The notes under the pieces: model-generated
Database searches by the model: none
What the model was told of the DNA's origin: nothing
The model's input: the letters and a program-made list of their open reading frames with translations, nothing else
Assembly: GCA_009778165.1 (NCBI GenBank)
Contig: WRKF01000189.1
Location: 1 to 64,000 of the forward strand
DNA length: 64,000 bases
Origin: Defluviitaleaceae bacterium
GTDB taxonomy: Bacteria > Bacillota > Clostridia > Lachnospirales > UBA5962
Direction: 5' to 3'
Part shown: one piece after another, positions 1-64,000 of the stretch
Position numbering within the stretch: position 1 is the first letter of the stretch
Layout: every line of letters begins with the position of its first letter
Position numbers and translations under genes: made by a program

Positions 1-623
1 GGCTCCTCCGGCTCCGGCTCAGGGTCAGGAATGAAAGGAGCTTCCCCGGTTACGGTAAAAGAGATGGGTACGTTTACAGCAACATTTTCACCGTCAACTA
101 CACCCCGTATTTCAAGGTAGGCATTGTGTTCACCGGGCAAAAGACCAACAATTGGGCGTACTTGCACATTTCTGCTTCTTTGGGACGGTGGGTAAATTGC
201 ACTCGGGAGCTCCGTTATTCCGTCGCCTTCAGGGTTGTTTGGGTGAGACCCCGGCCAGTTCGCCGTTTGAGCAGAGAGACCGCGGTGTATCTCAAAAGTC
301 GGTGAAGATACGCTGACCCTCACCTCATAAACAGGCACAGGATTATTATTAAGTATACTAAACCTAACGGGACCCATAGAAGAAAAGTGTTGTGCTGTAA
401 ATGGTTCGTAACCAAACTCCCTTTCGGCAAATACAAAAGAAATAGGTGAAACATCAATGTTTGCGGGTCGTTGCTCATAGGTGCTTTCTTGTGACGAAAA
501 AAGTGTCTGGCATTGTGAATCTTCGTCATAAATGTTGTAAACTAAATACGATTCTGTCGTATCAGCACGTGTTACAGCTGTGTTAAACAGTAAAAAAAAT
601 ATGGTTAAAACTAGGTGTTTCAA
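1..623 (-). CDS. Secreted or surface protein, N-terminal part (partial)
   Basis: The minus-strand frame opens with TTG at 623-621, overlapping the TGA stop of the amidohydrolase gene (TTGA), with GAGG seven bases upstream; there is no ATG at this place. About 207 residues are visible before the gene leaves the window. The first 20 residues (MKHLVLTIFFLLFNTAVTRA) form a typical signal peptide. The rest reads as beta-rich extracellular sequence with an immunoglobulin- or CARDB-like look (residues about 80-190), then a Pro-Glu repeat (PEPEPEEP) at the edge, like a wall-spanning linker. I do not recognise a named family. Function unknown; probably translationally coupled to the upstream gene. Confidence 0.7.
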   Translation of the reverse strand, partial: MKHLVLTIFFLLFNTAVTRADTTESYLVYNIYDEDSQCQTLFSSQESTYEQRPANIDVSPISFVFAEREFGYEPFTAQHFSSMGPVRFSILNNNPVPVYEVRVSVSSPTFEIHRGLSAQTANWPGSHPNNPEGDGITELPSAIYPPSQRSRNVQVRPIVGLLPGEHNAYLEIRGVVDGENVAVNVPISFTVTGEAPFIPDPEPEPEE

Positions 624-1795
624 TTACTTACCTCACTTAGATAGTCTAAAGCTATAGTGAGCAGTGCTTTACTTGCAAATAGCAGGCCGTTTTCATCTAT
701 ATCAAATTTAGGGTGGTGATGAGGGTATATTATCCCTCTTTCTTCGTTCCCTGCTCCCGTATTAAAAAAACATCCCGGTACTTTTTGAAGATAATAAGCG
801 AAATCTTCTCCGCCCATACTAGGCTCTAGCTCAATTACTTTCTTTGGATTTACAATTTTTTTAAGGCTTTGTGTTACTAGCTCTGTTGAAGCCTTGTCGT
901 TTATAACCGCAGGGTATCCCCGCAAATATTCTATTTCAAAGGTTGCCCCTGAAAGATCGCAAGTCGCTTTTGTTATGCGTTCCATTTCAGTTTGTATTAT
1001 TTTCTGAACTTCATCGTCATACGTGCGTACTGTCCCTACGATTGTAGCGGAATCGGCAATAACGTTAAAGGCGTTGCCACCATTTATTTGCCCTACAGTA
1101 ACAACGGCAGGCTTTAGCGGGTCGATACGGCGGCTAACTATTTGTTGCAAATTAATAACGAGATTTGCAGCAACAACAATAGAGTCTATTGTTTGATGGG
1201 GAGCTGCACCATGACCACCTTTGCCTTTTATTGTTATAGTATATTCGTCCGGCATTGCCATAAATGCCCCCGCCCTATATCCATACTCTCCCACAGATAT
1301 TTTAGTGCTGAGATGAGACCCAAAAACTGCATCTACCCCATCCATACAGCCGTCTTTTATCATTTCTATGGCCCCACCGGGAGATTTTTCTTCGGCAAAC
1401 TGAAAAATAAGGCGAACAGAGCCGTTTATCTTGTCTGTATTTTGGCTTAGCACTTTTGCAACCCCCAAAAGGGATGCGGTATGGCCATCATGGCCACAGG
1501 CGTGCATTACACCGGGAACGGTAGATTTATACGGTACATCCTTTTCGTCAGGTATTGGCAGTGCGTCAAAATCGGCTCGCAGAGCCACAGTTTTGCCCGG
1601 GTTTTTGCCTTTTATTGTGGCGACCACCCCTCTGCCTCCAACATTTGTGCGGATATCCTCTATCCCCAAATTTTGCAGATATTTTGTAATATACGCAGGG
1701 GTTTCTACTTCTTTATAAGACAGTTCCGGATTCATATGAAAATGCCGTCTTATATTTACCATTTCACCGTGAATCTTTTCTAATTGCTCTAACAT
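620..1795 (-). CDS. M20-family amidohydrolase (N-acyl-amino-acid or N-acetyl-diaminopimelate deacetylase type)
   Basis: 391 residues, full length for M20D metallopeptidases. The metal-binding motif HACGHDGH is at residues 98-105 and the catalytic Glu pair at 135-136 (FQFAEEKSPGG); a dimerisation domain with GKGGHGAAPH follows near residue 190, and a C-terminal MGGEDFAYY supplies the last ligand. The family hydrolyses N-acyl groups from amino acids using two zinc ions. It lies directly downstream of lysA, 55 bp away and on the same strand, which makes N-acetyl-diaminopimelate deacetylase (last step of the acetylase branch of lysine synthesis) an attractive inferred role, but hippurate hydrolase-like enzymes look the same. 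AGGAG lies just upstream of the ATG. Confidence 0.9.
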   Translation of the reverse strand: MLEQLEKIHGEMVNIRRHFHMNPELSYKEVETPAYITKYLQNLGIEDIRTNVGGRGVVATIKGKNPGKTVALRADFDALPIPDEKDVPYKSTVPGVMHACGHDGHTASLLGVAKVLSQNTDKINGSVRLIFQFAEEKSPGGAIEMIKDGCMDGVDAVFGSHLSTKISVGEYGYRAGAFMAMPDEYTITIKGKGGHGAAPHQTIDSIVVAANLVINLQQIVSRRIDPLKPAVVTVGQINGGNAFNVIADSATIVGTVRTYDDEVQKIIQTEMERITKATCDLSGATFEIEYLRGYPAVINDKASTELVTQSLKKIVNPKKVIELEPSMGGEDFAYYLQKVPGCFFNTGAGNEERGIIYPHHHPKFDIDENGLLFASKALLTIALDYLSEVSN

Positions 1796-1850
1796 TATAC
1801 TCTCCTTATATGTTTTATATAGCAGCTCCGTTTTAAATTGTTCTACAGCT

Positions 1851-3110
1851 CTACAGCTCTATAGGTATATCCTTGGATATTAAATCTTCTATCCGATCTC
1901 TTTCCCTTATCAAAACAGGTTGAGAATTGTGGCGTATTAACACTTGAGCCGGACGCAGCATATTATTATAATTTGATGACATAACATGACCATATGCCCC
2001 CGTGTCCATCACTGCTACTATGTTGCCTTCTTTCGTTTGAGGTATCATACGGTTTTCGCCTAAGTTATCACTATTTTCACAAATGTTTCCAACTATATGC
2101 ACTTTTTCTACTAATTTTGGGCCTTTGGATTGGGAAAAAATTTCAATGTCGTGGTGAGCATCGTACATTGCCGGTCGTAAAAATGCGTTAAAACCTATGT
2201 CTGTTCCCACAAATTTTATTCCGTAATTTCTTTTTATAGAGGTTACGGTGCCTAATATTGCAGAGCTTTCTGCGACAATAAACCGACCCGGCTCTATTTT
2301 GAACTCTATATCCTTACCGTATATTCGGGCAAAAGCATATAGCAGTTGGTCTAAATCTTCTCGCAGCTTTGGCAAATTCAAGCCTTCTTCTCCTTCTTGT
2401 TTGCGGTAAGGCACGCCAAAACCACCTCCAAGGTCTATAAAGTCTAAATCGTCAAAATTACGAGAAACACCACAAATGATTTTAACACTTTCTATAAAAA
2501 CAGCACTGTTGGTAAATAACGATCCAATGTGCATGTGAACACCTACTATTTTTATATGAAATTTCTTACAAATTTCTCTTATTTGCACTATGTTTTCTAT
2601 AGAGATTTCTATGCCAAATTTTGTTCCCTTACCTGCTGTTATTGTTTTTTTGTTGTGGCCGTCACCCACACCGGGGTTAAACCGCAAAGCCACTTTGCTG
2701 CCGGGGTTTAGCTCACCGTACTGCTCCAATTGGGATATAGAATCTATGCTCATCAAAATACCACGCTCTATGGCATATAGCATGTCCTCTTTTTTTACAT
2801 TATTTGCAACGTACAAAATTTGTTTTGGGGTAAAACCAACTTCCATTTCTGCAAAAATCTCACCTGGTGACATAGCGTCTACCATCAAACCTTCGTCTCG
2901 TATTATTTGCAAAATGGCCAAGTTGCTGTTAGCTTTTGCACTGTAGTGTACGTTAAAGTTGTGGTAAGACACAAGAGATTTCATTTTACGGCAATTCTCT
3001 CTTATTATCTTTTCGTTGTACACATACAAAGGGCTACCATACCGCTTTATTAAACTTTTAGGCGAAAGCCCTTGAAAAACATTTAGCTTCTCACCGGAGT
3101 ACTCCAACAT
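1851..3110 (-). CDS. lysA: Diaminopimelate decarboxylase
   Basis: 419 residues, a normal length for LysA. A PLP-dependent alanine-racemase-fold enzyme that decarboxylates meso-diaminopimelate to lysine in the cytoplasm. The PLP lysine is K59 in HYSAKAN; the phosphate-binding HIGS is at 194-197, the glycine-rich GGGFG near 228-232 and EPGR near 273. The active-site Cys/Glu sit in CENSD (344-348), a variant of the usual CES-D, and GAYG closes the site near residue 373. The neighbouring M20 hydrolase may belong to the same pathway. Confidence 0.95.
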   Translation of the reverse strand: MLEYSGEKLNVFQGLSPKSLIKRYGSPLYVYNEKIIRENCRKMKSLVSYHNFNVHYSAKANSNLAILQIIRDEGLMVDAMSPGEIFAEMEVGFTPKQILYVANNVKKEDMLYAIERGILMSIDSISQLEQYGELNPGSKVALRFNPGVGDGHNKKTITAGKGTKFGIEISIENIVQIREICKKFHIKIVGVHMHIGSLFTNSAVFIESVKIICGVSRNFDDLDFIDLGGGFGVPYRKQEGEEGLNLPKLREDLDQLLYAFARIYGKDIEFKIEPGRFIVAESSAILGTVTSIKRNYGIKFVGTDIGFNAFLRPAMYDAHHDIEIFSQSKGPKLVEKVHIVGNICENSDNLGENRMIPQTKEGNIVAVMDTGAYGHVMSSNYNNMLRPAQVLIRHNSQPVLIRERDRIEDLISKDIPIEL

Positions 3111-3142
3111 TGATTACCTCCAACAATTTTTGTAGAATTAAA

Positions 3143-3171
3143 GGCAACCCCTTACAACAGAAGAGGTTGCC
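3143..3171 (-). terminator. Probable terminator between the hydrolase gene and lysA
   Basis: GGCAACC (3143-3149) pairs with GGTTGCC (3165-3171); on the minus strand the stem is followed by TTTAATTCT. A second AT hairpin, AACTTTTTT/AAAAAAGTT at 3238-3260, lies closer to the hydrolase stop. Either could separate the FtsEX-hydrolase unit from lysA. Confidence 0.45.
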
Positions 3172-3319
3172 CAAATTCAACGTACAAATTATCTGAAGAA
3201 AACTCCCGAAAAACAACGAAACTAAGGGAAGCAAATCAACTTTTTTGAACTAAAAAAGTTAACGAAAAGTTAATTTGCTATATTTTCGCACGTGAAGCCT
3301 TTTGGGAGTCCTCTAAAAA

Positions 3320-4495
3320 CTAATTTAACAGAAAGTACATAGGGTCAATATGCTGCCCATTAACCCGCACTTCAAAATGGCTGTGTGGTCCCGTGGACCA
3401 GCCGGTACTGCCAATATTGCCAATAATTTGCCTTGCTTGAACACTTTGCCCAACAGCAACACTGTTTAAAGAGTTGTGGGCGTATAGAGTACTAACACCA
3501 CCACCGTGGTCTATTATTATTGTGTTTCCAAAACCATTCATCCAACCAACAAAGGTTACAACACCGCTGCCCGCCGTTACAAAGTTTGTTCCGTTTGGTG
3601 CAGGAATGTCTATACCTGTGTGAAACTCGTTGCGGCCGGATATTGGGCTACGGCGCATACCATAACCGGAGGATATAACACTACGAGCAGGAACAGGCCA
3701 ATCTAAGCGCCCTCCAAGATTAGGAACATCTACCAAAATCCGATTGTTGCTCGGACCCGAAGGTGCTCTTGCAGCACGAGCCGCAGCTTGTATTAGTCGC
3801 TCAACTTCTCTAACATCTCGCTCTATATTAAACAATATCTGAGCTTCTCTGCGTTCATCTTCTTGCATTCGATTAAGAATTGCCGAGCGTTCCTCCATTT
3901 TGGCTTCGTACTGATTCATGCGAGTAGTGTGTTGCAGTTCAAACGCCATATAGCGTTGTTCTTCTATCTCTATCGCACGCAAGCTATGTTCTATAATTTC
4001 TTCAGTTTCCAATAAATCACTAACCAAATTTTGATCGTGTTCTATTAACCTATTTACAAACTCCATACGCATTAGCAAGTCTGTAAAATCTGTCGCACTA
4101 AGAAGAACGTCCAGGTGGGTTGCTGTTCCGTTCATATGCATGGCACGAGCCCTAGCAACAAGCCTTTCTTGCTGTTCTTGGCGACTGATTATCGCCTCGG
4201 TTAAATCGTTGTCTATTTCATACAGTGTTTCTCTCGTCATTTCCAAGTGAGCTGTTATATTGTTTAGCTCATCTATAACTTCCCACAAATCGCTTTCTAT
4301 ACTTGCAATTTCTCGGCTTATGACACTTATTTGTCCGGCTAAGCCATCCAAATTTGCTTGTGCCTCCGCCGCTTGGCGAGCCAAATCTGCCTGGCGTTGA
4401 GCCAAATCGCCACCACCGCCAAGAACAAAGGTGCTAAAAGAAACTACTCCAACCAACGTAACAGCCAGCAGTTTTAAAGAATTTTTCTTTTTCAC
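3320..4495 (-). CDS. PcsB/EnvC-like murein hydrolase with coiled coil and M23 (LytM) domain
   Basis: 391 residues. A signal peptide (about residues 1-26) is followed by a long coiled coil (about 30-240) and a C-terminal M23/LytM peptidase domain (about 265-388). The zinc-site motifs are present: HTGIDIPAPNGT (HxxxD), then HSHFEV (HxH), with GSTGWSTGPHSHF typical of the family, so it may be catalytically active, unlike some EnvC activators. It is directly downstream of ftsE-ftsX (31 bp after ftsX), the classic arrangement in which FtsEX in the membrane switches on an extracellular coiled-coil peptidoglycan hydrolase during septum splitting. Strong call for the class; the exact name depends on the species. 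Confidence 0.92.
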   Translation of the reverse strand: MKKKNSLKLLAVTLVGVVSFSTFVLGGGGDLAQRQADLARQAAEAQANLDGLAGQISVISREIASIESDLWEVIDELNNITAHLEMTRETLYEIDNDLTEAIISRQEQQERLVARARAMHMNGTATHLDVLLSATDFTDLLMRMEFVNRLIEHDQNLVSDLLETEEIIEHSLRAIEIEEQRYMAFELQHTTRMNQYEAKMEERSAILNRMQEDERREAQILFNIERDVREVERLIQAAARAARAPSGPSNNRILVDVPNLGGRLDWPVPARSVISSGYGMRRSPISGRNEFHTGIDIPAPNGTNFVTAGSGVVTFVGWMNGFGNTIIIDHGGGVSTLYAHNSLNSVAVGQSVQARQIIGNIGSTGWSTGPHSHFEVRVNGQHIDPMYFLLN

Positions 4496-4526
4496 AAAAC
4501 CATCCTTTCAAACTATTCAAACAACA

Positions 4527-5429
4527 CTAAACTCTAAGGTATTTTCGTATAGATGTTGCACTTCCCGCCACACCAATACATATACCCATAGCAACGCATA
4601 TAGGGGCGAGCATTAGAAAGACCTCCCCCACATCCCTTGGTTCAAAAAACAATATTGCGAAAAATGCACCAAGGACACCGTCTACTATCGAAACAACTGC
4701 ATAAGTATATATGAAATAACTGGCTCCCAAAGCGGTCAATGCACCAAGCACTCCTATCAGCACTCCTTCCATAAGGAAAGGCCAGCGTATGAACCAGTCT
4801 GTTGCACCAACATATTTCATAATATTTATCTCGTTTTTTCGAGCAGAAACAGTAATTTTTATTGTGTTAATAATTATAACTGTAGATATACCACCCAAAA
4901 AGGCTATGACGATAGCACTAACGATACTAACTGTACGGCTAATACCGATAAATATATCCATGCCTTCTTGGTCATGCCTAATATGCATTACACTGTCCAA
5001 CCCTGTAACATAATTAACTACATAATGCTGGTTTTCTAATGCATCCAATTCCAAAGAAAAGGATCTAGGCATAATATGCGGAAGTCCTTCCAAAAGTTCC
5101 GGCTCCATACCCCATTCATCCGCAGCTCTTGCAAAGGCTTCTTCTTCAGATGTAAAGCTAATATCAACAATGTGGGGTATATTAACAAGTTGTGATTCTA
5201 ACACATCCACTTCGTGATCCGTCGCCTCATCTTCCACAAAAACTATAATGAGCATACTTTGACCTATGTTTTCCATTAACTGGTTAACATTTGTAACAAT
5301 AAAATAGGATATGGCAAGTATCAAGATACAACTGGCAACAGTTATGATAGATGCCAAGCTCATTAACCTGTTTCTTATCATAGACCTGATAGACTCTGAC
5401 AAGAAGTATCTTAGATTTCTAATCTTCAT
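4527..5429 (-). CDS. ftsX: Cell division protein FtsX (permease-like)
   Basis: 300 residues with four predicted membrane segments: one near residues 20-46, then a large extracellular domain (about 50-165), then three more near 170-195, 220-250 and 265-295. This is the FtsX topology. It forms an inner-membrane complex with the ATPase FtsE and passes ATP-driven conformational change to an external hydrolase. Its start overlaps the end of ftsE by 11 bp, so the two are translationally coupled. Confidence 0.95.
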   Translation of the reverse strand: MKIRNLRYFLSESIRSMIRNRLMSLASIITVASCILILAISYFIVTNVNQLMENIGQSMLIIVFVEDEATDHEVDVLESQLVNIPHIVDISFTSEEEAFARAADEWGMEPELLEGLPHIMPRSFSLELDALENQHYVVNYVTGLDSVMHIRHDQEGMDIFIGISRTVSIVSAIVIAFLGGISTVIIINTIKITVSARKNEINIMKYVGATDWFIRWPFLMEGVLIGVLGALTALGASYFIYTYAVVSIVDGVLGAFFAILFFEPRDVGEVFLMLAPICVAMGICIGVAGSATSIRKYLRV

Positions 5430-6105
5430 CGCCGTAACCGCCTTTTTCTATATCCCTAAGCAGATGTCCTTTGTGTATGGTTACTACTCTTTTTTGCATT
5501 CTGTCAACTATTTCCTTTGCGTGGGTGGCACACACCACAGTCGTTCCCCTAAGATTAATGTCTTCCAACAACATCATTATTTCCCATGCCGTTTCCGGAT
5601 CAAGGTTTCCTGTTGGCTCGTCTGCTATTAAAATCGGAGGTTTATTCACAATGGCTCTCGCCAAAGCACACCGCTGCTTTTCCCCGCCGGAAAGCTGATC
5701 CGGATAGGATTTTGCTTTGCGTCCAAGACCGACCATAGCAAGAGCGGTAGGTACGTTGCGGCGTATTTCGCGGCCGGTTGCTTCTGTAACAAGCATAGCA
5801 AAGGCTACATTTTCATATACTGTTTTGTTAGGCAACAACTTAAAATCTTGAAAAACAACACCCAACTGCCGTCTAAAAAACGGCACAAACTTATGCTCCA
5901 GCTGAGTAATATCTGTTTTGTTTATTATTATTTTACCGCTAGTAGGCTCCATCTCTTTTAACAACATGCGTATTAGCGATGTTTTGCCGGAGCCGGAAGA
6001 ACCCACTATAAAAACAAAGTCGTCTTTGTTGATTTCAAGAGAAACGCCGTCTACGCCTTTTGCGCCATTCTCATATATTTTGGTAACATTGGATATTTTT
6101 ATCAT
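5419..6105 (-). CDS. ftsE: Cell division ATP-binding protein FtsE
   Basis: 228 residues, usual length. ABC ATPase with Walker A GSSGSGKTS (about residues 36-44), signature LSGGEKQR, Walker B ILIADEP followed by TGNLDP, and a switch His (CATHAKE). First gene of the ftsE-ftsX-hydrolase operon on the minus strand. The ATG at 6105 is preceded by AGAGGAAAG. No clear promoter hexamers were found in the AT-rich stretch upstream. Confidence 0.96.
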   Translation of the reverse strand: MIKISNVTKIYENGAKGVDGVSLEINKDDFVFIVGSSGSGKTSLIRMLLKEMEPTSGKIIINKTDITQLEHKFVPFFRRQLGVVFQDFKLLPNKTVYENVAFAMLVTEATGREIRRNVPTALAMVGLGRKAKSYPDQLSGGEKQRCALARAIVNKPPILIADEPTGNLDPETAWEIMMLLEDINLRGTTVVCATHAKEIVDRMQKRVVTIHKGHLLRDIEKGGYGDED

Positions 6106-6257
6106 TGCTTTCCTCTGTTTCTAAGATGTAATCATATGGTAACATATTTTTAAAAAAAAATCAAGTAAATTAACAAAAAAATTTGAAAATTTATTTTCTC
6201 CAAAAAATACCTTGAAAAACACCTTAAAAAATGCACTGAATTGCCGGATTTTTCCTT

Positions 6258-6374
6258 TTAGTGCGTAGGAATAATACGCTCAACCATAAAGTCACACATA
6301 GAGTCTTCGTTAGTTCGCATCAGAAACATCTTTTTAATATCTTTTTTTCTACCAAAACACCCATATAACACCAC
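6258..6374 (-). CDS. Candidate 38-residue small protein upstream of ftsE (uncertain)
   Basis: In the 409-bp space between ftsE and rnfC the minus strand has a short frame from GTG (6374) to TAA (6258). The frame is open further back to a TGA about 40 bases upstream. The product is compact and charged (contains GRKKDIKKMF and a C-terminal MVERIIPTH) and its composition looks more protein-like than the surrounding AT-rich DNA. There is only a weak ribosome binding site. It could be a leader peptide, a decayed gene end or chance. Confidence 0.2.
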   Translation of the reverse strand: MVLYGCFGRKKDIKKMFLMRTNEDSMCDFMVERIIPTH

Positions 6375-6448
6375 CCGACCTGTCTCTCGCCCTCAATCGG
6401 CAGTTTCAAAAAAAGGATAAGGACAATGAAATGCGGAACTATATATAC

Positions 6449-6477
6449 TTGACAGCAAAGGGTATATCATTTACAAT
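6449..6477 (+). promoter_or_regulatory. Sigma-A promoter of the rnf operon
   Basis: TTGACA at 6449-6454, a 17-bp spacer and TACAAT at 6472-6477. The predicted transcript start near 6484 gives a leader of about 30 nt before the GTG of rnfC, with AGAGGTGA as ribosome binding site. Confidence 0.85.
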
Positions 6478-6514
6478 TTTAGTGTAGAAAATTATTAAAG
6501 AAAGAGGTGATGGA

Positions 6515-7810
6515 GTGGGTTTTTTTAGCGGACAAAACTGCATAAAGCTAGATATGCAAAAAACGTTAACAAACAGCAAACCTGTGTCGGAATATACCCC
6601 AAAACTAGTGGCTATCCCCCTAAAAAACATGGCGTTTGAGGACTTTACAACACATGTAAATGTGGGAGATGTTGTTAAAATTGGCACCAAACTCGCAACA
6701 GGCAACGATCATAATAAACTGCCTTTGTTTTCCAGTGTTTCAGGCACAGTAACAGCAATAGAAAAAAGAGATCATATCTCTCTAAAAAAAACGAACCACA
6801 TTATTATCGAAAATGATTTTAAAGACGAAAAAGAATTACTTTTTGACCCTGTAGAAGATATTTTGTCATTTACAGGTGATGAGATTAAAAAACACATGAA
6901 AGATGCAGGCGTTCTTGGTCTGAGCGGCAGCGGCACGCCTACCTTTACAAAATTCCGTAACACAAAAAATGTAACATCTATACTAATCAATGCTATAGAG
7001 GATGAACAATTTATAACGGCAGACGAATATAATATAACCACATACCCTGCACTTCTTGCAAAAGGTGCTTTAACTTTGCTGAAAGCGGCAGATGCCAAGG
7101 AGTGTGTAATAGTTATAAGAGAAAGCAACAAAGAAGGTTTCGAGAAACTGTCCGCAATTTTAGGGGATTTCCAAGAAATAAAAATCACCAAAATGCCGGA
7201 CATATACCCAATGGGCTTTGAACGAACATTAATAAAAAAAATATGGGACAAAACATTTAAAGTTTTGCCGATAGAGGCAGGCGTTATATCCACAAACGTT
7301 TCTACAGTAATAGAATTTGCCAGAACACTAACTAATGCTTTGCCGCTATATGAGCGTGTTATAACTTTGGCTGGAGATGGTTTTATAAACCAACAAAATG
7401 TAAAAGTGCGTATCGGCACAATACTTTCTGATATAGTAGCAGAAATGGGCGGTTATGCCGCTGGTGTTCCCAAAAACGCAAGGCTGGTACACGGCGGACC
7501 CCTCCGCGGCAGTGCAGTAATTACAGATAACCTTTCCGTAACTCCTGTTACAAACGGCTTTGTGTGCATAGCAAATGCCGAACACGAGCAATCCCCTTGC
7601 TCCCGTTGCGGTGCATGTATAAGACACTGCCCGGCAGGATTGCAACCAATACAGATTATTGGAGCATTTAAGCTAAAAAACAAAGAAACACTTAAACAGC
7701 TCGGTGCTGATAAATGTATAGAATGTGGCGTTTGCAGTTTTGTTTGCTCATCATTTATAGATGTTTCCGATAATGCAAAAAAAGCGAAAGCCTTTACACT
7801 ACAAAAATAA
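6515..7810 (+). CDS. rnfC: Rnf complex subunit RnfC
   Basis: 431 residues. The peripheral subunit that carries the NADH/FMN site and two [4Fe-4S] clusters of the Rnf complex, which couples reduced ferredoxin oxidation by NAD+ to Na+ or H+ export. The two cluster motifs are at the C-terminus: CSRCGACIRHCP (about 361-372) and CIECGVCSFVC (about 402-412). The start is GTG at 6515, with AGAGGTGA seven bases upstream. First gene of a tight rnfCDGEAB operon. It has the short, bacterial-anaerobe form without the long C-terminal repeats of gamma-proteobacterial RnfC. Confidence 0.96.
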   Translation: MGFFSGQNCIKLDMQKTLTNSKPVSEYTPKLVAIPLKNMAFEDFTTHVNVGDVVKIGTKLATGNDHNKLPLFSSVSGTVTAIEKRDHISLKKTNHIIIENDFKDEKELLFDPVEDILSFTGDEIKKHMKDAGVLGLSGSGTPTFTKFRNTKNVTSILINAIEDEQFITADEYNITTYPALLAKGALTLLKAADAKECVIVIRESNKEGFEKLSAILGDFQEIKITKMPDIYPMGFERTLIKKIWDKTFKVLPIEAGVISTNVSTVIEFARTLTNALPLYERVITLAGDGFINQQNVKVRIGTILSDIVAEMGGYAAGVPKNARLVHGGPLRGSAVITDNLSVTPVTNGFVCIANAEHEQSPCSRCGACIRHCPAGLQPIQIIGAFKLKNKETLKQLGADKCIECGVCSFVCSSFIDVSDNAKKAKAFTLQK

Positions 7811-7834
7811 ACAACGAAAGGAATTGAAAAAACA

Positions 7835-8953
7835 ATGAACTTTCCTTTAAAACCCGCCCCACACACAAAAGTCGGGAACAGACACGAAGACATTGTTGCA
7901 ACTGTTATTAAAGCCGCCCTTTTTGTTGCGGTTTGGGCTATTTATAACCGCTTTATGGTATTTGGCATAGAAACTGCCGCCCATGTTGCACTGATGATTT
8001 TAGTCGCCTGCACAGCCAGCACTATTGCCCATCTCGGTTTTCATATGGCAATGGATGCACTGGAAAAAAAGAGTTTTACCTCATTTAAAGAGCGTATTGC
8101 CCCCTACAAACACAAAATAAGAACGGGGGAAACAGTGGTAACAGGGCTTATTTTGGCTCTTGCCATGCAGCCTACTGCTCATCTGTATGTTGTAGCTATT
8201 GTTGCGATTTTTGCAGAAATTATAGGCAAACTTATATACGGTGGCTATGGGCAAAATATATTTAACCCCGTTGCAGTGGGTCTTATTTTTAACGCTCTCA
8301 CCTTTGGCGGAACCGTTTTGACAGTAGGGTATCTGCCTGATATTATTACGCAACCCACACCGCTTGCGGCACTTACCACTGCAAACTGGATTATGACACC
8401 ACAGGAGCTGGCAAACTATTTCGCTAATACCGGTGGTATAATAAACATGTTTTTAGGCACAGTACCTGGCTCTGTTGGCGAAACATCTCGGTTGGCTCTG
8501 CTGGTGGCGTTGGGGTACATGTGTTACAAAAAAGTTGCTGATTGGGTAACTCCTATATTTTATATGGGTACGGTTTATGTAATAATGCTTGTATACGGAT
8601 TCATCATAGGTGCCGGTTTTTGGTATCCTGTTGCTCATTTGCTCACCGGTGGTATTGTGTTTGGTGCAGTCTTTTTGGCAAGCGATCCCATTACAACACC
8701 CATTAACCGTCAGGGCAAAGTAATATTTGCGGTGGGGCTTGCCATGTTTACATTGCTTATTAGGCTTACTGCTTCACCAACAGAAGGGGTTGCGTTTTCT
8801 ATTTTGCTCATGAACATGCTAACGCCCTTGATAGACTCCAAAACAGCAAATGTAACGACAGAAAACACAAACAAAAAAATACGTAGTTCCGCTATTGCCT
8901 TTGCAATAGCAACAGTTGTAGTCATTGGGTTCACCGTTTTAACCCAATTATAA
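7835..8953 (+). CDS. rnfD: Rnf complex subunit RnfD
   Basis: 372 residues, polytopic membrane protein of the NqrB/RnfD family. About nine or ten hydrophobic segments are visible between residues 25 and 370. The conserved ASDPITTPINRQGK near residue 285 contains the Thr that covalently carries FMN in this family, and GGYGQNIFNPVAVG (about 140-153) is the other hallmark. It is the likely ion-translocating partner of RnfG. It lies 24 bp after rnfC. Confidence 0.96.
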   Translation: MNFPLKPAPHTKVGNRHEDIVATVIKAALFVAVWAIYNRFMVFGIETAAHVALMILVACTASTIAHLGFHMAMDALEKKSFTSFKERIAPYKHKIRTGETVVTGLILALAMQPTAHLYVVAIVAIFAEIIGKLIYGGYGQNIFNPVAVGLIFNALTFGGTVLTVGYLPDIITQPTPLAALTTANWIMTPQELANYFANTGGIINMFLGTVPGSVGETSRLALLVALGYMCYKKVADWVTPIFYMGTVYVIMLVYGFIIGAGFWYPVAHLLTGGIVFGAVFLASDPITTPINRQGKVIFAVGLAMFTLLIRLTASPTEGVAFSILLMNMLTPLIDSKTANVTTENTNKKIRSSAIAFAIATVVVIGFTVLTQL

Positions 8954-8998
8954 TTATATCATTAAACAATAAATAATGATGAATGATGGAAGTGACAT

Positions 8999-9523
8999 AT
9001 GAAAAAAATAATTTACCTTAGCCTTTTTCTTGGGCTTGTGTCTGCTGTTGTTACAGGCGCAATGGCTGGCGTTAACACCATAACAGCTCCCATTATTGCC
9101 GAAGCTCAGTACCAAGCCTTTAGAGCGGCAGTTAACTTTGCGTTTCCCACCGCCGACAATTTTGAAATACTGGCAGAAGGAGAAGAAATAGAATCCCCCC
9201 ATATCATACAGATATTAGAAGTTTTTGAAGGTGGGGAGCCGATAGGTTTTATCTATCACAAAATTGTACCTGGTTTTGGAGGTCCTATAAACTACATGAT
9301 GGGGATAGACTTTGATGGCAATTTTACTAGCTTTTCTGTGCTGTCCCATAGCGAAACCCCCGGGTTTGGCGCCCGCATAGTAGATGAGCCGGATTTTGCC
9401 GCAAGTTTAATAGGCACTCATGCCGGCAGCCAAATAGACATTTTGACCGGGGCTACAAACACAACTACACCAATAGTAAGAGCTATCGGTGAACTGCACC
9501 AAGACTTCATGAACAGGAGGTAG
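8999..9523 (+). CDS. rnfG: Rnf complex subunit RnfG (FMN-binding)
   Basis: 174 residues. One N-terminal membrane helix (about 5-25) and an extracytoplasmic FMN-binding domain. LTGATNTTTPIV near residue 150 is the S/T-G-A-T motif whose Thr holds FMN covalently; PGFGARI at about 120 is also conserved. Shorter than the roughly 200-residue proteobacterial forms but complete in domain terms. The gene is four bases from rnfE. Confidence 0.95.
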   Translation: MKKIIYLSLFLGLVSAVVTGAMAGVNTITAPIIAEAQYQAFRAAVNFAFPTADNFEILAEGEEIESPHIIQILEVFEGGEPIGFIYHKIVPGFGGPINYMMGIDFDGNFTSFSVLSHSETPGFGARIVDEPDFAASLIGTHAGSQIDILTGATNTTTPIVRAIGELHQDFMNRR

Positions 9524-9526
9524 GGT

Positions 9527-10207
9527 ATGGAAGCAAAACACAAAAAATACAACTATAAAGAAGTTTTAACGGCAGGGATATTTAAAGAAAATCCTATTTT
9601 TAAGCTCTTGCTTTCCTTGTGTCCTGCTCTTGGTGTTACTGCTGTTTTGGTCAACTCCGTTGGGCTTGGAGTCATTATTTTAGTTTCGTTGATAATGACA
9701 AACACTATAATAGCAATAGTAGGAAAGTTTGTTCCGGATGAAATCAGAATACCCGCCTACATTACTATCATTGCCGGTGTTATAACTATTATGGAAATGA
9801 TGGTACACGCATTTATGCCCGATTTGTTTGCGGCTCTTGGGGTCTTTCTTTCCCTTGTTGTTGTAAACTGCATTATAATGGGCCGCGCAGAGGCTTTTGC
9901 AGCAAAAAACACTGTTTTGGCATCTATATACGATGCAATAGGCAATGGCTTGGGTATAATATTCGCCCTTGCTGTTATAGCTTTTTTTAGAGAGTTTTTT
10001 GGCAGGGGTTTTGTAGATTTCGGCTTTTTTAGACTAAATGTGTTCCCGCAAGAATATGCAATTGGCTTTCTTGTACAACCAATGGGCGCATTTTTAATGC
10101 TAGGGATTATAGTCGGCATAATGTCTACCATTGCTGTAGGCAAAAATAACCAAAAAAAAGCCGCCCTAAAATCACAAAAAACCGCTACCACTAAGGCGAA
10201 AGGATAG
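9527..10207 (+). CDS. rnfE: Rnf complex subunit RnfE
   Basis: 226 residues, six predicted membrane helices, NqrD/RnfE family. Opens with the typical FKENPIFKLLLSLCPALGV, and has NCIIMGRAEAFA in the middle, whose Cys is part of the membrane-embedded iron site shared with RnfA. The Lys-rich C-terminal tail (about 204-226) is cytoplasmic. AGGAGG lies before the ATG. Confidence 0.96.
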   Translation: MEAKHKKYNYKEVLTAGIFKENPIFKLLLSLCPALGVTAVLVNSVGLGVIILVSLIMTNTIIAIVGKFVPDEIRIPAYITIIAGVITIMEMMVHAFMPDLFAALGVFLSLVVVNCIIMGRAEAFAAKNTVLASIYDAIGNGLGIIFALAVIAFFREFFGRGFVDFGFFRLNVFPQEYAIGFLVQPMGAFLMLGIIVGIMSTIAVGKNNQKKAALKSQKTATTKAKG

Positions 10208-10217
10208 GAGGGTATAA

Positions 10218-10793
10218 ATGGAGTTGTTTGGAATTTTTATAGGAGCAACCCTTGTTGCCAACATTTTGCTGGCTCAATTTTTAGGTATATGCTCTTTTAT
10301 TGGGGTTAGCAAAAAATCTAGCTCTGCACTTGGGATGGGAGCAGCAGTTGTTTTCGTTATAACTATTAGCTCCGCCGTAACATGGTTAATTTTTCACTTT
10401 GTGTTGGTGCCATATCACCTAGAGTTTATGCGTACTATAGTATTTATACTTGTTATTGCAAGCCTTGTGCAATTTGTAGAAATGTTTATGAAAAAGTACA
10501 TGGAGGGGTTGTACAAAGCCCTGGGCGTATATTTGCCGCTTATAACGACAAACTGTGCCGTTCTTGGTGCGGCATTGCTTAATATAGACAGAACACTAAG
10601 TTTTGTGCAAACTATAGTTAGCGGGTTTGGTATCTCCTTTGGGTATGCCCTTGTTATTTTTGTTTTTTCCACAATAAGGGAACGCTTGGAGCTATCTAAC
10701 ACTCGCGAGGGTTTTAAAGGGGTACCTATTGCCCTTGTTACTGCATCTATTATGGCGATGGCTTTCTTTGGCTTTTCAGGATTGGGAGGTTAA
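10218..10793 (+). CDS. rnfA: Rnf complex subunit RnfA
   Basis: 191 residues, six membrane helices, inverted-topology partner of RnfE. FLGICSFIGVSKK near residue 22 and TTNCAVLGAALLN near residue 110 hold the two conserved cysteines that, with those of RnfE, bind the intramembrane iron centre. Length is the normal 190-193. The ribosome binding site is AGGAGG. rnfB follows after three bases. Confidence 0.97.
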   Translation: MELFGIFIGATLVANILLAQFLGICSFIGVSKKSSSALGMGAAVVFVITISSAVTWLIFHFVLVPYHLEFMRTIVFILVIASLVQFVEMFMKKYMEGLYKALGVYLPLITTNCAVLGAALLNIDRTLSFVQTIVSGFGISFGYALVIFVFSTIRERLELSNTREGFKGVPIALVTASIMAMAFFGFSGLGG

Positions 10794-10796
10794 GAT

Positions 10797-11117
10797 ATGA
10801 TACAGACTATTTTTATACCTATTCTGATTGTGCTGGCTATTGGCCTTGTTTTAGGTGCGGTGCTTGGTGTTGCCGACAAATTTTTAAAAGTAGCGTTAGA
10901 TGAAAGATTAGAAACACTAATAAAACTGCTACCCGGTTTTAACTGCGGTGCTTGTGGTAACCCCGGTTGTGCAGGCCACGCACAATCAATACTTGCCGGC
11001 ACAGGCAAAATAAGAGGCTGCAAGCCAATGAAAGATGAGCAAGAAGCAGCGATAAGGGAATACTTGGCGAAAGCCCCGGACGCAGAGGGGAATTTGCCGG
11101 ATTTGTCTAAGCTGTAA
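10797..11117 (+). CDS. rnfB: RnfB-like protein, short form (lacks the ferredoxin domain)
   Basis: Only 106 residues. The N-terminal membrane helix (about 3-25) and the first iron-sulfur motif are intact: PGFNCGACGNPGCAGHA, with C51, C54, C59 and a later C76. Typical RnfB proteins are about 180-330 residues and continue with two or more ferredoxin-like [4Fe-4S] clusters that accept electrons from ferredoxin. Here the reading frame stops after a Leu-Ser-Lys-Leu end, and none of the three forward frames downstream encodes a ferredoxin motif; a Uma2 gene starts 11 bases later. Either the complex uses a minimal RnfB, or the ferredoxin module is encoded elsewhere, or the gene was cut and sealed by the Uma2 insertion. 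Confidence 0.85.
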   Translation: MIQTIFIPILIVLAIGLVLGAVLGVADKFLKVALDERLETLIKLLPGFNCGACGNPGCAGHAQSILAGTGKIRGCKPMKDEQEAAIREYLAKAPDAEGNLPDLSKL

Positions 11118-11870
11118 AGGTGGAATATATGGCAGCACTGCAAGAGCAAAGGCGACCAAAACAGCAAAAACAAACATACACAGACTATGCAAGTTGGAAA
11201 GATGATGGCAACCGCTACGAGCTTATAGACGGAGCGCCGCATATGATGGCGGCTCCCGGCATTCTTCACCAAAGTATACAGATTAATATAAGTTCTATAA
11301 TATGGCATTATCTGAGGGGAAAGGATTGCGTGGTTCTCTCCTCCCCTTTAGATGTACGCTTAAACTATAACGATGGTGACGATACAGTGGTACAGCCCGA
11401 TATTGCTATTATATGCGACAAAAGTAAAATCGCACAAGAGGGCATACGAGGTGTGCCTGATATGGTAGTAGAAATAATATCACCCGGTAGCGCAAAAATG
11501 GATAGGATAATAAAATATAAAAAATACGAAAGTGCAGGGGTGAAAGAATACTGGATAGTGAACCCAACAGACCAAACTGTAGAAACTTATACATTGGAAC
11601 AGGGCAGTTACCAAAAGTGTGTATATGCAGGTTCTGACAGTGTTCCAATCGGTATATTGGATGGTTTTTCTATGAAAATAACGGATATTTTTGTTGTGTT
11701 TTAAACAGGCTGGTACTAAGTTGTAAAGGTGGAATATATGGCAGCACTGCAAGAGCAAAGGCAACCAAAACAGCAAAAACAAACATACACAGACTATGCA
11801 AGTTGGAAAGATGATGGCAACCGCTACGAGCTTATAGACGGAGTGCCGCATATGATGGCAGCTCCCAACT
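11115..11870 (+). repeat. Direct repeat from the Uma2 gene duplication (5' blocks)
   Basis: About 150 bp including the ribosome binding site and first 50 codons at 11115-11262 recur with only a few changes at 11724-11871. A second near-identical block spans roughly 11345-11590 and 11955-12190. Between them the copies differ greatly, so the duplication is a mosaic. Confidence 0.85.
11129..11704 (+). CDS. Uma2-family putative endonuclease, copy 1
   Basis: About 191 residues from ATG 11129, which has AAAGGTGG at a good distance; the frame extends nine bases upstream to a GTG that lies inside that ribosome binding site. DUF820/Uma2 proteins have a PD-(D/E)XK nuclease fold and are of unsettled function. 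Visible hallmarks: DDTVVQPDIAIIC (about 89-101), VVEIISPGSAKMDR, then KKYESAGVKEYWIV with the conserved Lys and Glu. It starts 11 bases after rnfB, so is probably co-transcribed with rnf. Copy 2 follows directly and is nearly identical at both ends. Confidence 0.85.
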   Translation: MAALQEQRRPKQQKQTYTDYASWKDDGNRYELIDGAPHMMAAPGILHQSIQINISSIIWHYLRGKDCVVLSSPLDVRLNYNDGDDTVVQPDIAIICDKSKIAQEGIRGVPDMVVEIISPGSAKMDRIIKYKKYESAGVKEYWIVNPTDQTVETYTLEQGSYQKCVYAGSDSVPIGILDGFSMKITDIFVVF

Positions 11871-12346
11871 TTTCTCACCAAATTGTATTAAGTAATCTAA
11901 ATATTATAATCGGGTCTTATTTGAAGGGGAAAAATTGTATAGCAGTACCATCCCCTTTAGATGTACGTTTAAACTATAACGATGGTGACGATACAGTTGT
12001 ACAACCCGATATTGCTATTATATGTGACAAAAGTAAAATCGCACAAGAGGGTATACGAGGTATACCCGACATGATAGTAGAAATAATATCCCCCGGTAGC
12101 GCAAAAATGGATAGGATAATAAAATACAAAAAATACGAAAGTGCAGGGGTGAAAGAATACTGGATAGTGAACCCAACAGACCAAACTGTAGAAGCACATA
12201 CATTGGAGAAAGGCATTTACCGAAAAAATGTGTATGCAAAAATTGGCAGTGTACCAATTACCATACTGGATGGTTTTTTTGTGGCGATAGAGGATATTTT
12301 TGAAAATATACACTATAGCTATCCTATAGAAGGGGGCGCGACATGA
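11738..12346 (+). CDS. Uma2-family putative endonuclease, copy 2
   Basis: About 202 residues from ATG 11738. A tandem duplicate of the gene before it: the first 50 residues and the block around the nuclease motif (LNYNDGDDTVVQPDIAII to about residue 155) are almost the same, while a central block (about residues 49-75) and the C-terminus have diverged strongly. The catalytic-core residues are kept. Its end overlaps the start of the RtcB gene by four bases (ATGA), so the two are translationally coupled. Confidence 0.85.
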   Translation: MAALQEQRQPKQQKQTYTDYASWKDDGNRYELIDGVPHMMAAPNFSHQIVLSNLNIIIGSYLKGKNCIAVPSPLDVRLNYNDGDDTVVQPDIAIICDKSKIAQEGIRGIPDMIVEIISPGSAKMDRIIKYKKYESAGVKEYWIVNPTDQTVEAHTLEKGIYRKNVYAKIGSVPITILDGFFVAIEDIFENIHYSYPIEGGAT

Positions 12347-13539
12347 TAAAAGTAACGGGCAAGTACAATACCGCTGTTTGCTACACAAGTGAGCTTGAAG
12401 ATGCATCACTTAAACAAATACAAATAGTTTGTGACCGAAAAGAATTTGCGGACTGCAAAATACGCATTATGCCCGATGTTCACGCCGGAATGGGTTGCAC
12501 AATCGGCACAACGATGACGATAAACGACAAAATCGTCCCAAACATGGTGGGGGTAGATATTGGTTGCGGCATGGAAACAGTAAAAATTGCACAGAAAGAA
12601 ATCGACTACGATGCTCTCGATAAACTAATACGCCAAGACATACCATCCGGGTTCGATGTTCGTTCAGAAGATCATCCTTTTAATGCCAAAATTGACTTGA
12701 CCGAGATAAAAATCGCAGACAAAGTTAAAATGTCCAGAGTAAGGCGCAGTATTGGCACATTGGGCGGCGGCAACCACTTTATAGAAGTCGGGCGTTCAGA
12801 TGAAGGCGATTTGTATATTATTGTTCATTCCGGTAGCCGTAGCCTTGGCACATCGGTTGCAGAGTATTATCAGGAGCAAGCATTCCGAGCCGTAAAGGGT
12901 AGCAGCACGGCTCAAATCGGTATTGACGGTGAAATAAGCAAAAAAACCAAAAAGAACCAAAAAAACAAAAAGAATGAAAATGCAACAGACATTCCAAAAA
13001 ATGACATTCCAAAAGATTTGGCATATGCTACCGGCGATTTATTTAACGAATACATACACGATATGAAAATAACCCAGCATTACGCCGCTCTAAACCGTCT
13101 TGCTATGATAGAAGTTATTTTGCGAGGCATGAAGTTTACAGAGGTTGACCGCTTTACAACGATTCACAATTATATAGATACAGACGCTATGATATTACGC
13201 AAGGGGGCGACTTCGGCAAGGGCTGGGGAACGCTTGCTAATACCAATAAACATGCGAGATGGAAGCCTAATATGTATAGGCAAAGGAAATGAGGACTGGA
13301 ACTACTCTGCTCCCCACGGTGCAGGCCGTTTGATGAGCCGTTCGGCAGCCTTAAAATCCCTCTCTGTAGATGATTTCAAAACCCAAATGAGCGGGGTTTT
13401 CACAACATCTGTTAACAGAAAAACCCTGGATGAAGCACCAATGGCATACAAAAGCATGGACGAAATAATTAGCCATATTTCCCCAACAGCAGACATATTA
13501 ACAAGGTTAAGACCAACATACAATTTTAAGGCGAGCTAG
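12343..13539 (+). CDS. rtcB: RtcB-family RNA ligase
   Basis: 398 residues. RtcB joins RNA 2',3'-cyclic phosphate or 3'-phosphate ends to 5'-OH ends using GTP and Mn2+. The metal and guanylation motifs are present: DVHAGMGCTIG (about 45), VGVDIGCGM (about 69), GGGNHFIEVG (about 141), HSGSRSLG, TIHNYID, and near the C-terminus GATSARAGERLLIP and SAPHGAGR, whose His is the guanylated residue. A Lys/Asn-rich insert at about residues 204-225 looks like a flexible loop. It is the last gene of the run that begins at rnfC and is coupled to the Uma2 gene. Confidence 0.93.
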   Translation: MIKVTGKYNTAVCYTSELEDASLKQIQIVCDRKEFADCKIRIMPDVHAGMGCTIGTTMTINDKIVPNMVGVDIGCGMETVKIAQKEIDYDALDKLIRQDIPSGFDVRSEDHPFNAKIDLTEIKIADKVKMSRVRRSIGTLGGGNHFIEVGRSDEGDLYIIVHSGSRSLGTSVAEYYQEQAFRAVKGSSTAQIGIDGEISKKTKKNQKNKKNENATDIPKNDIPKDLAYATGDLFNEYIHDMKITQHYAALNRLAMIEVILRGMKFTEVDRFTTIHNYIDTDAMILRKGATSARAGERLLIPINMRDGSLICIGKGNEDWNYSAPHGAGRLMSRSAALKSLSVDDFKTQMSGVFTTSVNRKTLDEAPMAYKSMDEIISHISPTADILTRLRPTYNFKAS

Positions 13540-13550
13540 AGGGTGGGTAT

Positions 13551-13621
13551 TATGACAATTCCGCTTATCACAGTTCTTTTTTAAAATATTAACAAGCGTA
13601 TTACCAAGCGGAATTGTCATA
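13551..13621. repeat. Perfect 16-bp inverted repeat, 71-bp hairpin element
   Basis: TATGACAATTCCGCTT at 13551-13566 is the exact reverse complement of 13606-13621, with a 39-bp AT-rich loop. There is no T-run after it, so it is not a classical terminator for the RtcB gene; it might be a decayed miniature insertion element. It ends 25 bp before the -10 box of rlmD. Confidence 0.8.
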
Positions 13622-13642
13622 CTTATAAATAGTGACGTAATG

Positions 13643-13651
13643 TGATATAAT
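13643..13651 (+). promoter_or_regulatory. Extended -10 promoter of rlmD, predicted leaderless start
   Basis: TGATATAAT (TGn-TATAAT) at 13643-13651; no convincing -35 box. Seven bases on lies the A of the rlmD ATG (13658), and no Shine-Dalgarno sequence lies between. Confidence 0.6.
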
Positions 13652-13657
13652 ATAAGA

Positions 13658-15007
13658 ATGAAAAACAAAATCTTACAAATACAGGGGTTGGAATACCCAA
13701 ACACGGGAATTGCCTATTTTAACAACAAAAAGGTGAAAATAAAAAATACCCTGCCGGGGCAAACAGTAGAAGCAAATGTGCGTCGCAACAAAGCCCATTT
13801 GGTGCGGGTAATAGAACCATCTGAAAAAGAGATAACTCCTTTTTGCCCCAATTTTAGCAGATGCGGAGGTTGTAGTTATCAAAATATCCCATATGAATAT
13901 GAATTGGAGCTAAAAAAGGGGATTGTTTTACAATTGCTTGACAACAAAGGGGTAAAGGGATACGATTTTTTGGGGATAGAAACGGGAGGAAATGCTCCCT
14001 ACCGAAACAAAATGGAATATTCCTTTGGAGATAGTTACAAAGATGGCCCATTGATGTTGGGTTTGCGTAAAACAAAGGCTTATTATGAGGTAATAAATAG
14101 TATTTTTTGTAACATTGTTGATAATGACTTTACGCAAATACTATTTTTTGTGCAGATGTTTTTTAGGGAAACAGAGGAATCTTTTTACAACAAAAAAACG
14201 CACACAGGGACGCTGCGTCATTTAGTTGTAAGAAAAGGAGCGAACACAAAAGAGATACTTATAAACCTCGTTACTACCTCCGGCATGGACACAGCGTTAG
14301 ACCGCTTCGTTGAAAATCTTGTGGCTCTGCCCCTTTCCGCTAAAATAGTTGGCATATTACACACAATAAACGATAGTTTATCCGATGTTGTGCAAATTGA
14401 TGAAATTCGTCCATTATATGGGCAAAATTTCTACACTGATACTATTTTTGGGTTGGTGTTCAAAATTTACCCCACTGCGTTTTTTCAAACAAATACAAAA
14501 GGTGCAGAGGTTTTGTACGGTATCGTAAAAGATTTTGTCAGCAGTTGCCAAAATGCAGACAAAAACCAATGCAATGATGTAATATATGATTTGTATTGCG
14601 GTACCGGAACTATTGCACAAATATTAAGCCCTTTGGCAAAGCGGGTGTATGGTATAGATTTAGTTGAAGGAGCCATAGAGGCGGCAAAGGAAAACACGGA
14701 ATTTAACAATATAAGCAACTGTCATTTTTTTTGCGGAGATGTAAAAGATGTAGTGCAAACAATTAGCGAGATGCCCAATATAGTTGTTGTAGACCCTCCA
14801 AGAGAGGGGTTGACCCCAAAAGCCCTGAGTCGTGTACTGGGGTTGGGTGCGGCTTATATTGTCTACATTTCTTGCAAACCCACATCTATGGCAAGGGATA
14901 TAAATGTCCTTGCCGAGGCAGGTTATAAACTGACTAAGTTGAAAATGGTAGACATGTTTCCACGCACCCCACATATAGAGGTGGTTGGGGTATTGGAGCT
15001 TTTATGA
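13658..15007 (+). CDS. rlmD: 23S rRNA (uracil-5-)-methyltransferase RlmD/RlmCD-type
   Basis: 449 residues. An N-terminal TRAM domain (about 5-58) is followed by an iron-sulfur Cys set (CPNFSRCGGCSYQ, about 67-79, plus a later Cys), and a SAM-dependent methyltransferase domain: DLYCGTGTIAQIL (about 309-321), VVDPPREGL with the DPP motif, and the catalytic Cys in YISCKP near residue 408. It methylates C5 of uridine in 23S rRNA or tRNA. The TRAM fold begins at the first residues, so the ATG at 13658 must be the start although it lacks a ribosome binding site. Confidence 0.93.
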   Translation: MKNKILQIQGLEYPNTGIAYFNNKKVKIKNTLPGQTVEANVRRNKAHLVRVIEPSEKEITPFCPNFSRCGGCSYQNIPYEYELELKKGIVLQLLDNKGVKGYDFLGIETGGNAPYRNKMEYSFGDSYKDGPLMLGLRKTKAYYEVINSIFCNIVDNDFTQILFFVQMFFRETEESFYNKKTHTGTLRHLVVRKGANTKEILINLVTTSGMDTALDRFVENLVALPLSAKIVGILHTINDSLSDVVQIDEIRPLYGQNFYTDTIFGLVFKIYPTAFFQTNTKGAEVLYGIVKDFVSSCQNADKNQCNDVIYDLYCGTGTIAQILSPLAKRVYGIDLVEGAIEAAKENTEFNNISNCHFFCGDVKDVVQTISEMPNIVVVDPPREGLTPKALSRVLGLGAAYIVYISCKPTSMARDINVLAEAGYKLTKLKMVDMFPRTPHIEVVGVLELL

Positions 15008-15089
15008 GTTTTTATAGTGCTTTACCAAACAATTATCGCTTTTAAAAATAATAAAATAACGCTCACAAGTGAAAGGAATAGCTATACTA

Positions 15090-16652
15090 ATGCTGAAGAA
15101 ATTACTTTTTTTGACATTAATAATATTTGCCAGCAGTAATAATATATTTGCAGAGGATATAAATAACAACGTAAACAATGCAGACAATACAATCCGAATC
15201 GGACTAGAATCACGTTATACTAATGCCTGGAACATTGGTCTCGGGAACACAACTTTGTTTGTAAACATAGAAAGTTACGCTTTTTTTCCGCCCGCCCATG
15301 TTTATGGACAAGATTTTAGAGTGATTGTAGACAACAATTACTATTTGCACACAGGGATTACTTTTGGCGATTTCCCTAGTGCAAACTCTGTGGCATACCA
15401 AACTCATAACGGAGTTGTGGGGCTGGACGGCACTGGTTTTAGTGTACTTATTGGTCCCTTTTCAAATTTTGCTTTGGCAGAAGAACAGCGGGGAGTAACG
15501 GGGCATACCGTTGTTCCCGGTCAAAACAGCAGGGTTACTCTCACAAACGGCGGGAACACTGTGCTAACATCTCTTGCACCACTTAGATTTGCAGATGCCC
15601 ATGGGGGGTTTATGCATATTGGGGGGCGCAGCTATCGCGGGCTAATAGAGATGGGTCGCCACACAGGTCAGGGGATAACCCCTGTAAACATTGTAGATGT
15701 AGAGGAATATCTTTTTAGCGTTGTACCTTCGGAAATGCCTGCACTGTGGCATATAGAGGCACTAAAGGCACAGGCTGTTGCGGCGCGCAGTTTTACATAC
15801 TATCGTCGCGGTTCGCACAACCACCTTGGGTACGAGCTGTGTGACACAATATTTTCCCAGGTGTATTCCGGTGTAGAAATGGAGCATTATAACTCCACAA
15901 TGGCTGTAGAGGCAACTCGGGGGGTTAAGGCTTTTCATGGTGGCAGTGTTATTTTGGCGACGTACTTTTCCAGTAGCGGCGGTTTTACGGAAAATAGCGA
16001 AAATGTTTGGATAGAAGCTCTGCCCTATCTGCGTGCAATAGAAGACAGGTATGAGGAGGGGGCGTTGGAGTGGGAGCGTGCATTTACCCTTTCACAAATT
16101 GGCAATTTGGCATCCGGATCAGGCATTGGAACAGTTCGATCTGTTGCTGTAACCCACAATGCAGCCGGCAGGGTAGAAAGCCTGATACTAAACGGTGCCT
16201 CCGGGCGACACTACATAGAAAGAGAAAATATACGCACATTTTTTGCTCCGACCTATCACGGGAGTTTGCCCAGTCGCAACTTCACAATGCCGGGCCATCA
16301 AACTTTTATGGCAGTCGAGCAAATTTCTATAGATACGGTTACGGCAATTGGTCCATACAGCACTGTAGAAACTGCAACGCAAAACCTTTTTGCCATTGGG
16401 GCAGACGGACATGCAAGGCATCTTGATGGTAATGTTGCAGTTCTTGGTTCCGGCGGCATCATTGGTATACCTATGCCGCCCGTATCCATTACCGAAAGCA
16501 CGGGTTACACGATTGTGTTTACCGGTCGCGGATGGGGTCACGGTGTGGGAATGAGCCAGTTTGGTGCTAACTCTATGGCGGAGCTTGGCTTTAACCATGT
16601 TCAAATTTTGCAACACTATTACACCGGAATAGAGATTAGGCAAAGCCAATAA
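15090..16652 (+). CDS. SpoIID/LytB-domain secreted protein
   Basis: About 520 residues from ATG 15090 (AAAGGA upstream; a GTG at 15069 lies before this site and lacks its own). The signal peptide is MLKKLLFLTLIIFASSNNIFA. The N-terminal half (about 30-180) is an amyloid-like/SPOR-like extracellular region. The SpoIID domain follows: VEEYLFSVVPSEMPALWHIE, then ALKAQAVAARSF with the catalytic Glu and Arg region, FSSSGG with the zinc-type motif, and GHGVGMSQFGANSMA near the C-terminus. SpoIID is a lytic transglycosylase acting on stem-peptide-free glycan during spore engulfment; homologues occur in non-sporulating relatives too. About 350 residues is usual, so this one carries a long extra N-terminal region. 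Confidence 0.88.
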   Translation: MLKKLLFLTLIIFASSNNIFAEDINNNVNNADNTIRIGLESRYTNAWNIGLGNTTLFVNIESYAFFPPAHVYGQDFRVIVDNNYYLHTGITFGDFPSANSVAYQTHNGVVGLDGTGFSVLIGPFSNFALAEEQRGVTGHTVVPGQNSRVTLTNGGNTVLTSLAPLRFADAHGGFMHIGGRSYRGLIEMGRHTGQGITPVNIVDVEEYLFSVVPSEMPALWHIEALKAQAVAARSFTYYRRGSHNHLGYELCDTIFSQVYSGVEMEHYNSTMAVEATRGVKAFHGGSVILATYFSSSGGFTENSENVWIEALPYLRAIEDRYEEGALEWERAFTLSQIGNLASGSGIGTVRSVAVTHNAAGRVESLILNGASGRHYIERENIRTFFAPTYHGSLPSRNFTMPGHQTFMAVEQISIDTVTAIGPYSTVETATQNLFAIGADGHARHLDGNVAVLGSGGIIGIPMPPVSITESTGYTIVFTGRGWGHGVGMSQFGANSMAELGFNHVQILQHYYTGIEIRQSQ

Positions 16653-16674
16653 ATTAAGAATTGAGGATGATACT

Positions 16675-17727
16675 ATTCAAAACTTCTATAAACAAAACAA
16701 GAACATAATAAATAAAACCATAACGCTAATTGTTTTCACTTTAGCCTTTTACATATTTTTTGCCCATTTGCTAACATTTGTTGCGCCGATTATATTTGGA
16801 TACTTTGTTTCGGTAGTTATAAGACCGATAACGGCATTTTTAACAAAAAATCTAAAATTGGGACCTACAATTTCTACAATTGCGGCACTTTTAATATTGG
16901 TTATGCTAATTGGATTTGTGACCACAACAGCCATTAGCAGGTTAATCCGTGATGCTTCAGATTTTTATGAAAATTTACCTGCAATAGCAGAGTATACAGA
17001 ACTGTTTTTGGCGGAAATTTATACATGGTTGGATGGTTTGCAACAAATATTGCCCTACGGCATCCAAGGCGGGATTTACGTACTGATGGATATTACTGTA
17101 AATGCCGGTGTAGCTGTAATTGGCGAGGCGTTGGGTAGCTTTGGCAATGCTTTTATTGGTGCTGTACCCAGAGTGCTTTTTGGAGTTGTAATCGGTTTTA
17201 TATCCTCTTATTTTTTTAGCAAGGATAGGGAACTTATTGCCTCTACAATTAGGGATATTTTGCCCCAAAAGGAACGAGAGCGGCTAATATTAATACGCAA
17301 ACGCTTATTGGGGGCATTGGGCGGGTATTTCAAGGCTCAGCTTATAATTATGTCTGCTGTTGCTACCATTGGCACTATTGGGCATTTTATTATTGGCACC
17401 CCATACGCCTTGCTTTTAAGTGTTACAATAGCCTTGGTTGATGCTCTGCCTGTTTTTGGTAGCGGTATATTTTATTGGCCATGGATGATTACCCTGTTTA
17501 TAATGGGGGAATATTGGCGATTAGTTGGGCTTGTGGTTATTTATGTAACTACGTTTTTTACCCGCCAGTTTTTAGAGCCAAAAATAGTAGGTAAAGAGAT
17601 AGGAATACACCCTATTTTGACACTGTCCAGCATTTATATCGGCATAAATCTCTTTGGGATAATCGGTATTTTGCTTGGCCCCTTTTTTGCTGTAATTTTT
17701 AAAACGGTCTTGGTATGGAAAAATTAA
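16675..17727 (+). CDS. AI-2E/PerM-family membrane transporter (YtvI-like), non-standard start
   Basis: Polytopic membrane protein with the family pattern: two N-terminal helices, a soluble segment with amphipathic helices (about 80-150), then five or six helices; GTPYALLLSVTIALVDALPVFG and the LEPKIVGKEIGIHP motif are diagnostic. The first standard start codon is TTG at 16768, but that would remove most of the first membrane helix. The frame is open back to 16651 and encodes a plausible N-terminus (QNFYKQNKNIINKTITLIVF), yet has no ATG, GTG or TTG there. GAGGATG at 16663-16669 sits at proper distance before ATT 16675, so AUU initiation is proposed; 350 residues then. Substrate unknown. Confidence 0.8.
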   Translation: MQNFYKQNKNIINKTITLIVFTLAFYIFFAHLLTFVAPIIFGYFVSVVIRPITAFLTKNLKLGPTISTIAALLILVMLIGFVTTTAISRLIRDASDFYENLPAIAEYTELFLAEIYTWLDGLQQILPYGIQGGIYVLMDITVNAGVAVIGEALGSFGNAFIGAVPRVLFGVVIGFISSYFFSKDRELIASTIRDILPQKERERLILIRKRLLGALGGYFKAQLIIMSAVATIGTIGHFIIGTPYALLLSVTIALVDALPVFGSGIFYWPWMITLFIMGEYWRLVGLVVIYVTTFFTRQFLEPKIVGKEIGIHPILTLSSIYIGINLFGIIGILLGPFFAVIFKTVLVWKN

Positions 17728-17815
17728 AGATTTTACACTCTCCCATGCTTATACTGTACTTATACGGCAAATTAGTTTTTCGTTCCCAAAATAGCTGTAA
17801 AAATAGCTATAGTAT

Positions 17816-17844
17816 TTGACATGAACAATTGAAAATAGTATAAT
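17816..17844 (+). promoter_or_regulatory. Sigma-A promoter of the chemotaxis receptor gene
   Basis: Consensus TTGACA (17816-17821), 17-bp spacer, TATAAT (17839-17844). The predicted leader is about 105 nt; GAGGAGGG precedes the ATG at 17957. Confidence 0.9.
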
Positions 17845-17956
17845 AATTTTCTGAAATTAATGCTATTGTATACATTGGGCTTCTATGCCATATACATTAG
17901 ACCCATAATGGAGGGACTTTAAATTGAGGTTTAAATTGAGGAGGGATTTTTAAAAA

Positions 17957-20200
17957 ATGTCATTAAAAATTGGTAGTCGGCTTTTGCTTGGCTTTGGCTC
18001 CGTTTTAGTTATTGCTGTGGCTGTTGCGATTATAGCATTTTCAAGTTTAGTATATGTAAACTCCAGGTATGAACATATTTCGGATTTCCCCAACCAACGC
18101 TACAGTATGGTGCGTACATTTGAGTTGGGACTCATGGATTTGCGTCGTTTGGCCATTCTGGTTTCCTATTATGAGGGCAACGAGGCAGGGCTTGTATTTT
18201 TACAAGAATACGCAAATGAAATACATGCTTACATGAATACTATTATTGACAGATTTATTGAAAGCGTTAACGAAGATACCGTTATCAGCGAAGCGACACG
18301 CAGTGAATACCTTCAACAAATTGGCAATTTGGGGCTTGCAATCAACAGCTTTATTACTGATATAATAGGGGTTGGTATTGCTGCTGCTCTTGTTGGCGAT
18401 GCTGCTACGTTATCTTACATACGAGTACAAACGGATATTTTGGTAGATGAATTGTATGTGGTTTTTGAAATTTTATCTCAAAATATTGAAAACTACTTGC
18501 TTTATATTGTTACTGCTGTTGAAACTTACTCGAGTAATATTACTGCGATGATTGTTGTATTGCTTGTTGTTGGTGCTATTGTTTCTGTTGTTATAGGTAT
18601 TGTAATTACTCGCAGCATAACAAGACCAATGAACGAAATAGTACACGTACTTGAAGATATTAGAGCGGGCAATTTAAATGTGAATATACGTAATTTAGAC
18701 AGAAAAGATGAATTGGGCAGTTTAGCCAAGTCTGCAAAGGGTGTTGTAAATGTTGTGGAAACACTTGTAGAAGAAACCGGTGATATGGGTCTGGCTCACA
18801 GCAACGGCAATTTAGACGTGTTTATTAACGCCACAAAATTCCCTGGCTCTTACAGCGAAATGGCAGATAAAATTAATGTTATGGCAAAGTCTCATATAGG
18901 CACGCAAAACAAAATCCTTGATGTGTTTTCGGAGATTGGTAAGGGTAATTTTGATATTAAGCTAGAAAAATTGCCGGGGCAAAAGGCCCAAATCAACGAA
19001 ACAGTAGAAAGCATATGTGGCAACATAATAAAAATATCGGACGAAATTAACCACATTGTAAACTTTATACTGGAGGGACATTTATCTGAAAGCATTGATA
19101 CGACCAAGTTTGAAGGCAGTTGGAAAGAAATGATGAGTGGGCTTAACGAGATTATGCACGCTGTTAACGAACCCTTGGATGAAATGAACAAAGTAATGGG
19201 TAGGCTTTCTGATGGGGAGTTTAACCTTAAAGTACAGGGTGATTACAAAGGCGATTTTTTAGCGATGAGAGATTCTGTAAATGTAACGATAGACAAACTT
19301 TCATCTTACATACAAGAAATGAAAAAAGTTCTTGTAGACGTTGCTGATGGTGATCTTCGCCAAAGAATTACCCGTACATATTCCGGTGATTTTGCAACGA
19401 TAAAAACCTCCATTAACCAAATATCTGAATCATTACAAAAAACTATGAACGAAATTGGTTCATCTGCCGAAAATGTTCTTGGAGGATCTCAGTCTGTATC
19501 ACAAAGTGCCATAGGTTTGGCAAACGGTGCTACAGAACAATCCACAGCTATAGATGGATTAAACAACACAATAGAAAGTATTAGTAATCAAACCAGGCAA
19601 AATGCTAACAACGCAAGGGAAGCAAATGAGCTTTCAAAAAAATCTACAGAAAATGCTAAAAGCGGAAATGCCGCAATGAAAGATATGCTTGACGCAATGG
19701 AAAAAATTAAAGAAAGTAGTAACAGTATATCAAACGTTGTAAAAGTTATAGATGACATAGCCTTTCAAACAAATTTGCTGGCTCTTAACGCATCGGTAGA
19801 GGCTGCAAGAGCCGGAGAACACGGTCGCGGTTTTGCTGTTGTTGCAGAGGAGGTTCGCAATTTGGCTAACCGTAGCCGAGCTGCCGCTTCCGAAACGACT
19901 ACCCTTATAGCCGAATCTATCCAAAGGGTAGAAACCGGGGCAAATATGGCGGAGATTACCAGCGAATCCTTAGATACAATAGTGCATAATGCCAATGAGG
20001 TATTGGAGATAATTCATAGTATATCCCTTGCCTCTAAAGAGCAAGAAGAAGCAATAACTCATGTGAGTAGTGGCATTAACCAAATATCTCAAGTTGTACA
20101 AAGCAACACTTCTGTATCAGAGGAAGCTGCCACTGCCTCTCAACAGCTAAACGCACAAGCGGAAGCGTTAAGAGAGCTGGTTGGTTATTTTAAATTATAG
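17957..20200 (+). CDS. Methyl-accepting chemotaxis protein
   Basis: 747 residues. Membrane helices near 9-33 and 196-220 enclose a helical extracellular sensor domain of the four-helix-bundle size (about 35-195). A HAMP domain follows (about 218-272), then an unusually long linker (about 275-490) that looks like further HAMP-type helices, and the C-terminal signalling coiled coil. The CheA/CheW-binding hairpin tip is clear: [20 protein letters not shown] with [18 protein letters not shown]. Ligand not predictable. It is a single-gene unit with its own consensus promoter; it implies that the cell has a chemotaxis and motility system. Confidence 0.95.
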
Positions 20201-20230
20201 GCAAGGCAAATTTCAAACGAAATTGCTATA

Positions 20231-20284
20231 GCTGTTTATATCGAAAATGCTATTTTGGCTTAAACGCAAATAGCCACCGTTGGA
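20231..20284. repeat. Intergenic hairpin repeat, family H1 (copy 1)
   Basis: A degenerate hairpin ending AAATAGCCACCGT. It aligns end to end with the stronger hairpin at 61081-61134 (shared arms resembling TRGCTRTTTAT and AAATAGCCAC). Confidence 0.5.
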
Positions 20285-20286
20285 AG

Positions 20287-20393
20287 TTGTTTGACTTTAA
20301 AGGAATCTAAAGAATATCGTTTCAAGTTAAACAACCATACATAGTCAACCTACAAAAGCCCGGTGTAAGCACTAGATTTTTGCAGGTTGACTA
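20287..20393 (-). repeat. Two-hairpin intergenic repeat, family H2 (copy 1)
   Basis: Two neighbouring hairpins: arms GTTGTTTGACTT and AAGTTAAACAAC (20287-20335), and 20342-20357 against 20378-20393 (15 of 16 pairs). Read on the minus strand, the order and arm sequences match those at 44141-44233. It lies between the chemotaxis receptor and the RNase gene; the second hairpin could stop transcription weakly. Confidence 0.6.
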
Positions 20394-20435
20394 CTATACG
20401 TATTTAAGAAAATATAAAAAAGGGAATATAAAAAA

Positions 20436-21338
20436 TTGCAAACCATAGTAATGGATATACAGCAAAGTAAGTCCCACATTGCACTGCTCCATAAGGGAAA
20501 ACTGATAGAACATACACAAAACCACGCCCGGGATATACAGGGTAATATTTATTTGGCTAAAGTGGAAAAAGTGAGCAAAACCTTCGCTTTTTTGGATATA
20601 GGTTTACCACAGCGAGCTTTTATTAAATTAAAGGAAGAAGAAAAACTAAAAGGCGGTCAAACCCTGGTAGTGCAAGTTAAAAAAAACGGAACAACAAGCA
20701 GTGAAATTGTAAATGACGATAGGAATATAGAGCAAAAAGGTCCTGTGGTAACCAAAAACACGAGTTTTCCTCAAAAAGATATGGGGGATACCCCAAAATT
20801 GCTTTATAGCGAAAATGCCACGGAACCTTACAAATCTACTTTATTGGCGTTGCTTGCTCAAGGGGGCATAGACCAAATAATAATAAACAACGAAAGCCAC
20901 TTGGATAGAATCGCAAAAATGTCGGCATCGTACAATTTGAAACCTAAGCTGTTTTTGGGAGATATTTTTGCACAATATGAGGTACAGCACCAAATAGATG
21001 CTCTGCATCATAAAAAAGTGTGGCTAAAGTGCGGTGGTTATATTGTAATAGAAAAAACCTCTGCTCTTACCGTAATAGATGTAAACACCGGTAAATATAC
21101 GAGCAAAAGAACTGATACAGCAATCAAAACAAATAAAGAAGCGACAGAAGAAATAGCAAAACAACTGCGCTTGCGCAATATAACCGGCATAATAGTCGTG
21201 GATTTCATAAATGTTAAAAATAGCGAGCCGCTTCTTGACCATTTACGAGATGAAATTAAAAAAGACAGAACGCCTACAACAGTAGTAGGCATTACACCTT
21301 TGGGGCTTGTGGAAATCACTAGAAAAAGGGGAAAGTAG
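20436..21338 (+). CDS. Minimal ribonuclease E/G-family protein
   Basis: 300 residues from TTG 20436 with AAAAGGG upstream; an ATG lies five codons on. An N-terminal S1 RNA-binding domain (about 32-85) and the DNase-I-like catalytic core are present. Catalytic acidic residues are kept: D215 in VIDVNTGK and D256 in IVVDFINV, followed by the closing LGLVEITRKRG. Family members are usually 400-500 or more residues; this one has a shortened 5'-sensor/RNase H part (about 90-190) and lacks the zinc-link CPxC and small domain needed for tetramer formation in RNase E. It may be a monomeric or differently assembled RNA-cleaving enzyme. Confidence 0.82.
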   Translation: MQTIVMDIQQSKSHIALLHKGKLIEHTQNHARDIQGNIYLAKVEKVSKTFAFLDIGLPQRAFIKLKEEEKLKGGQTLVVQVKKNGTTSSEIVNDDRNIEQKGPVVTKNTSFPQKDMGDTPKLLYSENATEPYKSTLLALLAQGGIDQIIINNESHLDRIAKMSASYNLKPKLFLGDIFAQYEVQHQIDALHHKKVWLKCGGYIVIEKTSALTVIDVNTGKYTSKRTDTAIKTNKEATEEIAKQLRLRNITGIIVVDFINVKNSEPLLDHLRDEIKKDRTPTTVVGITPLGLVEITRKRGK

Positions 21339-21348
21339 AGGTATTATA

Positions 21349-22035
21349 GTGCTAAATTTTTTAGGAATAGGCGGAGCTTTTAATCCGGAGTACGGAAACA
21401 ATAGCGCCTATATTAAACGAGATAAAGGTCTTATAATAATTGATTGCGGTTCCACAGTATTTGGAGATATAAAACCAAAAATAGACGCTGCCGATTCAAA
21501 CGATATCCATATTTTCATAACCCACACTCATACAGATCATGTAGGATCTTTGGGTACAACATTGGACTATGTTTACTATGTTAAGAAAGGGAAAGCGAAT
21601 CTTTATTTTCCCGATCCTAAAATTATAGATATGTTGATTATGATGAAAATAAGTACAAACCATTACATATTCAATTCGGAGCTAACTAATGAGGTTTGTG
21701 GTCTTACGGTTTCTTTTTATGAAACTAAACATTTGTTGGATAATTGCTACGGCTTGATTATAAAAGATAACCATCAAACAATATGCTACAGTAGCGATTG
21801 TAGCGAGATTACCCTGTTGCAAGATTTTTTACAAGGAAAAATAAACACGCTATATTTAGACGTATCCAGCAATGAAAGTAAGGTTCACGTTCCCTACAAA
21901 AGTTTGTTGACACTGGTGCCAAATCCGGCAGACAGGAGCCGTTTATATGTGATGCACTTGGATAAGTATTTTGACAAAAAACAGGCAATCAAAGATGGGT
22001 TTAATGTAGCCGAAAGGGAATGCGATGCTTTGTGA
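21349..22035 (+). CDS. MBL-fold metallo-hydrolase
   Basis: 228 residues from GTG 21349 with AGAGG at proper spacing; a TTG at 21307 would make it overlap the RNase frame and adds unlikely residues. Metallo-beta-lactamase fold: THTHTDHVG (HxHxDH, about residues 64-72), H near 132, a D in SSDCSE and an H near the C-terminus (VMHLD). The closest general resemblance is to RNase Z/phosphodiesterase-like and DUF2156-independent MBL hydrolases, without the beta-CASP insert. Substrate unknown. Packed between the RNase gene and mcsA, overlapping the latter by 11 bp. Confidence 0.85.
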   Translation: MLNFLGIGGAFNPEYGNNSAYIKRDKGLIIIDCGSTVFGDIKPKIDAADSNDIHIFITHTHTDHVGSLGTTLDYVYYVKKGKANLYFPDPKIIDMLIMMKISTNHYIFNSELTNEVCGLTVSFYETKHLLDNCYGLIIKDNHQTICYSSDCSEITLLQDFLQGKINTLYLDVSSNESKVHVPYKSLLTLVPNPADRSRLYVMHLDKYFDKKQAIKDGFNVAERECDAL

Positions 22036-22504
22036 TAATTGCAAAAAAAATCAGGCGGCTGTTTATATTGAGCAAATAACAAATGGGGAAACAACAGAGG
22101 TTAATCTGTGCTACAAATGCTCTCTTGACTTTCACTCGCCCATGTTTTTGAACAATATCCTAAAGGGTATGTTCCACAATATCGGTGAAAAAAATGTAGC
22201 AACAATCCAATGCCCAAGCTGCCAAATTACACTTTCCGAATTCAGAAAAACGGGCAAATTGGGTTGCAATCAATGTTATCCCACATTTAAAAAAGAGATT
22301 TCCACTATATTAAAAAATATACAATGGGGTACATCCCACCGCGGAAAAATTCCTCAAAAAAACTCTGCTGATTTGCTTGTAAAAAAAGAGGTGCAGAGGT
22401 TGCGCCGAGAGCAAGCCACAGCAATAGAAAGAGAAGAGTATGAAGAGGCAGCACGGTTACGGGACAAGATTAAAGAAATGGAGTTGGGAGGTGAAGAGCA
22501 ATGA
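22025..22504 (+). CDS. mcsA: McsA, activator of protein-arginine kinase McsB
   Basis: 159 residues. Two treble-clef-type zinc motifs (CDNCKKNQAAVYI at the start with CYKC near 29, and CPSC with CNQC in the middle, about 63-85) and a C-terminal UVR domain (EREEYEEAARLRDKIKEME). This is the full McsA plan. McsA activates McsB, which marks proteins with phosphoarginine for ClpCP degradation. Overlaps the genes on both sides. Confidence 0.94.
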   Translation: MLCDNCKKNQAAVYIEQITNGETTEVNLCYKCSLDFHSPMFLNNILKGMFHNIGEKNVATIQCPSCQITLSEFRKTGKLGCNQCYPTFKKEISTILKNIQWGTSHRGKIPQKNSADLLVKKEVQRLRREQATAIEREEYEEAARLRDKIKEMELGGEEQ

Positions 22505-23514
22505 AATGGTACACACCGGAAGACGATACATCTCCCGTTATATCTTGCAGGGTTCGTTTGGCGCGTAATTTCAAAAAATATAATTTTTTGAGCAAGTTGC
22601 AAGCCCCTCAAGCAGAAGAAATGGTAAATGAGGTAGGAGGAATCCTGTTAGGACTCAAAAATACCAACTTTCAGTTTGTAGATATTATGAAAAAAAGCAA
22701 TGTGGAAAAGTTGAGTTTGTTGGAGTATCACAAAATTAGTTTGGACTTGCTGCGAGGCAAACAACCTCGTGGTTTGGTTTCTAGTGCAGACGACACAATC
22801 CACATTATGCTCAACGAAGAGGATCATATACGTATACAATCCATTGCTCCCGGCAAAAACATACAAAAAGCGTATATTGCAGCAGACCATACAGACAACC
22901 TAATAGAACAAAAAATAGAGTACGCCTTTGATGAGAGTTTGGGTTATCTTACAAGTTGCCCTAGCAACACGGGTACGGGTATGCGGGCCAGTTATATGGT
23001 TCACCTTCCTTTGTTGGAAAAAATGGGCAAACTGCAAAATATTGTGAACTCCCTTTCCAGAGCCGGTATGACCATGCGAGGCATATATGGGGAAAGTAGT
23101 GACTCCATAGGTAGCATTTATCAAATTTCCAATCAATGCTCCCTGGGCAGATCAGAAGAAGAAATAATAGGTATATTAGAAAACCTAACGAACCAAATAG
23201 TGGAAACGGAAATGGAAACAACACAGGCAAACATAAAAAGAGCTCCTATTTATTTTGAAGATCAAGTGTACCGTGCCCTTGGTGTGTTGCAAAATTGTCG
23301 CCAAATCGATATAAAAGAGGCTCGTCGCATGATTAGTGTTTTGCGTCTGGGGGTGGTTTCCGGTTTAATCAAGAATCCAGCCGATATTTCTATTTATACT
23401 CTGATGATGAATATAGAATATGGTAACCTTAAACTTAGTATGGGAGTTGACCTTCCTGATTCTGAAATAGACGTTGCCAGGGCAACATATATTAGGAATG
23501 TGCTGAATGGTTAA
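22501..23514 (+). CDS. mcsB: Protein-arginine kinase McsB
   Basis: 337 residues. Phosphagen-kinase-like catalytic domain: SCRVRLARNFKKYNF near residue 16, the ATP-grasping RGxxGE segment RGIYGESSDSIGSIYQISNQ (about 198-217) and a Glu/Cys-type active site. McsB phosphorylates arginine on substrates of ClpCP and, in other Bacillota, on the repressor CtsR. The start overlaps mcsA by four bases (ATGA). No ctsR is next to it. Confidence 0.95.
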   Translation: MKWYTPEDDTSPVISCRVRLARNFKKYNFLSKLQAPQAEEMVNEVGGILLGLKNTNFQFVDIMKKSNVEKLSLLEYHKISLDLLRGKQPRGLVSSADDTIHIMLNEEDHIRIQSIAPGKNIQKAYIAADHTDNLIEQKIEYAFDESLGYLTSCPSNTGTGMRASYMVHLPLLEKMGKLQNIVNSLSRAGMTMRGIYGESSDSIGSIYQISNQCSLGRSEEEIIGILENLTNQIVETEMETTQANIKRAPIYFEDQVYRALGVLQNCRQIDIKEARRMISVLRLGVVSGLIKNPADISIYTLMMNIEYGNLKLSMGVDLPDSEIDVARATYIRNVLNG

Positions 23515-23529
23515 AGGAGATAAAAAATT

Positions 23530-25986
23530 ATGCAAGGAAAATTTACACAAAAGGCAAAAGAGGTTATAGATACAGCGAAGGAGATTAGCCAGCGTTACGG
23601 GCACGCATATGTAGGGACAGAGCATATATTGATTGCCCTTGCCACCGTAGCGGATTCTGTGGCCTACAAAGCTCTGGAAGAACAAGGTGTAACAGAAGAA
23701 ATATTAGAAGAAAAAATAGAGGGGCTTGTTGGCATTAATGACACACCAAGCGAATCTCAAGACTTTACCCCCCGCACTAAGCGTATACTGGAAAACAGTA
23801 TGCAGGAAGCAGTAAACATGGGTACGGGCTACATTGGCACAGAACACTTGCTTTTGGCTCTTTTGCGTGATAGAGAAAGTTTGGCAATGAAGATTTTGGC
23901 GAGTTTGAAAGTTAATGTGCAAAGGCTTTACGAAGAGATAATGTCGTTGCTTGGAGAAAGTGGCAATGTGCTTACCCCTCACCAAGGTTCTCCATTTTAT
24001 GGAGGGCAACAAAAAAAATCGGACAGTCGCTCAAACACACCAACCCTAGACAACTTTAGCAGAGATTTTACAAGTTATGCAAAAGACAACAAATTCGATC
24101 CGACGGTAGGTAGAGAAAAAGAGATAGAGCGTATTGTGCAGATACTTTCTCGCCGCACCAAAAACAACCCGGTTTTGGTTGGGGATCCTGGTGTGGGCAA
24201 AACCGCTATTGCAGAAGGATTAGCCCAAAAAATAGTAGACGGCACAATACCTCAAATTTTGAAGGACAAACGAATAGTTAGTTTAGATATTAGTGCAATG
24301 GTTGCAGGCAGTAAATATCGCGGCGAGTTTGAGGAGAGAATAAAAAAAGTTATAAACGAAGTGAAAACCGCAGGCAATGTTATATTATTTATAGATGAGC
24401 TACACACGGTAATTGGCGCAGGAGGGGCAGAAGGCTCCATAGATGCATCTAACATACTCAAACCGCCCCTTTCTCGTGGGGAGATCCAGGTGGTAGGGGC
24501 TACCACATTAGATGAATATCGCAAGTATATAGAGAAAAATGCAGCATTGGAACGCCGCTTTCAACCGGTGCGAGTAGAGGAACCAAGCGAAGAAGAAGCG
24601 ATATTTATGTTGAGAGGGTTGCGAGATAAGTATGAAGCTCATCACAATGTAAAAATAACTGACGATGCACTGGAGGCAGCTGTTAATCTTTCCTCTCGTT
24701 ATATTACCGAAAGATTTTTGCCGGATAAAGCAATAGATTTGTTGGATGAAACCGCATCCAAAGTACGCCTTCGCACATACGTTGCTCCCCCAAACGTCAA
24801 ATCTTTGGAAGAAAAAATAGCGGAGCTGGAAAAAGAGAAAGAAGCCGCAATCAAAACAGAGGCCTTTGAACTTGCTAGCGATATTAAGCAAAAGCAAAAT
24901 GATATAAAGGCAATGCTTGAAACAGAAATGGAACACTGGGACAAAAATAACAAAGCCAACAACAGCACTGTAGATGAAGGAGAAATAGCGGATGTAGTTA
25001 CAAGCTGGACCGGCGTTCCCGTTAAAAAGCTGCAACAAGAAGAGCAGGGTCGTCTTATGGGGATGGAAAAAACGTTGCACAAGCGTATAATAGGTCAAGA
25101 CGAAGCTGTGAAATCTATATCCCGTGCTATTCGCCGTGGTCGTGTTGGACTGAAAGACCCTAAACGTCCCATTGGCTCTTTTCTGTTCCTTGGGCCAACG
25201 GGGGTTGGTAAAACAGAGCTTAGCAAAGCCCTGGCAAATGTGTTGTTTGGTAGCGACGATTCCATAATCCGCGTGGATATGAGCGAATATATGGAAAAAC
25301 ACACCACAAGCAAGCTGATTGGCTCCCCCCCGGGGTATGTGGGTTACGATGACGGTGGGCATTTTAGTGAAAAAGTACGCCGCAAACCCTACTGTGTCAT
25401 TCTTTTTGACGAAATAGAAAAAGCACACCCGGATGTCTTTAACGTGCTTTTGCAAGTAATAGAGGACGGGCACATTACCGATAGCCAAGGCAGAAAGGTA
25501 AACTTTAAAAACACAGTAATAATAATGACAAGCAACGCCGGTGCAAAAAATATAATTAACCCCAAAAAACTGGGCTTTACCTCCCAACCGGATTCAGAAA
25601 AAAGCTACCAAGAGATGAAAAAAACAGTTTTGGGCGAAATAAAAGAAATTTTTAGGCCGGAGTTTCTTAACCGTATAGATGATATTGTTGTTTTCCATCC
25701 TCTGAGCCAAGAAGAGATAGAAGAAGTGGCTAAAGGAATGATAACAGAGGTAACAAATAGGGTTAAGGCTAATATGGATGTAGAAATGATCGTAACCGCA
25801 GCGGCTCTAAAAGAGATAGCAAAAGAAGGTTATGACACTGCTTATGGTGCTCGCCCGTTGCGTCGTGCAATCCAAAACAAGATAGAAGACAGACTGGCAG
25901 AAGAAGTGTTGCAGGGTCAAGTTCGAGAAAAGGATACGGTGGAAATCGACTTTGACCAAGAATTCACGGTTAAAAAACTGACATAA
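23530..25986 (+). CDS. clpC: ATP-dependent Clp protease ATP-binding subunit ClpC
   Basis: 818 residues. N-domain with two Clp_N repeats (about 3-145), first AAA+ domain with Walker A GDPGVGKT (about 217), a middle domain with UVR-type sequence ([19 protein letters not shown], about 440), second AAA+ domain with [12 protein letters not shown] (about 556), and C-terminal D2-small domain. It unfolds phosphoarginine-tagged or adaptor-bound proteins and feeds ClpP. Starts 15 bp after mcsB with AAAGGAGA upstream. Confidence 0.97.
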
Positions 25987-25989
25987 AAT

Positions 25990-26052
25990 TTTGAAAGTTG
26001 AAAGTTGAAAGTTGAAATTAAATAAAAATCAAGAAAATCAAGAAAATCAAAA
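25990..26052. repeat. Short AT-rich tandem repeats after clpC
   Basis: Three to four copies of TTGAAAG (25990-26014) followed by repeats of AATCAAGAA (26027-26050). Simple slippage-type repeats in the spacer between clpC and rny; no function evident. Confidence 0.7.
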
Positions 26053-26079
26053 ATTAGAGAAAAGGGATGTGAAAAAAAT

Positions 26080-27648
26080 TTGTATTATATGGTATTTTCC
26101 CCAAGTGTTGCCATTATAATTAGCGTTTCCATATTTGCCGGAGGAATCTTTGCCGGATGTATCCTTGGGTATATTTACCGCAAAAAAATATCGGAAGGCA
26201 ACATTGGAAACGCCGAGGACGAGGCTAAGAGAATAATAGAAAGAGCCAAACAAGACACCGAGGCAAAGAAAAAAGAAATTTTAATAGAAGCGAAAGAAGA
26301 ATCTATTAGGGTCAAAAATGAGTACGAAAAAGAAAATCGGGAACGCCGCAGCGAACTATCTCGCTTGGAACGCCGTATTCTCAACAAAGAAGAGACTCTA
26401 GACAAAAAAATAGAGACAATAGAAAAAAGAGAAGAAACGTTAGCAAAAAAATCTGCACAGTTAGACAAACAAAACGAAAAGCTAAAAGAAACAATCAACA
26501 AAAAACAGTCCGTGCTGGAAAAAATATCTAGGATGACATCTGCACAAGCTAAAGAGGAGCTACTAGCAACACTTGAAGGTGAAATTAGTGCAGAGGCCTC
26601 TGTAATTATAAAACAAATGGAAACAAAGGTTAAAATGGAAGCTGATAAAAAGGCCATAGAAATAATCTCCCTTGCTATGCAAAGATGCGAGGTAAACCAT
26701 GTTGTGGAAACTACAGTATCTGTTGTTAACCTACCCAGTGATGAAATGAAAGGGCGTATTATAGGAAGGGAAGGACGTAATATTCGCACTTTAGAAACCC
26801 TTACCGGTATCGACCTTATTATAGATGACACCCCGGAAGCTGTTGTTTTGTCGGGCTTTAGTGCTATGCGGCGAGAGATTGCTCGAATAGCACTGGAAAG
26901 GCTCATTGTTGACGGTCGTATCCATCCTTCTCGCATAGAGGAAATGGTAGAAAAGGCCAAAAAAGAAGTAGATGTATTAATAAAAGAAGACGGAGAGGCT
27001 GCCACTTTTGAAGTGGGGGTTTATAACTTGCATCCGGAGCTGATTAAACTGCTGGGAAAAATGAGGTTTAGAACAAGCTATGGGCAAAATGCCCTGCGAC
27101 ACTCTATAGAGGTAGCTCATTTGTCCGGGATGATGGCTAACCAGCTTGGGGCAGATGTGCTTGTAGCAAAACGTGCAGGGTTGCTCCACGATATTGGCAA
27201 AGCTATAGACCAAGACACAGAAGGAACGCACATATCTATTGGTGTAGAGCTGTGCCGCAAATATAAGGAATCGCCTGTAATAATAAATGCGGTGGAAGCA
27301 CACCACGGAGATGTGGAGCCTACCAGCTTGATTGCGGTTATTGTGCAAGTTGCCGATGCAGTGTCTGCCTCTCGCCCGGGGGCTCGCAAAGAAACACTGG
27401 AAACATATATAAAACGTTTGCAAAAACTGGAGGAAATAGCTGATAGCCACGCTGGCGTGGAAAAATCTTTTGCTATACAGGCAGGTAGAGAGCTTAGGGT
27501 TATAATATTGCCGGATCTGATAGACGACAGAGGTATGCCATATTTGGCTCGCCAAATAGCGAAAAAGATAGAGGCACAGCTAGAATATCCGGGTCAAATT
27601 AAAATAAGTGTAGTTAGAGAAACAAGATCTGTGGAGTACGCAAAATAA
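26080..27648 (+). CDS. rny: Ribonuclease Y
   Basis: 522 residues from TTG 26080 (ATG three codons on; AAAGGG upstream suits either). N-terminal membrane anchor (about 5-27), long coiled coil (about 35-190), KH domain with [15 protein letters not shown] (about 222-236), and HD domain with [11 protein letters not shown] and [10 protein letters not shown] (about 346-385). RNase Y is the main membrane-bound endonuclease starting mRNA decay in Bacillota. The window thus holds RNase Y, RNase E/G and RtcB. Confidence 0.97.
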
Positions 27649-28478
27649 TGAGTATTTATGTTATTGCAATCCTATTTGCCATCTCGATTGCAATAATATT
27701 GCCGAGTTTGCGGTGGCTAAAAATCAATTATCATGCAGTCTATTTTGAAAACCTGCCAAAACATATGGTGGGTTTTCGAGTTTTGCAAATTAGTGATTTG
27801 CACAATAGAAGCTCAAAAAAAAAGACGTTTGATATTTGGCAAAAAATCAGAAAAATGAAAGAAAATCCACAAAAAAAGTTGCCTTTTGACATTGCGGTTA
27901 TAACGGGAGATGTGGTGTTGCGTCGTGCCGGGCAAATTATTCCTCACAGAGAGGATTTTGTTTGGCTAGCAAGCCATGTGCCTACATTTTATGTAGAGGG
28001 CAACCACGATAGCCCTCATTACGGAAAAATATCGCTTTTTTTGGAAGAGTGTGGTATAAAGTGCCTTTATAACGAAAAAGTTACAATTGAGCATAATGGA
28101 GGCTTGGTGGATGTTATTGGCACAAAAGATTTTGTGCAGTTGCGTAAGGAAAAATATGCCGGGCTTTGCGAGCTTTTTGCTGATAAAACCCATTTTTCTG
28201 TTGTGCTTACCCATCAACCCCAGGTTTGGGACAAGTTTAAAGACTCACAGCCGGACTTTACCCTAAGCGGGCATACTCATGGGGGACAGGTACGCCTGCC
28301 TTTTTTGCCGACATTATATGCTCCTCGTCAAGGGATTTTTCCGAAATACGGCAGAGGGTTTTATTATCACGGCAATTCCAAGCTATACGTATCAGTTGGG
28401 GTGGGTGCCACAGATTTTCCTCTGCGGTTTTGGAATCGCCCCGCTATAGAGATTTTTGAATTGTTTGAGCAGTTGTAG
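27648..28478 (+). CDS. Membrane-anchored metallophosphoesterase (YkuE-like)
   Basis: 276 residues; the ATG overlaps the rny stop (TAATG). One N-terminal hydrophobic segment (about 2-20), then a calcineurin-type fold: ISDLHNRS (about 49-56), TGDVV (about 87), EGNHD (about 118), and GHTHGGQVRLP (about 206-216), giving all metal ligands. Related proteins act on lipid or nucleotide phosphates at the membrane; substrate not predictable. Coupled to rny. Confidence 0.9.
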   Translation: MSIYVIAILFAISIAIILPSLRWLKINYHAVYFENLPKHMVGFRVLQISDLHNRSSKKKTFDIWQKIRKMKENPQKKLPFDIAVITGDVVLRRAGQIIPHREDFVWLASHVPTFYVEGNHDSPHYGKISLFLEECGIKCLYNEKVTIEHNGGLVDVIGTKDFVQLRKEKYAGLCELFADKTHFSVVLTHQPQVWDKFKDSQPDFTLSGHTHGGQVRLPFLPTLYAPRQGIFPKYGRGFYYHGNSKLYVSVGVGATDFPLRFWNRPAIEIFELFEQL

Positions 28479-28541
28479 GCGGACACAAATCAAGTTAGTG
28501 TATTTTAGCGTATTATTGAGCGTTTACGAAGGAGTTTAAAT

Positions 28542-30263
28542 TTGCTAAATTTAAGTGAAAAAATCAAAATCCTTGATGGCAAGCCCATCGCAGATTACCA
28601 TAGGCTTTGTGGAATATACACCGAGCGGGGCATCAACTACCGCATCCGTAAAATTAGTGGTGCCGGCACCAAGTATTGTCAGATTGACATCGGGATTCCA
28701 CTTGAGATGTTGGTTGGGGGCCATGAGGTACGTGCAAATGATCGAACAGCAGCAGCTTCGTACATTTTGCGGGATTTTATCGTGGCGGCACATATCGCTA
28801 ATGAAGAACTCAACCAAAGCGAAACCAAAATCGACAAGGGCTTTTTTATGGTGTATAAATTCGGGCATAAAGTTGTGCCGAATTCGTTGGCTGTGATTCA
28901 AAATGAGAAAATAACCCTGTCTTTGGATGTGAAAATGCCCAGCTCAACCCGAATGAACATGGCTGGTGGATACAAAAAGGGGAAACCGTCCGCAAGTGCG
29001 AGAGGTATTATTTCTTCCAAAGCCGTCAGCATCCTGCTCCACAAAAATCTCTTGAACCTGGTGGAAGGCTTCGTTGAACGATTTGACGTTGAGCGGTTTA
29101 ACGAAGAGATTGATCTCTATCGTGACCAGCAGTTTATACGTAGCTTTTTGCGGAAAAACGGTTACGTGTGTTTCCTAGGAAACGGTGCGATTTTGCCGCG
29201 TAACGGCAAGACGGATTACCAAAGTGCGAAAAAATCTATTCCGTTCGTTTCGCCTGAGTCATTGGCGGTTACGATTTCGCTACCGTCGGGCAAGTCGGTA
29301 CGCGGCATGGCTATCCCACGCGGCGTAACCGTCCTGATTGGCGACGCATACCACGGAAAAAGCACGATTTTGAACGCCATTCAAAACGGTGTGTACAATC
29401 ACATCAAGGGCGATGGGCGAGAATATGTTATTACTGACGACACCGCACAATATATCACTGCCGAGGATGGTCGAAGCGTCAAAAATACCAACATTTCCTT
29501 TTTCTTGTCCAATTTGCCCGTGGACACGCTGAATCCATATGTATTTTCGACGGAGGGTGCGAGTAGTTCGACTTCGCAGGCGGCGGCAGTTGCGGAAGCT
29601 GTGGAAGTGGGTTGTAAGCTCATGTTGTTTGACGAGGATCGCAGTGCAAACAACTTTCTATATAAAGATGCCAAAATCAAATCTATCATCAAAAACGCTT
29701 CCACACGCCCATACCTTGACAATGCACCGCATTTTTTCGCACAATTCGGCATTTCCCACATCTTTGTGGTGGGTGCGTCCGGCGAGTATTTAAAAATTGC
29801 CGACACCGCGCTGTTGGTCGATAAATTTCAAGTCACGGCATTTACCGATTATGAAAAAGAATGTGATAGAGCGGGCATCGAAGCATACGCCCTCCCAAAA
29901 ACTGCCGAACGAGTTGTTAAGTTTTCGGCGTTGCGCAGTGCATGTTTGCGTCGCAACGTGTCTATCGTCAACAACGATTCCGTAAAAATCGGTGGCGAGG
30001 TGATTCGTGTCACAGAAACCATCCCCAACGCGACCTATGGGCAAGTTGCCTTTGTCGGGTTAGTGCTATACCGTTTGGCTATGTGGGAAGAGCACAATAC
30101 GCTAGTCAAAGCCATGGATATGTTGTATAGCAAAATTCACCAAGATATAAATATCCTGCAACAAAGCATGTTGCTTGGTTTTGACAAAATCGAGTACGTT
30201 CGGAAGTTTGATATGTACAAGTTAATATGGAGGGCGAGGTTGACCAATGTGCAGAGAAGCTAG
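28542..30263 (+). CDS. Predicted ATPase of the ABC class (COG3044 / ABC_ATPase type)
   Basis: 573 residues from TTG 28544-region start at 28542, with AAGGAG seven bases upstream. The P-loop is IGDAYHGKST at about 267-274 and the Walker B-like LMLFDEDRSANNFL near 365; the sequence TFEGASSSTSQAAA-like signature (about 340) replaces the usual ABC signature. This widely distributed family has no settled role. Base composition is clearly richer in GC (many GTC, ATC, CGC, TCG codons) than rny before it and the lipoprotein after it, which suggests horizontal gain. Confidence 0.88.
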   Translation: MLNLSEKIKILDGKPIADYHRLCGIYTERGINYRIRKISGAGTKYCQIDIGIPLEMLVGGHEVRANDRTAAASYILRDFIVAAHIANEELNQSETKIDKGFFMVYKFGHKVVPNSLAVIQNEKITLSLDVKMPSSTRMNMAGGYKKGKPSASARGIISSKAVSILLHKNLLNLVEGFVERFDVERFNEEIDLYRDQQFIRSFLRKNGYVCFLGNGAILPRNGKTDYQSAKKSIPFVSPESLAVTISLPSGKSVRGMAIPRGVTVLIGDAYHGKSTILNAIQNGVYNHIKGDGREYVITDDTAQYITAEDGRSVKNTNISFFLSNLPVDTLNPYVFSTEGASSSTSQAAAVAEAVEVGCKLMLFDEDRSANNFLYKDAKIKSIIKNASTRPYLDNAPHFFAQFGISHIFVVGASGEYLKIADTALLVDKFQVTAFTDYEKECDRAGIEAYALPKTAERVVKFSALRSACLRRNVSIVNNDSVKIGGEVIRVTETIPNATYGQVAFVGLVLYRLAMWEEHNTLVKAMDMLYSKIHQDINILQQSMLLGFDKIEYVRKFDMYKLIWRARLTNVQRS

Positions 30264-30324
30264 GAAACATCCCCGCCGCCTTTTTTGATTGCCGATTGGA
30301 AAGTTCCCGGCGGAAGCCTGTTTT

Positions 30325-31284
30325 TTATTGGTGTGGGTACACAGAGAATGCGGGGTTAGCTTCCAAGTATTGTGTCTGTATAGCCGGCACAAAATATGCT
30401 TGAAAATAGTCGCGGGAAGGCATTTTGAAAATAAATTCATACCAGGGTGCAAATACCTCCAAAAGGTTGCGTCCCAAACTATGCCCAAAATATACTAATC
30501 GTATATCAACAACTTCTTCTATTTTGGGCAGTCTTTGCCCCATATCAACACCGTGAGACCCTTCTCCTGCAAGCATTCTTTCTATAGCTTCATCAGGGGT
30601 TATTATTGGAAAATACCCAATTTTATCAAATAACAAGTCTTGTGCCAACATCGGGCGGTTTATACGCCACAATCTGCCCTCTTCCATTGGTGCGAATGTT
30701 GGCATAAATTCTATGGTGTTAAAATGATAGTCAAGAATATTTTCTATATTTTCTACAATATTTTCTACAATTGGGTAATCCCTATTCCTCTTCTCTAATC
30801 CCAAGGCAGTTGCGAACCTTTCATTTAGATATTGCGATGCTTGTTCATTTTCTTCCCAAGTAAACACTAAATCATTTGGCAATGTATAGCCATCGATAAA
30901 GTGAACTTGCACATGACCATTAGCTTCTATGGTAACTTCCACATTGCCATCAGACACCGTTACACCGGGAAACCATATAGCAGTGTTTCTGCCATCCCTT
31001 GTGTAAATTGCTTCAAACCCCATTGCAGTTATTATGTTTTTTGCTAAATCCTGCATTTCTTCTGTGGTAAGGGCGTTTTCGGCAATACCCGGGTGCTGTG
31101 CATATTCGTTTGGTATTTGGTGAAAATGGTTACGAAAAACGGGCATCATATAGCTGTGTTCATTGAGGTTGTACCGATTGCTATTAATGTAATGCGAGTC
31201 AACATTTTGCGAATTGCAAGCAACTAGTATTATTGTACCAACAAAACATGTGCATAAATTAAAAATCTTCTTTAGGTATATCAT
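30325..31284 (-). CDS. Putative lipoprotein of unknown function
   Basis: 319 residues. N-terminal signal with lipobox ILVAC at about residues 18-22, so likely lipid-anchored outside the membrane. The body is acidic with alternating strand/helix character and two similar-looking units, reminiscent of PepSY/YycH-like regulatory lipoproteins, but I cannot assign a family. AAAGGAGG lies nine bases before the ATG and inside the end of addB; the two genes overlap by 26 bp. No neighbour beyond addB hints at its job. Confidence 0.8.
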   Translation of the reverse strand: MIYLKKIFNLCTCFVGTIILVACNSQNVDSHYINSNRYNLNEHSYMMPVFRNHFHQIPNEYAQHPGIAENALTTEEMQDLAKNIITAMGFEAIYTRDGRNTAIWFPGVTVSDGNVEVTIEANGHVQVHFIDGYTLPNDLVFTWEENEQASQYLNERFATALGLEKRNRDYPIVENIVENIENILDYHFNTIEFMPTFAPMEEGRLWRINRPMLAQDLLFDKIGYFPIITPDEAIERMLAGEGSHGVDMGQRLPKIEEVVDIRLVYFGHSLGRNLLEVFAPWYEFIFKMPSRDYFQAYFVPAIQTQYLEANPAFSVYPHQ

Positions 31285-34200
31285 GGATGTTGCCTCCTTT
31301 TGCGGCTATATAACCGCAGATAGCTTTATGATTGCAGTGAGTGCAGGCTATTTCGTTTGCTTTTTTAAACGGATCCGGAGATATATAGCCGGCTACAATT
31401 TTTTGTCCTATTTCTTTTATTACCCTTTCGCTATTTTTCATGATTTCATTAAACTCTTCCAAATCTGCTGTGTAATTACTTTCTCTAATTGTGCCGTCTT
31501 TGTTTATTCTGACAGGAGTTGCCCCTTGCATTGCATTTATTATCTCCGGGTCTTTTAACGCCAGCCCGCTCATTTCAAATGTTTTTAAAAAATCATTTTC
31601 TTTTTCTATGGGAAGGATTGGATCGTCAATTTTAAAGTAAAAAACTCCGCCGGGCAAAACCTTTTTTTCCGTTTTGCTTCCTGTTTTGCTCTCTATACCC
31701 AAGTATTTTTCGCCTTGCTGTATAATCGTCTGCAAATACACAATTAACTGCAACTGGATACCATCGTAAACATCCTCAATGTTAAATTTTTTGTTACCAC
31801 TTTTGTAATCGATAATTTTAACGTATGTATTGCCGTTTGTTTGAAAAATATCGATGCGGTCTAACCGTCCCCTAAGCACAAATTTGTGATAGCCGTCTAT
31901 CTCTATTATTATACCCATTAGAGAGTGTGTTTGGCTAAAGTCTATTTCTGTGCCGTAGAGTTGGAACTGGCCGGCAGCCAGGTGTTGGCAAAGAACCCAT
32001 ATAGATGTGGTTGCAATCCGCTCGAGCCTTTTTAGCGTGTAGCGATCTCTGTAGCTTTCAAACAAATGGCGTTTTTCTGTAGCTATTTCTTTTGATATGC
32101 TGCCAACTGTTTTAACGATTTCATCTTTGGACATTTTACTAAAATCTCTGCCCATGGTTTGTTGAGTGAAGCCCTCCAGTATACGGTGAAACATTTCCCC
32201 AATATCCATGGGGTTCATTTCAAAAACGGGTCTGGGACGAGCTTGTAAGTTGTATGTAGCAAAATAGGAAAAAGGACAGCGGGCATATTGCTCTAACCGG
32301 GACACACTGCTGTGTATATTTTTGTCGTACAGTAGCCCAACGGTTTCTTTTGTGAGGGCCGGCTCTTTTTGCTTGCCGATGGTTGTTACGATTGACAGTG
32401 CCGGAGCGGGGTCAATCGGGCTTATTTCTTTGTTTTTCAAAATAGATACAATGGGTGCTGCCGCTATTGTTTTACCTTCGTAATTGTTTGTAGCGTAAGA
32501 TATATGAAGGTAGTGGGTCGGTTTGGAAAAGTAGCTGTATAGGGCAAAGTTGTCTTTAAACAAATTTGCGTTTGCCACAGGCAAAGCCACTCCAAAAGAG
32601 TTTATTAGAGCTCTTTCTGTGTCTGTGTAAAGAGTTTCTGTTTTAGTCGGGCGCATTTCTTGAGTGCCTGCCACAAACAGGGTTTTTATGTTTGGAAGGC
32701 GGCTGCGACTAATATCTGCAATAGTTACACAGTTTAGCATTTCCGGTACTTTACCCATTGTAGAAGCAGCCAACCCGGACTCTAACACATTCAAAAACTC
32801 TTTTGGTGATAGATAAGCCTCTCCAATAAACTCCACCATTATATCCAACACATGAATTAGCTTGTTGTATACCACAGTGTTTTCCTTGATTTGTTTTGGT
32901 TCATTTAGTAAGTTCTTAAAAATATCCATCTGCTCCATAGTGTTGAAGAGAGCCGTAACGGTATCTTTTACGGTTTTGTGTTTAAAACATTGCTCAAAGG
33001 GGGTTAGGGTTGCTAAAACTTGCTCTTTTATTGGTTGTATCTCATCGGCTTTTGGGTATACCCATTTGTCTAACTTCCATTTGTAGCCTTTTATGTTATA
33101 TGCTAGGGCATAATTTTCTATTATATCTATGTGGTTTGCGGGAATATTTGTAAGACCCGCCTTTAAAAAAGCGAAAATGCTCTCCTGTTGCCAGTTATAC
33201 GCCACAACCCCTATTGCGGAAAGAATGGTGTTTGTTAGAGGGTGTGCCATTATATCTGTTGTTTTGTCCAAAAAAAACGGTATACCGTAATCGGCAAAAA
33301 CAGACTGAAAAGCCAAATGGTAGCTAGGGGGAGCCACAATTGCCATATTGCTGAAAGTTTCCCCCGAATGGTGTGTGTGTAGTATTTTGGCGGCTATTGC
33401 GGATACTTCTTGATAACTGCTTGTGTGTGGGGTTAGGGTTATATTTTCCGTTTTGTTATTATATTTGTAGTTGTAGCTAAACAGATTTTCTGCCAGTCCT
33501 GCCGGTTCTGTTATATTTTTGCTACTCTCCAAATAGATGTGGGCTGTTGGTATGTTTGATTTTGCTGCAAGCTGTACCATTTTGGTTAGAGTTATTTTTG
33601 GCTCGTAAAACAAATCTGTTTCCTGTAATGTGGGGGAAACAGAGGCGATGTTTGTTGTGATTGTTATTGTAATATTTCTGGCACAAGTTAGCAGTTGGCT
33701 TATCACGTTGTATTCTTGGGCTGTTAGGGAGCTAAAACCGTCTATATATATGACTGAATCTGCCAAAAAACTGCTTTGTGCAATTTTTGTTGCTAAAATA
33801 TCTAAAGCCTGATCTGTGGATATAAAGTTGTCGGCTGTATAGGACAAAAAAGTAGAGTATATATCGTAAATATCTGCTGTTTTTTTTGCTAAGTTTGTTT
33901 GGTGGGTTTTTATGGGCAGCAGACTTTCGGTAGTTATACCGTTTTGGGTAAGCTCGGTAATGGTTTGGGATAGTTTTTCTATAAACCCCGGTGTTATTTT
34001 TGTTTTGTTGTAGTATTGCAGATTTATGTCTGTCAGAACTTTTCGCAGTAGCATTGCCATTGCTACATCGTCTAGCATTGTTTTGTGTTTTAGCCCTGTT
34101 TCTGCAAAAACACGGTACGCCAATCTTTTGAAGCTGAGGACGTTTATTGCTGTGGCAGTTTTTCGGGAAAGTATGTCTTTTTCTGCTTGCAGAGAATATT

Positions 34201-34318
34201 GTTCAGGCACCAAAAAAACAATGGAAGATTTACCTTCTATCTCTTTTGTTATCATTTCTTGTAATATGTGGGCAGTTTTGCCACTACCGGCTTTACCGAG
34301 GATAAAGTTAAGGGTCAT
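31259..34318 (-). CDS. addB: ATP-dependent nuclease/helicase subunit AddB
   Basis: 1019 residues (most AddB proteins are about 1,130-1,170). Walker A GKAGSGKT at residues 8-15; UvrD-like helicase-dead core; C-terminal RecB-type nuclease with LRGRLDRID and VKIIDYKSGNK (the D-x-K catalytic pair, about 845-880). Cysteines for the stabilising [4Fe-4S] cluster are present: YARCPFSYF before and CTHCNHKAICGY after the nuclease domain. AddAB resects double-strand ends for recombination. addA, usually directly downstream, is absent here; a lipoprotein gene follows instead. Confidence 0.93.
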   Translation of the reverse strand: MTLNFILGKAGSGKTAHILQEMITKEIEGKSSIVFLVPEQYSLQAEKDILSRKTATAINVLSFKRLAYRVFAETGLKHKTMLDDVAMAMLLRKVLTDINLQYYNKTKITPGFIEKLSQTITELTQNGITTESLLPIKTHQTNLAKKTADIYDIYSTFLSYTADNFISTDQALDILATKIAQSSFLADSVIYIDGFSSLTAQEYNVISQLLTCARNITITITTNIASVSPTLQETDLFYEPKITLTKMVQLAAKSNIPTAHIYLESSKNITEPAGLAENLFSYNYKYNNKTENITLTPHTSSYQEVSAIAAKILHTHHSGETFSNMAIVAPPSYHLAFQSVFADYGIPFFLDKTTDIMAHPLTNTILSAIGVVAYNWQQESIFAFLKAGLTNIPANHIDIIENYALAYNIKGYKWKLDKWVYPKADEIQPIKEQVLATLTPFEQCFKHKTVKDTVTALFNTMEQMDIFKNLLNEPKQIKENTVVYNKLIHVLDIMVEFIGEAYLSPKEFLNVLESGLAASTMGKVPEMLNCVTIADISRSRLPNIKTLFVAGTQEMRPTKTETLYTDTERALINSFGVALPVANANLFKDNFALYSYFSKPTHYLHISYATNNYEGKTIAAAPIVSILKNKEISPIDPAPALSIVTTIGKQKEPALTKETVGLLYDKNIHSSVSRLEQYARCPFSYFATYNLQARPRPVFEMNPMDIGEMFHRILEGFTQQTMGRDFSKMSKDEIVKTVGSISKEIATEKRHLFESYRDRYTLKRLERIATTSIWVLCQHLAAGQFQLYGTEIDFSQTHSLMGIIIEIDGYHKFVLRGRLDRIDIFQTNGNTYVKIIDYKSGNKKFNIEDVYDGIQLQLIVYLQTIIQQGEKYLGIESKTGSKTEKKVLPGGVFYFKIDDPILPIEKENDFLKTFEMSGLALKDPEIINAMQGATPVRINKDGTIRESNYTADLEEFNEIMKNSERVIKEIGQKIVAGYISPDPFKKANEIACTHCNHKAICGYIAAKGGNIHDIPKEDF

Positions 34319-34465
34319 GGGTGGTTCTCCTCTTAATTGTAGTTGGTAGTAGATTCATGCTGACTGACATGTGATATGTAGAATCCGTTCCAACTTGCAC
34401 GTATTATAACATAATGTGGCTTTGTTTTGCAAAAGTTTATAAGAAGTTATAACAAACACCATTTA

Positions 34466-34520
34466 AAAACGGTGAAGCAAGCCATAAATGGCAAATGCTC
34501 CACCGTCAATTGCGATGCAG
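34466..34520 (+). repeat. Diverged dispersed intergenic repeat, family H3 (copy 1)
   Basis: About 54 bp from GAAGCAAGCC onward aligns without gaps, about 70% identical, to 38096-38150. The motifs CCACCGT, GC-AT-CAGTC and GAA are shared. TATAACAAAC stands next to this copy on the left and, inverted, next to the other copy on the right. Confidence 0.5.
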
Positions 34521-34645
34521 TCTGAAACTGATTCTGAACTGTGCTACACATGGGACATACGGAAGCGTTGTTGTTCGGCTGAATAGTGGAATATAAGGCT
34601 TTACGATATTTTGTGAAAAAAACGTGGAAATTCAAACAAAAAATA

Positions 34646-34675
34646 TTGACAAATTTAATGCTGTAATGATATAAT
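34646..34675 (+). promoter_or_regulatory. Sigma-A promoter of the secreted-protein gene
   Basis: TTGACA (34646-34651), 18-bp spacer, TATAAT (34670-34675). The leader to the GTG at 34849 is about 165 nt and could fold by pairing its two ends. Confidence 0.85.
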
Positions 34676-34848
34676 ACAAACATTCAATAAGTTGTTGGGT
34701 GTGGGATTGGTATTAGCTGCTTTAAGTGTTGCACAGTGCTATCTTGTCGGTGTAATGTTGCCCATGTTTTAGCCGTTTTATTGGCTGATTGGTGCAAGCA
34801 ATACATCCCCAATACTAACAACTTTCATTAAATATTAGGAGGTATACC

Positions 34849-36441
34849 GTGAACAAAACTGAAAAAGCAAGTTTATTCAAGAAACTGGTTACACTCGTTT
34901 TAACTGTATCACTAGTAACACCGTTACTTATACCTACTTTTGCTACACCTTTTTATGCGTATGAGGGTTTAGTGGAAGCGGAAGTCGTTGATGTTTACAA
35001 CGAAGACGTTTTGGACATTGAGTTTGAGCTTTTCTTTCCGGAGCTTGATCTACAATTTCCACCATTTGAGCTTCCATCTCCGGAGTTTGGGTTACCGTTT
35101 CCGGAATTTGGGCTTCCATTTCCGGAATTCGAGCTACAATTTCCGGAAACTGAACCGTATGTTTACTACATTTATGTGGAGGAAATCACTTTGTTGCCTG
35201 ATTCCACACAATTTAGTGATTACTCCGCAACAATACCAAAAACAAGTGTCTATGATTTTCCAACAGAATCTGTTTTTGAAATTGATAGCACGGTTAGAGC
35301 AAGATTCGGGGAGTGGCAACAAAGTTTCGTAGGTTTCTTGACTTTCCAGGGGGAAGTACAGCTTTTAGAGACATTAGCTGTTTTTCCAGGTGAAATAATG
35401 CAGGTGGAATTAGAAGTTCCACACCTTCCGGATATCAACTATAACATGATGCTTGTCGAAATAGATCTTTTTGGCAATTTGTCGCAAGTTGAAACATCTC
35501 AGTATGAAACTTTCATAAACCCAAACAATCGCACTTTATATGAAAGTGTTAGTGTCGTTAACGATACCAACTTTGTTAGGTTTTTTGGTCTCATTTTTGT
35601 GGCCGTTCAAGGTTCAAGCACAACGGTACCGTATATAGCACACATCTCCATAAATACCGCAATTGATTCTTTCGGTTCAAGGGGAAACAATGCAGCTAGA
35701 GCGTTACCGATTGTTCTACCCGCTAGTACAGGTGTATGGTCTAGAACTTTAGAGACAAGCTCCGCAAACCATTGGATTAGCTTTGAAGTACCTAGTTCAA
35801 GAACCTTTGTGGATTTAAATATCCAATTGGATACAGCGTCACGCTCTTTAGGTCATACAGTTGGGCTGTATCAGTTTGTGAACGGTCAAGCACGTGCAAT
35901 TCCAATAAACGAGATAGGTTATGTAACCAATATACAAACAGGAAGATATTTTTTGAGGGTTTCAGCTAACGGGTTTCCTGTAACCGGTGCCGCTTATAGG
36001 CTCTATCTAAGGCCGTTTACACCGCCCCCTACCCTTGTTCAAGTTCTCAGCATGAGAGGTCAAGATTTTCACCCAGGTCTTAACTACGGGCATGGTATTC
36101 GCCCAAGAATAAGAGCTGGTCACCCACTAACTATAACCGGCAGAGCAACCAGAAATGGTATGTCTGCTGCTAATGCTACTATTGAAGTACGCATAACTAA
36201 CGAAGGTTGGCGAAATTGGAATGCTAGTCTGTATCAGCAAACTGCAAGGGCCACCACAAACTCATTTGGCAATTTTACTATAGTTGTACATCTGCACTCT
36301 GGCAGAGGAGAGCATTCATTTAGGAATGCGGCACTATCGACACACTTTTTTGACATGGGTTATGTTGACGTATATTCTCCCTATAATATTAATCAAACAA
36401 GGGTTAGGGAGCGAGTTTATATATTGGCGTGGACGCTTTAG
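34849..36441 (+). CDS. Secreted protein with heptad Pro-Phe repeats and PPC-like domain
   Basis: 530 residues from GTG 34849 (AGGAGG seven bases upstream). Signal peptide to about residue 31 (ends IPTFATPFYA). Residues about 60-102 are a short tandem repeat of the type LPFPEFG, five or six copies, a likely extended spacer. A beta-rich middle follows, then a PPC-type domain (about 285-390, WISFEVPSSRTFVDLN and GRYFLRVSANG) and a C-terminal Ig/carboxypeptidase-regulatory-like domain (about 405-520, ATTNSFGNFTI). There is no LPXTG or other anchor. Probably an exported structural or adhesion protein; not assigned to a family. Confidence 0.85.
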   Translation: MNKTEKASLFKKLVTLVLTVSLVTPLLIPTFATPFYAYEGLVEAEVVDVYNEDVLDIEFELFFPELDLQFPPFELPSPEFGLPFPEFGLPFPEFELQFPETEPYVYYIYVEEITLLPDSTQFSDYSATIPKTSVYDFPTESVFEIDSTVRARFGEWQQSFVGFLTFQGEVQLLETLAVFPGEIMQVELEVPHLPDINYNMMLVEIDLFGNLSQVETSQYETFINPNNRTLYESVSVVNDTNFVRFFGLIFVAVQGSSTTVPYIAHISINTAIDSFGSRGNNAARALPIVLPASTGVWSRTLETSSANHWISFEVPSSRTFVDLNIQLDTASRSLGHTVGLYQFVNGQARAIPINEIGYVTNIQTGRYFLRVSANGFPVTGAAYRLYLRPFTPPPTLVQVLSMRGQDFHPGLNYGHGIRPRIRAGHPLTITGRATRNGMSAANATIEVRITNEGWRNWNASLYQQTARATTNSFGNFTIVVHLHSGRGEHSFRNAALSTHFFDMGYVDVYSPYNINQTRVRERVYILAWTL

Positions 36442-36486
36442 TCTATAGTTTATAAAAACAAATTTCAAGACACCGTTAAAAAAGTT

Positions 36487-36553
36487 GGACGTGTTCTCAT
36501 TACTGGAAGAAAAACAAGGAAATATAGATTTTTGATTTAGTGGGAACACGTCC
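36487..36553. repeat. Inverted repeat before the Asn-rich protein gene
   Basis: GGACGTGTTC (36487-36496) pairs with GAACACGTCC (36544-36553), with further partial pairing inward. It lies between two genes; the GTG at 36540 that opens the longer frame lies in its right arm. Confidence 0.6.
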
Positions 36554-36617
36554 CAAAATTAAGCAGAACGACTATATAAGTTTCATAAACAAACCGCAAT
36601 TACATGGAGGTAACATT

Positions 36618-37760
36618 ATGAAAATCACCCAACAGCCTTTTTTGAATGGATTTGCAAACCGAAGCTCAACTGCCCCAAGAAATAATAACTCTGCTTTACA
36701 GCGAAGCTCCGCTTTACGTCAAAATAACAATAACAACAACAATAATAATGTAATGATAAATATAAGTTCAGAGGGAAGGACTCATCTTGCTAATTATGGT
36801 TCAGCTAACAGATTCGCAAGCCGAAACTCAACGACCCCAAGAAATAGTAACTCTGTTTTACAACGAAACACCGCCTTGTACCAAAACAATAACAATAGTA
36901 ATATTACTAATACTAACAGTAGCAGTAATGATGTAATAATAAATGTGAGCTCGGAAGGTAGAGCCTATCTTGCTGATTATGAGTCAACAAAGAGGTTTTC
37001 AGCAGCAAATGAAGCAAGTGCATATAAAACTACACGCAATGAGTTTTTGGACAATTTGGCTCAAGATGAGAATGCAATAAGAACTGTAGCACTCTCCGTT
37101 AAGGAGTTGCTTGATATTTTTGAAGAAGAGATGGAACGAGCATGGTTCTATCATAAAGAAAACAAGGTATATTTTGAGCTTAAAGAGATAAGTGGGCAAA
37201 CAGAAAATATAGAAAATTTTCACAACCCCCATCTCGGAAATATTTATGATGAGGTGCAAACGCCTATAACAGAAGAAACACAAGCACGGGCAGCAAATGA
37301 GGCACAAGCATCAAGGGCAAGAAGGAATGTGGTGCAATTGCCGCCAAGGCCATTTGAGATACGAGTGTTAAGAACATTCGAGGATTCTTTTGACTACTTA
37401 CGGCCACGTTTTAATAGGGTTACTAATCTGTCAGAAGAAAGTCGGCGTCTTTTGGATCTTCTTAGAAACAATGACGAAGAGCTTTTCTCTGGGATCACCT
37501 GTCCTTTGGAAAGAGCTGACAAGAGGTCTAATCTGTTTTGGGGTTTATTTAACCGCTACATAGATTACACAATGACAGAAGAAGATCTTGAACATGCAAG
37601 GAAGATAAACGCTTTGATAAATGAACAATTTAACCCGTTTTCCGAGGTTATGAATCGTATAAGAGCCGAGATAGAGCTTATCATAGCCAAGTTTAAATAT
37701 TCTGCTAAGGCACAGGCACAGTGGGATGAAAATATTCTTAGGATAGTATCGGGAGAGTGA
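36618..37760 (+). CDS. Asn-rich repeat protein of unknown function
   Basis: 380 residues from ATG 36618, which has TGGAGGTAAC just upstream; an upstream GTG at 36540 has no ribosome binding site. The N-terminal third contains two copies of a module of about 55 residues: a basic Arg/Ser segment (SSTAPRNNNSALQR), a poly-Asn run, then INISSEGRTHLANY. The second copy reads INVSSEGRAYLADY. The I-S-S-E-G-R phrase resembles short motifs in flagellum-associated proteins of Clostridia, but that is only a resemblance. The C-terminal two thirds are charged and helical. No signal peptide. Function unknown. Confidence 0.75.
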   Translation: MKITQQPFLNGFANRSSTAPRNNNSALQRSSALRQNNNNNNNNNVMINISSEGRTHLANYGSANRFASRNSTTPRNSNSVLQRNTALYQNNNNSNITNTNSSSNDVIINVSSEGRAYLADYESTKRFSAANEASAYKTTRNEFLDNLAQDENAIRTVALSVKELLDIFEEEMERAWFYHKENKVYFELKEISGQTENIENFHNPHLGNIYDEVQTPITEETQARAANEAQASRARRNVVQLPPRPFEIRVLRTFEDSFDYLRPRFNRVTNLSEESRRLLDLLRNNDEELFSGITCPLERADKRSNLFWGLFNRYIDYTMTEEDLEHARKINALINEQFNPFSEVMNRIRAEIELIIAKFKYSAKAQAQWDENILRIVSGE

Positions 37761-37765
37761 TGTCC

Positions 37766-37825
37766 TTTTATCACTTGCGACAAGGCATCTAAGACAACAT
37801 TGGTGTCTAAAAGGCAAGCGAACAC
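37766..37825 (-). pseudogene. Remnant of a PIN-domain gene (N-terminus only)
   Basis: On the minus strand a GTG at 37825 opens a frame with LLDTNVVLDAL within its first 15 codons, the hallmark first strand and catalytic Asp of PIN toxins. Homology appears to end after about 20 codons, where the frame enters the antisense of the Asn-rich gene. No ribosome binding site. Likely a gene relic left after deletion. Confidence 0.5.
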
Positions 37826-37851
37826 TATTTTGTAGTGGTCGTTTGCCTTTT
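37809..37851 (+). terminator. Intrinsic terminator after the Asn-rich protein gene
   Basis: A 19-bp stem with few mismatches (37809-37827 against 37833-37851), loop TTTTG, with T-rich right end. Works in either direction by sequence. Confidence 0.85.
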
Positions 37852-38095
37852 AAGTTTGTATGGCAAATTAACCTTCCCGATTCAAAATGGACAATGAAAA
37901 ATTAATTTGCTATATTCTCCAAGTTGAACAACAATTTGAGCCGGTAACGGATTAAAGTAGGGAAAAACGTTTTTTGAAACAAAAAATTCAATCATTTTTG
38001 AGTAAATTTAACCAATAAATAAAAATTTGACAACAAGCCATTTACATATTTAGTTACTTTAGTTGGTTGCTACGTTAAACTCCGTTTAGAACAGC

Positions 38096-38150
38096 GAGCA
38101 AGCAGCAAATTACGAACGCCCCACCGTAAATCGCATTACAGTCCGAACAC
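38096..38150 (+). repeat. Diverged dispersed intergenic repeat, family H3 (copy 2)
   Basis: Counterpart of 34466-34520. Followed on the right by the inverted form of TATAACAAAC (GTTTGTTATA, 38163-38172). Confidence 0.5.
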
Positions 38151-38218
38151 TTTTTAAACCATGTTTGTTATACGTTTGAAACTATTGCAAAAATTTTATA
38201 AAAAATCAACAAAAACAC

Positions 38219-38247
38219 TTGCAAAAAAAAAAGTTTTGTAGTATACT
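38219..38247 (+). promoter_or_regulatory. Probable sigma-A promoter of the carbonic anhydrase gene
   Basis: TTGCAA (38219-38224), 17-bp A-rich spacer, TATACT (38242-38247). Confidence 0.65.
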
Positions 38248-38388
38248 GTTATTGTAATTTAAGTTGGATTTGGCAAGAATGGTATAAAATTTAGCTTTCG
38301 GGAAGTTTTTCATTGTAGATCTAATCCGAAAATGTTTCTAAAATACTATTACTTGACCAAAATTTTTCAAATAGTAAAGGAGATTACT

Positions 38389-38964
38389 ATGAATTTACAC
38401 TCACCTGACGTAGCCGTAACGGACGCAAACCAAGCTCTCACTTACCTCAAAGAAGGTAACAAAAGATTCACAAGTGACAGCACCATGCCACGTAACACCA
38501 ACAAAGCAGACCTAGGCATAACCAAAGACGGTCAAAAGCCTTTTGCTGCTATTCTTACTTGTGCAGACTCTCGTGTTTCCCCTGAAATTTACTTTGACCA
38601 AAAAATAGGCGACATCTTCGTAGTAAGGAACGCCGGAAACTGTGCATGCAAAGAAGCTCTAGGATCTATAGAGTTTGCAACAAAGCACTTGGGTGCACCT
38701 CTTGTAGTTGTTGTTGGACACAGCATGTGTGGCGCCGTTTTCACCTCACACAGCAAAGCTACAGGGCTTTCCGACAACTTGCAAGCCGTACTTGACGACA
38801 TTCGCAAAAACATAGGCAGCTGCCCAACAAAAGAAGAAGCGGTTGCTGTACACGTTAAATCTCAAGTTGAAATCTTGAAAAACAACCCGGTTATTAAAGA
38901 AGTTAACGCCACAGTTTTGGGCGCAGAATACAACATAGCTACAGGAGAGGTTGTTTTCTTGTAA
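38389..38964 (+). CDS. Beta-class carbonic anhydrase
   Basis: 191 residues from ATG 38389, preceded by AAAGGAG; the frame is open 19 codons further up without a good start site. Interconverts CO2 and bicarbonate with a zinc ion bound by C58 (TCADSR, with the D60-R62 dyad), H111 and C114 (GHSMCG). All ligands are present. Type with the extended N-terminus. A separate promoter and a terminator-like hairpin downstream make it a single-gene unit, beside a YoaK-like membrane protein gene. Confidence 0.94.
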   Translation: MNLHSPDVAVTDANQALTYLKEGNKRFTSDSTMPRNTNKADLGITKDGQKPFAAILTCADSRVSPEIYFDQKIGDIFVVRNAGNCACKEALGSIEFATKHLGAPLVVVVGHSMCGAVFTSHSKATGLSDNLQAVLDDIRKNIGSCPTKEEAVAVHVKSQVEILKNNPVIKEVNATVLGAEYNIATGEVVFL

Positions 38965-39009
38965 AAACAAGATCGGATTTGTAAATTTTACAATCCTTTT
39001 CGCTTCCGT

Positions 39010-39071
39010 GGGGCGTGACTGATTGTAGCAATTTTTATAATCAAGTAAAATTGCTATATACAACACGCCCC
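39010..39071. repeat. Nested inverted repeat after carbonic anhydrase
   Basis: Outer arms GGGGCGTG (39010-39017) and CACGCCCC (39064-39071); inner arms TAGCAATTTT (39026-39035) and AAAATTGCTA (39047-39056). A 62-bp cruciform-like structure; may stop transcription or be a small repeated element. Confidence 0.75.
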
Positions 39072-39149
39072 CAAGTTTTATTTTTTTGTTTAATTCATAA
39101 ATGATTGTAACACATTTACACATTTTTTTGTTGGAGGGTTTAAAAAAAT

Positions 39150-39929
39150 ATGATTATAGCTCCTGAAACAGATAAAAATGCCACCCGCAAGGTCGCTTTT
39201 CTTACCCTTGCCACAATTTTCATAATGGGTTATATAAACGCACTTGCTTTGAACACAATCGACGTAACAGCAATGATAACAGCACAGTCCGGTAATATAG
39301 TATGGCTCGGAATAGACTTTACTCAAGCGATTATGGGTCAGCAAATCTATCAATTCGGTTACGGCTACGTAGACGTAGAAGGTTTTGAAGCATGGATTCC
39401 TTTTATACAAAGGGTAGCCTTGTTTCTTGGTTTTGCTGCCGGTTCTGCAATCGGTTGGTCTACAAAAGACATTTTCAAAGAGAACAAGCGTATCCAGTTC
39501 TACTACGACTGGACACTTTTTGCGGCTCCAATAGTTGCATACCCAATTTTGTTTCAATACAACATTCCGCCTGCCATTTCCCTTTTGCTACTCGGTTTTT
39601 CGGCTGGTGCAACACTAAGATTTTTCCGAAAACTGTACCATTTGGATATCAACACCTCTATGGCGACAGGAAGTGCGATGTTTGTAGGTATACATTTTGT
39701 TGAGTATATTAAGACTAAAAGCAAAAAAGAACTCTTTACCGTATGCTTGTTCCTAATAGCTGTTTTCACATTCTCTTTTGGTGCAGGTATATACCAAATG
39801 CTCAATAATCTGCAACCCGCTGTTTCTACACCTTCGGTTCAAATAATTTCATGGACTAATATAGCCTTGATTGTGTTTTGTGTAATACCTTATTTCTTTT
39901 ACCCAAAACCAAATTCTAAGGTTGCGTAA
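39150..39929 (+). CDS. YoaK-family (DUF1275) membrane protein
   Basis: 259 residues with six or so membrane helices (about 18-38, 55-75, 93-115, 125-145, 150-170, 190-215, 230-250). The N-terminal pattern GYINALALN with QSGNIVWLG is that of DUF1275 proteins, where the GN(x)V motif is conserved. Role unknown in the family; transport is usually assumed. TTGGAGGG lies before the ATG. Placement next to carbonic anhydrase may be chance. Confidence 0.8.
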   Translation: MIIAPETDKNATRKVAFLTLATIFIMGYINALALNTIDVTAMITAQSGNIVWLGIDFTQAIMGQQIYQFGYGYVDVEGFEAWIPFIQRVALFLGFAAGSAIGWSTKDIFKENKRIQFYYDWTLFAAPIVAYPILFQYNIPPAISLLLLGFSAGATLRFFRKLYHLDINTSMATGSAMFVGIHFVEYIKTKSKKELFTVCLFLIAVFTFSFGAGIYQMLNNLQPAVSTPSVQIISWTNIALIVFCVIPYFFYPKPNSKVA

Positions 39930-39945
39930 ATCTATACGATAACAC

Positions 39946-39978
39946 AAAAACTACATGTATTGACGCATGTAGTTTTTT
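39946..39978 (+). terminator. Intrinsic terminator after the YoaK-like gene
   Basis: AAAAACTACATG (39946-39957) pairs with CATGTAGTTTTT (39966-39977); loop of 8; the T-run follows. Confidence 0.9.
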
Positions 39979-40019
39979 AGGCAACTACAAACTTAAATAA
40001 TATTATTTGGAGGTTTATT

Positions 40020-40964
40020 ATGGCATTAGTTTCAACGAAAGAAATGTTTGCAAAGGCATTTGAAGGCAAGTACGCAATTGGGCAATTCAACATCGGCAAC
40101 TTGGAAGTGGTACAGGCTATTGCTAGAGCTGGCAAGGCACAAAACTCTGCCCTTATCATGGGTGTTTCGAGCAGTGCATTAAAATACGCCGGCCCACAGT
40201 TCCTTATGGGAATGGTAAAAGCAGCTGTAGAAGAAACAGGGATAGATATTGCTGTACACTTGGATCACGGTGCAGACTTTGAAATCGTAAAAGCCTGTAT
40301 TGGTTATGGATTTAAATCTGTAATGTTTGACGGTAGCCACTACGGATACGAGGAAAATGTAAAGAAAACAAAAGAAGCGGTGGACTATGCTCATGCCAAC
40401 GGTGTTTCTATAGAGGCAGAGCTTGGTGTTCTTGCCGGGGTAGAGGATGACGTTAATGTTGCCGCTGAACACGCTACTTATACCGACCCGGACCAAGCAG
40501 TAGACTTTGTACAACGCACGGGCATTGACTCTCTTGCTATAGCTATTGGCACAAGCCACGGTGCCTACAAGTTTAAAGGTGAAGCTAAGCTAGATTTTGA
40601 CAGACTGGAAACTATCACCAAAAAATTAGAAGCCGCCGGTCTTAAAAACTTCCCTATAGTATTGCATGGGGCATCTGCTGTTGACCCTCATTCTGTAGAG
40701 GTATGCAATAAATATGGCGGAAAGCTGGACGGAGCAAAGGGTATCCCAACAGAAATGCTACGCAAAGCTGCCTCCATGGCTGTTTGTAAAATAAATATGG
40801 ACACAGATCTGCGTTTGGCAATGACTGCGTATATCCGCAAGCATCTTGCCGAAAACCCATCAGCTTTTGACCCGAGAGGTTATATGGGTGCAGCCAGAGA
40901 ATATATTCAGCAAGTTGTAGAAGGTAAAATTAAAGACGTTCTCGGCTCTGCTAACTCTTTATAA
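40020..40964 (+). CDS. fba: Fructose-bisphosphate aldolase, class II
   Basis: 314 residues. Zinc-dependent aldolase of glycolysis and gluconeogenesis. HLDHGADFE (about 79-87) gives the catalytic Asp and a zinc His; SVMFDGSHYGYEEN (about 101-114), HGAYKFKG (about 180) and VLHGASAVD (about 213) supply further zinc and phosphate contacts; INMDTDLR (about 259) completes the site. TTGGAGG lies before the ATG. Closely flanked by terminators on both sides, so a single-gene unit. Confidence 0.95.
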   Translation: MALVSTKEMFAKAFEGKYAIGQFNIGNLEVVQAIARAGKAQNSALIMGVSSSALKYAGPQFLMGMVKAAVEETGIDIAVHLDHGADFEIVKACIGYGFKSVMFDGSHYGYEENVKKTKEAVDYAHANGVSIEAELGVLAGVEDDVNVAAEHATYTDPDQAVDFVQRTGIDSLAIAIGTSHGAYKFKGEAKLDFDRLETITKKLEAAGLKNFPIVLHGASAVDPHSVEVCNKYGGKLDGAKGIPTEMLRKAASMAVCKINMDTDLRLAMTAYIRKHLAENPSAFDPRGYMGAAREYIQQVVEGKIKDVLGSANSL

Positions 40965-41000
40965 GATATAGCAGTTCCGTTTAAAATCCGTCCCAAGCAT

Positions 41001-41039
41001 AAACCGAAATGTCAGAGGAGTATAGTGCATTTCGGTTTT
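41001..41039 (+). terminator. Intrinsic terminator after fba
   Basis: AAACCGAAATG (41001-41011) pairs with CATTTCGGTTT (41028-41038), followed by TG-TTT. Confidence 0.85.
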
Positions 41040-41099
41040 GTTTCGAGGCGGTGTTATGTTGAAATCATTGTTTTATCGTTGTTTTAATGAAAGGAAAAT

Positions 41100-42431
41100 A
41101 TGGAACCGGTTATTATGTTTGGTGTTGATGTTACATACATCAGCATAAATATTTTTGGTGTTATAGTTGCTCTTGCACTTTCGATTTTTCTAATAATCAA
41201 AAAATTGAACCCCGTTTTATCTATGTTTGGCGGGGTTATTGTCGGTTCCCTTGTGGGAGGTGCCAATCTCCCGCAGTTGATAGACATTGTTGTTATGGGC
41301 AGCAGGCAAGTTGTCGGCATTAATATACGTATTATTGCCGGTGGTGTGCTTGTTGGGGCTCTTGTAGAAACAGGGGCTGCGGAAACTATAGCTCGCGGTG
41401 TAGTAAAGGGGCTAGGGGAAAAGCGTGCTATGTTGGCCATTGCCCTTGCATCTATGATAGTTGTTGGGGTAGGGGTTTTTATACCCGTGGCTTTGCTTGT
41501 TCTTTCACCCATCGCTCTGTCTGTTGCATACAAGGCAAATATAAGCAAGTTTGCGGCAATACTTGCCCTTAGCGGCGGTGGCAAGGCTGGCAACATGATA
41601 TCGCCTAACCCAAACACCTTGGCTGCAGCAGAAAATTTTGAACAACCCCTTAGCGTAGTTATGATGAATGGTTTTTTGCCTGCTTTGGTAGCTCTTGTTG
41701 CAACTATGTTTATATGCAGATTTGTAAGAGAAAAGCATTTTAAAGTTACACAAGCTGATATGTCCGATGCAAATTTAGACAGCTTACCATCCTTTAAAAA
41801 AGCTATAGTAGCACCCGTTCTTTCTGCCGGGTTGCTTATGCTTAACCCAATTGGTGATATTTTGGGAATAGCGGCTATTAACTCCCAAAACTTGCCTATG
41901 GATCCCTTTTATGTGTTGCCGTTGGCCGCTATAATTGGCATAATTGTTATGGGCAAGGGCAAACAAGCCGCAAAAATTGCAACAGACGGCGTTTTGCGAA
42001 TGGCTCCCGTTGTTCTTATGCTGTTTGGTGCCGGTGCTATCGGTGGTCTTATTACTGTTTCGGTTTTTCCTGCCATGATAGCAAGCACTCTTGGCACTAT
42101 TGGTTTGGGGCCTGCGTTTTTGGCTCCTGTTTCTAGCACAATATTTTCTGCTGCCACTGGTTCAAATGCCGCCGGTGTTATTATTGGTGGCGAAAGTTTT
42201 GCACACTATGTAATGGCTGCCGGTGTTCCCCCCATCGCGGGTGCTGTAATGTTACACGCCGGGGGCGGTTTTATCGATGTTATGCCACACGGCAATATAT
42301 TTTTGGCAACACAACAGAGTATGCACTGCTCTTTTAACGAACGCCTAAAAGTTATCCCCTACGAAGCATTAGTGGGTGGTATTATGACCGTTTCTGCGGT
42401 TGCGATGTATCTTTTTGGTTTTTGGTCTTAA
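41100..42431 (+). CDS. GntP-family gluconate/organic-acid permease
   Basis: 443 residues, about 12 hydrophobic segments. The pattern of GntP carriers is clear: an N-terminal pair of helices, GGVIVGSLVGG, a central LALSGGGKAGNMISPNPNT re-entrant loop, and a C-terminal half with SAATGSNAAGVIIGGE and HAGGGFIDVMPHGN. The family imports gluconate and other sugar acids or hydroxy-acids with protons. Substrate cannot be fixed from sequence; it lies between aldolase and a carboxypeptidase gene. AAAGGAAA lies before the ATG. Confidence 0.92.
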   Translation: MEPVIMFGVDVTYISINIFGVIVALALSIFLIIKKLNPVLSMFGGVIVGSLVGGANLPQLIDIVVMGSRQVVGINIRIIAGGVLVGALVETGAAETIARGVVKGLGEKRAMLAIALASMIVVGVGVFIPVALLVLSPIALSVAYKANISKFAAILALSGGGKAGNMISPNPNTLAAAENFEQPLSVVMMNGFLPALVALVATMFICRFVREKHFKVTQADMSDANLDSLPSFKKAIVAPVLSAGLLMLNPIGDILGIAAINSQNLPMDPFYVLPLAAIIGIIVMGKGKQAAKIATDGVLRMAPVVLMLFGAGAIGGLITVSVFPAMIASTLGTIGLGPAFLAPVSSTIFSAATGSNAAGVIIGGESFAHYVMAAGVPPIAGAVMLHAGGGFIDVMPHGNIFLATQQSMHCSFNERLKVIPYEALVGGIMTVSAVAMYLFGFWS

Positions 42432-42432
42432 T

Positions 42433-42566
42433 AGCTGGGCGTGTCATAAAACCGTGGGGCTCTGCCCCACACCCCGCAAGGGACTAGCCCCTTGACCCCA
42501 TTTTCGAGGGTTTTATCGGGTTAGGTTTTAGTGCTTCAACTTATCTATGACATGACCTAACAGCTG
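42433..42566. repeat. Compound palindromic intergenic element
   Basis: Imperfect terminal inverted repeats (AGCTGGGCGTGTCATA at 42433-42448 against TATGACATGACC-AACAGCT at 42546-42565) enclose two GC-rich hairpins: GTGGGGC/GCCCCAC (42454-42470) and AAGGG-CCCTT (42478-42493). The GC-rich core resembles hairpin repeats that are common in Clostridia genomes. It also follows the GntP gene closely and may end its transcript. Confidence 0.7.
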
Positions 42567-42631
42567 GAAGTTTTCTATAAAGAATTTATTGAAATTTATT
42601 AGAATTTATTTTATGTGAAGGGGGTATTATT

Positions 42632-44104
42632 ATGGACACAGTACAAAATTTTAAAGCGCATTTAAAAAAAATGAACAACGTGGGTGGTGCTTTATCTATT
42701 TTAAGTTTTGACGCTCACACCGGCGCACCCATAGGCGGGGCTGCCGCTAGAGCCGAGCGTATTGGCTATTTAAGTGAAGAACTTTTTAAATTAGGCACAG
42801 GCAAAGAAATGGCAGGTTTTTTGGATGCTTTGGCAGGTGAAAAGCTAGACAAGGAAACAGCAGCCATGTACCGCATTTGCAAAAAAAGTTATGACAATAA
42901 TGTAAAAGTTCCTGCCGAAAAAGTTCGGGCTTTTAGCGAGTTAAGATCCAAATCCCATGTTGTGTGGGAGCAAGCAAGGAAAGATAATGACTATCCAACT
43001 TTTGCTCCGTATCTTAAACAAATAGTGGAGCTTCAAAAAGAAATGATAGAGTTTAGGGGTAGTGATATGCACCCTTATAACCAATTGTTGGACGACTATG
43101 AAGATGGCTTGACGATGGATGATTGCGACAAGTTTTTTACAAAAATACGAGGTGCAATTGTACCACTGCTAAAAACTGTGCAAAGCAGAGAAAAAGACAC
43201 AGACCTTTCTTTTAGATCCTTGCCCGTGCCGATAGATGCTCAACGCAAAATCAGCGAGTTTATAGCTAAAAAAATAGGTTATGACCTGAACTGTGGCATG
43301 ATTAGAGAAAGTGCACACCCGTTTTGCGGCGGAACAGACAAAAGCGATATTCGTATAACGACACGTTATGTTGAAGATGACTTTTTGTCGTCGTTTTTTT
43401 CTATTCTTCACGAGTGCGGCCATGCAATTTACGAACAAAACAAAGACGACTCTATAGCTAACACCATTTTAGACAGCGGTGTTTCTATGGGAGTACACGA
43501 GAGTCAGTCACGTTTTTACGAAAATATAATAGGGCGTAGCCGTCCGTTTTGGAACTATATTACAGATGAGCTAAAAACCTATTTGCCGTCTAGCTTTTCA
43601 CATGTTACACCGGATATGTTTTACAGAGCTGTGAATGTGGCTGCACCATCTCTGATAAGGGTAGAGGCAGACGAGCTAACGTATAGCTTGCATATAATGC
43701 TACGCTACGAAATGGAGCGTATGCTATTTAACGAAAATGTGGATGTAAACAAGCTGCCCGGGCTTTGGAACGAAAAAACAGAGGAATACCTGGGACTTAC
43801 CCCACCTAACAACGCAAAAGGTATATTGCAAGATGTACACTGGTGCGAGGGGCTAATGGGCTATTTCCCTTCATACTCCCTTGGCAGTGCTTTGTCGTCC
43901 CAGCTAATGTATTGCATGGAAAAAGAGATGAAGGTGTATGAACTTGTAGAAAAAGGCGATTTTGCCCCGATAACAGGCTGGCTAACGAAAAATATACATA
44001 GGCACGGGCAGATATATACACAAAAAGAAATAGTGAAAAACGCCACAGGGAAAGATTTGGACGCACAACATTATGTTGACTATTTAACAGAAAAGTTTGG
44101 GTAA
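42632..44104 (+). CDS. M32-family metallocarboxypeptidase
   Basis: 490 residues, normal for M32 (Taq-type) carboxypeptidases. The HExxH zinc motif is HECGHAIYEQ (about residues 264-273), with the third ligand Glu in MGVHESQSRFYEN (about 288-300). Cytoplasmic removal of C-terminal amino acids. GAAGGGGG lies 8-9 bases before the ATG at 42632. Single gene with a hairpin repeat on each side. Confidence 0.94.
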   Translation: MDTVQNFKAHLKKMNNVGGALSILSFDAHTGAPIGGAAARAERIGYLSEELFKLGTGKEMAGFLDALAGEKLDKETAAMYRICKKSYDNNVKVPAEKVRAFSELRSKSHVVWEQARKDNDYPTFAPYLKQIVELQKEMIEFRGSDMHPYNQLLDDYEDGLTMDDCDKFFTKIRGAIVPLLKTVQSREKDTDLSFRSLPVPIDAQRKISEFIAKKIGYDLNCGMIRESAHPFCGGTDKSDIRITTRYVEDDFLSSFFSILHECGHAIYEQNKDDSIANTILDSGVSMGVHESQSRFYENIIGRSRPFWNYITDELKTYLPSSFSHVTPDMFYRAVNVAAPSLIRVEADELTYSLHIMLRYEMERMLFNENVDVNKLPGLWNEKTEEYLGLTPPNNAKGILQDVHWCEGLMGYFPSYSLGSALSSQLMYCMEKEMKVYELVEKGDFAPITGWLTKNIHRHGQIYTQKEIVKNATGKDLDAQHYVDYLTEKFG

Positions 44105-44140
44105 GCTCGAAAACCTAGCGGAAGCGAGATTTTGAACAGG

Positions 44141-44233
44141 ATTCAACTTAAAAATCGGTAAACGGTTTTTAGGTTGAATGCCTTAGGTGGTTGTTTAGCC
44201 TAAAAATGTTCCGGTTTAAAGTTAAACAACTAT
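44141..44233 (+). repeat. Two-hairpin intergenic repeat, family H2 (copy 2)
   Basis: First hairpin: ATTCAACTTAAAAA (44141-44154) against 44166-44179. Second: GGTTGTTTAGCCTAAA (from 44190) against TTTAAAGTTAAACAACT (to about 44232). Same order and similar arms as the reverse complement of 20287-20393. The first hairpin may also end the M32 transcript. Confidence 0.6.
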
Positions 44234-44253
44234 AGATTGAGGTAATACTATAT

Positions 44254-44703
44254 ATGGGCAAAGTGCATAAAATTTATTTTGATGCTTGCTGTTATAATCG
44301 GCCTTTCGATGATTTAAGAAATGACAAAGTGCGACTTGAATCAGAAGCTATTTTAATGATTTATGGTATAATTGGTGCAGGAGATTTTGAACTATTCTCT
44401 AGTCGCATGATTGATTTTGAGTTGAATAAAATCAAAGACATGAGCAAAAAGATGAATGTAACAGCCTTTTATGAATCTATAAAAAGTGAAACATTAAAAT
44501 TTTGCGACGAAATAGAGATTGTTGCCAGTGCTTATGAAATGCACGGTATTGGATATATGGACGCTTTACACATAGCTTATTGCCAACAATATCAGATAGA
44601 CTATATGCTTACCACTGATAAAGCACTTATAAATGTAGCGAGGCGTGTTGGAATTTCATTTAAGGTAGTTAATCCTTTGGAATTTATTATGGAGGTGTTA
44701 TGA
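44254..44703 (+). CDS. PIN-domain protein, probable toxin
   Basis: 149 residues. PIN-fold RNase with four acidic positions visible: IYFDACCYNRPFDD (about 8-21), an acidic pair in the middle, GYMDALHIAY (about 107-116) and LTTDKALI (about 127-134). The D-x-C-C-x-N-R-P-F-D form is a recognised PIN subgroup. AGGTAATA lies before the ATG. The next gene overlaps it by four bases (ATGA) and encodes a small protein, the usual toxin-antitoxin layout, though in reverse of the common order. Confidence 0.88.
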   Translation: MGKVHKIYFDACCYNRPFDDLRNDKVRLESEAILMIYGIIGAGDFELFSSRMIDFELNKIKDMSKKMNVTAFYESIKSETLKFCDEIEIVASAYEMHGIGYMDALHIAYCQQYQIDYMLTTDKALINVARRVGISFKVVNPLEFIMEVL

Positions 44704-44915
44704 TGATAAGTGCGATGGAACTGAAGAACATTGAAACAATAAAAAGGGAGGGGCTAGCAGCATTGTCTGCAAAGTTAGGCCCTGTTGGAATGGTTCATTT
44801 TATTCGCCTTTTTGAAAACGGAAATGGCGATTTTACAGAAGAACGTAAGAAACTTTTGGAAGAAATTGAAAAAAAGGAGATTTTAGAATTTCTGAAAAGT
44901 GAAGGTGAGATGTGA
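44700..44915 (+). CDS. Small partner of the PIN protein, probable antitoxin
   Basis: 71 residues, from ATG 44700 (a second ATG at 44703 is equally usable; GGAGGTG lies just upstream). Predicted all-helical and acidic at the C-terminus (EERKKLLEEIEKKEILEFLK). No DNA-binding motif is obvious. Overlaps both neighbours, so it is coupled to the toxin and to the DUF1016 gene. Antitoxin role is inferred from size and context. Confidence 0.7.
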   Translation: MMISAMELKNIETIKREGLAALSAKLGPVGMVHFIRLFENGNGDFTEERKKLLEEIEKKEILEFLKSEGEM

Positions 44916-45811
44916 ACATGGCAAATACTAACGGCGTACTTGCCGAAAACAATGGGCATTTACTTTTTTGCGAAATATCTGCAATGATTGAAGAAAATCG
45001 CCGTAAAATTTATGCCCATGCCAGTGGTACAACGGTTTTGCTATTTTGGCAAATTGGACGACGTATTAACCACGACATATTGGAAAACAAACGTGCCGAT
45101 TATGGCAAAAAGATTGTGTCGCAAGTTGCTACACAATTAACAGAACGATACGGTCGAACTTTTGAAGGACGAAATTTACGCCGCATGGTGCAGTTTGCGG
45201 AGCAATTCCCTGATTTTGAAATTGTGTCGCCAGTGGCGACACAATTGAGTTGGTCACATATTGTTGAAGTTTTGCCGTTGAAAACAGTGGAAGCTAAATT
45301 ATTTTATTTGAACGAAGCTGCTCGTGGGCTTATTGGGAAAAGAGCTTTACGTGAAATGATTAAACGCAAAGTATACGAACGAAAAGAAATTGCCAACACG
45401 CAATTATCTGTCGATTCTAAAATTCCGCTCGGAACTTTCAAAGACCCCTATCTTTTCGATGTGCTTGGCATAAAAGATGAATATCTTGAAGCCGACATAG
45501 AAGAAGCCATTTTGCGTGAATTGGAAAAATTTATTATGGAGTTTGGTAAAGGTTTTACATTTGTCGAACGGCAAAAACGAATGATAATTGATGGAAGTGA
45601 TTTCAAGTTAAACTTGCTAATGTATAACCGATATTTGAGACGGTTGGTTGCGGTGGAATTGAAGTTGGGCGAATTTGAGGTTGCTCATAGTGCGCAAATG
45701 AAGCTGTACTTAAAATGGCTGAACCGTTACGAACGGCAAGAATCCGAAAATGAACCCATTTGGATTTTTGTCAAGAGGAACTTTTTTGGACAGGAAAAAC
45801 CCATAAGATAA
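44912..45811 (+). pseudogene. DUF1016/YhcG-type nuclease, 5' fragment cut by the transposon
   Basis: The N-terminal DUF1016 helical domain (about 20-165; FWQIGRRINHDILEN, YGRTFEGRNLRRMVQFAE, LSWSHIVEVLPL) and most of the PD-(D/E)XK nuclease domain (about 180-283) are present, with catalytic-type DFKLNLLMYNRYLRRLVAVELKLG. Family members continue past ENEPI with a GLILCA-type strand and about 70 more residues. Here the frame instead runs into the transposon at about 45763 and ends 16 codons later (VKRNFFGQEKPIR). The missing end is at 56201-56422. Start is GTG 44912, overlapping the antitoxin stop. Whether the truncated protein retains activity is not known. Confidence 0.9.
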
Positions 45812-45843
45812 GGCTTCATTGCTGCCTTGCCTTATGGGTTTTA
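45795..45843. terminator. Bidirectional terminator at the left end of the transposon
   Basis: AAAACCCATAAG with AAGGC (45796-45814) pairs with GCCTT-CTTATGGGTTTT (45824-45842). It sits between the cut DUF1016 frame and the convergent radical SAM gene, and insulates both sides. Confidence 0.85.
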
Positions 45844-45913
45844 CCGTTGAAAATCTTGATAATTACGCTGTATGGGTTTTGGGTATGGCTGTTTGTTTAA
45901 TGCTTACACTGTG

Positions 45914-46807
45914 TCATATAAGCACATCAAACAATGTCAAATTGCCATATCCATGCCTAATCATTTGGTTTACCGCTCTCATATCATACATGAGTTTTTC
46001 AGCTTCACATGTTTGCGTAAATACATCCCATAGTTTTTTGCTGTGTGGAGAACGGCAGCGGTAATAACTTTTATATCTCTGTCTGTATTGTGCTGCTATT
46101 TCGGGATAATGCTTTTCGGCTTCTTGATAAAAATAATTACGCTGCACATCAGCCATTGTGACAAGCGTTGAAATATAAGCATATTTTGCCCCATGATACT
46201 TTGCCATTTTCACAAGTTCTCGCACATTTTCGGGATTGTCCGTGATATACGGAATCACCGGGTCTATTAGGATACCGACTATGATATTGTTGTTTGCAAA
46301 ATGTTCAACTGCTCTGAATCTGTCAGAAGCAGATGATACATGTGGTTCGATTTTTAGGCAAGTTTCATCATGCGCACACGATATCGAAAAATTTATACTT
46401 GCAGGGGAGTGTGACTTTATATCCTGTAATATATCTGTATCTCTTGCAACCAAGCTGCTTTTTGTGATGATACATATGCCAAAACCGAATGCGTTGATTA
46501 ATTCCAATGCGTTTCTCGTAAGTTTATGCTCGGCTTCATTCGGGTTGTATGGGTCTGAAACACCGCCTGTAAGTACAACACCCGACTTTGCTTTCCTGCG
46601 GAGGTCATTGCGGATTATTTGCAATGCGTTCTTTTTTGCTCGAACATTGTCGAAGTTGTCGGTTTTTTCGTAGTAGCTGCTTCGGGCGTAACAATAAACG
46701 CACCCATGACTACAGCCGCGATAAATGTTCATGGCATACTCCGCTTGCAAGTAGTCACTACCCGGGCCGCCATTGGTTACTATTGTTTTAGCGTCAATAA
46801 GTTCCAT
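45914..46807 (-). CDS. SPL-family radical SAM protein (transposon passenger)
   Basis: 297 residues from ATG 46807, which has CAGGT before it (an ATG four codons up is possible). The radical SAM cluster motif CSHGCVYCYA lies at about residues 31-40, and TGGVSDPYNPNE (about 78-89) and later strand motifs are those of the COG1533/SplB-like group, which acts on nucleic acids or unknown substrates. It lacks the extra C-terminal Cys that marks true spore photoproduct lyases, as far as I can see, so its reaction is open. Four or so bases separate it from the QueG-like gene upstream. Confidence 0.87.
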   Translation of the reverse strand: MELIDAKTIVTNGGPGSDYLQAEYAMNIYRGCSHGCVYCYARSSYYEKTDNFDNVRAKKNALQIIRNDLRRKAKSGVVLTGGVSDPYNPNEAEHKLTRNALELINAFGFGICIITKSSLVARDTDILQDIKSHSPASINFSISCAHDETCLKIEPHVSSASDRFRAVEHFANNNIIVGILIDPVIPYITDNPENVRELVKMAKYHGAKYAYISTLVTMADVQRNYFYQEAEKHYPEIAAQYRQRYKSYYRCRSPHSKKLWDVFTQTCEAEKLMYDMRAVNQMIRHGYGNLTLFDVLI

Positions 46808-46822
46808 AAATACCTGCATTTT

Positions 46823-47734
46823 TTATAGTTTTGGAATATGCCCATTGTCCATTGCATCGAATAGAACTTGCAGATTACGAGGGATTGATGACCACCAGTC
46901 AAGTCCGAGCATGTCTATTTTCTTTTTCAACTCCTTAGCAGTATTTTTATATGGTGCGCCTTCCAGTATTCTTTTCGTTTCTTCTTGGGTAAAGGACACT
47001 TCTATAACTTCTTGGTTTTCGTTCATGGGGCAACCGGCTTGGCACATCAAGCAATCATAGGGGGTATGATGTACATTGGTCGGCAGCCATACCGGGAAAT
47101 CGTCGGTATTTTCATTTATTGCGGATAGGCATTTTTCATTGTCGATAAGGAATCTGCTTTCGTTTATGGCGTTTGTCGGACAGTTTTTAATGCAAATACT
47201 GCAAGCATCACATTTGCTTGATATGACAGGCTCACGCCATGTGTCATTTTCGCAAGGCATTTCCGTTGAAAAAGCCATTAACGCAAAACAGCTACCCATA
47301 CCTTCGACATAGGCTATGTTGTTCCTGCCATATTCCGCCAAGCCGCTTTGAACGGCTATTCGTTTCAGCGGCAAGCGAGATTCTTTGTCTATTCTATATC
47401 CTTCTTTTTTCATCACAGCCCTCATATACCTCTCCGCTCTGTCCGTATTTGCGGCAACGGTTGAAAAAACATTGTATTCCTTTCCGTCAGCGATAAATTT
47501 AACCTTTGCATAAGCGGGGCGTGATACGGCGACAACTATAATCAATTTCATTTGTTCGGGAATCATTTGAAAACGGTACAGCTTATTTACAATATACTGC
47601 TGAAAACCGTTTAGTTCCGTTTCTTCTTGAAATTTCTGCAAGTCCTTTTGCAGCGTTTTTATACGCTGGACGGAAACAGCGGTTAGCTTGTCTCCTTTGT
47701 TTTCTGCAAGAGTTTTTAATTCATTAACCACCAT
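46823..47734 (-). CDS. QueG-like [4Fe-4S] double-cluster protein (transposon passenger)
   Basis: 303 residues from ATG 47734 (GTG at 47746 is inside the AGGCGG ribosome-binding region). N-terminal domain of the epoxyqueuosine-reductase type, then two ferredoxin-like clusters: CDACSICIKNCP (about 175-186) and CLMCQAGCP (about 229-237) in the double-cluster arrangement, with the CLSAINENT segment between. True QueG has a longer C-terminal HEAT domain and a cobalamin site; this protein is shorter, so I call it QueG-like only. It lies in a row with the radical SAM gene. Confidence 0.82.
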   Translation of the reverse strand: MVVNELKTLAENKGDKLTAVSVQRIKTLQKDLQKFQEETELNGFQQYIVNKLYRFQMIPEQMKLIIVVAVSRPAYAKVKFIADGKEYNVFSTVAANTDRAERYMRAVMKKEGYRIDKESRLPLKRIAVQSGLAEYGRNNIAYVEGMGSCFALMAFSTEMPCENDTWREPVISSKCDACSICIKNCPTNAINESRFLIDNEKCLSAINENTDDFPVWLPTNVHHTPYDCLMCQAGCPMNENQEVIEVSFTQEETKRILEGAPYKNTAKELKKKIDMLGLDWWSSIPRNLQVLFDAMDNGHIPKL

Positions 47735-47803
47735 GTAATAGTACACCGCCTAATATAAAGTTTGTACGCCAAACGAACTTTTCGCCTTACTATCTGCAAA
47801 TGC

Positions 47804-48385
47804 TTATACTCTAACTGCTCCACTTTTGAAATGCTCTCGCCAGCCATCAAGTTCTTCTGCCGAATCCACTTTAAGCACTCCAAAGATAGCATGGGCAAAC
47901 TCTACTGCGGCGGTTTCGTTTGCAGTTATTATCCCACCATCCAAAACCACTTGCGCTTGCAAGTAATTAACCTGCCCCCTGTAATCGTCATGCTCTTGGA
48001 AAAGCTCCAATTCATCACCAGTGTGCTTTACATTGTCAAGCAAACCGTGCCTGCCAAGGAAGATTGTGGCACCACATATTGCGGCAACCGGTATTTGAAA
48101 ACCTAATACCTTTTTCACAAAGGAGGCAATTTCATTATGCGCTGCTTCTTGCCAGTTTGCGCCACCCGGCAAAATTAACATAGCGACGTTTGCAAGATTG
48201 CTGTACTCGCTAATTGTGTAGTCAATATTGGCTTGCAAGCCGCCCATTGACACCTTGGGTTCTTTGTCAGCCGCAATAGTTTTAACGGAATATCCGAAAA
48301 AAGCGTTAAGGCTTGCGGTTGCATATGCGGCTTCCCAATCTGCCCACTGGTCAGTAAGCATGAGTAGAATTTCTTTTGGCTGCAT
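47804..48385 (-). CDS. DJ-1/PfpI-family protein (transposon passenger)
   Basis: 193 residues from ATG 48385, preceded by AAAGGAG. The nucleophile elbow is AAICGATIFLG (Cys at about residue 105) with the conserved Glu near residue 17-20 (WADWEAAY) and GGANW. DJ-1 superfamily members act as glyoxalases, deglycases, redox sensors or proteases; DUF4180-independent ThiJ/PfpI-type. It opens the passenger group on the minus strand. A longer frame upstream (to 48523) lacks a start signal. Confidence 0.87.
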   Translation of the reverse strand: MQPKEILLMLTDQWADWEAAYATASLNAFFGYSVKTIAADKEPKVSMGGLQANIDYTISEYSNLANVAMLILPGGANWQEAAHNEIASFVKKVLGFQIPVAAICGATIFLGRHGLLDNVKHTGDELELFQEHDDYRGQVNYLQAQVVLDGGIITANETAAVEFAHAIFGVLKVDSAEELDGWREHFKSGAVRV

Positions 48386-48439
48386 TGTGTATTCTCCTTT
48401 GCTGATAATATAAATGCTACTGTCCAGACGCATGACGGC

Positions 48440-48472
48440 GGCACAGGGTAGATAATCGAAATACCCTGTGCC
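48440..48472. terminator. Perfect 11-bp hairpin between relaxase and passenger genes
   Basis: GGCACAGGGTA (48440-48450) and TACCCTGTGCC (48462-48472), loop of 11. It could separate the mobilisation genes from the passenger genes, although the T-run is weak. Confidence 0.6.
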
Positions 48473-48547
48473 ATTATTATAGTATAAATGCCGCCATTTC
48501 TGCAAGAACGAATATTCGCTCATGCGTTGCGTGAGATGTGCCGTTTG

Positions 48548-49984
48548 CTAATCCCTCTCATGGCTGTACGACTTCTTCTTAGCCTTTTGCGGTGCAGGGT
48601 TAGGCTGATTATACTCCCTCTGTTTCCTTGCAAAATTAATTTTCTTGTCAATCTTAGCCTGTCTGATTTGCAGAATTTCCTCCAAGTCTGACGGCTTGCG
48701 GTCTTTCATATCGTCTACAAGCCATGCCACAACCCTTGTATCTACAATATCTCTAAGCACATCCTGTACCCTGTGCTTGATTTTATCCTTGTCGCTCCAC
48801 CCTAAAGCAGCAACTTCGGAAGCTACAGCAAGATACAGACTTTGACAGCGTTGTAACATTGCAGTGTCCTCGGCACGGCTCTCCAATGCGGCAAGAGTGG
48901 TATCGCTGATTTTAGCGTGTTGTTTGGCAAGGTTGATAAGAAAATCCCAATCGTCTTTGAGCAGGGTAACTTTGCCGCCTGTAAAGTTGGGTTTGGCTTC
49001 ACGGCTGATTTTGCTTACTCTGTCTAAATCGTCTTTGCGTGGTTGAAACTTCGTCTGCATATCGTTGAAGTTCTTTTTTTCTGCCCTAATATCAGCCTGT
49101 AGCTTGGTTTTGGTGTCCTGTAGTGTGGTCTTAGCATCTTCCAATTCAGTCACTTCTTTTTCAATTATAGCAACTGCATCAACCAAATGCTGATTATTGG
49201 ACAGCCAATCGTCCTCAACATCTGCCCTTAACTCGCCCTTGATTTCATCAATCATATCGGGGTCGGCTTTCAATTCTTCCTTTGCTTCATATCGCAGGGC
49301 TTTGTATTCATCTGGTGTAAAAGTCTTGCCCCTGCCTTTGGTTTCTTCTGCTATATCAAGACCATATTTTCGGCAAAGTTCACGGATTATCTGCCGCTCC
49401 TGTATACGCCATGAGTTGATAGAATCCTTTGCCTTACCAAATCCCATCTGCTGTAAAGCCACAGATTGACTATTACGTGTTTCCAAACTGGACTTATAAC
49501 CGTGGGCGACAGGCACATAATCAATATGCAAATGTGGCGTTTGTTCATCAAGGTGCAGTACAGAGTTAAATACATAGAAGTTGGGGTTACGCTCTGAAAA
49601 TCCTCTTGCGTATTCATCTAAAATCTTGGCGGCGGTTATTCCATCGGGTGTACCAACAGCACAAGTATTTTTATCGCCGACACCAACTACAATTTCATAA
49701 AATGAGTTTTCCTTATTCGTGGAAGTGGCAACAACATCTTTACGAGCGTTGCCGAAAAGATGTTTGAAATAATCTTCAATTTTCCTGTCCGCTCGTTTCT
49801 GTTTTGTGTTATAATTGGATAAGGCTTCACCGAAGCATTTTTGATATGCAACATCTAAACTTTCTCTGATGTAGTAAATGTTGTCCTTAGTTCTGCTTGG
49901 GTCAACATTTTTATAGATGTGGATGCGGTTGTTGTGGTTGATTGAGCCTTTGCCTTTTGCGTGGGATATTCGTCTTTTGGTCAT
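48548..49984 (-). CDS. mobV: MobV-family relaxase (Mob/Pre, TnpZ-like)
   Basis: 478 residues from ATG 49984 with AAGGAGG nine bases upstream. Plasmid_Mob family: N-terminal HxN motif NHNNRIHIYKN, then the metal-binding HLDEQTPHLHIDYVPV (about 167-182) and the catalytic region up to about residue 240. A long coiled coil follows (about 270-330). Relaxases of this group nick at oriT and lead transfer when a helper conjugative element is present; TnpZ of Tn4451 is the named relative. The candidate oriT lies directly upstream. Confidence 0.92.
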   Translation of the reverse strand: MTKRRISHAKGKGSINHNNRIHIYKNVDPSRTKDNIYYIRESLDVAYQKCFGEALSNYNTKQKRADRKIEDYFKHLFGNARKDVVATSTNKENSFYEIVVGVGDKNTCAVGTPDGITAAKILDEYARGFSERNPNFYVFNSVLHLDEQTPHLHIDYVPVAHGYKSSLETRNSQSVALQQMGFGKAKDSINSWRIQERQIIRELCRKYGLDIAEETKGRGKTFTPDEYKALRYEAKEELKADPDMIDEIKGELRADVEDDWLSNNQHLVDAVAIIEKEVTELEDAKTTLQDTKTKLQADIRAEKKNFNDMQTKFQPRKDDLDRVSKISREAKPNFTGGKVTLLKDDWDFLINLAKQHAKISDTTLAALESRAEDTAMLQRCQSLYLAVASEVAALGWSDKDKIKHRVQDVLRDIVDTRVVAWLVDDMKDRKPSDLEEILQIRQAKIDKKINFARKQREYNQPNPAPQKAKKKSYSHERD

Positions 49985-50040
49985 GGGTGGCAACCTCCTT
50001 TGGTTTTGGGTTTTGGTTTTAGCCGCCGGCAGGCCCCCTT

Positions 50041-50146
50041 CACCTTTGATATGCCCAGCGTAAGCGGTAGGGGCATGTCAAAGGTGATAAGGGGTTACTT
50101 TTGAAAAAAGTAACAAAACCTGCGGCTCGGCGTGAGTGCAGGTTTT
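50041..50146. promoter_or_regulatory. Cluster of three palindromes upstream of mobV, candidate oriT
   Basis: CACCTTTGATATGCCC (50041-50056) pairs with 50071-50086; GTTACTTTT (50094-50102) with AAAAGTAAC (50106-50114); AAAACCTGC (50115-50123) with GCAGGTTTT (50138-50146). The position just upstream of a relaxase gene suits an origin of transfer; one of the hairpins may be a terminator for the gene before it. Confidence 0.55.
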
Positions 50147-50190
50147 GAGGGGTATGTGCGGTTTGCGGTTGTCGATTGCGGCTATTGCCG

Positions 50191-50655
50191 CTAATTTGTG
50201 TTTTGCTGTGTGGGCAGTTGATTGTTCTGTTGCGCATTGGCTTGATTGCTTTGCCCTGTGTGTGGCTGTTGATTTTGTGCCGTTTGCGATTGATGATTTT
50301 GCGGTGTTGGTTTTGCGTGGTTGGGGGAAGTGGCGTTTTGGTTTTTTGCGGAAGTGCCGTTTTCTGTTTTCGCTGATTTTGTAATTTCTGATTTTGCGGA
50401 AACGGCGTTTTCTTCTTTTTCAGATTTTCCGCTTTCGTCAATCTTTCGTTTCGCCCAACTTGAAAAAGCAACATCATCAGAACCGCTTTGCAGAATTTCA
50501 AACAGCTTGAATTTTATGCTGTCCACCTCTTTTGAAATGGTAGTTAGTTCTTGCTTGGCTTTATCAAAAGCCTGTTGCCTTTTTTCTTTGGTATGCAAGA
50601 GTTTGTCTAACTTGGATTGCAGTTTTTCAGCTTTCATTTTTTTGTTGGTGTCCAT
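50191..50655 (-). CDS. Coiled-coil protein with Gln/Asn-rich tail (DUF4315-like)
   Basis: 154 residues. Residues about 4-50 form a Lys/Glu coiled coil of the sort seen in small DUF4315/DUF3847 proteins of Clostridia mobile elements. The rest is a low-complexity tail rich in Ala, Lys, Gln and Asn with no fold expected. Located between relaxase and primase, where related elements also carry such a gene. A 153-codon frame in another phase (50040-50501) is a shadow of the repetitive tail. Confidence 0.65.
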   Translation of the reverse strand: MDTNKKMKAEKLQSKLDKLLHTKEKRQQAFDKAKQELTTISKEVDSIKFKLFEILQSGSDDVAFSSWAKRKIDESGKSEKEENAVSAKSEITKSAKTENGTSAKNQNATSPNHAKPTPQNHQSQTAQNQQPHTGQSNQANAQQNNQLPTQQNTN

Positions 50656-50831
50656 GTTTTGATTCCTCCCTGTGATTTTATTTTTTTGTGATGAGGTAAT
50701 AAAAAGTTACCTTATCGGAAAAGGGTATACTGAAATGTAATACCCTCTATTGTTTTGTTGTGGCAACTTTGAGAAAAACAAAACCGCAATTCTCAACTTG
50801 TTAGAGTTAAAGAATTGCGATTTATGGCGGG

Positions 50832-53477
50832 TCATATTTTCAACTGCTCTTGCTGTGGTGCTGATAATGGCGTGGGTTTCAAAAACTCCGGCGGTATATC
50901 GCTGTCGGTATCGGTAACATTTGATATTTCTGTGAACCATTCCTCGGAAGTCGCAAATTTATCTACATCATCTACATCATCTACACAAACCGCATAATTA
51001 CGGGCTTTATCGAATGTAGATGATGGTGTATTTAATGTAGATGAATCTGCATCTACACTGCCATCTACATCATTTACATAATCATCTACATTCGCCAAAC
51101 TCTGATTATTACAGGCTTTGGGCGGGTGCGAATGTAGATGTGTAGATAATGTAGATGATTTTGAGTGTTTTATGGAATAGCGTTGTCCGTCTGGCTTGCG
51201 TGGCATAATCTTGGTGATATATAGCCCAATTGATTCGAGATTACTTTTGATGTCGTTAAACTTCTTGGCAAGCACGATTGCATTTTTGGGGTAATACTTA
51301 TCGCTTGTGCTTATGCCGTGGTCGAAAGCTATTGATAGCAGTTTGTTGTAAAGTTCGGAGCATTTACCAGACCAATATTCTTTATCACGCATAAACTCAA
51401 CAATCAGCGTGGCTACAGGGTCGTTGGCTATTGCTTCTTCGTTTTGGATTTGCCTGTTAGCGGCGTATTCGTAAAGGAATATTTGCCCTAATCCCTCGCC
51501 CAATGCTTCACCGATGGCATAACCCCAACGCGCGAAGTCTGCCATTCGTGGGAGATTGCATAGCTTTACAGTCGGATATATCGCCATTGCTTTTGATAGA
51601 GTATCGAAAATGCCGCCTAATATCTCCGCTCTGTCGGCTTCAAAGTTCGCCATTATTTCTGTTAATTCCTTGCGTTCTTTGTCTTTGATACGCAAGAGTT
51701 CAATCAGAATCGAACGGTCGAGCAAGTCTGCTCTTTTGGCTACATTCTGAATACCGTTGATTGCAATGCACCTCTGAAAAGTGAATATCACATCTTCCGA
51801 ATTTGTGTTCAGCTTGCGTTGCTGTATTCCCCCGCCTGTAATCGCCCTGCATAGTGTGTCGCTTACTTCATCACTGATAAAGCTGACATTATCGAAAGGC
51901 AGTAGCCAGTGACTCATTAGATTTACAGCCAATGTCCGTTGATTGCTTTGCAGAGTTAATGTTTCCAATGATGATGGGTCGATAAGGTTCTTTAATAATT
52001 CTGATGCGGTGCTTTTGGCCGCTCCCTTTTCGCTGTGGAGAATGATTGCGGAGTGCGGAATGTTCGGCACAAAACAGCTTACAAGCCAACACAGAAACAG
52101 AGTTTTGTTGTCTTTGAGATTGACGTAGTTTAAGATTTTATTGATATTGCCGTTGCCTGTCGGTATGGTCTGCGGTGACTGGTGACGGAAGCGGTTAAAC
52201 ATAATAGGCGGCTCGTTCTCAATGTTCCACCCGGATTTTGTGATTTTAACGGCTTGCCATTCGCTATTGGTGAGGTCATACCAAAACTCTCCGTCACGCT
52301 CTGCCACACGAACGGACAAGGCAACAGGGTTTGGATTGTCATACATAGCCTTTGCGGAACACGCTCCCAAAACTTGTTTAATAGCGTCATTGCTGATGGG
52401 CTGTCCGTAGGCATTGTAGAATAATCCGATTAGCCATAATTCAAAGGCTCTGCTGCCGATTGACATTATCTCGGTGTGATTGTTTACTTTCATAGCGGAA
52501 TATAAGTCTTTCACATCACTATGGAAAAATGATGCTCCGCTTTCTTCTACAAGAATCATGAGCATATCGGCTTTGGTTGGCTTGCCGCCGCCGCTTATTT
52601 TGCCGCCGTTTTCGCCTTTAGACTGTCTTTCGCCTTTGTATTCCGTAGCGTTGGCTATCAAGAGTGATACTGCGGCTTTTCGTTGCTCCTGTGGCGTGGC
52701 TTCTATTAAATCCGATATGTCGTAGCCCTGCGGTAGTTCGGTTTGTGGCGTGTCAGTATTTTCAGACTGTGCCTTATGTGCCGTGGCAAGGTCAATCAAA
52801 TATATATCATCTGCCTTGCCCACAAGGGATTTTGCAACAGCTTTAGCGTGGTTTTTGCCTGTTTCGTCATTGTCTGCGATAATATAAACACTGACTACGC
52901 CTGTTAGCATATCGGAGTATTCTTTACGCCATTTCCCTGTTCCCATAGGGCAAGTAGTGGCTGTGAAGTCTAATTTTGCAAGGGCTTCACAGTCTTTTTC
53001 ACCCTCGACAATAATAATGGGGCGGTGTTCTTCGATTGCCTTTGATACGGCTTGCAGATTGTATAATATCGGCGTTATGCCCTTGAACACATCTTTATAA
53101 ATATATCCACCGGGCTTGTCGGGGTCGGGTCGGCGTTGGCTGAAACTTTTGGGATTGTAGCGAATAGTGCTGTGGACGATATTTCCGTCCATGTCCTTGT
53201 AGTCATAGACGGCGGCTATTTCACGCTTGGGCTTGCCGTTGTCGTTATTGTTTGGCGTTGGGCTTTCTTCTATAAATAAGTCTTTCATTTCAAGCCCCAT
53301 AGCCGCTACAATGCTCTCTTTAGAACACCCTGCATGGCAATGTAACAGGATTTTACCCTCTTTCTCGCTGATGGCAAGACTTGGGGTTTTATCCTCATGG
53401 GCAGGGCAGAGGGCGGTGTGTTGGTTGCCGTTGCCCTTAACGCCTTTGAGTCGTTGTAAAATGTCATTTATCCGCAT
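50832..53477 (-). CDS. Primase/helicase-type replication protein (CHC2-Toprim-helicase)
   Basis: 881 residues. CHC2-type zinc finger at the start (CPAHEDKTPSL with CHAGC, about 24-55), Toprim domain with VEGEKDCEAL (about 155) and ADNDETG (about 202), and a C-terminal superfamily-3-like ATPase with LHSEKGAAKST (about 478-488) as a Walker A variant and ISDEV as Walker B. It probably replicates the excised circle or primes the transferred strand. The last 150 residues are low complexity (VDDVDDVD) and the DNA under them holds 11 copies of a heptamer. The start overlaps the TnpW-like gene by ten bases. Confidence 0.87.
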   Translation of the reverse strand: MRINDILQRLKGVKGNGNQHTALCPAHEDKTPSLAISEKEGKILLHCHAGCSKESIVAAMGLEMKDLFIEESPTPNNNDNGKPKREIAAVYDYKDMDGNIVHSTIRYNPKSFSQRRPDPDKPGGYIYKDVFKGITPILYNLQAVSKAIEEHRPIIIVEGEKDCEALAKLDFTATTCPMGTGKWRKEYSDMLTGVVSVYIIADNDETGKNHAKAVAKSLVGKADDIYLIDLATAHKAQSENTDTPQTELPQGYDISDLIEATPQEQRKAAVSLLIANATEYKGERQSKGENGGKISGGGKPTKADMLMILVEESGASFFHSDVKDLYSAMKVNNHTEIMSIGSRAFELWLIGLFYNAYGQPISNDAIKQVLGACSAKAMYDNPNPVALSVRVAERDGEFWYDLTNSEWQAVKITKSGWNIENEPPIMFNRFRHQSPQTIPTGNGNINKILNYVNLKDNKTLFLCWLVSCFVPNIPHSAIILHSEKGAAKSTASELLKNLIDPSSLETLTLQSNQRTLAVNLMSHWLLPFDNVSFISDEVSDTLCRAITGGGIQQRKLNTNSEDVIFTFQRCIAINGIQNVAKRADLLDRSILIELLRIKDKERKELTEIMANFEADRAEILGGIFDTLSKAMAIYPTVKLCNLPRMADFARWGYAIGEALGEGLGQIFLYEYAANRQIQNEEAIANDPVATLIVEFMRDKEYWSGKCSELYNKLLSIAFDHGISTSDKYYPKNAIVLAKKFNDIKSNLESIGLYITKIMPRKPDGQRYSIKHSKSSTLSTHLHSHPPKACNNQSLANVDDYVNDVDGSVDADSSTLNTPSSTFDKARNYAVCVDDVDDVDKFATSEEWFTEISNVTDTDSDIPPEFLKPTPLSAPQQEQLKI
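50961..51156. repeat. Iteron-like cluster of ATCTACA / TGTAGAT heptamers
   Basis: Eleven heptamers in 196 bp: ATCTACA at 50961, 50970, 50979, 51051, 51063, 51084 and TGTAGAT at 51015, 51036, 51133, 51141, 51150. Both orientations occur. They lie within the 3' end of the primase gene. Confidence 0.85.
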
Positions 53478-53725
53478 TGTTGAACCTCCCCTTGTTGACC
53501 GTCTGTTTGTAAATAGTCGCTTGCTACAAGCCTTAAAATCTTATCTTCTATACTCTCGTTGCTTTTGCCGCTAAAGGCTACAGAAACAACAAATGTCGTA
53601 TTGCCAATTTTACGGCTGAAATAGCTTTGTGCGGCGGTTATAGCTGTTGCGGTTGCTACTGCTGTAACCGTTGTGTCACCTGTGGCGGTTGGGTTTGTTT
53701 CTGTGATGATGTTTTCTCTTATCAT
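53468..53725 (-). CDS. tnpW: TnpW-like transposon protein
   Basis: 85 residues from ATG 53725 with AAGGAGAG upstream. The C-terminal half, FSRKIGNTTFVVSVAFSGKS then EDKILRLV, is the signature of the TnpW family of Tn4451-type elements. The N-terminal half is a Thr/Ala-rich stretch. Its role in the family is not known. It precedes the primase gene and overlaps it. Confidence 0.8.
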   Translation of the reverse strand: MIRENIITETNPTATGDTTVTAVATATAITAAQSYFSRKIGNTTFVVSVAFSGKSNESIEDKILRLVASDYLQTDGQQGEVQQCG

Positions 53726-53967
53726 TCAATCTCTCCTTAAAATTGTAGTAGGAGTAACCTCACGCTTAACACGCAAGATTACTCCCCTCACTATTAGGAA
53801 TTTCAGATGGGGTTTTCGGAAGTCTTTTTTTGAAAATCTGAAAAATATTTATGCAAAAATATCTGTTGGGCGTGGTATAATTGACGAAAAGCAAAACCAC
53901 CTAAGTCGTTGGAGCGACAAAGGCGGCTGTAATACTGCGGTGCTGTGTGATGCTGTTTTTGGTTAGG

Positions 53968-55824
53968 CTATACCGCTATTTGAGTATCTTCCGAAACACT
54001 CTTTGCAGAGAGTGATTCAAAAGAAGTACCCGCAAGAATCTTGGCACGTTCGGCTTCTTCTTTGGCTAATCGTGCCGCTTTCTTTTTTGCATAAGCCCTG
54101 CGGTCAATCTCACGCTCATGCTCTAATTCTTCGGGTGTCATAAGGCGGCGTGGTTTTCGTCCTCTTGATAGTGTTGTCGGCAGTTCTTCCACTACTTCAT
54201 GGGGCAGTTCAAAGTTACCGATAAAGTTAAGGTAAATATCCACTTTCTGAACACGTCTGCCAGTGCTTTTGTCAGCTTCGTGGATTATAACTTTTTCGAT
54301 AAACTCGTTTAGGAGTATTGGCGTGAGTTCCTTGAACTCGGTATGTTTCTTCACCAGTTCCATAAAGCGGTCTGCCCTCACGCTGTCGGTGTTGAATGTG
54401 TCTATTTCAGACTGTAGCCGCTCTATATCGCTGTCGAGTGTGGTCTGCTCTGCATCATATCCTTTGAGTAAATCTGTAAAATGATTTTCGGGGATTTTCT
54501 CAAGGGCATATGATTCATACAGCTTTTTAACGAGTACGCTTATTTCATCTCGGCGGCGTTTGGCTTTGGTTAGCCGTTTCTTGTTTTCCTTGACTCCTGT
54601 TTCTTGTTGCAGTACGGATGCTTGGCGGACACGTTCTATAAACTCCGCTTCGTTGGTTAATGCGTATTCGCTTACTCGTCTGATTGTGTCCAGTATCAAC
54701 GCTTGGATTACCTCAACTCGGATATAGTGGCAAGTGCAGCTGCGTGTTGAGTGGCGGTAGCTTGAACATACATACTCGTCATGAGGCTTGTTCTCCCTGC
54801 CTGTTTTCCCTAGCTTGTTATACATTTTATGTCCGCAATCTGAACAATAGAGTATGCCTGTTAATGGATTGGGTTCGCCTGTGACTTTCTGCGGTCTGCG
54901 GCGTGTTTCACGCAAACGCTGTACAACTTCCCATTCTTCCTCGGTGACTATGGCTGGTATTGCCCCCTCGAATACAAGTCTACCATCTGGGTTGGGATTG
55001 CGTTTCTTACTCTTGTAATTCTCTTTGGTGGTCTTATTAAGGATTTTGTTACCAACGTATTCCTCTTTGGACAATATGCCTGTAATAGCACCTACTGACC
55101 ATCTTGTGGGGTTTGATGTTGGCTTGCCGGGCATACCTGCTCCTATACTGCTCCAATGGGCAGACGGTGTTAATATACCCTCGGTTGATAGCTCATTTGC
55201 AAGCTGTGTAGGGCTTTTCCCTGCTATAATGCCAAGATATAACCGTTTTACAATCGGTGCGGCTACTTCGTCCAATATCCATTTTTGGCGGTCTTGTGGG
55301 TCGTGTAGATACCCATAAGGCACAGCACCCGAAACATGGTAGCCGTTGGCGGTTCTTGCTCCGAATATAGCTTTTATTTTACGGCTTGTATCTCGTGCTT
55401 GCCATTCGTTTATGATGTTACGAAATGGGGCGAAATCGTCAATTCCCTTGTCAGAATCTACGTTGTCGGTAATGGCGATAAACCTCACGCCATTTTCTCT
55501 GAATTTCTCCATTAGTAACTCCACCCTTAAAAAATCCCTGCCAGCCCTTGACATATCCTTACAAAGCACCGTTGATACCGTACCTTTGTCCACTTCATCA
55601 AGTAGTTTGCTCATGCCGGGTCTATCCCATCGAGTGCCGCTCCAACCGTCATCAGTCAGATGCACAAGATTGGTAAAGCCGTGGCGGCGGGCGTATTCTT
55701 CGAGAAAAGCCTTTTGATTTTCGATTGATAGTGATTCGTTGGCTCTTTCGTCCTCTCGGCTTAGACGGCTGTACAAGATGGTTTGCTTGGCTGTGGTGTT
55801 GTTGTTTTGTTTGGTGTTTGACAT
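53968..55824 (-). CDS. tnpX: Large serine recombinase (TnpX type)
   Basis: 618 residues. N-terminal resolvase domain with catalytic Ser in YSRLSREDE (about residue 19) and later Arg in KDMSRAGRDFLR; recombinase domain (about 165-290, AVPYGYLHD); zinc ribbon CSDCGHKMYN with CSSYRH (about 333-362), then coiled coil and DUF4368-type C-terminus. It would excise the element as a circle and insert it, acting on the GA cores at the two ends. It lies at the right end, as in Tn4451 relatives. The start has GAGGGA upstream. Confidence 0.94.
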   Translation of the reverse strand: MSNTKQNNNTTAKQTILYSRLSREDERANESLSIENQKAFLEEYARRHGFTNLVHLTDDGWSGTRWDRPGMSKLLDEVDKGTVSTVLCKDMSRAGRDFLRVELLMEKFRENGVRFIAITDNVDSDKGIDDFAPFRNIINEWQARDTSRKIKAIFGARTANGYHVSGAVPYGYLHDPQDRQKWILDEVAAPIVKRLYLGIIAGKSPTQLANELSTEGILTPSAHWSSIGAGMPGKPTSNPTRWSVGAITGILSKEEYVGNKILNKTTKENYKSKKRNPNPDGRLVFEGAIPAIVTEEEWEVVQRLRETRRRPQKVTGEPNPLTGILYCSDCGHKMYNKLGKTGRENKPHDEYVCSSYRHSTRSCTCHYIRVEVIQALILDTIRRVSEYALTNEAEFIERVRQASVLQQETGVKENKKRLTKAKRRRDEISVLVKKLYESYALEKIPENHFTDLLKGYDAEQTTLDSDIERLQSEIDTFNTDSVRADRFMELVKKHTEFKELTPILLNEFIEKVIIHEADKSTGRRVQKVDIYLNFIGNFELPHEVVEELPTTLSRGRKPRRLMTPEELEHEREIDRRAYAKKKAARLAKEEAERAKILAGTSFESLSAKSVSEDTQIAV

Positions 55825-55856
55825 TTAATCCCTCCAGTCATAGTATTGGATTTGCG

Positions 55857-56125
55857 GTTCAGAGGTTATTTTCACCCCATATATGTGAGGTTGCATACTC
55901 TCAATGTGGGCTTGAATACTCTCTCTACATATAGGAGAAATAACAGGGGCAAATCGGAACTGTATTAAAATCATTTTTTGTGATGCTGTTTATGATTTTT
56001 TTCAGCCGTTGTTTTCTCCCTCTATATATAGGAAAATAACAGGGTCATTTCGGAACTCTTTTTATGTTACATTTTTGTTACATGGCTAGTGCTGTATCTG
56101 CCCTCATATATGGCCTATTTGAATA
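55857..56125. repeat. Recombinase-side repeats at the right end of the transposon
   Basis: Two direct repeats of about 40 bp, 55921-55962 and 56018-56058, share CTCT-ATATAGGA, AAATAACAGGG and TCGGAACT. A related inverted copy lies at about 55857-55890 and a partial one at about 56096-56117 (CCCTCATATATGG). This arrangement would suit binding sites for the recombinase or for control of its gene. The 364-bp stretch 55825-56188 has no gene. Confidence 0.75.
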
Positions 56126-56200
56126 CGGCATAGGCAGGGGTAAAATGTTCCTTGATCCGATGTTATTTTTCCTCGCGCAAAACCTACCTTGATTGTACAG

Positions 56201-56422
56201 TCCTTTGGGATTATTTTGTGTGCAAGCGGCAACCACCGTGAGAAGATAGAATTATTGGAGATGGATAAAGATGGTATAATGGTTGCGGAATATTGGACAA
56301 CTTTGCCACCGAAAGCCGAGTTTGAACAAAAAATACAAACAATACTTGTTGAAACCCGCGAGCGGATGGCACAACGTAATTTGTTGACTGCCGATGAAGC
56401 GAAAATAACCGGGGAAGAATAG
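56201..56422 (+). pseudogene. DUF1016/YhcG-type nuclease, 3' fragment
   Basis: About 73 codons. The product FGIILCASGNHREKIELLE, then MVAEYWTTLPPKAEFEQKIQ, is the normal C-terminal end of DUF1016 nucleases, and fits exactly where the 5' fragment at 44912 breaks off. An upstream TTG at 56189 opens the frame inside the transposon, but no ribosome binding site is seen. Probably not expressed by itself; restored when the transposon excises. Confidence 0.9.
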
Positions 56423-56830
56423 GCTGGGAAGGTAACTTTCGCAAATCAAGAGATTGATTTAAAACAGAAATGCTGTGGAAATGCTACAGAAATGCTGTCG
56501 AAATATTTTTCTAATGCGAACTATGAAACTCTCTATGTCACCCCCGATGTCACCCCCGATGTGTGACTCTATGTGATACTTTATGTTAGAAAAAAATAGA
56601 AAAATCTGAAAAAATCCTGGGATTGGAAAGATAGATCAGAAAGATAACCTCATTATACAGTATGCTCAATAACGAAACAAGCTGAAAATGTCCGAGTGGA
56701 GCGTATCAACTTTTTTTGCTACACCCCAACCAAAAAATTTTCGGAATAAATGTTGACATATGCCTAAAAACTATGGTACAATTGTCGGGACATTAACTTT
56801 AAGTGTTTGGTTTGTTAAGGAGAATTTGTT
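56423..56830. other. Intergenic region after the DUF1016 3' fragment
   Basis: 408 bp, AT-rich. It has a tandem repeat of GTCACCCCCGAT (about 56537-56561) and the promoter of the next gene. No coding frame is supported. Confidence 0.7.
56753..56782 (+). promoter_or_regulatory. Sigma-A promoter of the DUF4177-type gene
   Basis: TTGACA (56753-56758), 18-bp spacer, TACAAT (56777-56782). The leader is about 40 nt. Confidence 0.85.
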
Positions 56831-57037
56831 GTGGAAAAATTTGAGTACAAGACGTTTATCTTGAATACTACTAACAAGTGGGGTTCTGTAAAACTAGACT
56901 CTTCGGAAATTGACACCGCTTTAAATGTACACGGCAAGTCAGGTTATGAGTTGGTTAATATATTTCCTGCTAGCAAGGGTTTTGGGGAATCGGGCCAACT
57001 TGTATGTATATTCAAAAAACGGATTGGGATTTTGTAG
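56831..57037 (+). CDS. DUF4177-type small protein
   Basis: 68 residues from GTG 56831, with AAGGAG and a consensus promoter upstream. The pattern FEYKTFIL, LNVHGKSGYELVNIFP and C-terminal CIFKKR matches DUF4177, a small beta-alpha-beta domain of unknown role. A single-gene unit in front of the tRNA genes. Confidence 0.75.
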   Translation: MEKFEYKTFILNTTNKWGSVKLDSSEIDTALNVHGKSGYELVNIFPASKGFGESGQLVCIFKKRIGIL

Positions 57038-57130
57038 CCCCATTTAACTTTGGAATGGGATGTTTTTGAGTTGGGTGGCTGTATCTTGAAAATCTGTCAG
57101 TTTTTTAGTTTGGATTTAAAATGGCTATAT

Positions 57131-57201
57131 AGGGGTATGATGTAATGGTAGCATTCCGGTCTCCAAAACCGTCCGTGAGGGTTCAAGTCCTTCTACCCCT
57201 G
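57131..57201 (+). tRNA. tRNA-Trp (CCA anticodon), copy 1
   Basis: 71 nt. Acceptor AGGGGTA pairs with TACCCCT, discriminator G; D-arm with TGG-TAG; anticodon loop CTCCAAA; T-loop TTCAAGT. The 3' CCA is not encoded. The outermost pair of the anticodon stem is C against T, a mismatch. Distance to copy 2 is about 130 bp. Confidence 0.95.
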
Positions 57202-57328
57202 TGAAATATGAAAATTTCTGTTATAGAGGCTGACAGCGATGAAAAAAATATCTATATTACAATTTTCGTCCTTGAAATTGGCTTTTAAAGCTGTTTTTGA
57301 AGGTTGTGGATTGTATTAAAGTTGCTTT

Positions 57329-57399
57329 AGGGGTATGATGTAATGGTAGCATTCCGGTCTCCAAAACCGTCCGTGAGGGTTCAAGTCCTTCTACCCCTG
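57329..57399 (+). tRNA. tRNA-Trp (CCA anticodon), copy 2
   Basis: Identical in all 71 bases to copy 1, including the C-T mismatch. Flanks differ, so only the tRNA unit is duplicated. Its 3' end lies about 30 bp before a small-protein gene. Confidence 0.95.
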
Positions 57400-57427
57400 C
57401 GAAATAAAAATATGGAGGTGAGTAAGT

Positions 57428-57703
57428 ATGAAAAAAATCGTAAGTGTTTTACTTGTCTTAGGTTTTATTTTTGTTGGGTTTCAAGTTCTACAAGTATATG
57501 AAGAGCGTGTCGTAGAACCTCGCACCGTAGAACCCTTTGCCGTAGATGTATCTCTTTTAGATCTGTCAAATGCTGGCGAACACGTTTCTTCTCCCCATGG
57601 TAAATATTTGGGGTCAGGGGTTTCTCCGTGTGGAGTACCATTTAGTATTTTCAATCCCTACCATAGAGAGGGTCCTATAATGGGCGAAGTGTTTCGACCA
57701 TAG
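57428..57703 (+). CDS. Small secreted or membrane-anchored protein
   Basis: 91 residues from ATG 57428 with ATGGAGGTG upstream. Hydrophobic N-terminus (about 4-24; KKIVSVLLVLGFIFVGFQVL), then a short hydrophilic, Pro- and Val-rich part with one Cys (SPCGVPF). The family is not recognised. The next gene is a further small secreted protein 38 bp on. Confidence 0.65.
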   Translation: MKKIVSVLLVLGFIFVGFQVLQVYEERVVEPRTVEPFAVDVSLLDLSNAGEHVSSPHGKYLGSGVSPCGVPFSIFNPYHREGPIMGEVFRP

Positions 57704-57741
57704 GGGCGATGGAGCTATTATAGCTTTTTTGGAGGTTTTTT

Positions 57742-58398
57742 ATGAAAGTTGTATTTTTGGTATTTTTGTTTGTTACTACGCTTACGGCAGGTGTTTTTGC
57801 TGCACAAGAACAATACTTTTTTGATGAAATTTCTAACAGAAAGAATAATGCAATACAAATCGCTGAGACATGGCTCTATGAAGAAAGGGGATTGTCGGCG
57901 GAACAGGTTGTTGTTGAGGCAAGTTTCAGATATCCTAGGTGGTTTGTTGTTTTTAAAGACTTTTACGACGAACAAGAAATATTGGGGCAAGTAAATGTGG
58001 ACTTTTATACCGGAGAAACCACTTATGTTCCTCTATTTGAGCAAGTTCCGCTGTTTGAATTTATCCTTAATGAGAGTGTGATAAGTGTAGTCGATAACAC
58101 TCATTTTTTAGCGATTGCAAACTCTCACCTACTTAGCAATGAACACGAATACGTGCCCTCAGTCACTTTACATATAGAAAGTGCCGCTAAAATCATAGGA
58201 GCCATCGCACTTGAAGAAGCAGCGTTTTTAGATGCTTTAAGGTTAGAAATGATTTTTCTTAGCCGTCATCTTTTGGAACAGTGGTTTTGGAGTGCTTTTG
58301 TCTTTGAAATAGATGGAACAAATGCACTGATGCATATTGTAATAGATGGTGCTGATGGTTCTCTGATAAATGTTACTAAAGGACCGTTTACCGGATAA
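57742..58398 (+). CDS. Secreted protein, possible PepSY-like
   Basis: 218 residues. The signal peptide is MKVVFLVFLFVTTLTAGVFA. Two units of similar layout (about 35-100 and 125-215) each consist of a helix followed by strands (RYPRWFVVFKDFY, VDFYTGET; FVFEIDGTNALMHIVIDGADGSLI), like PepSY domains. This is a resemblance by eye only. TTTTGGAGG before the ATG. A terminator follows. Confidence 0.65.
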   Translation: MKVVFLVFLFVTTLTAGVFAAQEQYFFDEISNRKNNAIQIAETWLYEERGLSAEQVVVEASFRYPRWFVVFKDFYDEQEILGQVNVDFYTGETTYVPLFEQVPLFEFILNESVISVVDNTHFLAIANSHLLSNEHEYVPSVTLHIESAAKIIGAIALEEAAFLDALRLEMIFLSRHLLEQWFWSAFVFEIDGTNALMHIVIDGADGSLINVTKGPFTG

Positions 58399-58415
58399 AT
58401 AAAAAATGATATATG

Positions 58416-58480
58416 AAAAGGCTGTATCAAACATGCCCTCATGAAATCCAGGCTTGTTTTGGTGTACAGTCTTTTGTTTT
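58416..58480 (+). terminator. Intrinsic terminator before ispG
   Basis: AAAAGGCTGTA (58416-58426) pairs with TACAGTCTTTT (58465-58475), with additional inner pairing (CAAACATGCC with GGCTTGTTTT), and T-rich end. Confidence 0.8.
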
Positions 58481-58519
58481 ATATAAGGTTTTGTATAGGG
58501 AAGGGAGTAGTAAATTATT

Positions 58520-59569
58520 ATGAAACACAGAGCAAAAACTCGTGTGGTAAATGTGGGTGGTGTAAAAATAGGCGGGGATAACCCCATTGTAATACAGTCC
58601 ATGACTAACACAGACACACGGGATGCCGTGGCGACTATCTCACAAATAAATGCACTTGCAGACGCGGGTTGCGAGATAGTGCGGGTTGCTGTTCCGGATA
58701 TGGATGCAGCTTCCGCCATAAAAGATATAGTGAACGGCATACATATACCCCTGGTTGCAGATATCCACTTTAACTATCGTTTGGCATTAACTGCCATGGA
58801 AAACGGTGTGAATGGGCTGCGTATAAACCCGGGAAATATAGGCGGTAAAGATCGCACCAAAGCTGTGGTGGAGATGGCAAAGAAAAAAAACATCCCCATG
58901 CGTATCGGTGTAAACGGCGGTTCTTTAGAAAAGGACTTGCTTGAAAAATATGGTCTTACCCCTAAAGCTATGGTAGAAAGTGCATTAAGACATGTGAAAA
59001 TTTTGGAAGAAATGGAATACAATGATATAGCGATTTCCCTTAAAGCCAGCACAATACCGCTTACAATAGATGCCAACATGCTAATGTCCCAATCTTGTGA
59101 TTATCCCCTTCATTTGGGGATCACAGAAGCCGGCACTGTGAAGGGCGGCAGCATAAAGTCTAGTGTGGGGATTGGGGTTATGCTGTCCCAAGGCATTGGT
59201 TCTACCATCAGGGTTAGCCTTACCGGCGACCCTGTAGAGGAAATTTATGTAGCAAAGGAAATATTGAAAGCCCTGGGGTTGCGTCGCTTTGGTGTAGAGT
59301 TTGTGTCTTGTCCAACATGTGGCAGAACCGAGGTGGATCTTATCTCTATCGCTAACCGTGTGGAAGAGCTTTGCTTAAAACTTGATAAAAACATACGGGT
59401 GGCAGTAATGGGCTGTGTTGTAAACGGCCCCGGAGAGGCAAAAGAAGCCGATATAGCAATTGCCGCAGGCAAAGGTGAGGGGCTAATTATAAAAAAAGGG
59501 CAAATCTTACGCAAAGTGCGGGAAGATATGTTAATAGAAGCCCTCATGACCGAAATAGAAAAAATGTAG
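58520..59569 (+). CDS. ispG: 4-hydroxy-3-methylbut-2-enyl-diphosphate synthase
   Basis: 349 residues, normal for bacterial IspG/GcpE. It converts MEcPP to HMBPP in the MEP isoprenoid pathway with one [4Fe-4S] cluster. TIM-barrel N-terminus begins RVVNVGGVKIGGDNPI with IQSMTNTDT; cluster ligands are in SCPTCGRTE (about 258-266) and MGCVVNGPGEA (about 298). The gene has AGGGAGT upstream. The next gene is 29 bp on. Confidence 0.96.
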   Translation: MKHRAKTRVVNVGGVKIGGDNPIVIQSMTNTDTRDAVATISQINALADAGCEIVRVAVPDMDAASAIKDIVNGIHIPLVADIHFNYRLALTAMENGVNGLRINPGNIGGKDRTKAVVEMAKKKNIPMRIGVNGGSLEKDLLEKYGLTPKAMVESALRHVKILEEMEYNDIAISLKASTIPLTIDANMLMSQSCDYPLHLGITEAGTVKGGSIKSSVGIGVMLSQGIGSTIRVSLTGDPVEEIYVAKEILKALGLRRFGVEFVSCPTCGRTEVDLISIANRVEELCLKLDKNIRVAVMGCVVNGPGEAKEADIAIAAGKGEGLIIKKGQILRKVREDMLIEALMTEIEKM

Positions 59570-59598
59570 GTTAAAAATCAGATGGGGCGTGTTGATTT

Positions 59599-60021
59599 AT
59601 GAAAAAACTAATAAATAAAAAAGATGTACTGTTTATAGGGGGAGTGTTGCTGATAGCTTTTGCTTTTTTTGCTTGGCAGCACTTTTCAATTGGGGAGCCG
59701 GAAGAAGGCTCTCGTATATTTGCTGAGATAACTATCCATGGACAATTGGTTTACATAGCGTATTTAGATGAAGGTTACGATCGTGAATTTGTATTACCGG
59801 AGCATCCCGGTGTACGATTTGCCATACAAGATGGAAGGATAGCGTTTGAATCTGCGGATTGCCCCGATCAAGTGTGTATATTGATGGGGTGGCAAGGGGT
59901 TAGCGGTTGGGCGGCTTGCCTTCCTAACGGTATATTATTTATTGTACACGGAGCCGCTACAGATATAGATATAATTTCACAATGTTGTACCGACCCGAGC
60001 TTAGCTGTTGCGGTTAAATAA
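59599..60021 (+). CDS. NusG domain II-containing membrane-anchored protein
   Basis: 140 residues. One membrane helix (about 9-25) and an external domain of NusG-domain-II type (about 42-120), with the recognised pattern SADCPDQVCILMGWQ. In the family the two Cys may form a disulfide or bind a metal. Often found near isoprenoid, quinone or Rnf-type genes; role unknown. Here it follows ispG, likely in one transcript. Confidence 0.8.
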   Translation: MKKLINKKDVLFIGGVLLIAFAFFAWQHFSIGEPEEGSRIFAEITIHGQLVYIAYLDEGYDREFVLPEHPGVRFAIQDGRIAFESADCPDQVCILMGWQGVSGWAACLPNGILFIVHGAATDIDIISQCCTDPSLAVAVK

Positions 60022-60060
60022 AAACTCAACTTTTTAACATTCCCTATAGGAGTAACTACC

Positions 60061-61062
60061 ATGAAAAAAATTCTTGTTATAACCGCCATAATTCTTTTTT
60101 TCGGAAAAGATGTGTTGGCAAACGATTACTACTTTACGGAACAACCGCTTACAATTGGGCCATATTATTTGCAGGGTACTCTCACAATGCCTTATAATGT
60201 AGAGAACCCCCCTGTAGCAATATTGGTGTGGGGTACCGGTCAGGTTAACAAAGATGGGGCATATGGCGGTATAGTAATGTTGAGGGATCTTGCTCACGGT
60301 CTTGCAAAGCAGGGCATTGCAACGATACGTTACAACAAACGTTATTACCAACATCCTCCGATTCCTCGCAATATGACTTTGCAAGACGAAATATTACAAG
60401 ATGTAGACTACGCAATATTAAAAGCCTACAATAATCCGTATCTTGGTGAAATTTATATAATTGGCTTTAGCCTTGGGGGCATCCTTGCTCCAACTATCGC
60501 CTACACAAATGCAGAAAAAATAGTTGGGTTAGTATCAATGGCAGGTTCCCCTCGCCCTGCTCAAGATATTATTATAACCCAGCGGTACATGATAGCCTAT
60601 ATTGCTAGCTTGCAAGGACATGAAGTGTCGCCGCAACATGTTGTGGATGCAGTAAATTTTGCAACATCATTGCCTCTTTTTCTTGTGCCTGCTGTAATGG
60701 AGCAGTTAATGGGCAATATCGGTATAGATTTATATTATTTTGGCTTCCCCCTCAGCTATATACTTAGTTTAGCTACAGTTAACAATAGAGCCGTATTAGA
60801 GCAACTGAACATACCTATGCTGATTCTCCAAGGGGATCAAGATCTTCAGATTTCTCCTGTATACGATTTTGAAGCCTGGAAGTATGCTTTATATAATCAT
60901 GATAATACTCGGTTTATAATGTATCAAGGGCTAAACCACTTTTTTACTCCGCACCTTCCACAGCACGGGCTTTTTCAGGGGAGGCAACGGGCAAATATGT
61001 ACGAGCAAGTTATTGTAGATATTGGCGAGTGGATAAATGAAATTAGTGCAACAGAATTTTAG
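60061..61062 (+). CDS. Secreted alpha/beta hydrolase
   Basis: 333 residues with a signal peptide (about 1-20, ends DVLA). Nucleophile S137 in GFSLGG, oxyanion region GTGQ near residue 59, the acid Asp in LQGDQDLQI (about 261) and the His in GLNHFF (about 303). The pattern is that of the dienelactone-hydrolase/acyl-esterase group. Substrate unknown, perhaps a wall- or lipid-linked ester. AGGAGTAAC lies before the ATG. Confidence 0.88.
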   Translation: MKKILVITAIILFFGKDVLANDYYFTEQPLTIGPYYLQGTLTMPYNVENPPVAILVWGTGQVNKDGAYGGIVMLRDLAHGLAKQGIATIRYNKRYYQHPPIPRNMTLQDEILQDVDYAILKAYNNPYLGEIYIIGFSLGGILAPTIAYTNAEKIVGLVSMAGSPRPAQDIIITQRYMIAYIASLQGHEVSPQHVVDAVNFATSLPLFLVPAVMEQLMGNIGIDLYYFGFPLSYILSLATVNNRAVLEQLNIPMLILQGDQDLQISPVYDFEAWKYALYNHDNTRFIMYQGLNHFFTPHLPQHGLFQGRQRANMYEQVIVDIGEWINEISATEF

Positions 61063-61080
61063 AGTTAGTACCCCTAACGA

Positions 61081-61128
61081 TGGCTATTTATGCTGAAAAC
61101 AAAAGGCTGTTTTCAATATAAATAGCCA
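61081..61128. repeat. Strong hairpin, family H1 (copy 2)
   Basis: 20-bp arms (61081-61100 against 61109-61128) with a two-base mismatch and an 8-base loop. Related to 20231-20284. It may end the hydrolase transcript, but there is no T-run. Confidence 0.75.
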
Positions 61129-61160
61129 CAGTATCGATTCGTGTCGCAACAGCTGAAATT

Positions 61161-63071
61161 ATGGAGGCTCACAGAAAAATAATGAAAGAAAAATTTTTGC
61201 ATATAATAAAACTCATAACAAAACCCCGCATTACCCTTAGTTGGCATGTGTCCTTGTGTGTTGTTGCTTTTATCGCTCTTTTTTTAACTTTGGTTAAATT
61301 TTATATACAGCCTATAGCGTTTACCCTGGTTGTGGATCATTTTATTACATCCAACTTCCTTACGCTGTTGCTAAACTATTTGCCAATTTTGCTTACAATG
61401 TTGTTGCTGTTTTTTGTGTTCAACAGCATTGTCCTTGCCGCCGGGGTTGTTGGATTTGTGGTTATTTTGCTCAGCATAATAAACCGTTTTAAAATTGTAC
61501 TGCGCAACGACCCTCTGTTCCCTTGGGATTTTGCCTTGGGGGCAGAATTTCTCGGCGTTGCTGCAAGTTTTCCCGTGTATCAATTTGTGCTTTTGGGGCT
61601 TTTTATTTTTCTCTCAATTTTTGCTATTATCCTCGGCTACTGCGTTGTGCGTACAAAAAAAATCAATGTCCATTACAGGATTGGTTTAGTTATTATTTGT
61701 GTTTCGGGGACTCTATTTATAAACTCTACTGTGTATCACCGCGAATCCCTGATTGCATCTTTGCCGGTAGCGGGAAATGTGTTTAATCAAATTAGCACAT
61801 TTAACTCTCGCGGGTTTTTGTACAGTTTTATATTTTTTCATAACACCCAACGTATTAGCATTCCTGCCAATTTTGATCCAGCTCCCATAGAAGATATAAA
61901 GGCGGTTTTTGTGTCCGCCGATGTCACGGATATGGCAACACCTCACATTATAATGATAATGAGTGAGGCTTTTTCTGAAATAGCTATGGATGAGCGGTTC
62001 AACTTTGAAGGTTTTAGAGATCCCCATTATTATTGGCGACAAATTATTGCAAGAGATGATGTTATACACGGCAATATTGTCGTGCCAAACCTGGGCGGGG
62101 GTACGGGGGATACAGAGTTTGATGCATTAACGGCTTTTAACACTCGCGATTTGCGGGGGGTGCCTTATTCTTATATGTTGGTTACAAATTATTTTGAGGC
62201 TATTCCCCATTTGCTCGAGCCTTTGGGGTATCGCTCAATTGCTATGCACCCGGGGTTTAGTTGGTTTTACAACAGACAAAATGTTTTCCGCTTTTTTGGT
62301 TTCGAGCATTTTTACAGTATCGACTATTTTGAATACTATCATTTCAAGGGGCCTTATATATCAGAATGGGCTACAATGGATAAAATATTAGACATTTGGC
62401 ACAGGCATTTGGAAGATTACCCCGGCGTTCCTCTGTTTAATTTTACGATAACCATACAAAACCATGGGCCGTATGCGGGGTTGTATGAGCATTTGCCGCC
62501 GGACTATGTGAATTTCACAACAGAAGCTAATTTTTCTGATCATGAAATATTACAGCTAACCCACTACTTTCACGGAGTGATAGACAAAGATGAGCAATTG
62601 TGGCGGCTGTTTCAATATTTTATGTATCATCCAGAGCCGGTGGTTATGGTATATTTTAGCGACCATTTGCCCGCCCTTAACATCGGTATTTACGATATAC
62701 TGCATCCGGAGACCTATCCGATAGATAGATTTGAAAATATTACACGCCTGCATCAAGCTCCTTTTATGATATGGCAAAATCATGCAGCCGCCGCCATTAC
62801 CCCATTGCAACAAAACCGCGAAACCCTTGCCATGCCCCAAGACATGGTAATAGGCTCAAACTTTTTGGGGGCATACACACTGGAGCTGTTGGGGTTTACC
62901 GGGCTTTCTCCCTTTTGGGATCATGTGAATTATTTGCGTACCCGGTTTGTGTCTGTATTGGAGGATCGCTCTCTTGCTATAGACGGAAGAATGTCGCTGG
63001 AATTTAGAGAAGAGGAATTGCAGGCACTAATTATATATAGACACTGGCAGTTTGATAGGATTTTTAATTAA
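61161..63071 (+). CDS. LtaS-like phosphoglycerol transferase (sulfatase family)
   Basis: 636 residues. Five membrane helices (about 25-45, 60-90, 90-110, 135-160, 170-190) and an extracellular sulfatase-fold domain (about 255-610). Metal Glu in MSEAFSE (E269), nucleophile T315 in GGGTGDTEFD (a variant of the GKTSDxEF of LtaS), NHGPY (about 434) and YFSDHLPA (about 498). It would transfer glycerol phosphate from phosphatidylglycerol to a glycolipid or a related polymer. The ATG at 61161 or the one at 61182 may be the start; the site GGAGG lies between them. Confidence 0.87.
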   Translation: MEAHRKIMKEKFLHIIKLITKPRITLSWHVSLCVVAFIALFLTLVKFYIQPIAFTLVVDHFITSNFLTLLLNYLPILLTMLLLFFVFNSIVLAAGVVGFVVILLSIINRFKIVLRNDPLFPWDFALGAEFLGVAASFPVYQFVLLGLFIFLSIFAIILGYCVVRTKKINVHYRIGLVIICVSGTLFINSTVYHRESLIASLPVAGNVFNQISTFNSRGFLYSFIFFHNTQRISIPANFDPAPIEDIKAVFVSADVTDMATPHIIMIMSEAFSEIAMDERFNFEGFRDPHYYWRQIIARDDVIHGNIVVPNLGGGTGDTEFDALTAFNTRDLRGVPYSYMLVTNYFEAIPHLLEPLGYRSIAMHPGFSWFYNRQNVFRFFGFEHFYSIDYFEYYHFKGPYISEWATMDKILDIWHRHLEDYPGVPLFNFTITIQNHGPYAGLYEHLPPDYVNFTTEANFSDHEILQLTHYFHGVIDKDEQLWRLFQYFMYHPEPVVMVYFSDHLPALNIGIYDILHPETYPIDRFENITRLHQAPFMIWQNHAAAAITPLQQNRETLAMPQDMVIGSNFLGAYTLELLGFTGLSPFWDHVNYLRTRFVSVLEDRSLAIDGRMSLEFREEELQALIIYRHWQFDRIFN

Positions 63072-63123
63072 TTAGCTATAGCCTTTGTAAAATCAAATAA
63101 AATCAAATAAAACGCAAAAAGAC

Positions 63124-63177
63124 AAAAAAGACAAAAAAATACAGTAGAATTTTAATTGTAATTTTTTGTCTTTTTTG
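63124..63177 (+). terminator. Terminator after the LtaS-like gene
   Basis: An AT-rich stem with arms AAAAAAGACAAAAAAAT (63124-63140) and ATTTTTTGTCTTTTTT (63160-63175). Works both ways. Confidence 0.8.
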
Positions 63178-63263
63178 TTTACTTTTTTGTTCTATCCTTG
63201 TTTTTTGTGTCGGTTTTTTTTGGAAAAAATAGCAAATTTTTTCAGTAATTTTGTACTAATTGC

Positions 63264-63272
63264 TGTTATAAT
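63264..63272 (+). promoter_or_regulatory. Extended -10 promoter before the microcompartment shell genes
   Basis: TGTTATAAT (TGn-TATAAT) at 63264-63272, no good -35 box. The leader would be about 120 nt, with AGGAGG before the shell gene. Confidence 0.6.
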
Positions 63273-63397
63273 TGAAGCAGTTTTAAGACTATAACTTGTT
63301 CAATAGTTCAATGGGGGTTTAAATAGTGATTCACAAATTAAACCTTTTTTCACCGCAAGGGCGGTTAAACTAACTTATTTTTTAGGAGGAAAACATT

Positions 63398-63676
63398 ATG
63401 CAAGAAGCATTGGGAATGGTAGAAACAAAAGGGTTGGTTAGCGCGATAGAAGCTGCCGATGCCATGACAAAAGCTGCCAATGTAAATTTGGTAGGTTACG
63501 AAAAAATAGGTTCCGGGCTTGTTACCGTTATGGTAAGAGGTGATGTGGGAGCCGTAAAAGCCGCTGTTGATGCAGGTTCTGCTGCAGCAGCAAAAGTTGG
63601 CTCTGTTGTTTCCTGCCATGTGATTCCACGTCCTCACACAGACGTAGAAAGCATGTTGCCAAAAAATTTAGGATAA
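63398..63676 (+). CDS. BMC-domain shell protein (PduA/EutM type)
   Basis: 92 residues, one BMC domain (about 4-85), with [20 protein letters not shown] at the start and [14 protein letters not shown] in the middle, typical of hexamer-forming shell proteins. Pore-loop residues are K-I-G-S-G. Ends with HVIPRPH. It builds the facet of a protein organelle. The next gene is PduB-like, so the operon probably encodes a Pdu-like or related vitamin- or glycyl-radical-type organelle; the enzyme genes lie beyond the window. Confidence 0.96.
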
Positions 63677-63694
63677 TAGGGGGAACTGCGTAAT

Positions 63695-64000
63695 ATGGAC
63701 GACAAGATAATAAACAAAATATTAGACGAAGTAATGAAAAAAGTAAATACAGAGGGAGCGAAAAGCTCTGCTCCTGCTACAGCAAACTTTCGCAGCTCTT
63801 CCATGACAGAGTTTGTTGGTACAGCAGTTGGCGACACAATCGGCTTGGTTATTGCAAGCGTAGATTCTGCCTTGCATGACGCAATGGGAATCGACAAAAA
63901 ATACCGCTCCATTGGTATACTTGGAGCAAGAACAGGAGCCGGTCCGCAAATAATGGCAATAGATGAAGCTGTAAAAGCCACAAACACAGAGGTTTTATCT
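63695..64000 (+). CDS. pduB: PduB-like BMC shell protein (partial)
   Basis: 102 codons visible from ATG 63695, 18 bp after the hexamer gene, with AGGGGGAA upstream; it continues past the window. N-terminus MDDKIINKILDEVMKKV is an amphipathic helix followed by a linker, as in PduB, where this region binds cargo to the shell. Then the first BMC domain: FVGTAVGDTIGLVIASVD, IDKKYRSIGILGARTGAGPQ and AIDEAVKATNTEVLS, the PduB signature of trimer-forming tandem-BMC proteins. Confidence 0.93.
   Translation, partial: MDDKIINKILDEVMKKVNTEGAKSSAPATANFRSSSMTEFVGTAVGDTIGLVIASVDSALHDAMGIDKKYRSIGILGARTGAGPQIMAIDEAVKATNTEVLS

Follow-up and report, generated by a model that had tools for sequence, protein, structure and literature searches.

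A short RnfB without the ferredoxin-accepting arm, conserved across genera, points to a minimal form of the Rnf complex

An Rnf complex whose RnfB has no ferredoxin-accepting domain raises the question of where electrons enter. Such a complex is encoded in a 64,000-nucleotide stretch of contig WRKF01000189.1 of a Defluviitaleaceae bacterium, referred to here as the window. The six Rnf subunits C, D, G, E, A and B are encoded together at 6515-11117, with Pfam support, and the translated open reading frame (ORF) of rnfB (10797-11117, plus strand) is 106 aa long. In characterised complexes, two to seven clusters are found in the C-terminal domain of RnfB, which accepts the electrons of ferredoxin (2025 review, PMC12174285). 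In the Rnf of Acetobacterium woodii, the presumed docking site for ferredoxin lies at clusters B1-B2, from which electrons travel via B3-B7 to B8; B8 reduces the [2Fe-2S] cluster of RnfA/E, and removal of the B8 cysteines abolished activity and growth (PMC11889175). The features of the locus are as follows.

6449-6477, plus strand: promoter-like site TTGACA-17-TACAAT, 11/12 match; sites of this kind are no more frequent in the region than expected by chance
6515-7810, plus strand: rnfC, 431 aa; eight Fe-S cysteines kept, NAD-site residues altered
7835-8953, plus strand: rnfD, 372 aa, Pfam-supported
8999-9523, plus strand: rnfG, 174 aa, flavinylation motif DILTGATNT
9527-10207, plus strand: rnfE, 226 aa; C32 and C115 conserved
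10218-10793, plus strand: rnfA, 191 aa; C25 and C113 conserved
10797-11117, plus strand: rnfB, short form, 106 aa; transmembrane helix and one [4Fe-4S] shuttle domain, ferredoxin arm absent
10929-11027, plus strand: PF04060 four-cysteine [4Fe-4S] motif in rnfB, residues 45-77
11107-12015, plus strand: tandem repeat (11107-11406 and 11716-12015, 87% identical) spanning the start of two Uma2-family genes, outside the complex

The first-pass annotation had described RnfB as reduced to 106 residues without a ferredoxin domain, and our analysis bears this out. The protein consists of one N-terminal hydrophobic transmembrane helix, one PF04060 domain with the four-cysteine motif CGACGNPGC...C, and a tail of about 25 residues finishing in PDAEGNLPDLSKL. 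The PF04060 FeS domain is its sole Pfam match (37.5 bits), and its score against the NCBIfam model TIGR01944 for rnfB (52.5) lies below the cut-off of 68.7. No C-terminal ferredoxin-like domain with at least two [4Fe-4S] clusters was found in RnfB or in the neighbouring frames. As previously noted, the missing clusters are not supplied downstream, since the next genes, directly 3' of rnfB, are two tandem Uma2-family ORFs (11120-11704 and 11729-12346). This Uma2-family gene has been duplicated in tandem (11107-12346), and the repeat unit takes in the last 11 bases of rnfB.

Residues 1-89 of the window RnfB align with residues 1-89 of the A. woodii protein (9ERI chain B, 333 aa), and the window protein was also aligned to the RnfB of 7ZC6. 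The AlphaFold model of the 106 residues has a pLDDT of 86.5; in structure comparison (E 0.004-0.012, probability 1.00), it matched best the RnfB of 9ERI and the [4Fe-4S] domain at the N-terminus of the corrinoid iron-sulfur protein. Judged from these alignments, what is retained corresponds to the transmembrane helix and the B8 shuttle domain in A. woodii, and the input domain of two to seven clusters is absent. The short RnfB keeps the essential final transfer step but has no part of the entry arm.

The rest of the operon had been read as five complete subunits behind a strong promoter. The lengths are indeed complete, but the NAD site of RnfC is not canonical; likewise, the promoter sequence is a good match, but the region holds 19 promoter-like sites where 17.5 are expected by chance. 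Apart from RnfC, no dicluster-ferredoxin ORF is present in the rnf part of the window, and the window operon, made up of six Rnf-type genes and followed by the Uma2 genes, contains no NqrF-type FAD/[2Fe-2S] NADH dehydrogenase subunit.

The short form is not confined to this locus. A second complete rnfCDGEAB operon on contig C112 of the same genome encodes an RnfB of 109 aa. Neither of the two outcomes that would have spoken against the first-pass annotation, a full-length RnfB in close relatives or a segment missed by the assembly at this locus, was observed; genomes of the same family have 106-aa homologues (72% and 43% identity) with the same tail. The proposed search for RnfBs of 100-110 residues in relatives found proteins of about this length, conserved across many genera. 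Among the nearest short RnfBs compared, pN (~0.19-0.29) is well under pS (~0.67-0.84), which indicates purifying selection; Ka/Ks is ~0.13-0.17, with Ks saturated.

The distribution of the short form was surveyed by scanning contigs of one genome per GTDB species; the short RnfBs so found extend for 37-65 residues from their first cluster cysteine to the C-terminus. Most genomes of the order have an RnfB of ~260-330 aa, so that the short form is a departure there and not the rule. It was found in termite-gut Defluviitaleaceae metagenome-assembled genomes (MAGs), in Erysipelotrichaceae (Holdemanella, Dielma, Merdibacter, Faecalitalea, Floccifex, Traorella), in CHKCI006, Candidatus Izemoplasma, Acholeplasmatales and Inordinaticella, and in Thermotogales (Thermosipho, Marinitoga and a Thermotogaceae MAG) and one Treponema. 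The RnfB of Haloplasma has two tandem PF04060 shuttle domains in 183-187 aa and no ferredoxin arm (L100:7992-8543; L108:1978-2541). Nearly all short-RnfB operons with enough flanking sequence have the canonical order rnfCDGEAB.

Full-length RnfB was detected in none of 21 short-RnfB genomes on contigs of at least 3 kb, an absence that is not absolute given the incompleteness of MAGs. Other PF04060 matches were considered as candidates and rejected: they are proteins of ~390-420 aa among hydrogenase-type genes and hydrogenase-like proteins of ~560-600 aa. In a tree of concatenated RnfA, E, D and C (46 operons, 1158 columns), the 21 Bacillota/Mycoplasmatota short-RnfB operons are set apart from the rest by a branch supported at 100/100, and a PGPDG tail is specific to the short-RnfB clade. 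This clade of gut and sediment bacteria, to which the window organism belongs, spans termite-gut Defluviitaleaceae, Erysipelotrichaceae (Holdemanella, Dielma, Merdibacter, Faecalitalea), Izemoplasma, Haloplasma and Acholeplasmatales. The short forms of Thermotogota and Treponema are placed elsewhere in the best tree, which suggests independent origins in these groups; the AU test (p 0.29) does not, however, reject one shared origin for all short RnfBs. Occurrence in many genera, membership of one clade, purifying selection and the lack of full-length RnfB in the same genomes support the earlier suggestion that this is a real minimal Rnf. We found no description of a short or truncated RnfB in the literature searched, the coverage of which leaves out most subscription journals.

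Related modules without rnfC were also noticed. At L038:4817-10272 (G016) and L175:11-4155 (Izemoplasma), cydA/cydB-like genes, recognised by eye (cydB-like only in the stretch covered of L175), are followed directly by rnfD-G-E-A and a 113-aa rnfB, with no rnfC in the stretch covered, an arrangement suggestive of a quinol oxidase joined to an Rnf-like module. At L067:758-8099 and L068:6518-13935 (G038, G069), rnfDGEA is accompanied by an rnfB of 91-92 aa and by a long rnfG (334-356 aa), seemingly with two FMN-binding domains; these modules adjoin cytochrome c biogenesis-like genes, and L067 also has a CxxCH cytochrome. Large extensions occur in Traorella (L078) and Dielma (L090), with RnfD of 589 and 619 aa and RnfE of 353 and 366 aa.

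The path downstream of RnfB is well preserved. The [2Fe-2S] cysteines (C25 and C113 of RnfA, C32 and C115 of RnfE) are kept in 24 of 24 short-type operons, and the eight cysteines of the two RnfC [4Fe-4S] clusters in every one examined. In A. woodii a C-terminal helix of RnfC contacts RnfB; loss of this helix was considered and discarded, the tail length being unchanged (median 22 versus 22.5). The RnfC FMN/NAD motif (GGAGFP...K; NxxECEPxxxxD) is largely kept outside the termite lineage, and NAD is consequently the likely partner there. The window RnfC, which scores above the TIGR01945 cut-off (280.8 bits), carries the changes F141T, C163D and P165Q at positions at least 90% conserved in long-type RnfC, and Y at 172 where R is expected; it retains G135, K146, N159, E162, E164, Y231, G234 and E236. 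NAD-site residues are altered in six termite-gut operons (window 6515-7810, L035, L036, L065, L066 and L070), and the GGAGFP..K loop of L065 is largely deleted. By analogy with complex I, the phenylalanine lost in this lineage would be a residue stacking on NADH. For the window organism the NAD end of Rnf is thus uncertain, and FMN binding by RnfC looks possible.

Since the input domain is missing and everything downstream is conserved, electrons must enter by a different, putative route. The balance of evidence tips slightly towards a conserved minimal Rnf in which a soluble low-potential carrier, probably a 2[4Fe-4S] ferredoxin, reduces the shuttle directly, a docking that we infer. The PF04060 domain of the corrinoid iron-sulfur protein is reducible by ferredoxin in trans, which makes direct ferredoxin docking on the short RnfB chemically reasonable. 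Donors exist, as the genome encodes a free 55-aa 2[4Fe-4S] ferredoxin (contig C139), PFOR-like and [FeFe]-hydrogenase-like proteins identified by reading of the sequence, and ApbE. The first of these answers the earlier call for a separate ferredoxin gene elsewhere in the genome, and the associated proposals, docking of ferredoxin at another site or replacement of the lost domain by a free ferredoxin, are plausible. Neither a linked ferredoxin gene, in the flanks examined, nor a split-off ferredoxin domain nearby was found at the short-RnfB loci, the one exception being an ORF of 55 aa in L076, distant from rnfB. The unlinked donor could also be a protein other than ferredoxin.

By this route, the shuttle cluster would exchange electrons with the carrier, for which a clostridial 2[4Fe-4S] ferredoxin like that of 55 aa is the likeliest candidate, and the flexible one-cluster B8 shuttle would pass them on to the [2Fe-2S] cluster lying between RnfA and RnfE. 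From there they would take the customary U-shaped path through RnfA/E, the FMN of RnfG, the flavins of RnfD and RnfC, coupled to Na+ or H+ movement. Given the retained RnfC motif, most of the clade probably still has ferredoxin:NAD oxidoreduction as its net reaction.

Most Bacillota/Mycoplasmatota short-RnfB operons carry a further component, an unlisted ORF of 51-82 aa between rnfA and rnfB (e.g. L035:11522-11677). It encodes one hydrophobic helix followed by N-x5-P and C-x2-C-x4/5-C, with N24, P30, C39, C42 and C48 invariant. None of 36 long-RnfB operons has it; a string flagged in L140 of that set is a 25-residue chance match. The window operon, with 3 bases between rnfA and rnfB, also lacks this ORF; the C112 operon holds the only copy in that genome, which could act in trans. 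The protein was not identified as NqrM, as no PF04400 match was obtained in ten members and none above cut-off in 17 genomes. The profile closest to it is that of PF12669, a family of FeoB-associated Cys-rich proteins (best E 2e-4, under cut-off). We infer a role as an iron-sulfur assembly or electron-transfer helper.

Comparison with known systems places this complex close to the Rnf of A. woodii (PDB 9ERI-9ERL) and Clostridium tetanomorphum (7ZC6). These share the six subunits with the window type, RnfB 1-89 is aligned to the transmembrane helix and B8, and the RnfA/E cysteines and RnfC clusters are kept. The window type differs in having no multi-[4Fe-4S] input domain in RnfB and altered NAD-site residues in RnfC, and most of its short-RnfB relatives in adding the small Cys-rich membrane protein. 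Na+-NQR likewise combines an RnfA/E/D/G-type core with a changed electron-input module and relies for its maturation on NqrM, a small Cys-rich membrane protein; however, the window type has no NqrF, its RnfC has both [4Fe-4S] clusters whereas NqrA has none, and the small protein of short-RnfB operons does not match the NqrM family. The N-terminal domain of the corrinoid iron-sulfur protein (AcsC) has the PF04060 fold in common with the short RnfB, but AcsC is a soluble methyl-transfer protein and RnfB part of a membrane pump. The NQR/RNF-like flavinylated systems of Meheust et al. 2021 (PMC8238504) also recombine partial Rnf/Nqr modules with other electron routes, but they are single-path systems with an RnfD-NqrF-type fusion, whereas the two-path core is retained in full in the window type.

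The main rival to direct ferredoxin docking is a dedicated non-ferredoxin input protein encoded in trans, such as a flavoprotein or a hydrogenase or dehydrogenase subunit, docking on the short RnfB. NQR arose from RNF by replacement of the RnfB input module, so that the core tolerates input swaps (PMC12174285), and both the clade-specific tail and the small Cys-rich membrane protein could be docking or assembly parts; the altered NAD site of the termite-lineage RnfC fits such a donor as well. However, no oxidoreductase is consistently adjacent to the operons, whose neighbours vary by lineage, and most of the clade keeps a canonical RnfC, as in ferredoxin:NAD Rnf. We therefore consider such a donor possible but rather unlikely.

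The loss of NAD-pocket residues from RnfC means that the overall reaction in the window organism may not be ferredoxin:NAD oxidoreduction. It is conceivable, though we hold it only tentatively, that both cytosolic sockets have been refitted in the termite-gut Defluviitaleaceae, the intact ion-pumping core running with a donor and an acceptor that are both new, as neither a ferredoxin:NAD Rnf nor an NADH:quinone Nqr. The same changes, including the deleted loop of L065, could instead mean that the complex of this lineage is being lost or is partly functional, with input arm and NAD site both eroding. The presence of two intact operons in one genome, the conserved RnfA/E and Fe-S cysteines, the purifying selection on rnfB and the canonical RnfC of the rest of the clade argue against erosion, which appears improbable. 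Finally, the end of rnfB falls at the tandem repeat, but we dismiss an assembly or sequencing artefact, or a truncation by insertion of the Uma2 genes, as extremely improbable, because homologues in other assemblies have equal length and an equal DLSKL/DLSKI tail, relatives without downstream Uma2 genes stop at the same RnfB residue, and the second rnfB of the same genome is likewise short.

A conserved minimal Rnf reduced directly by a soluble carrier bears on current models, in which the polyferredoxin arm of RnfB is the ferredoxin entry site. A clade living without this arm, cultured gut bacteria included, would make the one-cluster shuttle domain the minimal input unit, and it represents a natural deletion for testing the way in which ferredoxin interacts with the pump. 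Genome annotation deduces energy conservation by Rnf from the presence of the genes, and complexes with a short RnfB may not run the standard reaction.
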